Below are positions 1 to 35,984 of a stretch of 35,984 bases of DNA, one piece after another. The stretch is taken from NCBI GenBank assembly GCA_020445665.1, contig JAGRGD010000237.1, positions 1 to 35,984 of the forward strand. The letters run 5' to 3'. A model generated the notes under the pieces. The model was not told where the DNA came from. It did no database searches and worked only from the letters and a program-made list of their open reading frames with translations. Numbering within the stretch: the first letter of the stretch is position 1; the number at the start of each line of letters is the position of its first letter. Origin of the DNA: Rhodocyclaceae bacterium. GTDB taxonomy: Bacteria; Pseudomonadota; Gammaproteobacteria; Burkholderiales; Rhodocyclaceae. A program made the translations under genes and the position numbers.

Positions 1-332
1 GATCGGATCCGCGTCGCAAATCTGATGCGTAGCGGTGCGTGCCAGCGGCGAGCTGGCGGTCGCCGCCATTTGGTCCCCCTCCGCTACCGCGGCAACGCCG
101 CCCCTTTCGCTCGCGCAGACCGCAGTTGTCATGCGCGCCAGCAATCAAGCGTCGTCTCGCGCTGTTTGTTGGCTCACGAACCTTGCGCGGGTCAGCACGC
201 CAAGCGCCAGGCCGGCGGCAAATGATCGCCGCGGACCAAAAGACATGACTAGCTGGACTTTCCGAGGGGCAATGCGTACCTGCCCCTACTACAGACCCAA
301 CCGAATCGACGATCAACGAGATGGAGAAGCAA
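1..332. other. No gene supported; possible element remnant
   Basis: I see no convincing gene here. Open frames run through this stretch in several phases, but none has a ribosome binding site, a recognisable domain or a plausible protein composition. The stretch lies upstream of the AlpA-like regulator and may be the remains of a degraded integrated element or the leader of its operon. No terminator or clear promoter was recognised. Confidence 0.4.
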
Positions 333-542
333 ATGGACACGAACGAACGACCCCGAAGAACCAGGCGGCGGATCTGCACATCGAGCGCCAGGACGAATCC
401 GAGACTGCTGATGTCTCGACGCCGACCCGTTCTCGGCATCCGACGACGCCGTTCTACGTCCCAAACGGAACAGGCGAACACGACCAACTGCCGCACGGAC
501 GACGCCAAGGAAGACGCAACGGCCCTGGAGAGCAAGAAATGA
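333..542 (+). CDS. Possible small Arg-rich protein, coupled to alpA-like gene
   Basis: This possible 69-residue ORF begins at ATG 333. A GGAG lies five bases upstream (324-327), and the stop overlaps the start of the next gene in an ATGA arrangement (539-542), which is typical of translational coupling. The product is very basic in its first half, with runs of arginine, and more acidic near the C-terminus. It has no domain I recognise. GC-rich DNA readily yields Arg-rich spurious frames, so the ribosome binding site and the 4-base overlap are the only real arguments for it. It could equally be non-coding leader sequence. Confidence 0.3.
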   Translation: MDTNERPRRTRRRICTSSARTNPRLLMSRRRPVLGIRRRRSTSQTEQANTTNCRTDDAKEDATALESKK

Positions 543-763
543 CCGATCGAATCCTACGCATGCCCCAGGTTGTGGAGATGGTCGGCCTGTGCCGCGCCTC
601 CATTTATAACAGGATGCGCGATGAGGCGTTTCCCAGGCAGGTCAAGCTTGGGCGCCTATCAGGATGGCTGGAGTCGGAAGTCCAGGAGTGGATCCGGGAG
701 CAGATCCGACAGAGTCGTCCAGACCCGATTCCGGAAGACGCGCGCGGGAATCGCCCGTCTTGA
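539..763 (+). CDS. AlpA-family HTH DNA-binding protein
   Basis: The product is a 74-residue protein with the layout of the AlpA/MerR-like prophage regulators. After a short N-terminal strand (RILRMPQV), a helix-turn-helix covers residues about 9-30 with the typical 'glCRaSIYNrM' recognition segment. It is followed by 'FPRQVKLGRLSGWLESEVQEW', split in the family into the wing (FP..VKLG.R..GW) and the final helix (E.EV..W). Family members control excision and integrase genes of P4-like satellites and genomic islands. The start ATG at 539 has GGAG about nine bases upstream. An element-type regulator about 630 bases from the 3' end of tRNA-Ser suggests an integrated element or its remnant on the left. 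No integrase is present between it and the tRNA. Confidence 0.78.
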   Translation: MTDRILRMPQVVEMVGLCRASIYNRMRDEAFPRQVKLGRLSGWLESEVQEWIREQIRQSRPDPIPEDARGNRPS

Positions 764-1308
764 TCACATCGGCGATCCCCTGCTCGACGACATCATCCAT
801 CTGCCTGATCGGCCTGGGCGCAGTTGCCGCTGCGCGATCCAGGCCGGTCTTCACGACTGATCGAGGGCAGACGAGGCAAATCCTTGCAACAGGGGCAACG
901 TCACGGACGTGAGCCAGCCACGCCCACCGGCTCGCGTTTAGGCGTGCTCAACAGCCACTGCTTCGCCGCACTCATCCGGTCGCGTCCCAGCCCAGGACCC
1001 AGCTCACACGGTCATTGAATGGCCCTCTCGCGCCGATGCCGCCCTTAGAGGGGACCTCACGCTACGTGCCGCGCACCCTGCGGTGACTGCCCAGGATCAA
1101 CCCGTAGCGGAACTCCGCAACGGGGAATCACATCGCGGGCTGTGACTTGTGGCGAGCGCACACCAAGAAACGGACAGGGAGGCCGCACTGACTCGACAGA
1201 CGGCCTGCGGGAACGACCGCAATGCGTTGCGGTCACGTGGCGCTACAACGTCCTCGCGCACTTGAGCAGTCAGATCGCAAGGAAGGAACGCCAACCAACT
1301 AGCCCCGA
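764..1308. other. Gene-free stretch between AlpA-like gene and tRNA-Ser
   Basis: No gene can be supported in this 545-base stretch. The small frames it contains lack ribosome binding sites and known motifs. No integrase, transposase or recognisable fragment of one was found. It looks like non-coding or decayed DNA between the element-type regulator and the terminator of the tRNA-Ser unit. Confidence 0.45.
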
Positions 1309-1338
1309 AAAACCAAAAGCCCACCGAAGTGGTGGGCT
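1309..1338 (-). terminator. Intrinsic terminator downstream of tRNA-Ser
   Basis: An 8-bp perfect stem (1318-1325 with 1331-1338, AGCCCACC/GGTGGGCT) has a five-base loop (ACTTC on the minus strand). It is followed on the minus strand by TTTTGG. The form AGCCCACC-ACTTC-GGTGGGC-TTTT is a common proteobacterial intrinsic terminator. It lies about 55 bases beyond the tRNA 3' end and most likely ends that transcript. Confidence 0.6.
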
Positions 1339-1362
1339 ATCTGGTGGGCTACTGCACAAAAT

Positions 1363-1482
<120 letters not shown>

Positions 1483-1509
1483 GCTTCGGCACGAAAACCG
1501 AAGCCGCGC

Positions 1510-1537
1510 ATTATACCGGCGATTGGCCCGCTGTAAA
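1510..1537 (-). promoter_or_regulatory. Sigma-70 promoter of tRNA-Ser
   Basis: On the minus strand a TTTACA -35 (1537-1532) is separated by 16 bases from a perfect TATAAT -10 (1515-1510). The predicted start is about 20 bases before the tRNA 5' end. A 7-bp inverted repeat (GCTTCGG/CCGAAGC, 1483-1504) lies between promoter and tRNA. Confidence 0.7.
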
Positions 1538-1562
1538 CCGGATTGCGCGCTGGCAGCGGTCT

Positions 1563-1925
1563 TCAGGCGGTCTTCTGCATCCGCGGCGCCAGTTCGTCGT
1601 AGGCCCGGACGGCCTCGGCGGCGTACATCAGGCTGGGGCCGCCGCCCATGTAGGTGCAGATGGCGAGCGTCTCCATCAGCTGCTCGCGGGTCATGCCGAG
1701 GCGGATCAGGGCCTTGACGTGGAAGCCGATGCAGGCGTCGCAGCGGGACGAAACGCCGATGGCCAGGGCGATCAGCTCCTTGTGGAGCGCGTCGATGCTG
1801 CCCCCCTTCATGGCGGCCTTGGCGAGGGCGGAGAAGCCTTGCATCGTGTCCGGCACTTCGTGGCGCATGGCGTCGAGCGCACCCGACACGTCGTTGGTGA
1901 TCTGAACGAAGGACTTGCCGGACAT
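1563..1925 (-). CDS. AhpD-like / carboxymuconolactone decarboxylase family protein
   Basis: The product is a 120-residue single-domain protein of the CMD/AhpD-like fold. The AhpD active-site pattern is complete: Glu50, the CxxC pair Cys62 and Cys65 (RCDAC), and His69. This makes it a likely thiol-based peroxidase or disulfide reductase rather than a lactone decarboxylase. The 'GM..eql.Etl....' helix follows, as in the family. ATG 1925 was chosen because GGAG lies seven bases upstream; the in-frame GTG at 1931 would sit almost on that site. It is divergent from the mltF-type gene, with a short shared upstream region, and its substrate cannot be told from sequence. Confidence 0.88.
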   Translation of the reverse strand: MSGKSFVQITNDVSGALDAMRHEVPDTMQGFSALAKAAMKGGSIDALHKELIALAIGVSSRCDACIGFHVKALIRLGMTREQLMETLAICTYMGGGPSLMYAAEAVRAYDELAPRMQKTA

Positions 1926-1970
1926 CGTCACTCTCCAATTTATTAGCAGATTCTAATTTACCACAAATTG

Positions 1971-4852
<2,882 letters not shown>

Positions 4853-4962
4853 TCAGATTTTGTCGCAGAAACTTTTTTCCAACCGAGCACTCTTTGAGCC
4901 ATATTGAAATACTCGATTGAGAGGCGCCGCGACAAGACGGCGCCCGAAACGGAGGAGACCAC

Positions 4963-5226
4963 ATGCTTTCCATCAGGGACTGCCTGGATTACTGCGACCT
5001 GACCGATGACGAGGTCGCATTGATCGCCGAACACGAAGCCATCCCCGACGCCGCCGCGGCGCACATCGCCTGCGGTCTGGTCCAGACGCCCGAGGGCGTC
5101 CTGATCCTGAGCCAGTTCATGGCCGAGATGCTCCATCGCGCGGAGAGCCGGGGCGACCGGGCCCGCGCGGAGCAGGTCCGCCGGATCTGCGCGCGCTTCC
5201 TGCAGGACCACCCGGTCATCCACTGA
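4963..5226 (+). CDS. Conserved small hypothetical protein (87 aa)
   Basis: I cannot assign a function. The product is 87 residues, rich in Ala, Glu and Asp, with no signal peptide or membrane segment. It appears mostly helical: an N-terminal 'DCLDYCDLTDDEVALIAEHE' region with two cysteines, a middle 'AAHIACGLVQTPEG', and a C-terminal basic helix with Arg residues. The start is well supported by GGAGGAG about ten bases before ATG. It lies alone between the divergent serS and the convergent rarA, and a GCCGCC/GGCGGC hairpin (5227-5242) follows its stop. Codon use and the strong ribosome binding site make it a real gene. Confidence 0.8.
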   Translation: MLSIRDCLDYCDLTDDEVALIAEHEAIPDAAAAHIACGLVQTPEGVLILSQFMAEMLHRAESRGDRARAEQVRRICARFLQDHPVIH

Positions 5227-5247
5227 GCCGCCGGCAGGCGGCGCGAC

Positions 5248-6585
5248 TCAGCGCCTGGCCTGCGCCGCGAGCCAGGCCGCGTCCTCTTCACGCAGGCGGG
5301 CGAGCTTGTCGCGGATGCGCTGCTCCAGCCCCCGCTCGGTGGGCTGGTACCAGTCCGGGCGGGCCATGCCATCCGGCAGGTAGGTTTCCCCCGCCGCATA
5401 GCCGCCGGGCTCGTCATGGGCATAGCGGTAGGCCTTGCCGTGCCCCATCTCCTTCATCAGCCGTGTCGGCGCGTTGCGCAGGTGCAGCGGCACCGGCGCG
5501 GAGCCCGCCTCGGCGACTGCCTTCCGCGCCGCCTTGTAGGCCACATACACTGCGTTGGACTTGGCCGCGCAGGCCAGGAATACCGCCGCCTGGGCCAGGG
5601 CCAGCTCCCCCTCCGGCGCACCGAGGCGCTCGAAGGCGGCACAGGCGTTCAGGGTGATCTCGAGCGCCCGCGGATCCGCCAGGCCAATGTCCTCGCTGGC
5701 CATGCGCACCAGCCGCCGGCCGAGGTAGAGGGGGTCGGCGCCAGCGTCGAGCATCCGGCACAGCCAGTAAAGGGTCGCGTCGGGGTCAGAGCCCCGGATC
5801 GACTTGTGCAAAGCCGAGATCTGGTCGTAGAAGGCGTCGCCACCCTTGTCGAAGCGCCGAAGATTGCGGGACAGCACCTGATCAACGAAGTCCGCCGGCA
5901 CCTGTGCCAGACCCGAGGACACGGCGGCATCCAGTAACTGCTCAACCAGGTTCAGCAGGCGCCGGCCGTCGCCGTCGGCGAAGCCGCAGACCCGATCGAC
6001 AGCGCCCTCTTCGAAGGCGGCCACCTCACCGGATGCGGCGACCGCGCGGGCGAAGAGGGCCCGCAGATCGTCAGCGGCCAGCGCCTCGAGCACATAGACG
6101 CTGGCACGAGAGAGCAGCGCCGAATTCACCTCGAACGAGGGGTTTTCCGTCGTCGCACCGATGAACGTTACCAGCCCCTGCTCGACATAGGGCAGGAAGG
6201 CATCCTGCTGGGCCTTGTTGAAACGGTGCACCTCGTCGACGAAGAGCACGGTGTGGCGTCCCCGTGCCTTGGCCTCTTCGGCGCGTCGAACCGCCTCGCG
6301 GATGTCCTTGACGCCCGAGAAGACCGCGGAGAGGGCCTGGAAGTCCGCATCCACGGCGCCCGCCATCAGGCGCGCCAGCGTCGTCTTGCCGACGCCCGGC
6401 GGCCCCCACAGGATCATCGAGTGCAGCTTGCGCGCCTCGAAGGCCAGGCGCAGCGGCTTGCCGGGGCCGAGCAGGTGCCCCTGGCCGATGACCTCGTCGA
6501 TCGTCGCCGGGCGCAGCCGCTCCGCGAGCGGGGCGTTGGCGGACGGGGCGTCCGCAGCGGTCTCGCCGGAGAACAGGTCGTCCAT
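5248..6585 (-). CDS. rarA: Replication-associated recombination protein RarA (MgsA)
   Basis: This AAA+ ATPase of the RarA/Mgs1/WRNIP1 family acts at stalled replication forks. Its 445 residues are typical. Visible features are '[20 protein letters not shown]' near the N-terminus, Walker [10 protein letters not shown], Walker [12 protein letters not shown], sensor 1 [14 protein letters not shown], and the C-terminal tetramerisation domain ([20 protein letters not shown] and '[11 protein letters not shown]'). ATG 6585 was chosen because MDDLF is a usual family start. It sits ten bases after lolA, and ftsK-lolA-rarA form one minus-strand transcription unit, a common order in beta- and gammaproteobacteria. 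Confidence 0.96.
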
Positions 6586-6595
6586 GGAAAGGTGG

Positions 6596-7213
6596 CTACT
6601 CGCCGATGACATCCGCCCCGGGCGGCGGCGTGAATCGGAACAGACCGTTGTCGAGGATCGGATTCGTCTCGAAGCCTTCGAAGCGCAGCTCGGTGACCTG
6701 GCCGAAGCCATCCCGGATCGTCATCGCGACCAGCGCATCGCCGCGAAAGCCCAGCGCCATGTCGGTGAAAGGGCTGTCGCTGGCTCGGGGCGTCGCCACC
6801 GCCCAGTCGAGCCCGTCGTGGCTACCGCCGTCGGACAGTTCGAAACGCGCGCCGATGTCGCCGTCACCGGCGAGGATCGCCGCCGGCGTCGAGCCCAGGG
6901 CGTCACCGATGGTCTTGACCGAGACCTGATTGAGCTCCGGATCATAGGACCACAGGCGCTCGCCGTCGCCCACCAGGGTCTGGGGATAGGGCTCGCTGTA
7001 CACCCAGCGGAAGCGGCCCGGTCGCTCGAAGGCGAACTCGCCCCGCGCGGATTTTGGCTTGCGCCCGGAGCGCGCGGTGACCACCTGGGAGAACGCCCCC
7101 TTGCCCCGCTCGACCTCGGCAAGGAAGCGGTCGAGCCGGGTGAGCACGTCCGAAGCGTGGGCAAAGCCCGCGACCCACAGCAAGGCCGCGGCCACCAGCA
7201 GTCTTCCGGTCAT
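6596..7213 (-). CDS. lolA: Outer-membrane lipoprotein carrier protein LolA
   Basis: This periplasmic chaperone takes lipoproteins released by LolCDE and hands them to LolB in the outer membrane. The 205-residue precursor has a clear signal peptide ending near AHA-S (residues about 1-20). The family pattern follows: 'F.Q.v' in [10 protein letters not shown], then '[21 protein letters not shown]', here read as GEFAF, RPGRFRW and YPQ, and 'GD(G)[13 protein letters not shown]'. The start overlaps the ftsK stop by four bases (ATGA), so translation is coupled. A frame open far upstream into ftsK is a shadow and was not used. Confidence 0.95.
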
Positions 7214-9501
7214 TCGCCCTCCTTCGGCGGCACCAGGACCTCCCGGTTGCCACTGCCACCGGCCGGGGACACCAGGCCGGCCCGCTCCATCTGTTCGATC
7301 AGGCGCGCGGCCCGGTTGTAACCGATGCGCAGGTGACGCTGCACCAGCGAGATCGAGGGCCGGCGCGTCTTGAGCACCACCTCGACGGCCTGGTCGTAGA
7401 GGGGGTCCGCCTCGTCGCCGCCGCCCTCGTCGCCACCGCCGAGCAGGCCACCGCCATCGTCTTCGGGCGCCGACAGGATGCCTTCCACGTAGTCCGGTTC
7501 GCCGTGCTGCTTGAGATGCTCGACCACCTTGTGCACCTCGTCGTCGGCCACGAAGGCGCCATGCACGCGCATCGGAAGACCGGTGCCGGGCGGCAGGTAG
7601 AGCATGTCGCCCATGCCCAGCAGGTTCTCCGCGCCCATCTGGTCGAGGATCGTGCGTGAGTCGATCTTGCTCGACACCTGGAACGCGATCCGGGTCGGGA
7701 TGTTGGCCTTGATCAGACCGGTGATGACGTCCACCGACGGCCGCTGGGTGGCCAGGATCAGGTGGATGCCTGCTGCGCGCGCCTTCTGGGCGAGGCGGGC
7801 GATCAGCTCCTCGACCTTCTTGCCGACCACCATCATCAGGTCGGCGAATTCGTCCACGACCACCACGATGTGGGGCAGATGCTCGAGGGGCTCGGGGGTA
7901 TCCGGCGTGATCGAGAACGGGTTCCGGAGGGGCGTGCCGGCCTTCTCGGCCTCGGCCACCTGGCGGTTGAAGCCGGCCAGGTTGCGCACGCCGACCGCGG
8001 CCATCAGCTTGTAGCGCTTCTCCATCTCGGCCACGCACCAGTTGAGGGCGTGCCCGGCGTGCTTCATGTCGGTGACCACCGGTGCGAGCAGGTGCGGGAT
8101 GCCTTCGTACACCGACAATTCGAGCATCTTGGGGTCCACCATGATCAGACGGACCCGCTCCGGCTCGGCCTTGTAGAGCAGCGACAGGATCATGGCATTG
8201 ACGCCCACCGACTTGCCCGAGCCGGTGGTACCGGCCACCAGCAGGTGGGGCATCTTCGCCAGATCGGCCACCACCGGGTTGCCGCCGATGTCCTTGCCGA
8301 GGGCCACCGTCAGGGCCGAGCTCATATCCTGATAGGCCTTGGAGGCGATGATCTCGGACAGGCGCACCGTCTGACGCTTGGGGTTGGGCAGTTCGAGGGC
8401 CATGCATGACTTGCCCGGCACGGTCTCGACGACCCGCACCGACACCAGCGACAGGGCACGCGCCAGGTCTTTGGCCAGATTCAGGACCTGGCTACCCTTG
8501 ACCCCGGTTGCCGGCTCGATCTCGTAGCGGGTGATCACGGGCCCCGGATAGGCGGCCAGCACCTTGACCTCGACACCGAAATCGCCGAGCTTGCTCTCGA
8601 TCACGCGGGACGTGAATTCGAGCGTCTCGGCGCTCGGCGGCTCCACGTCTCGTGCGGCGGGATCCAGCAGGCCGACCGGCGGGATGATGCCTTCCGGCAG
8701 ATCGGTGAACAGCGTCTTCTGACGTTCCTTCTCTATCCGCTCAGAGCGGGGCACCTCGACCACGGCCGGCTCGATACGGACGGGCTCCGGCTTGTTCGTC
8801 TCGATCTTCTTGCGGCGCGTCTTGACCACCGCCTCCCGCTTCTCGGCCACCTCGCGACCGACCTTGCGGTCCTTCCACTCGGCAAAGCCGGCCACCATCG
8901 ACAGCCACAGGCCTTCCAGCCAGGCGCCCACCCGCTCGGCGGCCGCAACCCATGAGATACCGGTGAAGAGGCTCACGCCGGACGCGATCAGGGTCAGCAG
9001 AATCAGGGTGCCACCGGTGAAGCCGAGGTTGCGCATCACGATGTGGCCCAGTTCGACGCCGATCAAGCCGCCTGCGGCCAGTGGCAACTCGGTCTGCAGA
9101 GAGTGGAAACGGAGTGCCTCGAGGGCGCTGCTGGCGACGACCGTGATGACGAAGCCAACACCGACGATGAGCATCGAGCGTCGATCAGCCTGCCCCGGAT
9201 GGCGCAAACGGCGATAGCCCCAGACCAGCCCGAGCCCCAGGAACAGGACCCACCACCAGGCCGAAACGCCGAAGAGGTAGAGCATCAGGTCGGACAGCCA
9301 AGCGCCGAAGCGCCCGCCCGGATTGGCCACGCGCTCGACTGCCGCGGCGTGGGACCAGCCAGGATCCCCCTTGTGATAGCCAAGCAGGACCATCGCCACG
9401 TAGACGCCCAGCAGCCCGAAGAGCAACCAGCGCGTCTCCTGAAGACGAGCGGCGATCTTGTCGGGCAAGGGTTGGGATCGGGTTGAAGCGGAAGGCAGCA
9501 T
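7210..9501 (-). CDS. ftsK: DNA translocase FtsK
   Basis: This septal DNA pump resolves chromosome dimers with XerCD at dif. The product has 763 residues. The N-terminus carries about four membrane segments (residues about 25-190), then a short charged linker rather than the very long linker of E. coli FtsK. The alpha and beta motor domains follow, with Walker [11 protein letters not shown] and Walker [15 protein letters not shown]-terminal winged-helix gamma domain (last 65 residues, '[20 protein letters not shown]') reads KOPS polarity. A glycine/aspartate-rich insert ([15 protein letters not shown]) separates motor and gamma. It is the first gene of ftsK-lolA-rarA. Confidence 0.97.
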
Positions 9502-9544
9502 GAACGCGGACCGGCGCCGCTGGGCGCGGGAGATTCGGTCCCGG

Positions 9545-9581
9545 ATTATAAGCGATCGGGCCGACGACTCATGTCGGCCCG
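9545..9581 (-). promoter_or_regulatory. ftsK -10 element with upstream hairpin
   Basis: A perfect TATAAT lies on the minus strand (9550-9545), 44 bases before the ftsK start, with no good -35. Just upstream a 9-bp inverted repeat (9557-9565 with 9573-9581, CGGGCCGAC/GTCGGCCCG) follows the Crp-type gene stop. It may end that transcript, though it lacks a T-run. Confidence 0.4.
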
Positions 9582-9599
9582 GCGACCCGATACATGGGC

Positions 9600-10271
9600 T
9601 TACAGCTCGTTGATCCGCTGTCTCAGGACGATGCCGCGGTCACATTCCTCGATCAGGCCCTGCAGGCCCAGATCCTTCATGACGCGGCTCACCATCTCAC
9701 GCGAGGCGCCGATCATTTTGGCGATGTCCTGCTTGGAGATCTTGCGAACGACGATCTGCTCGCCATTCACGTCCTCCGCCATCTCGAGCAGCAGGCGGGC
9801 CACCCGCCCGTAAACATCCATCAGGGCCAGGCTTTCGATCTTGCGATCGGCGTTGCGAAGGCGCTCGGCGAGGTTGCACATGATCCGCCAGGCGATTTCG
9901 AAGTTGTCCTGCATCATGCGGCGAAAATCGCTCTTGGCGATCATCACCACATCCACCGGGGACACCGCCACTACCGACGCCGATCGCGGCTGCTCGTCGA
10001 ACATACCCATCTCGCCGAACAACTCGCCCTGCCCCAGCATGGTCAGGATGACCTCGCGGCCGTCCTCGTCGCTGACCAGCACCTTGAGCGTGCCAGTGAG
10101 CACGAAATAGACGTAGTCCGCCCGGTCACCGGCGTGAACCACCGCGTGACCCCGAGGCACACGCCGCATCATGGCGTGCTGCGCCACAAGAGCCAGCCGA
10201 TCATCACCCAGGCCGGAGAAGAGAGGGAAGGTCTTGAGGGCGATGGTCGATACTGCGTTCGAAACGTTCAT
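9600..10271 (-). CDS. Crp/Fnr-family transcriptional regulator (Crp-like, no Fe-S cysteines)
   Basis: This 223-residue regulator has an N-terminal cyclic-nucleotide-binding fold and a C-terminal winged helix. The effector pocket retains the CRP-like signature [19 protein letters not shown] (Arg-Ser pair), so binding of a cyclic nucleotide is possible. The recognition helix reads [13 protein letters not shown], closer to CRP (RETVGR) than to FNR (ETVSR). There are no N-terminal cluster cysteines. ATG 10271 has GGAG seven bases upstream; two in-frame ATGs further up are less well placed. It lies upstream of ftsK on the same strand and divergent from trxB. Its target genes cannot be told from sequence. 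Confidence 0.9.
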
Positions 10272-10477
10272 GCCAGCTCCGTTCATTGCCCCGCCGGGCA
10301 ATCAATGGTTGAAGGGCGATCCGCAGAGGCGCGCGGGCGGCTCTGCCGGCCCGCATCGCCGCAGCCCGAGCGGCTGCGGGCGTCTGGCGGGCCCGGTCGC
10401 AATAGAGTATATGCCAAAGCGCCGCCGTGACGGGTTGCTCGGTGTGGTGTAGAAAGCCGCCCCGCGGGGCAGGCCGC

Positions 10478-11475
<998 letters not shown>

Positions 11476-11482
11476 GCCGGCC

Positions 11483-12517
11483 ATGGGCAAGCGCGCCCGG
11501 GCCGCGCGCGAGGCGGACGGGCAGCGCCCGTTCGCCGGCCTGAAGGCTGCCCTGCGCGAGCGAGGCAGCCCGACAGCCCCGGCTCCCAGCGCGAACCGAA
11601 AGGCCGTACCGTCCACGGCGGCGCGCCGGACGCCCGTCGTCGACGACGCCGACCTGGCCCTCTTCCGGCGCGAGATGCGCGATGCCCGCCGACTGGCCGA
11701 TGCCAATCGGGCCGAGCTGGATCGGCCGCGGCCAGCGCCGGTGCCGCGTCCAAGGGAGCAGGCAGAAGATGCGCCGCGACCGCGTGGGCGTCGCGGGGGA
11801 CCGCGCAGCGACGCGGAAGCCTTCGCCGACGCGATGGCCGATGTCAGACCGCTGCCGGATCGCAACCGGGTCGATCCACTGCCACCGACCCGCTCCAGCG
11901 GCGCCGGCTCGGTGCCCCGGCCAAGCCCGGACCGGCCACCGGACGACAGCTCGCCGCCCGAGGCCTGGCTGGACTGGGCCCAGGCCGGCGCCACCCCCCT
12001 GAAGGACAGCGGGCGGGTTGCCGTGGACAAGCCAAAGCCCACGCCGCACCCGCTGCAGCGCGAGCTGGATGACGCCTCCGTGTTGCGCGAATCCATCGAG
12101 ACACCCCTCAGCTTCGAGGACCGGCTGGACATCGGGGACGAAGCGGTCTTCCTGCGGACCGGCCTGCCCCGGCGCGTCCTTAGCGACCTGAGACGGGGCC
12201 GCTGGGTCGTCCAGCGCGAGCTCGACCTCCATGGTCTGACCCGCGACGAAGCGCGTCAGGCGCTCGCGACCTTTCTCGCTGCGTGCCTGAACGACGGCAA
12301 GCGCTGTGTCCGACTGATCCATGGCAAGGGCCTGGGATCACCGGGTGGCGTGGGCATCCTGAAGCAGTTGTCGCGCGGCTGGCTCGCGCAGCGGGAGGAG
12401 GTCCTGGCCTTCTGCCAGGCGCGCCCGCACGAGGGGGGAAGCGGCGCCCTGCTGATCCTGATGCGATCGGGCAAGGCGCGCAGCGGTGGCACCGGCGAAA
12501 CCGCAGGCGCCACCTGA
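11483..12517 (+). CDS. Smr-domain protein with triplicated N-terminal motif
   Basis: This 344-residue protein carries a C-terminal Smr (MutS2-related) domain at about 243-330. The LDLHGLT motif is at about 247-253, HGKG in 'RLIHGKGLGSPGG' at about 280-283, and the final strand is GALLILMR. Smr domains act as nucleases or nucleic-acid binding modules on branched DNA or mRNA. Stand-alone proteobacterial Smr proteins are usually near 200 residues. The extra length is a low-complexity Pro/Arg-rich N-terminus in which one short motif (aromatic or Leu, then PL/RL..D..R.......P.P) appears three times, near residues 58-90, 111-147 and 160-190. Start ATG 11483 lies eight bases after trxB. Confidence 0.9.
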   Translation: MGKRARAAREADGQRPFAGLKAALRERGSPTAPAPSANRKAVPSTAARRTPVVDDADLALFRREMRDARRLADANRAELDRPRPAPVPRPREQAEDAPRPRGRRGGPRSDAEAFADAMADVRPLPDRNRVDPLPPTRSSGAGSVPRPSPDRPPDDSSPPEAWLDWAQAGATPLKDSGRVAVDKPKPTPHPLQRELDDASVLRESIETPLSFEDRLDIGDEAVFLRTGLPRRVLSDLRRGRWVVQRELDLHGLTRDEARQALATFLAACLNDGKRCVRLIHGKGLGSPGGVGILKQLSRGWLAQREEVLAFCQARPHEGGSGALLILMRSGKARSGGTGETAGAT

Positions 12518-12532
12518 GGGATCAGACGTGGC

Positions 12533-14520
<1,988 letters not shown>

Positions 14521-14591
14521 AGACTGCTAACTATACCTGCTCGCCGGCCAAGCTTCAGCGGGGAACCCTCGTCGCAGACGCAGATCCACGC

Positions 14592-14640
14592 TTACCCACA
14601 GACCCTGTGGGCACGCCTGTGCATAACCGGTGGACAGCGT
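14592..14640. promoter_or_regulatory. DnaA-box-like cluster between nadE and FemAB-like gene
   Basis: The gap between the divergent genes holds TTACCCACA (14592-14600), one mismatch from the DnaA box TTATNCACA. It also holds TGTGCATAA (14618-14626), an exact complement-strand TTATNCACA, and a further loose match around GGTGGACAG. CCCACAG and CTGTGGG form a 7-bp inverted repeat inside the cluster. No replication genes adjoin, so this is not chromosomal oriC. It could be a DnaA-responsive promoter or a titration site, or it may be chance. Confidence 0.35.
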
Positions 14641-14704
14641 GCCGCCCCCCGGGCCACCCGCGGGTGCCATCCAATTGACTCATTTCGCAGCAGCACCCCG
14701 ACCC

Positions 14705-15859
14705 GTGACCAACGCCGACACCCCGATCACCTTTGAACTTGCCGAGTCGATCCTCGGCATTGAAGCCGCTGGCTGGGACGACCTGACCGGTGGGCACCCC
14801 GCCCTCAGCCACGCTTTCCTGGCCGCGCTGGAGCGCCATGGATGCGTCGGCGAGGTCGCCGGATGGTGGCCACGCTATCTGCTGGGCCGCCGGGCGGGCG
14901 CCCTGGTCGCCGCCGCGCCGCTGTTCCTCAAGACCCACTCCTACGGCGAGTACGTGTTCGACTGGGCCTGGGCGGATGCCTACCAGCGGAACGGCATCGA
15001 GTACTACCCCAAATGGCTCGTCGCGGCGCCCTTCAGCCCCCTGCCCGGCCCGCGCCTGCTCGGCCGGGACACGTCCTGCCGCCGCGCCGCGCTGGCGGCA
15101 CTCCTGCAAATCGCCCAGCAGAGCGGGCTGTCCTCCCTCCACATCCTTTTCGCGACACCCGAGGAACGCGAATGGATGCGCACCGCCGGCCTCCTGATCC
15201 GAGACGGGGTGCAGTTCCACTGGCAGTCCCGTGGCGAGTCGGATTTCGATGGATTCCTGTCCCGCCTCAACCACGACAAGCGCAAGAAGATCCGCCAGGA
15301 GCGGCGCAAGGTGGCCGCCCTCGGCCTGCACGTTCGATGGCTGAATGGCGAAGACGCGAGCGAGGCCGACTGGCGCTTCTTCGCCCGCTGCTATGAAGGC
15401 ACCTACCGGGCCCACCACTCCACGCCCTACCTGAACGAGGCCTTCTTCCGGGACTTCGCTCGCCAGCGGCCCGGCGCGGTGCGCCTGTTGCTGGCCGAGC
15501 GCGACGACACTCCCGTCGCCAGCGCCTACTTCCTCGTGTCGAACGGCACCCTGTACGGACGCTACTGGGGCTGCCAGGAGCCCCTGCCCGGCCTTCACTT
15601 CGAGCTCTGCTACTACGAACCGATCGACTACTGCATCCGCCAGGGGCTCACCCGCATGGAGGGCGGCGCCCAGGGCGAGCACAAGCTCTCGCGAGGTCTT
15701 GAACCTGTCGAAACGGGGTCCGGTCACTGGATCGCCGACCCGCGCTTCCGCGATGCAATCGACCGCCACCTCGACCACGAGGCGGCGCACATGACGGAGT
15801 ACCGGGAACATCTCGCAAACCGCAGCCCCTTCCGCCGGCCGGACGGTGTCCCCAAATGA
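14705..15859 (+). CDS. FemAB-like / GNAT-fold acyltransferase family protein (DUF482-type)
   Basis: This protein of about 384 residues belongs to the widespread 'peptidogalycan biosynthesis/recognition' family (Pfam FemAB_like, formerly DUF482), related to GNAT-fold aminoacyl and acyl transferases. Family hallmarks seen are SHAFLAALE near the N-terminus, PLFLKTHSYGEYVFDWAWADAY (read as the LK.HS.GE and FDW.WA.A. motifs), 'LPGPRLL', and the C-terminal 'YGRYWGC', 'HFELCYYEPIDYCI' and 'EGGAQGEHK'. The biochemical role is unproven. GTG 14705 was taken as start. GTG 14630 in the same frame is also open but falls in the DnaA-box-like cluster, and neither has a clear ribosome binding site. It is convergent with ppa. 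Confidence 0.85.
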   Translation: MTNADTPITFELAESILGIEAAGWDDLTGGHPALSHAFLAALERHGCVGEVAGWWPRYLLGRRAGALVAAAPLFLKTHSYGEYVFDWAWADAYQRNGIEYYPKWLVAAPFSPLPGPRLLGRDTSCRRAALAALLQIAQQSGLSSLHILFATPEEREWMRTAGLLIRDGVQFHWQSRGESDFDGFLSRLNHDKRKKIRQERRKVAALGLHVRWLNGEDASEADWRFFARCYEGTYRAHHSTPYLNEAFFRDFARQRPGAVRLLLAERDDTPVASAYFLVSNGTLYGRYWGCQEPLPGLHFELCYYEPIDYCIRQGLTRMEGGAQGEHKLSRGLEPVETGSGHWIADPRFRDAIDRHLDHEAAHMTEYREHLANRSPFRRPDGVPK

Positions 15860-15885
15860 AAACGGGCCCCCGAAGGCGCCCGTTT
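15860..15885. terminator. Bidirectional intrinsic terminator
   Basis: An 8-bp stem AAACGGGC/GCCCGTTT (15860-15867 and 15878-15885) lies between two convergent genes. The A-rich and T-rich ends make it usable from both strands, ending the FemAB-like gene and ppa. Confidence 0.7.
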
Positions 15886-15907
15886 CGAGATACCCCGCAG
15901 TGCGGAG

Positions 15908-16432
15908 TTACTTGCCTGCCTCGATACCGGCCAGGATCTCCTGGCGCGCGTCATCGACGCTGCCCCAGCCAACCACCTTGACCCACTTGCCCGGCTCCAG
16001 GTCCTTGTAGTGCTCGAAGAAGTGCGAGATCTGCTTGAGCAGCAGCTCGGGCAGGTCGTCGGTCGTCTGGACCTTCTCGTACAGCGGGGTCAGCTTGGTT
16101 ACCGGCACGGCGACCACCTTGGCGTCCTCACCCCCTTCGTCCTGCATCTTCAGGATGCCGACCGGGCGGCAACGGATCACGACGCCGGGCTGCAGCGGGA
16201 AGGGCGTGACCACCAGCACATCCACCGGATCGCCATCGCCGGCGACGGTGTGCGGCACGTAGCCGTAGTTGCACGGGTAACGCATCGTCGTGCCCATGAA
16301 ACGGTCCACGAAGACGGCGCCGCTGTCCTTGTCCACTTCAAACTTGATCGGATCGCCCTGCGCGGAGATCTCGATGATCACGTTGATGTCGTTCGGTACA
16401 TCCTTGCCTGCGGCTACGAGGTCGAAACCCAT
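15908..16432 (-). CDS. ppa: Inorganic pyrophosphatase (family I)
   Basis: This soluble cytoplasmic enzyme hydrolyses pyrophosphate to drive biosynthesis. Its 174 residues match the bacterial hexameric family I enzyme. The metal-binding signature [10 protein letters not shown] (Asp residues around 65-70) is intact, as are [12 protein letters not shown] and the Lys in '[10 protein letters not shown]'. GGGAGG lies just before ATG 16432. A TATAAT on the minus strand at 16465-16460 is a plausible -10. It is a single-gene unit, divergent from the cobalamin riboswitch. Confidence 0.97.
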
Positions 16433-16459
16433 GTTGTCCTCCCTGATTAAGTCGGCCGG

Positions 16460-16465
16460 ATTATA
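16460..16465 (-). promoter_or_regulatory. Probable -10 of ppa
   Basis: A perfect TATAAT on the minus strand lies 28 bases upstream of the ppa ATG. The -35 is not clear. Confidence 0.45.
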
Positions 16466-16518
16466 AAGGGTTTTCCCTGATCTTCACCGTCGATCGGACG
16501 GACGCATGGCCGCCGCGC

Positions 16519-16524
16519 TATAAT
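16519..16524 (+). promoter_or_regulatory. -10 of riboswitch-tonB transcript
   Basis: A perfect TATAAT lies 15 bases before the first base of the riboswitch P1 stem, so transcription should start near 16531. The -35 at 17 bases is poor. Confidence 0.55.
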
Positions 16525-16538
16525 TCCTGATTGACGTA

Positions 16539-16650
16539 CCGGCCTGGTGCCCACCGCTCGAAGGTGGGTGCAACGGGAAACAGGTGAGAACCCTGTGCTG
16601 CCCCCGCAACGGTAAGCGCCCAGCGCGAGCCCGGAGACCGGCCAGGCCGG
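16539..16650 (+). promoter_or_regulatory. Cobalamin (B12) riboswitch aptamer
   Basis: The sequence follows the cobalamin aptamer consensus. A perfect 9-bp P1 stem joins 16539-16547 (CCGGCCTGG) and 16642-16650. Inside are GGTGCCC, the P2 hairpin, CGGGAAACAGGTG, GAACCCTGTGCTGCCCCCGC as the conserved core (read as the GAA..CC.GTGC and GCTGCCCCCGCAAC segments), and the 3' B12 box GCCCGGAGACCGGCC. It looks like a compact form without the long P7-P9 extension. It lies in front of tonB-exbB-exbD and should lower their expression when B12 is plentiful. The 3' platform (16651-16738) has no evident intrinsic terminator, so translational control is more likely. Confidence 0.93.
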
Positions 16651-16738
16651 CCGAAGACTGCACCGCGGGTGGCGGACGGCAGCGGCTTCGCCCTGTGCCG
16701 GCCCTGCGCTCCCCTCCCCCAAGAGGATTGACGCGCCC

Positions 16739-17503
16739 GTGGCCGAACCCACTGCCTCGATGAACATGCCATTCGCCCTACTCGGGCGGATTGCCCTGTT
16801 CGCGCTCGTGGCGGGCTGTCACCTGGTGGCGATCGCCGCGATTGTGGGCCACGGCCCGTCCCCCACGCCATTGCGCCCGGCACCACCGGTCATCGAGGCC
16901 CGTCTGCTCGCCCCTGCGCCGGCCCCGGTCTCGACGTCGACGCCCGTCGCCGTGCCCCCCGCGCCGCCACCGACACCAACCGCGCCCTCGCCCCGGACGG
17001 CCCCGCGGAAGCACCTCACCCCAAGCCCTCAATCAAGCCCTCGCACCGCCCGGCAGCGCCCCGTTCCATCCGCCAGGCCCGCGCCAGAGCCACCGCCTGC
17101 GCTGGCGCTGGCGCTGCCGCGGCCTGCGGCGCCAAGCGAACCGGCACAGCCGGTCGAGCCGCCGGCCGTCCAGGCCAGTGACGCAGCTCCGCCCACAGTG
17201 TCCGAAGCGCCACCGCGCGAGACACCGGTGCGCGTGGAAGCGGCCTACCGCAGCAACCCGGCGCCGCGCTACCCGCTTGCCTCAAGGCGCCTCGGCGAAG
17301 AAGGTACCGTCGTGCTGCGCGTGCGGGTGAGCGCCGATGGCGCGGTCAGCCAGCTTGACGTCGGCAGCTCGAGTGGATCCGCCCGGCTTGACCGCGCCGC
17401 CCTGGCAACCGTGGCAAACTGGCGGTTTGAGCCGGCCCGGCGCGGCCACGTGGCCATTGCGGCCGCGGTCGAGGTGCCGATCATCTTCCGCCTGGAGAAC
17501 TGA
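16739..17503 (+). CDS. tonB: Energy transducer TonB
   Basis: This inner-membrane-anchored protein carries proton-motive energy to outer-membrane receptors. It has 254 residues: an N-terminal membrane segment (about residues 8-35), a long Pro/Ala-rich periplasm-spanning region (about 40-160), and a C-terminal TonB domain (about 165-254). The last contains NPAPRYPLASRRLGEEGTV and 'WRFEPARRGH'. GTG 16739 was taken as start, with AGAGGA eleven bases upstream; ATG 16760 lacks a site. Cobalamin riboswitch control and the exbB-exbD partners directly downstream suggest that this system serves B12 or cobamide uptake. No BtuB receptor is in the window. Confidence 0.93.
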   Translation: MAEPTASMNMPFALLGRIALFALVAGCHLVAIAAIVGHGPSPTPLRPAPPVIEARLLAPAPAPVSTSTPVAVPPAPPPTPTAPSPRTAPRKHLTPSPQSSPRTARQRPVPSARPAPEPPPALALALPRPAAPSEPAQPVEPPAVQASDAAPPTVSEAPPRETPVRVEAAYRSNPAPRYPLASRRLGEEGTVVLRVRVSADGAVSQLDVGSSSGSARLDRAALATVANWRFEPARRGHVAIAAAVEVPIIFRLEN

Positions 17504-18223
<720 letters not shown>

Positions 18224-18224
18224 C

Positions 18225-18644
18225 GTGGCCTTCGGCGACTTCAACCAGGGCAACGGCGGCGCCCCGATGAGCGAGATCAACACCACGCCGCTGGTGGACG
18301 TGATGCTCGTGCTGCTGATCATCTTCATGGTGACCGCGCCGCTGATCACCCAGAACATCAGTGTCGACCTGCCGCAGGCCGACGCGGTCGAACCCCCGCA
18401 GGAAGCGCCCAAGGTGGCGCTCGAGATCGACGCCGAGGGCCGCATCAGCTGGGACAAGCAGGCCATCGACGCGGAAGAACTCGACCGCCGCCTGAGCGAG
18501 GCGGCCAGCGCGCGTCCGCAACCGGAACTGCATCTGCTGGCCGACCGCCTGACCGACTACGAGCACGTGGCCAAGGTGCTCGCGGCGGCCCGTGCTGCGG
18601 GCCTGGAGAAGATCGGCTTCGTCACGCTGCCGGTCGCCAACTGA
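18225..18644 (+). CDS. exbD: Biopolymer transport protein ExbD
   Basis: The 139-residue partner of ExbB has one N-terminal membrane segment (about 20-42), EINTTPLVDVMLVLLIIFMV in outline. It carries the essential Asp of the 'TPLVDVMLVLLIIFM' motif, which takes part in proton passage. The remainder is the periplasmic domain, with 'DRLTDYEHVAKVLAAARAAG' as its last helix region. It starts at GTG 18225, one base after the exbB stop. It ends 14 bases from the convergent copZ-like gene with no obvious terminator between. Confidence 0.94.
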   Translation: MAFGDFNQGNGGAPMSEINTTPLVDVMLVLLIIFMVTAPLITQNISVDLPQADAVEPPQEAPKVALEIDAEGRISWDKQAIDAEELDRRLSEAASARPQPELHLLADRLTDYEHVAKVLAAARAAGLEKIGFVTLPVAN

Positions 18645-18658
18645 CCCGCGGGCGCCGT

Positions 18659-18865
18659 CTAGGCCGCGTCGAACCCCGCTTCCTCGATCGCCGAGCGCAG
18701 CTGTCCGAGGGCTACCTTGCTGCCGTCGTAGTGCACCGTGGCCTCGCCGTTCTCCAGGGATACATCCACCTGCTCGACACCCGGCTGGGCCTGCAGGACG
18801 CCGGTGACGTTGCGCACGCACCCATGGCAGCTCATGCCACCGACCTTGATCACCGTACTTTCCAT
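18659..18865 (-). CDS. copZ: Copper chaperone / HMA domain protein (CopZ-like)
   Basis: This 68-residue stand-alone heavy-metal-associated domain has the metal-binding GMSCHGC motif (Cys13 and Cys16), with a His between the cysteines. Such proteins carry Cu(I) to P1B ATPases. It lies 13 bases downstream of copA on the same strand with AAGGAG before the start, so it is very likely cotranscribed with the pump. Other soft metals cannot be ruled out from the domain alone. Confidence 0.92.
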   Translation of the reverse strand: MESTVIKVGGMSCHGCVRNVTGVLQAQPGVEQVDVSLENGEATVHYDGSKVALGQLRSAIEEAGFDAA

Positions 18866-18878
18866 CCGTTTGCGCTCC

Positions 18879-21272
18879 TTAACGTGGTTCCGGATTTGCA
18901 GAGGGGCGCCAGCGTCGCAAGAGCAGCGAATTGCTGACGACCGAGACCGAACTCATGGCCATCGCCGCCGCGGCCACGACCGGATTCAACATGCCCAGCG
19001 CCGCCAGGGGAATCCCCAGGACGTTATAGACGAAGGCAAAAAACAGGTTCTGACGGATCTTGCCCAGGGTCGCCCGTGACAGTTCGACCGCATCAGCGAC
19101 GCCCGCCAGGTCGCTACGCACCAGCGTGACGTCGGCGGCCGCGACCGCCACGTCCGTGCCGGTGCCGATCGCGAAGGAGACATCTGCCGCGGCCAGCGCC
19201 GGCGCGTCGTTGATGCCATCGCCTGCCATGCCTACCCGCCCCTCGCGGGCCAGCGCACGCACGGCCTCAGCCTTGCCGTCGGGCATGACGCCCGCCCGGA
19301 ACTCCGAGATGCCACAGGCCTCGGCGACAGCCCTGGCCGTGCGCTCGTTGTCGCCGGTGAGCATCACGACCCGCACGCCGAGGTTGCCGAGGCGAGCAAG
19401 GGCGGTGGGCGTCGAGTCTCGCAGCCGGTCGGCGACGCCGATCAGGGCGGCGGGGGCGCCATCGACCGCCACCGCCACCAGGCTCTGTCCCTGCGACGCC
19501 ATCGCGTCAACCCGCCCCGCATCGGCCCATCCGGCAAATGCCGGCGATCCGACGCGGATCCGATGGCCATCAACGAGGCCCTCGACGCCGGCGCCGGCCG
19601 TCGCGGTCACCCGGGTCCCTTCTGGCGCGCTTCCCGCGGCCGCGACCACCGCGGCAGCCAAGGGGTGGGAGCTGCCCCGCTCGACCGCCGCCGCAAGCGC
19701 CAGCACCCGGTCCGCCTCGAAACCCGGCGCCGCCACAGTGTCGACGACCACCGGGCGCCCCTCGGTCAAGGTGCCGGTCTTGTCCACCGCCAGCACCCCC
19801 AGCCGCTCGGCGAGTTCCAGCGCCTCGGCATTGCGCACCAGCACGCCATGGCGCGCGCCCTGCCCGGTGCCGACCATGATTGCGGTCGGCGTGGCCAGCC
19901 CGAGGGCACAGGGGCAGGCGATCACCAGGACCGCCACCGCATTGACGAGCGCCTGCTGCAACGGCGCGCCAGCCAGCAGCCAGCCACCGAAGGTCAGTAC
20001 GGCAACCACCACGACGACCGGCACGAAGATCGCCGAGACGCGGTCTGCGAGTCGTTGCACCGGGGCCTTCGAACCCTGCGCCTGTTCCACAAGGCGGACA
20101 ATCGAAGCCAGCATCGTGTGACTACCGACGCCGGTTGCCCGGCAGCGCAGCAGCCCCGTGCCATTGATGGTGGCGGCGAAGACCGGATCACCCTCGCCCT
20201 TGGCCACCGGCAGGCCTTCGCCGGTCAGCATCGCCTCGTCGACGCCCGATTCACCCGACAGGACCTCGCCATCCACCGGCACCGCGTCACCTGGGCGCAC
20301 CACGAAAATGTCGCCGGTGACCAGTTCTGCGACGGGCACGTCGACCACCTGCCCGTTCCGCTCGACGCGGGCGAGCGTAGGCTGCAGTTTCAGCAGGGCC
20401 TCGATGGCCGCGCCGGTCCGGGCCTTGGCGCGTGCCTCGAGCAGCTTGCCGAGGAGGACGAGGGTGATGATCGAGGCCGACGCCTCGAAATAGACATGCT
20501 GATCGTGGAGGCCGGCCAGCGTCACCACGGTGCTGAACAGCCAGGCGATGCTGGTGCCCAGAGCGACCAGGACATCCATATTGGCGGAGCCGCCCCGCAG
20601 CGAGGCCCAGGCGCCCCGATAGAAACGGGCGCCGATCCAGAACTGCACCGGTGTCGCAAGGGCCAACTGCAGCCAGCGCGGCAGCAGGTCGTGGCTGCCG
20701 CCGTCGCCGATCCAACCGAACATGGCTGGCATCTGCGCCAGGAGTGGCAGAGAGAGCGCGGCCGCGACCCAGAACTGGCGCAGTTCACCCTGGTACCGAG
20801 CCTCTCGTCGGGCCTTCTCGGCCGCATGCTCTGCCTCGCCGGACTCGGTAGCGGTGAAGCCCGCCCGGCCAACCACCTCGATCAGTTCGGGCACGCTGGA
20901 TTCGCCGGGCACGAAGCGTACGCGGGCCCTTTCGGTGGCCAGATTGACGCTAGCCGCCTCGACCCCGGGCCGTTTGCCGAGCACCTTCTCGAGCCGGGTG
21001 GAACATGCGGCACAGGTCATGCCGCCGATGGCGAACTCGACCTCCCGCACGGGCACCTCGAAGCCCGCCTTGCGAATGCTGGCGACGACATCGCCCGCAT
21101 CCGCGGCGTCTTCGCCGACCAGTTCCACATGCGCGCGTTCGGACGCCAGGTTCACGTTCGCAGTGACGCCCGGCAACCGGTTCAGCACGCGCTCGATGCG
21201 GGCCGCGCAGGCAGCGCAGGTCATGCCGGCAACCGGCAGATCCAGCGATCGGGGAGAGTCCGTGTTCGTCAT
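18879..21272 (-). CDS. copA: Copper-translocating P-type ATPase
   Basis: This inner-membrane P1B-1 ATPase of 797 residues exports Cu(I) from the cytoplasm. Two N-terminal HMA domains ([12 protein letters not shown] with Cys19/Cys22, and [12 protein letters not shown] near residue 85) are followed by the membrane block. The Cu-binding CPC is in [11 protein letters not shown]. Also seen are the phosphorylation site DKTGTLTEG, an intact SHPLAAAV (HP motif), [10 protein letters not shown], and the family-specific C-terminal YN and MSS residues. ATG 21272 starts the normal [11 protein letters not shown]-terminus; the frame runs open upstream into the next gene as a shadow. It follows the SafE-type gene and precedes copZ. 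Confidence 0.96.
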
Positions 21273-21340
21273 TGGCGCAGCGCAGCAACGTTCCGATACC
21301 GATTTTGGCACGGCTCGCCGCGGATTGTTCATTCGCGGTC

Positions 21341-22048
21341 TCAGACCACGCAGACCACCCCGCCCCAGAGTTTCTCGCCGAGGTTCGACGCGTTGAACAG
21401 GCCGAACAGGCCGAAGCCGAGCACCGTCAGCCCGGCCACAAGTCGCACGCCCCGGTGGCGGGTGACGTCCTTGAGGCGCTTCAGGAGCATGCCGGCGAGC
21501 AGCAGGTTGGGCAGCGTGCCGAGGCCGAAGGCCAGCATCAGCGCCCCACCCCGCCAGGCGGAGCCGGTCACCAGTGCCGTGGCGAGCACGCCATAGACCA
21601 TGCCGCAGGGCAGAAAGCCCCAAAGCAAGCCGAGGGGGAAGGCCTGGGCCGGCGATCGCGCCGGCAGAAAGCGCTTGGTCAGTGGCTGGATGCGCTGCCA
21701 CAGGCGAGCGCCGACCCGCTCGACCGGCAGCATCAGGCGGGTGAAGCCGGTGAGATAGAGCCCCAGCGCGATCAGCATCAGGTTGGCCAGCACGTATAGG
21801 CCGATCTGCACCGGCATCACGCCGTTCATCAGCATGCCGACCGATCCCAGCGCCCCAAGCAGCGTGCCGGCCAGCGTGTAGCTGCTGATCCGGCCGAGGT
21901 TATAGGCCAGGTGCAGGGGCCACTGGTTGCCCCGCTGACCAGGCATCTGAACGGACAGCGCACTGACGATGCCGCCGCACATGCCGACGCAGTGGGCGCC
22001 ACCGAGCAGGCCGATCAGGAAGGCCGCGATATATCCGGTTTCAGGCAT
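21341..22048 (-). CDS. Sulfite exporter TauE/SafE-family membrane protein (cbb3-associated type)
   Basis: This 235-residue membrane protein has about six segments and the motif [10 protein letters not shown] near the N-terminus, plus [17 protein letters not shown] in the middle. The motif-bearing SafE/DsbD_2-type proteins with HC-GMCGG and PCGM cysteines are often found beside ccoGHIS and copper ATPase genes, and a role in copper or cytochrome maturation is suspected rather than shown. Here it lies between hemN (54 bases) and copA (68 bases) on one strand. The annotation 'sulfite exporter' is only a family name. Confidence 0.85.
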
Positions 22049-22102
22049 CGACGAGCGCGGACCCGCGGCGCGAACCGCGGGTCCGTGGCAGAAAAGGGAC
22101 GA

Positions 22103-23491
22103 TCAGATGACCTTGGAGTAGCGCGTTCGTTCGCGATCGGCGCGAATGTACTTGTCGAACACCATCGCGATGCCCCGCACCAGGAGGCGACCCGGCGGCA
22201 GGACACTGATCCACTGGTCGGTGACCTTGACCAGTCCGGCCGACTCCATCTCCTTGAGGTCGGCGATCTCGTCGGCGAAGTACTCATTGAAGTCGATCAG
22301 GTGGGAGATCTGGATCGACTCGATCGAAATCTCGAAGTGGCACATCAGCGCCTGGATGATCGACCGACGCAGGAGGTCGTCGGAGGTCAGCTCGACGCCG
22401 CGCAGGATCGGCAACTCGTCGCGATCGAGGACGTCGTAGTACTCGTCCAGGGTCTTGACGTTCTGCGCATACGAGGGCCCCACCTTGCCGATCGCCGAGA
22501 CGCCGAAGGCCAGCAGGTCGCACTCGGCATAGGTCGAGTAACCCTGGAAATTACGGTGCAGCCGGCCCTGCCGCTGGGCAATGGTGAGTTCGTCGTCCGG
22601 CTTGGCGAAGTGGTCCATGCCGATGTAGACATAGCCCGCCTCGGTGAGGCGGCGGATCGCCAACTGGAGGATCTGCAGCTTGGTATCGGCCGAGGGCATG
22701 TCACCGGCGTTGATGCGGCGCTGGGGCTTGAACAGTCCCGGCAGGTGAGCGTAGCTATAGAGCGAGATCCGATCAGGCGAGAGGGCCAACACGCTCTCGA
22801 GCGTGCTGTTGAAGCTGATGACGTTCTGCTTGGGCAGACCATAGATCAGATCCATGCTGATCGACTTGAAGCCCAGCTCCCTTGCCGAATCGAGGACCAG
22901 CTTGGTCTCGTCGAAACTCTGCACTCGATTGACCGCGCGCTGCACGTCGATGTTGAAGTCCTGCACGCCGATGCTCATCCGGTTGAAACCGAGCTCCGCC
23001 AGCAGCGCAACGGTCTCGAAATCGACCTTGCGCGGATCGACTTCAATCGAGAACTCGCCGTTGGGCACCAGGGTAAAGTGCTTGTTGACGGTAGCCATCA
23101 ACTCGCGCATCTCGTCGTGGGACAGGAAGGTCGGCGTACCGCCACCCAGATGCAATTGCAATACTTCGCGCCCACCGTCGAGCGCCTCCGCCTGCATCGC
23201 CACTTCCTTGTCCAGATATTTCAAGTATTTGGCGGAGCGGCCGTGATCCTTGGTGATGATCTTGTTGCACGCGCAGTAGTAGCAAATCGTGTTACAGAAA
23301 GGGATGTGGAAGTATAATGAGAGCGGTCGGTTGATCCCCCCGACCGTCCGCTTGCCCAGCCAGTGCTTGTATGCATCGGCGTTGAACGCTTCTACGAAGC
23401 GATCAGCGGTGGGGTAGGACGTGTAGCGGGGCCCGTTGACGTCAAAGCGGCGGATCAACTGCGGGTCGAATACGATGTCTCTGCTGGTCAT
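22103..23491 (-). CDS. hemN: Oxygen-independent coproporphyrinogen III oxidase
   Basis: This radical SAM enzyme converts coproporphyrinogen III to protoporphyrinogen IX without oxygen. Its 462 residues match true HemN rather than the shorter HemW. The cluster motif is CNTICYYCAC (CxxxCxxC) near residue 65, preceded by LSYFHIPF in the form LSLYFHIPF, and GGGTPTFL follows. The N-terminal 'YTSYPTADRF' and the C-terminal HemN domain are present. ATG 23491 was chosen because AGGTG lies upstream; an in-frame start 30 bases earlier is weaker. An FNR-type box lies about 60 bases upstream, fitting anaerobic or micro-oxic use. Confidence 0.97.
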   Translation of the reverse strand: MTSRDIVFDPQLIRRFDVNGPRYTSYPTADRFVEAFNADAYKHWLGKRTVGGINRPLSLYFHIPFCNTICYYCACNKIITKDHGRSAKYLKYLDKEVAMQAEALDGGREVLQLHLGGGTPTFLSHDEMRELMATVNKHFTLVPNGEFSIEVDPRKVDFETVALLAELGFNRMSIGVQDFNIDVQRAVNRVQSFDETKLVLDSARELGFKSISMDLIYGLPKQNVISFNSTLESVLALSPDRISLYSYAHLPGLFKPQRRINAGDMPSADTKLQILQLAIRRLTEAGYVYIGMDHFAKPDDELTIAQRQGRLHRNFQGYSTYAECDLLAFGVSAIGKVGPSYAQNVKTLDEYYDVLDRDELPILRGVELTSDDLLRRSIIQALMCHFEISIESIQISHLIDFNEYFADEIADLKEMESAGLVKVTDQWISVLPPGRLLVRGIAMVFDKYIRADRERTRYSKVI

Positions 23492-23544
23492 GGTCTTGTT
23501 CACCTTACAGGCGGCTACCATCTCAAAAAGCCGCGGTCATAGGG

Positions 23545-23558
23545 TTGACGTGGATCAA
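23545..23558. promoter_or_regulatory. FNR box between hemN and fnr
   Basis: TTGAC-GTGG-ATCAA differs from the FNR consensus TTGAT-N4-ATCAA at one base. It lies between the divergent hemN and fnr starts. The -10 candidates at the right distance are weak on both strands (GATGGT towards hemN), so activation of hemN, autoregulation of fnr, or both are possible. Confidence 0.75.
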
Positions 23559-23599
23559 AGTGGGACAACCCCGTGCCAAGGGAAAGGAGTTTGGACAGC

Positions 23600-24343
23600 G
23601 TGGAAATGAAAGCAACGGCGGTCACGCCGACCACTCTTAAGGCCGCCTGCTCTCAGTGTAATCTCCGCGAACTCTGCCTGCCATTCGGATTGACCGGCCA
23701 CGAGATCGACCGGCTCGACGAGTTGGTCGGCACCAAGCGCAAGATCCGCCGGCAGCACCAGCTCTATCGGGCCGGCGATGAGTTCGAGGCCATCTATGCG
23801 ATCCGCGCCGGCTCGTTCAAGACTGACGTGTTGCTTGAGGATGGTCGTGAACAGGTCACCGGCTTCCAGATGACCGGTGAGATCCTCGGCCTCGACGGCA
23901 TCAGCTCCGAGGCCCATTCCTGCAATGCCACCGCCCTCGAAGACAGCGAGGTGTGCATCATCCCCTTCTCGAAGCTCGAAGAGCTGTCCCGTGAGGTCGA
24001 GTCGCTTCAGCACCAGTTCCACAAGGTCATGAGTCGCGAGATCGTGCGTGACCATGGGGTGATGATGTTGCTCGGCTCAATGCGGGCGGAAGAACGCCTC
24101 GCCGCCTTCCTCCTGAATCTGTCGAAACGTTTCATGGCGCGGGGCTACTCTCCAGCGGAGTTCCACCTGCGCATGACCCGCGACGAAATCGGATCCTACC
24201 TGGGCCTCAAGCTCGAAACCGTCTCCCGCGCCTTCTCGAAATTTCAGGACGAGGGTCTGGTCGCGGTCCATCAGAAACACATCCGGATCATCGACCTGGA
24301 AGGTCTCAAGCGCCTGCTTACCCACTGCGCAAAGCACACCTGA
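23600..24343 (+). CDS. fnr: FNR-type oxygen-sensing regulator
   Basis: This global regulator of anaerobic and micro-oxic genes has about 247 residues. All four [4Fe-4S] ligands appear to be present: Cys17, Cys20 and Cys26 (CSQCNLRELC) and Cys119 in EVCIIPF, matching E. coli Cys20/23/29/122. The recognition helix LETVSRAF has the Glu-x-x-Ser-Arg pattern that reads TTGAT half sites. GTG 23600 was chosen because AAAGGAG lies ten bases upstream; ATG 23606 is nearly as good. It probably acts at the FNR-type boxes at ccoN, uspA and hemN in this window. Confidence 0.96.
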   Translation: MEMKATAVTPTTLKAACSQCNLRELCLPFGLTGHEIDRLDELVGTKRKIRRQHQLYRAGDEFEAIYAIRAGSFKTDVLLEDGREQVTGFQMTGEILGLDGISSEAHSCNATALEDSEVCIIPFSKLEELSREVESLQHQFHKVMSREIVRDHGVMMLLGSMRAEERLAAFLLNLSKRFMARGYSPAEFHLRMTRDEIGSYLGLKLETVSRAFSKFQDEGLVAVHQKHIRIIDLEGLKRLLTHCAKHT

Positions 24344-24360
24344 AGCGTCACCTTCGGGGA

Positions 24361-26118
24361 TCAGCGCTCCAGCACATAGGTTCCGGGCGCATCGCAAAGC
24401 GCAGGATGTGCGGCGGTCGAGACTGCAGGCGCTTCTTCCAGCGCTCCGCAGCGGGGCTTGAGCCACGCCATCCAGTCTTCCCACCAGCTGCCGGGCGTCG
24501 AAACGCCGCGATGGTGCCAGGCTTCGTGGGAATCCCCGGCCTTGACCTCGGCCGCCACGAAATCCCGCTTTGGCGGACGCGTCGGTGGATTGACGATGCC
24601 CAGAATGTGGCCGGAGCTCGACAGCACGTAGCGCCGATCCCCCCCAACCAGTTCCATCGTGCGGAAGGCCTGGCGCCATGGCGCGATGTGGTCGTCTTCG
24701 GCCCCCACCGCGTACACCGGCTGGCGGATACAGCCGAGATCCATCCGTTCGCCCGCGACCTCCAGCGTGTTGGCCTTGGCGAGGCGATTGTCCAGATACA
24801 GCTCACGCAGATACCAGGCATGCATGCGCGCCGGCATCCGAGTGGTGTCCATGTTCCAGTACAGTACATCAAAGGCGGGCGGTTTCTCCCCATACAGCCA
24901 GCCATGCACGACGTAGTGCCAGATCAGGCTGTTGGAACGCAGCAGGCGGAACGATGCGGCCATTTCCTGTCCATCGAGATACCCCTTACGCGCCATGTTC
25001 TCGCACAGGTAGTCGACGGTTTGCTCATCGATGAAGACTTCGATGTCGCCAGGCCGGTGGAAGTCGACCAGCGTGGTGAACAGGGTCCAGTCCCGGACCG
25101 GTACCCGCTCGGGGCCAAAGTGACGGTTTGCCCACGCCATGTACATCGACAGGGCCGTGCCGCCGATGCAGTAGCCGACCGCGTGGACCTTTTCGGCTCC
25201 GGATACCTCCCGCGCCACCCGAACGATCTCGCCCACCCCCTCGGTGAGGTAGTCATCAAAGGCGATATCGGCCATCGAGGCATCCGGGTTCTTCCAGCTC
25301 GTGATGTAGACATCGAGGCCCTGGTCTAGCAGGTAGCGCACCAGACTCTTTCTTGGCGTCAGATCGAGGATGTAGAACTTGTTGATCCAGGGCGTGACAA
25401 TCACGACCGGTTCGCGATGCACCTTCGGCTGCGTTGGCGCGTAGTGGATGACTTCGAGCAGCCCATTGCGAAGAACGACCTTACCCGGCGTCGTTGCCAG
25501 GTTCTTGCCCACCTGAAAGTCCGAGGGATCGGCGAGGCGGACCGACCCGGCAGCGAGATCGTCGAGGAAGTTCTCGACCCCGAGACGCAACGATTCGCCC
25601 TGGGTCTCGACCGCTTTTCTCAAGGCAACCGGATTGGTCCAGAGAAAGTTCGTCGGCGCCATCATGTTGAGCCAGGTCCGCCACCAGAACGCGACGCGCC
25701 GGCGCTCCCGCGCCGACATGCCCGGGGTCTCGTAAAGCATGTCCTGGACGCTTCGAGTCAATAGCAGGTAGCTGTCCTTGACCATGTCCCAGAACACCTG
25801 ATCGTGCCAGACCGGATCGGAAAAACGGGTATCGTCCCTATGGGGAGAGATGGGCTCGGGACTATCCATTCCGAGGTTCCGCTTGAGCATGTGCAGCTGG
25901 AGTGCCACGCTCCTGTCCATCAGCTGTGCAGCTGCAGCGGAGAACTCGACGGGATGGGAGAACCAGGCCAGTTGCGCGTGGATCAGCGGCATCATCATCC
26001 CGATCGGGTCGAAGGCGCCTTCAAAGGCGCGCCCTGTGTTTTCGATCGTCTTCAGGCCGGCCAGGAAGCTCCCGCTGGCTTCACCGGCATGGCGGGTATT
26101 CGATGCATGTGACGTCAT
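24361..26118 (-). CDS. phaC: Class I poly(3-hydroxyalkanoate) synthase
   Basis: This enzyme polymerises (R)-3-hydroxyacyl-CoA into storage polyester granules. Its 585 residues fit class I PhaC. The lipase-like box is GYCIGGT with nucleophile Cys317. The catalytic Asp lies in AEDDHIAPW and the His in SSGHILGIVNPP. The N-terminal PhaC_N domain includes 'FWDMVKDSYLL' and 'WLNMMAPTNFLWTNP', read in separate pieces. GGGAGG precedes ATG 26118. No phaA, phaB or phasin gene is adjacent. It is convergent with fnr and divergent from the FNR-box-linked uspA, an unusual isolated setting within the low-oxygen locus. Confidence 0.96.
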   Translation of the reverse strand: MTSHASNTRHAGEASGSFLAGLKTIENTGRAFEGAFDPIGMMMPLIHAQLAWFSHPVEFSAAAAQLMDRSVALQLHMLKRNLGMDSPEPISPHRDDTRFSDPVWHDQVFWDMVKDSYLLLTRSVQDMLYETPGMSARERRRVAFWWRTWLNMMAPTNFLWTNPVALRKAVETQGESLRLGVENFLDDLAAGSVRLADPSDFQVGKNLATTPGKVVLRNGLLEVIHYAPTQPKVHREPVVIVTPWINKFYILDLTPRKSLVRYLLDQGLDVYITSWKNPDASMADIAFDDYLTEGVGEIVRVAREVSGAEKVHAVGYCIGGTALSMYMAWANRHFGPERVPVRDWTLFTTLVDFHRPGDIEVFIDEQTVDYLCENMARKGYLDGQEMAASFRLLRSNSLIWHYVVHGWLYGEKPPAFDVLYWNMDTTRMPARMHAWYLRELYLDNRLAKANTLEVAGERMDLGCIRQPVYAVGAEDDHIAPWRQAFRTMELVGGDRRYVLSSSGHILGIVNPPTRPPKRDFVAAEVKAGDSHEAWHHRGVSTPGSWWEDWMAWLKPRCGALEEAPAVSTAAHPALCDAPGTYVLER

Positions 26119-26226
26119 GGCTCGCCTCCCATCGGGGTTTCGCGTCGGACCAACCGAACCGCCCCGGTCCGCGCACCCTCATTCTGGCGCCAATCCGAGC
26201 CCTGATGCGGCAAACCCGAGGGACTA

Positions 26227-26270
26227 TTGACAAGCGTCAAGCCGGGAGGCCGCGCCTCGGAGCCTATAAT
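26227..26270 (+). promoter_or_regulatory. FNR-type box and -10 of uspA
   Basis: TTGAC-AAGC-GTCAA (26227-26240) is a symmetrical FNR/ANR-type site. A perfect TATAAT follows at 26265-26270, giving a spacer of 24 bases. This is two or three longer than in the ccoN promoter, so the site would be centred near -43. It lies 62 bases before the uspA start and is badly placed for phaC on the other strand. Confidence 0.65.
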
Positions 26271-26302
26271 GAACCATCGCCACGCAAGCTTGGAGGTGCG
26301 CC

Positions 26303-26746
26303 ATGTTCAAGAACATCCTGGTTCCCACGGACGGCTCCGATCTATCGAATGGCACGGTCAGGCGGGCAGTTTCGTTTGCCCAGGAAGCGGGCGCGCAGGT
26401 GGTGTTCTTCTACGCCCAGCCCGATTTCCCCATGCCCATCTACGGCGAGGGTGCCCTGATCGACCCGACCCCCCCCGAGCAATTCGCCGAGGCGTCCTCC
26501 AAGGAGGCCGACGCCATTTTGAAACAGGCGCGTGCCATCGCCGAGGATGCCGGCGTCACGGCGCTCACCGATACGGCGGTCAACGAGTTGCCCTACGAGG
26601 CCATCATAGAAGCGGCCAACCGCCACGCCTGCGACCTGATCTTCATGGCCTCGCACGGTCGCAGGGGTCTGGCGAGCCTGTTGCTGGGGAGTGAAACACA
26701 GAAGGTGCTCACCCACAGCACGATACCGGTCCTGGTCTATCGCTGA
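26303..26746 (+). CDS. Universal stress protein (UspA family)
   Basis: This 147-residue single Usp domain starts with MFKNILVPTDGSD, and the ATP-binding loop GRRGLASLLLGSETQKV (G-x2-G-x9-GS) near residues 115-131 is intact. It therefore probably belongs to the ATP-binding class. The insertion 'QPDFPMPIYGEG' near residue 40 is common in betaproteobacterial members. GGAGG lies before the start. An FNR-type box and a perfect -10 upstream suggest induction at low oxygen. Confidence 0.93.
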   Translation: MFKNILVPTDGSDLSNGTVRRAVSFAQEAGAQVVFFYAQPDFPMPIYGEGALIDPTPPEQFAEASSKEADAILKQARAIAEDAGVTALTDTAVNELPYEAIIEAANRHACDLIFMASHGRRGLASLLLGSETQKVLTHSTIPVLVYR

Positions 26747-26782
26747 AGTGCCACCCGGGCGGTCAGCGCAGAGCGCACGTGC

Positions 26783-27034
26783 TCAGGAGTCGCGGTAACG
26801 CTCGGGATGGTTGATCTCGTCTGCTCCACGCTGGAAGAAGACCGTCGTCAGGCTTGACGCGGCACACACGAGCCAGAAGCCGAAGAACCCGATCGAGTAT
26901 GTCGCCAGGTCGGACACACGCACGGGTTCACCGAAGAAGTACAGCTCCTGCGGATTGACGACAGTAAAGAACACGATCTCTGCCAGCCCGGCAATGAGGA
27001 ACGACGGCCACAGCACCTCGATCATTTTTTTCAC
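26783..27034 (-). CDS. Small membrane protein of cbb3 locus (83 aa)
   Basis: I do not recognise a named family with certainty. The 83-residue product has two clear membrane segments (about 7-27 and 43-68) joined by a polar loop with NPQELYFFGEPV. It ends in a charged tail with Glu-Arg-Tyr-Arg. GTG 27034 was chosen because GGAG lies seven bases upstream. It is the last gene on the minus strand after ccoNOQP-ccoGH and the 46-residue gene, 71 bases beyond the latter. Its position and hydrophobicity suggest an accessory role in the respiratory membrane, which is inference only. Confidence 0.8.
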   Translation of the reverse strand: MKKMIEVLWPSFLIAGLAEIVFFTVVNPQELYFFGEPVRVSDLATYSIGFFGFWLVCAASSLTTVFFQRGADEINHPERYRDS

Positions 27035-27105
27035 TTGATGACTCCCTTTGGGCGCCCGGCGGTCACCGGGGCCAACGTCTTCGCGCTGCCCCGGTCAGGT
27101 CCGGT

Positions 27106-27246
27106 CTAATGCTGATGCAGGTTCTCGTCGTGTTCCATGTGCCGTTTTACGAAACGACTCAGGTACACCCCCATGACCACCACAAAGCCGATCGTAAACA
27201 GGCTCAGTAGGCCAATGTCGGTGCTGAAGAGTTCCTTGAGTGCCAT
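27106..27246 (-). CDS. DUF3149-type small membrane protein (46 aa)
   Basis: A 46-residue ORF starts at ATG 27246 with GGAGG five bases upstream. The product begins MALKELFSTDIGLLSLFTIG, then continues into one hydrophobic helix (about residues 11-29) and a basic, His-rich tail ending in HQH. The 'LFSTDxGLLSL' opening is, from memory, typical of the DUF3149 family of short single-span proteins. It lies 17 bases after ccoH on the same strand, so it belongs to the cbb3 assembly run. The function is unknown, and it is too short for many annotation pipelines. Confidence 0.82.
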   Translation of the reverse strand: MALKELFSTDIGLLSLFTIGFVVVMGVYLSRFVKRHMEHDENLHQH

Positions 27247-27263
27247 GACAACCTCCATACAGG

Positions 27264-27782
27264 TTACGACTTGGGAAATTCGCTCTCAATGCGAATCGTC
27301 GTCTCTGCAGGGAACTGCGCGGTCCCGTTCATTCTCCAGTTGCGGGACTCGTCCTCGAGGCGGACCTGCCAGCGCCCGGGCCTCGGAATCTTTACTTCAC
27401 CGGTGTACATGTCACCCTGGCGCGTGAGAGTGACCTCCTGATCTTCACCGGCACGCGTGGGATGCAGGAGCGTCATCAGCATGCGATCGGGCAATTCGGC
27501 CGCGACACGGGAATCCAGTCGCGCGCGCACCTTGCCGTCGCCCAACTCGATCACCGCAACAAGGCCAAGTTTTCGTGCCGCCTCGTCGCGCGCGATGGTC
27601 TGGTTGATCGCCAGCCCTTGCTTGTAGTAGTCGTCGGCCACCAGACCATCGCTGGTTTGCGTCGCGATGATGATCGTGACAATCCCTGCGACGATGGCGG
27701 ATGCAGGCAAACCCACCACCATCCACACCAGCTTTTCCCGGTACCAGGCCCGATGGGGCACGTTCTGATTCATGGTTGTCAT
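27264..27782 (-). CDS. ccoH: Cytochrome oxidase assembly protein CcoH (FixH family)
   Basis: This single-span membrane protein stabilises CcoN and helps assemble cbb3 oxidase. It has 172 residues: an N-terminal membrane segment about residues 18-42, then a periplasmic domain with DDYYKQGLAINQTIARD, a typical FixH element, and a C-terminal beta-rich part including 'PRPGRWQVRLED'. The start at ATG 27782 lies one base past the ccoG stop; a second ATG nine bases on (27773) is also possible. Confidence 0.92.
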   Translation of the reverse strand: MTTMNQNVPHRAWYREKLVWMVVGLPASAIVAGIVTIIIATQTSDGLVADDYYKQGLAINQTIARDEAARKLGLVAVIELGDGKVRARLDSRVAAELPDRMLMTLLHPTRAGEDQEVTLTRQGDMYTGEVKIPRPGRWQVRLEDESRNWRMNGTAQFPAETTIRIESEFPKS

Positions 27783-27783
27783 C

Positions 27784-29217
27784 TTACTGCGGCATGATGA
27801 ATGTGGTGTGCTCGCGCACCCGCACAGCGGGATCGTCCTCAGCTGCGACAGACAGGTGAATCGCGTGGGAACCGGGCTCCAGCGACCCATACGGAATCTG
27901 CGCCTGGACCGTGACGGCCTGCGTCGTTGCTGCCGGAACCTCAACCGTGCCAGGACCAACCATGCGCAGGCCATCCGCGCCCTCAAGGGTCAGGACGAAC
28001 TTGCGGGGATTCTCGGTCATGTTCATGACCTGCAGGCGGTACGCATTTTCGATGTAGCCATCCGCCACTTCGCGTGCAAGCGCCGCGCGATCGCGGATGA
28101 TGTCAACGCGTAGGGGGGAACGGGTCGCCAGACCCCAGAGGAAGGCAATCGTGATCACGGTCAGGATGCCGCCGTAGATCAGCGTACGGGGACGCATCAC
28201 GTGGGCCAGAATCTCCTTCATGCCCCAATGCATCTTGACGGCATTCTCGGTGGAGTAGCGAATCAGCCCTTTCGGGTAGTTCATCTTCTCCATCACCTGG
28301 TCGCATGCGTCGATGCACGCCGCACAGCCAATGCACTCGTATTGCATACCGTCCCGGATATCGATGCCCGTTGGGCACACCTGCACGCAGATCCCGCAGT
28401 CGACGCAATCCCCCTTCCCGATCGCCCTGGGATCGACGCCCTTCTTGCGGGCGCCCCGCGGATCCCCCCGCTCGTTGTCATAGGTGATGACCAGCGTATC
28501 CGGGTCAAACATCACACCCTGGAAGCGAGCGTAGGGGCACATGTACTTGCACACCTGCTCGCGCATCACGCCGGCCATCAGGTAGGTGAAGGCCCCGTAA
28601 AACAGGATCCAGAACAACTCCCACGGCCCAAAGCTGAAGGTCAAGGCCTCGGCAACGAGCTCCTTGATCGGCGTGAAGTAGCCGACGAAGGTAAAACCGG
28701 TCCAGAGCGACAAGGCGATCCACGCGCCGTACTTCAAGCCCTTGATCCCAACCTTGCGGCCGCTCATGCCCGCCTTGTCGAGCTTCATCCGCTTGTTGCG
28801 ATCGCCCTCGATCTTCTGCTCGATCCACATGAAGATCTCGGTATAGACCGTCTGTGGGCAAGCGTAGCCACACCACAATCGTCCCGCGATCGCGGTGAAG
28901 AAGAACAGGGCGTAGGCCGAGATGATCAGCAAAATCGCCAGAAAGAACACATCCTGCGGCCAGAACACCCAACCGAAGATGTAGAACTTGCGCTCCACGA
29001 GATGGAACAGCACGGCTTGCCGTCCATTCCAGGGGACCCAGCACAGACCATAGAAGAGGATCTGGGTGAACCAGACCAGCCCCCACCGCCACTTGGCAAA
29101 GAGTCCGGACACCGCTCTGACGTAAACCTTTTCGCGGACCGCGTAGAGACTGTCTTCCTGAGCTGGGGCGGCGGAAGCCTGAGGCGCCGCACTACGATTT
29201 GGGGCAGGGTCTGACAT
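27784..29217 (-). CDS. ccoG: Cytochrome c oxidase accessory protein CcoG (cupric reductase)
   Basis: This membrane Fe-S protein reduces Cu(II) to Cu(I) for cbb3 assembly. It has 477 residues with about five membrane helices. Two ferredoxin-type [4Fe-4S] motifs are CVDCGICVQVCP and CIGCAACIDACD, and the CGYACPQ and CKYMCPYARFQ CxxxCP motifs are present. The C-terminal periplasmic Ig-like domain is seen in the last 110 residues. ATG 29217 gives the MSDPAPN start. A perfect 12-bp hairpin separates it from ccoP. Confidence 0.96.
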   Translation of the reverse strand: MSDPAPNRSAAPQASAAPAQEDSLYAVREKVYVRAVSGLFAKWRWGLVWFTQILFYGLCWVPWNGRQAVLFHLVERKFYIFGWVFWPQDVFFLAILLIISAYALFFFTAIAGRLWCGYACPQTVYTEIFMWIEQKIEGDRNKRMKLDKAGMSGRKVGIKGLKYGAWIALSLWTGFTFVGYFTPIKELVAEALTFSFGPWELFWILFYGAFTYLMAGVMREQVCKYMCPYARFQGVMFDPDTLVITYDNERGDPRGARKKGVDPRAIGKGDCVDCGICVQVCPTGIDIRDGMQYECIGCAACIDACDQVMEKMNYPKGLIRYSTENAVKMHWGMKEILAHVMRPRTLIYGGILTVITIAFLWGLATRSPLRVDIIRDRAALAREVADGYIENAYRLQVMNMTENPRKFVLTLEGADGLRMVGPGTVEVPAATTQAVTVQAQIPYGSLEPGSHAIHLSVAAEDDPAVRVREHTTFIMPQ

Positions 29218-29255
29218 GATCGTTATATTCGCAACTACTGATTTACATCCGGAAA

Positions 29256-29283
29256 ATTTCCCCGGGGCACGCCCCGGGGAAAT
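29256..29283 (-). terminator. Hairpin between ccoP and ccoG
   Basis: A perfect 12-bp stem (ATTTCCCCGGGG/CCCCGGGGAAAT) with a four-base loop is followed on the minus strand by TTTTCC. It should act as an intrinsic or partial terminator, or as a processing and stability hairpin protecting ccoNOQP mRNA. Confidence 0.7.
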
Positions 29284-29307
29284 CGAGATCAAGCATGATC
29301 TGCCGTA

Positions 29308-30222
29308 TTACTTGTTCGACAGGCTGTAAACGTACGCGGCCAGCAGATGTACCTTTGCATCGCCGAGGAACTCGGCAAACGCCGGCATCCGGTTCTGACG
29401 ACCTTTGGTCACCGTCTCGACGATAGTGGCCTCGCTCGACCCGTAGAGCCAGGTCTTGTCGGCCAGATTCGGCGCGCCGATCGCCTGGTTGCCGGTCGCA
29501 TCGGCCCCATGGCAAGCCGCACAGTTCTGGGCGAACAGATCGGCGCCCTTCTGGGCACGCGCAGCATCATTGGCAAGGCCCGAAAGCGAGCGAACGTAGT
29601 TGGCCAGATCCTTCGCTCCCTCGGCGCCAACAACCGGACCGAACGGAGGCATCATGCCCTGACGGCCACCCATGATGGTCGTCTTGATCGTGTCAGGCGC
29701 ACCGCCATACAGCCAGTCGCTGTCGGTCAGGTTCGGGAAACCTTTCGCGCCTCGCGCGTCCGAACCGTGGCACTGCGCACAATACGTCAGGAACATGCGC
29801 TGGCCCATGGCATTCGCTTCCGGATCAGCCGCGACGGCCTGAAGATCCTGGTTCTGGTACTTGGCGAAAATCGGACCATAACGCTCTTCCGCGGCCTTCA
29901 TCTCACGGGCGTACTGGCTGTTCTCGCCGTGGGCGGAACTCCAGCCGAAGATGCCCTTGGTGTTTCCGAAGCCGGGAAACACCACCATGTAGACGACCGC
30001 GAAGATGAGCGTGATCCAGAACAGGTACATCCACCAGCGAGGCAGCGGGTTGTTGTACTCGCACAGGGTCTCGTCCCAAACGTGGCCGTGAAGCTGGGCC
30101 TCGCCGGTCTCGGACTTCTCACCCTTCATGTTGGTGAGCAGCACGATCGCGCAGAAGAGAATACTCAGGGCGACGAGCACCATCACCCACATGTTCCAGA
30201 AACCGCTAACAAAGTCAGCCAT
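29308..30222 (-). CDS. ccoP: cbb3 oxidase dihaem cytochrome c subunit CcoP
   Basis: This membrane-anchored electron-transfer subunit has 304 residues. The N-terminal FixP segment has two hydrophobic stretches (about 8-30 and 60-78, including 'LPRWWMYLFWITLIFA'). Two c-type haem motifs follow, CAQCH at Cys148 and CAACH about 85 residues later, each in a cytochrome c fold with a distal Met (GMMPPFG, RMPAFAE). ATG 30222 overlaps ccoQ by eight bases. It is the last gene of ccoNOQP. Confidence 0.97.
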   Translation of the reverse strand: MADFVSGFWNMWVMVLVALSILFCAIVLLTNMKGEKSETGEAQLHGHVWDETLCEYNNPLPRWWMYLFWITLIFAVVYMVVFPGFGNTKGIFGWSSAHGENSQYAREMKAAEERYGPIFAKYQNQDLQAVAADPEANAMGQRMFLTYCAQCHGSDARGAKGFPNLTDSDWLYGGAPDTIKTTIMGGRQGMMPPFGPVVGAEGAKDLANYVRSLSGLANDAARAQKGADLFAQNCAACHGADATGNQAIGAPNLADKTWLYGSSEATIVETVTKGRQNRMPAFAEFLGDAKVHLLAAYVYSLSNK

Positions 30223-30403
30223 TTTTCTTTCCTTCCTTTCGATGCCCGGCCTCACTGCCGGGCATGTCATCATCTGCGAAAGGTAGCTGCGCCGCCTCGT
30301 CGAAGCCCTTCTTGGCCTTGCTGCTGTAGGCCCAGGCAGCGATGCCCAGGAAGCACAGGAAAGCCAGAACAGTCAGAATCGAACGGAGATCGTTGATATC
30401 CAC
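30215..30403 (-). CDS. ccoQ: cbb3 oxidase small subunit CcoQ
   Basis: This 62-residue single-span protein has its hydrophobic helix at about residues 9-27, followed by a basic and acidic C-terminus ending in KEGKKNG. CcoQ protects the oxidase from oxygen damage. It lies between ccoO (16 bases) and ccoP (eight-base overlap), which is its standard place. Confidence 0.93.
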   Translation of the reverse strand: MDINDLRSILTVLAFLCFLGIAAWAYSSKAKKGFDEAAQLPFADDDMPGSEAGHRKEGKKNG

Positions 30404-30419
30404 GGCGCAGACTCCGCTC

Positions 30420-31031
30420 TCACTTCACGGTCTTGAGGGCAGTACCCAGACCCTGCAGATAGGCCACGACCGCGTCCAGCTCGGTCTTGCCCTCGATCGA
30501 CGCATTGGCGCCGGAAATCTGCTCGTCGGAGTACGGAACACCCACGGCCGTCAGCGCCTTCATTCGCGCGGCGATGTCAGTCTTGAGCGGGCGATCAAGC
30601 CACGGGAAGGCCGGCATGTTGGATTCCGGCACGACATCACGCGGGTTGATCAGGTGGACACGGTGCCATTCGTCAGAGTAACGGCCACCGACGCGGTGCA
30701 GGTCCGGCCCAGTGCGCTTTGAGCCCCACTGGAACGGGTGGTCATAGACATACTCACCCGCGACCGAGTAGTGGCCATAGCGCTCGGTCTCCGCACGGAA
30801 GGGACGAATCATCTGCGAATGGCAGTTGTAGCACCCTTCCCGCAGATAGACGTCCCGTCCCGCCAGCTCCAGCGCATCGTAGGGCTCAAGGCCCTCGACC
30901 GGCGTCGTGGTGGATTTCTGGAAGAACAGCGGCACGATCTCGACCAGACCGCCCACGCTCACCGTCAGCAGCGTCAGCACGATCATCCAGCCGACGCTCT
31001 TCTCGATCATTTCGTGTTTGCTTTGAGCCAT
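30420..31031 (-). CDS. ccoO: cbb3 oxidase monohaem cytochrome c subunit CcoO
   Basis: The 203-residue subunit has an N-terminal membrane anchor (about 15-35) and one haem motif CYNCHSQ near residue 68, with the axial Met in 'SNMPAFPWL'. It passes electrons from CcoP to CcoN. The '[19 protein letters not shown]' family segment is present, given here as [14 protein letters not shown]. It starts 16 bases after ccoN. Confidence 0.97.
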
Positions 31032-31047
31032 TTTGATTCTCTCCCGA

Positions 31048-32472
31048 TCAGGCGTGCGCGGCGGCCGGTGCGACGACAGGCGCGTCGTAAGCCTTCTGGC
31101 CGGAAATGGTCTTCACCATGTTGTAGAACATGATCAGCATGCCCCCGAGGAACAGCACGCCGCCCAGCAGGCGGATCGACCAGAACGGATAGCTGGCCTT
31201 GACCGACTCGACGAAGGAGTACGTCAGGGTGCCGTCCGGGTTGGTAGCGCGCCACATCAGGCCCTGCATCACGCCGGCAATCCACATCGAGGCGATGTAG
31301 AGCACCACGCCGATGGTCGCGACCCAGAAGTGGGTAGTGATGAGCTTGGTCGAATACATCTCGGTCTTGCCATACATCCGCGGCAGCAGGTAGTAGATCG
31401 AACCGATCGACACCATCGCCACCCAGCCCAATGCACCGGAGTGCACGTGACCGACCGTCCAGTCGGTGTAATGGGACAGCGCATTGACCGTCTTCACCGA
31501 CATCATCGGGCCCTCGAAGGTCGACATGCCGTAAAAGGACAGGGACGTGATCAGGAACTTCAGGATCGGGTCGGTACGCAGTTTGTGCCAGGCGCCCGAC
31601 AGGGTCATGATCCCGTTGATCATGCCGCCCCAGGACGGTGCCAGCAGGATCAGCGAGAACAGCATGCCGACCGACTGGGTCCAGTCAGGCAGGGCGGTGT
31701 AGTGCAGGTGGTGCGGGCCAGCCCACATGTAAGTGAAGATCAGGGCCCAGAAGTGAACCACCGAGAGGCGATAGGAGTAGACCGGGCGGTCCGCCTGCTT
31801 CGGCACGAAGTAGTACATCATCCCGAGGAAGCCGGCGGTCAGGAAGAAGCCCACCGCGTTGTGCCCGTACCACCACTGGATCATCGCATCCTGGACACCG
31901 GCGTAGGCCGAGTACGACTTGGTCAGCGACACCGGAATCGCGGCGCTGTTCACGATGTGCAGCAGAGCGACGGTCAGGATGAACGCGCCGAAGAACCAGT
32001 TGGCGACGTAGATATGCGAGGTCTTCCGCTTGGCCACGGTGCCGAAGAACACCAGCGCGTAACTGACCCAGACGACAGCGATCAGGATGTCGATGGGCCA
32101 CTCGAGCTCGGCGTATTCCTTGCCGGACGTGATCCCGAGGGGCAGCGTGATGGCCGCCAGGACGATGATCAGTTGCCAACCCCAGAAGGTGAACTGCGCG
32201 AGCCCCGGCGCGAACAGCGTGGTGTGGCAGGTTCGCTGGACAACGTAGTAGGACGTTGCGAACAGCGCACAGCCGCCGAAGGCGAAGATCACAGCGTTGG
32301 TGTGTAGCGGGCGCAGTCGGCCGAAGTGGAACCACTCGGCGAAGTTCAGTTCAGGCCATACGAGCTGTGCTGCGACGATAACGCCGACCAGCATGCCCAC
32401 AATGCCCCACACCACCGTCATGATGGCGAACTGGCGCACGACTTTATAGTTGTAAGTCGCTTGCGATTGCAT
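31048..32472 (-). CDS. ccoN: cbb3 oxidase catalytic subunit CcoN
   Basis: This haem-copper oxidase subunit I of C type has 474 residues and about twelve membrane helices. It holds low-spin haem b, haem b3 and CuB. Likely ligands lie in [14 protein letters not shown], in [11 protein letters not shown] (CuB His and the cross-linked Tyr region), in the GPHHLHYT pair and in [14 protein letters not shown] 32472 with GAGGTGAC upstream gives the usual [15 protein letters not shown] start. It is first in ccoNOQP and has an FNR-type promoter about 90-130 bases upstream. Confidence 0.98.
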
Positions 32473-32552
32473 GAGAGTCACCTCATTGGATAAGAAACAA
32501 AGAAACCGTCGAGACCATGTGGCTCTGCGCCCCATGGCACCCATAAATGAAA

Positions 32553-32577
32553 GTCCCGAGAAGAATACGCTCGGGAC
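32553..32577. repeat. 8-bp palindrome around the ccoN -10
   Basis: GTCCCGAG (32553-32560) and CTCGGGAC (32570-32577) form a perfect inverted repeat with a nine-base centre that contains the -10 hexamer TATTCT. The expected transcription start lies inside the downstream arm, so the full repeat is not in the RNA. It therefore looks like a protein-binding operator. Confidence 0.6.
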
Positions 32578-32602
32578 CGAAACCTTAGTTGACGCAGATC
32601 AA
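32562..32602 (-). promoter_or_regulatory. FNR-activated promoter of ccoNOQP
   Basis: TTGAC-GCAG-ATCAA (32589-32602; reading TTGAT-N4-GTCAA on the minus strand) is an FNR-type box. A 21-base spacer leads to the -10 TATTCT (32567-32562), giving a start near 32555 with the box centred near -41, as in class II FNR promoters. The leader to ccoN is about 80 bases. Confidence 0.75.
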
Positions 32603-32668
32603 CATTGTATTGCACTGCAAGAAGCGCCGTAAAGCCTTGATTCAGGCGGGCGGCTGGGGGGCGTAAAC

Positions 32669-32696
32669 AAAAAAAAGGGTGCGTTCTCACGCACCC
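32669..32696 (-). terminator. Strong intrinsic terminator after ccoIS
   Basis: An 8-bp stem GGGTGCGT/ACGCACCC has a GAGA tetraloop on the minus strand and is followed by eight consecutive Ts. It separates ccoI-ccoS from the ccoN promoter. Confidence 0.9.
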
Positions 32697-32773
32697 CCAA
32701 CCCCAACAGAGAGACAAAAATTCCTTCAGTCGCAGCGCCCGGGTGGCGCCGGGCAATGCAGATGACTGGATTG
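32669..32773 (-). ncRNA. Candidate FNR-controlled small RNA
   Basis: An FNR-type box and GATAAT -10 (32780-32820) would start transcription near 32773, and the intrinsic terminator ends it near 32669, giving about 105 nt. The RNA would have a 5' hairpin (GCCCGG/CCGGGC), an unpaired middle rich in U, C and G (UUUUUGUCUCUCUGUUGGGG), and a GAGA-loop terminator with a U8 tail, the usual form of Hfq-dependent small RNAs. No plausible coding frame lies inside. It is proposed by analogy with E. coli FnrS and Neisseria AniS, with no sequence similarity claimed. Alternatively this is simply the 3' trailer of ccoS. Confidence 0.45.
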
Positions 32774-32779
32774 AGTTCA

Positions 32780-32820
32780 ATTATCCCTTTGTCGCCGGGT
32801 TGCTCATTGACCTATGTCAA
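32780..32820 (-). promoter_or_regulatory. Second FNR-type promoter, downstream of ccoS
   Basis: TTGAC-CTAT-GTCAA (32807-32820) is a perfectly symmetrical FNR-type site. A 21-base spacer, identical in length to that of the ccoN promoter, leads to a -10 GATAAT (32785-32780) on the minus strand. Transcription would run into the terminator at 32696-32669 before reaching ccoN. Confidence 0.6.
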
Positions 32821-32830
32821 AAACCCTACA

Positions 32831-33031
32831 TTATGTGGGGCCACCATCGCCTGGCTCACGCTCTGCTTCGCCCGGCCGACCGGGTTTCGGGCGGTCGTCG
32901 TCCATAACGACCCGATAGGCCGGCCCTTCCATGTCATCAAACTGGCCACTTCGCACAGACCACCAGAAGATCACCCCGATCAGGAAGACGAGGACCACCG
33001 ACAACGGGATCAACAGGTAGAGTGACTCCAT
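32831..33031 (-). CDS. ccoS: cbb3 oxidase maturation protein CcoS
   Basis: This 66-residue protein has one N-terminal membrane helix (about 3-25), then the family motif FWWSVRSGQFDDMEGPAYRV, seen here as SGQFDD and EGPAYRVV, and a hydrophilic tail. CcoS is needed for haem and copper insertion into CcoN. It starts four bases after ccoI, so the two are cotranscribed. Confidence 0.95.
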   Translation of the reverse strand: MESLYLLIPLSVVLVFLIGVIFWWSVRSGQFDDMEGPAYRVVMDDDRPKPGRPGEAEREPGDGGPT

Positions 33032-33035
33032 CGGC

Positions 33036-35468
33036 TCAGACCCGGCGCTGGATACGCAGCGCGTTGAGAATTACCACCAGAGAGCTGGCGGACATGCCGA
33101 TACCCGCCATCCAGGGTGTCACCCACCCCGCCATGGCCGCCGGCATTGCGATCAGATTATAGGTCAGCGCCCAGACGAGGTTCTGGCGGATGACCCGGTT
33201 GCATTTGGTGGTCGTCCGCAGCCCTTCGAGCAACGGCAAGAAACGCCCACCTAGCAGCACCACATCGGCCTGATTGCGGGCAAGTTCAGTCCCCTCGCCC
33301 ATCGCAACGGAGACATCCGCCCTGGCGAGAACGGGCCCGTCATTCACGCCATCGCCAATCATCGCCACGCGGCGCCCCGCCAGTTGCAAGGCCTTGACCC
33401 GTGCGAGCTTGTCCTCAGGCATCTGCCCGCCCGCCGCCTCGGACACTCCGATCCGCTCCGCAACCTCTTCGACAACACGCTGGGTGTCCCCGCTAAGTAT
33501 GCCTACGCCCGCACCTCGCACACGCAGGGCAGCCACCAGTTCCGCGGCGTCGTCACGCACTTCGTCCGACAAACCAAAGCTGGCAAGGAGGCCTTGCGGG
33601 CATGCAAGGAAGAGCGGCGTCTTCGGTAGCAGTCCGTCGGCTATTCGGGCCAGTTCCGACTCGGGCACCCAGTTGCTCACGAACTGGGCGTTGCCCAGCC
33701 GCAGATCGAGTCCCTCGTATCGCCCGGAGACGCCTTCGCCGACATGGACGGAAACCTGTTCAATGCTCGCGGCCGTGACCGGCCAATCGGCCGAACGAAG
33801 CGCTTCGGCAATCCGATGTTCCGAGGCGACCTCCAGCCCCAATGCGACCGACTGCACCCACGCCAGATCCCTGGATTTCCTGACCTCCATGGATTCGACC
33901 TTCATGGCCCCCGTCGTCAGCGTCCCCGTCTTGTCGAACACAAAGAAGTCGGCCGCTGCCAGAGACTCGAGCGCATGCCCACGTGTGACAAGAACGCCCT
34001 GCCGAGCCAGAGACGCAGTCGCCACTGTCAACGCAACCGGTGTCGCAAGTGACAATGCACACGGGCAACTGACCACCAGCACGGACACGCAGACCCATAG
34101 CGCCCGATCGGGGTCCTGCCCCCACCAGAACAGGCCAGTCAGGGCCGCAGCCGTCACGACCAGTGCGACAAAGCGCCCTGCAAATCGGTCGGCCAACCGG
34201 GCTGCGCGGGGACGCTCATCCTGCGCCCGATCCATCAAGCGGCGAATACCAGCCAGGCGGGTGGAGTCGCCAACCCCCGTAAGCCGCACCACCAACGGCG
34301 ACGCCCCGTTTACCGAGCCACCGATCACCGAGTCACCCACGGCTTTTTCAACCGCGACGCTCTCCCCCGTCAGGAGCGACTCGTCGGCGGCACTGCTTCC
34401 ATCCAGTACGACACCGTCAGCGGGTATCACCGTACCGGGTTTGATCCGCACCACATCTCCGACCGCCAGGCGCGAAACATCCACCTGCTCGCCCACCACA
34501 CCGGGCCACCGAGTAAGACGTTCGGCGACCGCTGGAAGAATCTTCGCCAGCTCCTCGGCACCGCGCGCCGCCTTCTGTCGCGCCAGCATCTCCAGGAAGC
34601 GCCCACACAACAGAAAGAATACGAACATGGCCACGGAGTCGAAATAAACCTCACCCTGACCACTGAAGAATGACCACAGGCTCGCCAGAAAGGCCGTTCC
34701 GATCCCTAGCGAAACGGGTACGTCCATGCCCAGCCGCCGCTGGCGCAGGTCGCGCCATGCCTGGGAAAAGAAAGGGCCTGCCGAGTAAAGAACGACTGGC
34801 AGCGTCAGCACCAGGCTTGCCCAACGCAGGAGCGCTGACATGTCGGCCGACATCTCGCCTTCCCCCGCAACATACTCTGGCAAGGCGTACATCATGACCT
34901 GCATGGCGCCGAAGCCGGCAACGAAGAGTCGCCACAACGCGCTCTTCCGCTCCTTGCCAGCCAGCGTTTCTTCCCGCTGCGGATCGTAGGGATAGGCGCG
35001 ATAGCCAATCGCCTGAATCGAGGCCAGGATACGCGACAAGCGAGTCTCCTGGTCGTTCCAGCGAACGCGCGCGCGGCGTGTCGCGTAGTTGATGCTAACT
35101 GCGATGACACCCGGCTGGTGGGCGACATGCTGCTCGTTAAGCCACACGCACGCTGCGCAGGTGATCCCCTCCAGCAAGAGGGTCGCCTCTCGCTGGTTGG
35201 GTTCGGGAACTCTGACGAAACTCGCCTGGAAATCATGACTGTCGAACAGGCCCAGATCGACGAGTTCGTCCGGCAGTGCCTCCCGACGCGACTCCGGCAT
35301 CGAATCTCGATGGCGGTAATAGTCGGAAAGACCACTGTCTACAATCGAACGCGCTACCGCCTCGCAGCCAGCACAGCACATGGGGCGCGGTTCGCCAAGG
35401 ATCTCCACATCCAGATGGACCGCATTCGGGACGGGAAGGCCGCAGTGGTAGCAGGAATGTTCAGTCAA
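33036..35468 (-). CDS. ccoI: cbb3-specific copper P-type ATPase CcoI (FixI)
   Basis: This P1B ATPase of 810 residues supplies copper for CcoN assembly. The N-terminal Cys-rich domain (CYHCG, CCAGC) is followed by an HMA domain with GITCAACVWL. The membrane block carries CPCALSLATP. The phosphorylation site DKTGTLTTG and the hinge GDGVNDGPVLA are intact. The nucleotide-domain HP motif is changed: residues 549-554 read SEHRIA, with Arg552 where Pro is expected, a one-base change from CCG to CGG. TTG 35468 is the best start (MTEHSCYHCG), with no strong ribosome binding site. A possible -10 TACAAT lies at 35633-35628. Confidence 0.95.
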   Translation of the reverse strand: MTEHSCYHCGLPVPNAVHLDVEILGEPRPMCCAGCEAVARSIVDSGLSDYYRHRDSMPESRREALPDELVDLGLFDSHDFQASFVRVPEPNQREATLLLEGITCAACVWLNEQHVAHQPGVIAVSINYATRRARVRWNDQETRLSRILASIQAIGYRAYPYDPQREETLAGKERKSALWRLFVAGFGAMQVMMYALPEYVAGEGEMSADMSALLRWASLVLTLPVVLYSAGPFFSQAWRDLRQRRLGMDVPVSLGIGTAFLASLWSFFSGQGEVYFDSVAMFVFFLLCGRFLEMLARQKAARGAEELAKILPAVAERLTRWPGVVGEQVDVSRLAVGDVVRIKPGTVIPADGVVLDGSSAADESLLTGESVAVEKAVGDSVIGGSVNGASPLVVRLTGVGDSTRLAGIRRLMDRAQDERPRAARLADRFAGRFVALVVTAAALTGLFWWGQDPDRALWVCVSVLVVSCPCALSLATPVALTVATASLARQGVLVTRGHALESLAAADFFVFDKTGTLTTGAMKVESMEVRKSRDLAWVQSVALGLEVASEHRIAEALRSADWPVTAASIEQVSVHVGEGVSGRYEGLDLRLGNAQFVSNWVPESELARIADGLLPKTPLFLACPQGLLASFGLSDEVRDDAAELVAALRVRGAGVGILSGDTQRVVEEVAERIGVSEAAGGQMPEDKLARVKALQLAGRRVAMIGDGVNDGPVLARADVSVAMGEGTELARNQADVVLLGGRFLPLLEGLRTTTKCNRVIRQNLVWALTYNLIAMPAAMAGWVTPWMAGIGMSASSLVVILNALRIQRRV

Positions 35469-35682
35469 GACGTTCGCAGGCTGTTGCTAGTAGCGGAAAC
35501 CAAACGCCCCCCAAAAAAACGGCAACCACGAGGGATCGACCATTCCGCCGCGGTTCGCAGCACACCGTGCAGTGGTGATGCGCCAGAAGGCAGGCGCGCT
35601 GCGGCGGGCGCAACCGCGAGGCCCCGGATTGTACAGCGATTCCAGGACACCCACGACTCATTGCCCGGAAGAGGCATGCAAA

Positions 35683-35710
35683 ACGGGCTAGCCCTCGTGG
35701 GCTAGCCCGT
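35683..35710 (-). terminator. Intrinsic terminator of tRNA-Thr
   Basis: A perfect 12-bp stem (ACGGGCTAGCCC and its complement) with a four-base loop is followed on the minus strand by TTTTGC. It lies ten bases beyond the tRNA-Thr 3' end. Confidence 0.8.
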
Positions 35711-35719
35711 TGCAGTGTG

Positions 35720-35795
<76 letters not shown>

Positions 35796-35805
35796 GAAGG
35801 GCGAG

Positions 35806-35835
35806 ATTCTAGCGTGATTATCCATGCGGCGCCAA
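35806..35835 (-). promoter_or_regulatory. Probable promoter of tRNA-Thr
   Basis: TTGGCG (35835-35830) and TAGAAT (35811-35806) are 18 bases apart on the minus strand, 11 bases before the tRNA 5' end. Confidence 0.5.
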
Positions 35836-35872
35836 CCGTCGCCAGACACGAAACGCGACCTCATTCACGTAC

Positions 35873-35905
35873 AAAGCCCCTCTGCATCGCTAGCAGAGGG
35901 GCTTT
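35873..35905 (-). terminator. rRNA operon terminator
   Basis: A perfect 13-bp stem (AAAGCCCCTCTGC and its complement) with a seven-base loop lies 13 bases beyond the 5S 3' end, with CTTTG at its foot on the minus strand. Confidence 0.8.
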
Positions 35906-35917
35906 GTTATAGGGTTA

Positions 35918-35984
35918 GTCTGACGATGACCTACTTTCACACCCGTATGGGCACTATCATCGGCGCGTACCTGTTTCACGGTCC
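35918..35984 (-). rRNA. rrf: 5S ribosomal RNA, 3' part
   Basis: The last 67 bases are the complement of a 5S rRNA 3' half. On the minus strand the recognisable pieces are GGACCGTGAAAC, GCGCCGATGATAGTG, and GTGTGAAAGTAGGTCATCG before the 3' end. The gene is cut by the window edge. It implies an rRNA operon to the right, transcribed towards the window. Confidence 0.95.

Follow-up and report, generated by a model that had tools for sequence, protein, structure and literature searches.

Between ccoS and ccoN, the Rhodocyclaceae quite probably carry a stand-alone gene for an FNR-activated, base-pairing small RNA (sRNA). This reading was drawn from the promoter and terminator architecture, the conservation, the synteny, the covariation of the terminator, and the complementarity to candidate targets, as they are found in the window, i.e. 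the whole stretch of 35,984 nucleotides of DNA analysed here, and in its relatives. A preliminary description of the window had proposed a candidate FNR-type sRNA gene at this place, and the architecture conserved in relatives largely supported the proposal, with transcription and FNR dependence as predictions. Read along the minus strand, the locus consists of ccoI, ccoS, an FNR box, 21 nt, GATAAT, about 75 nt, a terminator with U8, a second FNR box, 21 nt, TATTCT, and ccoN (Table 1). NCBIfam subfamilies and the position of the gene identify ccoI, which encodes a copper-type P-type ATPase. The symmetrical FNR box and the 21 nt that separate it from GATAAT were described with the right coordinates and distances, and the spacing indeed equals that of the ccoN promoter, whose box is likewise separated by a 21-nt gap from TATTCT (32567-32562). 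According to the promoter spacing, the sRNA is expected to start at about 32773. The strict FNR pattern TTGAYNNNNRTCAA occurred four times in the window, compared to 0.06 expected occurrences, and none of 100 shuffles reached four.

Table 1. Positions in the window of the predicted sRNA gene, its parts, and its neighbours.
Feature	Position	Strand	Basis
FNR box of the sRNA promoter, TTGACATAGGTCAA, a perfect palindrome	32807..32820	-	Read from the sequence
-10 element GATAAT, 21 nt past the box	32780..32785	-	Read from the sequence
Predicted sRNA, about 105 nt, expected start to U8 end	32669..32773	-	Sequence and homologues; 5′ end predicted from the promoter spacing
sRNA 5′ hairpin, which varies among relatives	32732..32759	-	Fold; alignment A1
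Conserved core GTCTCTCTGTTGGGGTTGG, proposed pairing (seed) region	32697..32715	-	Invariant in 18 sequences of alignment A1
Intrinsic terminator, stem-loop 32698-32675 plus U8	32669..32698	-	Terminator scan; stem covariation
Separate FNR box of ccoN, 3′ of the sRNA terminator	32589..32602	-	Sequence
ccoS, upstream neighbour	32831..33031	-	NCBIfam TIGR00847
ccoN, downstream neighbour	31048..32472	-	NCBIfam TIGR00780; translated from 32478, start picked by eye

An exact TTGA-N6-TCAA box was found upstream of the core in 140 of 144 distinct loci of relatives. Two of the four boxless loci are cut at a contig end, and in the other two an ompW gene separates box and core. The best -10 element, taken as the best of nine gaps, begins 21 or 22 nt past the box in 135 of the 140 loci. 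With no free choice of gap, 52 of the 140 loci had a TATAAT-like hexamer at gap 21 and 70 had one at gap 22, compared to 7 loci at most for each of the other gaps from 14 to 30. Conservation of box, spacing, and hairpin in the Rhodocyclales, to which the preliminary description had looked for confirmation, is thus clearly positive, and the loss of box and -10 element in relatives that keep the terminator, which would have spoken against the proposal, did not occur. The arrangement found here, an FNR box at activating distance from a sigma-70 -10 element and no conserved gene behind it, is the one expected for the class of FNR-activated, trans-acting sRNAs.

At the other end of the predicted transcript, the GAGA-loop terminator GGGGGTGCGTGAGAACGCACCC leads into eight T (minus strand, 32676-32669), and because it ends in these eight T, the RNA is predicted to be about 105 nt long with a U8 tail, both as described earlier. 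Terminator scanning alone was at chance level (2 in 3 kb vs. 2.3 expected); the terminator exceeds chance by its conservation, and not by the scan count. Among 28 terminators, picked for diversity from 82 distinct ones, 5 of 8 stem pairs had changes in both partners, and none of 500 shuffles reached the observed covariation score; the number of pair types in the stem was not above that of shuffles (279 of 500). Positions 32773-32668 fold at -42.6 kcal/mol compared to -32.8 for shuffles (z -2.9), and in relatives the RNA is predicted to range from about 65 to 208 nt, with a median of 99. The 5′ hairpin proposed before is present in the fold, but in the alignment of relatives it is the least conserved part of the sRNA, and the middle that had been called unpaired is so only in part, with a mean probability of being unpaired of just 0.49 over CUCUCUGUUGG in the predicted folds of 150 relatives. 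The earlier observation that no coding frame is present held in these relatives as well, where the longest closed ORF inside the RNA had a median of 0 aa and reached 20 aa or more in 6 of 150 RNAs. A start-like ATGGTTTT that some relatives have at their 5′ end was rejected, as it is missing in the genus of the window and few RNAs have a closed ORF.

What the preliminary description had missed is that conservation is concentrated immediately ahead of the terminator, in a segment resembling an antisense seed for translation starts. Its exact 15-mer CTCTGTTGGGGTTGG was found in 139 of 198 family genomes, representing 49 of 68 genera, with 0 matches for the reversed control. This count should be taken as a lower bound for the occurrence of the sRNA, because loci with a variant core also keep CTCTGTTGGGGTT and the FNR box: both were present in all 11 loci inspected for their weak or variant matches, 10 of which deviate from the 17-letter core by one or two letters, the remaining one being exact. 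A blastn-type search of 199 family genomes gave a match in 154, and among the matches listed the matched segment was nearly always the last 50 nt, comprising core and terminator, with few lying elsewhere, such as in G087. The 13-mer CTCTGTTGGGGTT was present in 41 of 41 loci from this search, which itself favours conserved stretches, and 40 of them had an FNR box within 230 nt, the exception being the ompW locus L010. The invariance of the core is partly a matter of selection, because most loci were fetched by core matching. The surveyed family is, judging from shared contigs, Rhodocyclaceae in the wide sense, and among at least 80 named loci there were sRNA loci in Azoarcus, Aromatoleum, Thauera, Zoogloea, Dechloromonas, Azonexus, Denitromonas, Uliginosibacterium, Sulfuritalea, and Accumulibacter, as well as in many Rhodocyclaceae or betaproteobacterial bins. 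Of 338 genomes from other families of the order, two had the exact core, compared to one match for the reversed control in all 349; both copies are located at a cco locus, and an FNR box precedes the core there by about 100 nt. The viral contigs searched for the sRNA gave no match. A covariance model (R1) run on 369 class genomes returned 13 matches besides its own, which were rejected as false positives and were mostly plain terminators; inspection by eye showed them to lack the core, and an FNR box was absent from the 360 bases scanned.

An OmpW gene (PF03922) lies between the FNR box and the core in L010 and L078 (the same locus as L390 and L404), with the box 750 and 769 nt upstream of the core, respectively. 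The core begins within about 10 nt after the ompW stop codon in both, as in sRNAs derived from a 3′ UTR. Core and terminator may accordingly descend from the 3′ end of an ompW message under FNR control that later lost its reading frame. We regard this origin as conceivable but lean against it, since the arrangement was seen in only 2 of 144 distinct loci and an ompW gene inserted into a pre-existing sRNA gene would be an equally simple explanation. The ompW reading concerns the origin of the gene, and therefore does not exclude that its product is an FNR-activated sRNA.

Several sRNAs with this type of control are known from other bacteria. FnrS differs in sequence from the Rhodocyclaceae RNA, AniS is FNR-controlled and belongs to a betaproteobacterial host, and PhrS and SicX/PaiI of Pseudomonas are controlled by Anr, an FNR-type low-oxygen regulator. 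To our knowledge, AniS is not located at a cco locus. Rfam 15 at gathering threshold assigned nothing to the element, FnrS included, and a permissive search (up to E 10) returned seven sub-threshold families, with FnrS, PhrS, and SicX/PaiI not among them. The best-scoring entry, ftsZ-DE (RF02985), reached 18.2 bits with 72.2 needed, and matched the terminator hairpin only. AniS (RF02274) scored 17.1 bits (E 1.5) against a cut-off of 50, in a match that covers the full length of the model (1-106 of 106). The Rhodocyclaceae RNA could on this basis be a diverged true homologue of neisserial AniS, to which it is similar in size and in the order of its parts (5′ hairpin, pyrimidine-rich stretch, UGUU-GGG, terminator, and U8), but such homology appears unlikely, as the score is far under the cut-off, the unrelated ftsZ-DE scores higher with its hairpin alone, and the two other-family genomes with an exact core, of 338 in the order, both have it at the cco locus. 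In passages of the respective papers, AniS of Neisseria is described as induced in anoxia (PMC4423775) and as having an encoded U8 tail (PMC11912907), and FnrS of enterobacteria as an FNR-activated RNA that lowers oxidative-metabolism mRNAs, with sodB among its targets in E. coli (PMC10993149). The sodB target has a counterpart here in sodC, a candidate target of the Rhodocyclaceae RNA (see below), whereas locus and host clade are different from those of FnrS. Most likely, the RNA would work like FnrS and AniS in the model proposed below, with homology to either as a candidate only, and the predicted RNA is, judged by its sequence, a new family within the known class of FNR-activated sRNAs. 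The earlier statement that none was known at the ccoS-ccoN position agrees with the missing Rfam fit and with the open-licence literature searched, where no FNR-controlled sRNA for Rhodocyclaceae was among the matches listed, a weak absence. PMC6515357 names Azoarcus together with sRNA, in a text whose passages on sRNA concern plants, and in the matching part of PMC3110155 Azoarcus appears only in a table of repeats.

The surroundings of the element are conserved together with it. Of the first 30 loci, all had ccoS and 29 had ccoN (L007 ends before ccoN), and 116 of 130 loci with long enough flanks had ccoS before and ccoN behind the element, the other 14 having one of the two. A second FNR box, that of ccoN itself, follows the terminator in 131 of 135 loci. 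The distance from the terminator to ccoN is 0.7 to 2.3 kb in four loci (L054, L116, L103, and L082). Since the element lies codirectionally between ccoS and ccoN, its terminator could close the ccoS message, and one may suppose that box and terminator serve the cco operons only, the terminator ending the ccoI-ccoS transcript and the box being a spare or double FNR site of ccoN, without any functional sRNA. Other families do have FNR boxes at most 700 nt upstream of ccoN in 25 of 27 loci (16 with ccoS detected) and the core in none of the 27; a terminator-like site was present in one, 534 nt upstream of ccoN. We nevertheless consider a purely cco-related function quite improbable, because the core is kept better than a terminator would require (the 13-mer in every locus of the blastn-type search, with its preference for conserved stretches), the -10 element has retained a constant distance from the first box, and ccoN has a box of its own in nearly all loci. 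With this separate box behind the terminator, there is no need to regard the RNA as a ccoN leader. A leader or attenuator, in which the RNA forms the 5′ portion of an extended ccoN transcript and controls read-through into ccoN, would suit the common strand, the terminator upstream of ccoN, and the one regulator that probably drives both promoters, but it is very unlikely in view of those 131 ccoN boxes, of the four loci with a distant ccoN, and of the pairing energy of the window's core with its own ccoN leader, -17.1 kcal/mol compared to -34.4 with its own cytochrome c leader in the same calculation.

For the proposed FNR-activated sRNA, exact copies of the core point to candidate targets. 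Outside the cco locus, seven extra copies of the 15-mer were found in 6 of 198 family genomes, compared to 0 in 338 other-family genomes (Fisher p 0.0024). Five of these seven copies lie opposite gene leaders, 10-32 nt before the start codon, namely that of sodC (Cu/Zn superoxide dismutase) in a pair of congeneric genomes, that of dsrC/tusE in one member of this pair, and those of a DsrE-like gene and pyruvate kinase once each. The predicted duplexes at these five sites range from -39 to -48 kcal/mol, calculated with a longer core than in the cytochrome c calculation. The remaining two copies (L379 and L380) had no convincing start nearby. The 11-nt complement DCCAACAGAGAG was not enriched genome-wide, with 29 matches in 121 genomes vs. 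39 for the reversed sequence by hand count; at 16 of the 29 sites a frame of at least 70 aa starts 16-28 nt after the first site base (also counted by hand, and an uncontrolled fraction), and one cytochrome c gene recurred in two genera. In the genome of the window, 9 sites deviate from the 12-nt complement by a single mismatch (the sRNA itself being a tenth match), compared to 3 in the control, and the candidates among them are a pyruvate:ferredoxin oxidoreductase subunit, purD, a Tll0287/HAMP protein, and a SurA-like isomerase.

The leaders of the small cytochrome c gene were compared inside and outside the family. Energies at or below -22 kcal/mol were obtained for 10 of 18 leaders inside and 0 of 29 outside, with medians of -22.35 and -15.6, respectively (one-sided Mann-Whitney p 4e-5), where it should be kept in mind that pairing energy favours any purine-rich ribosome-binding site and that the compared leaders are related by descent. 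The inside set consists of the 18 closest of 30 fetched family loci (E <= 4.2e-37), the 12 dropped loci being more distant cytochromes or second copies. The outside set has 29 loci (E <= 2.2e-36), of which L352 and L353 share one leader and L358 probably has a misread start. As background, 3.2% of 1300 predicted starts from the fetched loci were at or below -22, and the leader in the genome of the window was at -29.1 in this comparison. Leader L285 is not independent, because cytochrome c was chosen from pattern matches, and without it 9 of 17 inside leaders reach -22. Eight of the 18 inside leaders miss -22, five of them from genomes with an exact core. Inside genomes lacking the exact core gave -22.9 (G004, L277), -15.0 (G005), -13.3 (G013), and -18.7 (G051).

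Two further genes, sdhC and fnr, were considered on the basis of a single match each and rejected as conserved targets, with mean z values of -0.46 and -0.30, respectively, compared to -1.94 for cytochrome c. The fnr leader of one genus (L193, L194, and L245) carries CCAACAGAGAGAG, which is complementary to the core, and feedback of the core on fnr, limited to this genus, is possible. For cox3 of a cytochrome oxidase, another putative target, the seven leaders read ranged from -29.0 to -17.6; this oxidase subtype was present in 9 of 69 genomes only, three of which (G017, G045, and G065) lack the exact core.

The Rhodocyclaceae, prominent in wastewater plants, live at the border between oxic and anoxic conditions, and model organisms for the anaerobic degradation of aromatics belong to them. 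From the features above, we infer that the RNA is transcribed, that FNR activates it, and that it accumulates at low oxygen, where it would block translation by chaperone-aided pairing. As oxygen falls, FNR would bind its box, whose centre lies some 41 nt ahead of the sRNA start, and activate the RNA (105 nt here), which would stop at its own terminator. The segment CUCUGUUGGGGUU before the terminator could then pair, aided by a chaperone, with the ribosome-binding region of selected mRNAs, and this pairing of the core would block their translation. The best candidate targets are functions useful in oxic life, the small c-type cytochrome and Cu/Zn superoxide dismutase; the sulphur-relay proteins DsrC/TusE and the DsrE-like protein are less obvious ones. 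FNR would at the same time induce the high-affinity cbb3 oxidase from the adjacent promoter while the RNA lowers aerobic functions. Such a physiology, with cbb3 on and the aerobic cytochrome and superoxide dismutase down, would be coherent and fits that of FnrS with sodB. It suggests that the logic of FnrS and AniS emerged once more, from another sequence and next to a terminal oxidase; with a core, a promoter, and a few candidate targets named, oxygen control at the post-transcriptional level can be tested directly in Rhodocyclaceae. The most far-reaching combination, a family-wide oxygen switch in which an sRNA that arose from the 3′ end of an FNR-regulated ompW message settled in the cbb3 locus and, by means of a nearly unchangeable 13-nt seed, links induction of the high-affinity oxidase with silencing of the genes for aerobic cytochrome c, superoxide dismutase, and sulphur relay, is put forward tentatively, as in its entirety it is rather doubtful.

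Elsewhere in the window, a strict FNR box at 23545-23558 (+) lies directly upstream of fnr (match 23612-24325, +), which suggests that fnr is autoregulated. Another strict box at 26227-26240 (+), with TATAAT behind it, precedes a gene starting MFKNILVPTDGSD, and this gene, named by eye, looks like a universal stress protein. A cobalamin riboswitch (RF00174, 88.8 bits) was found at 16528-16660 (+).
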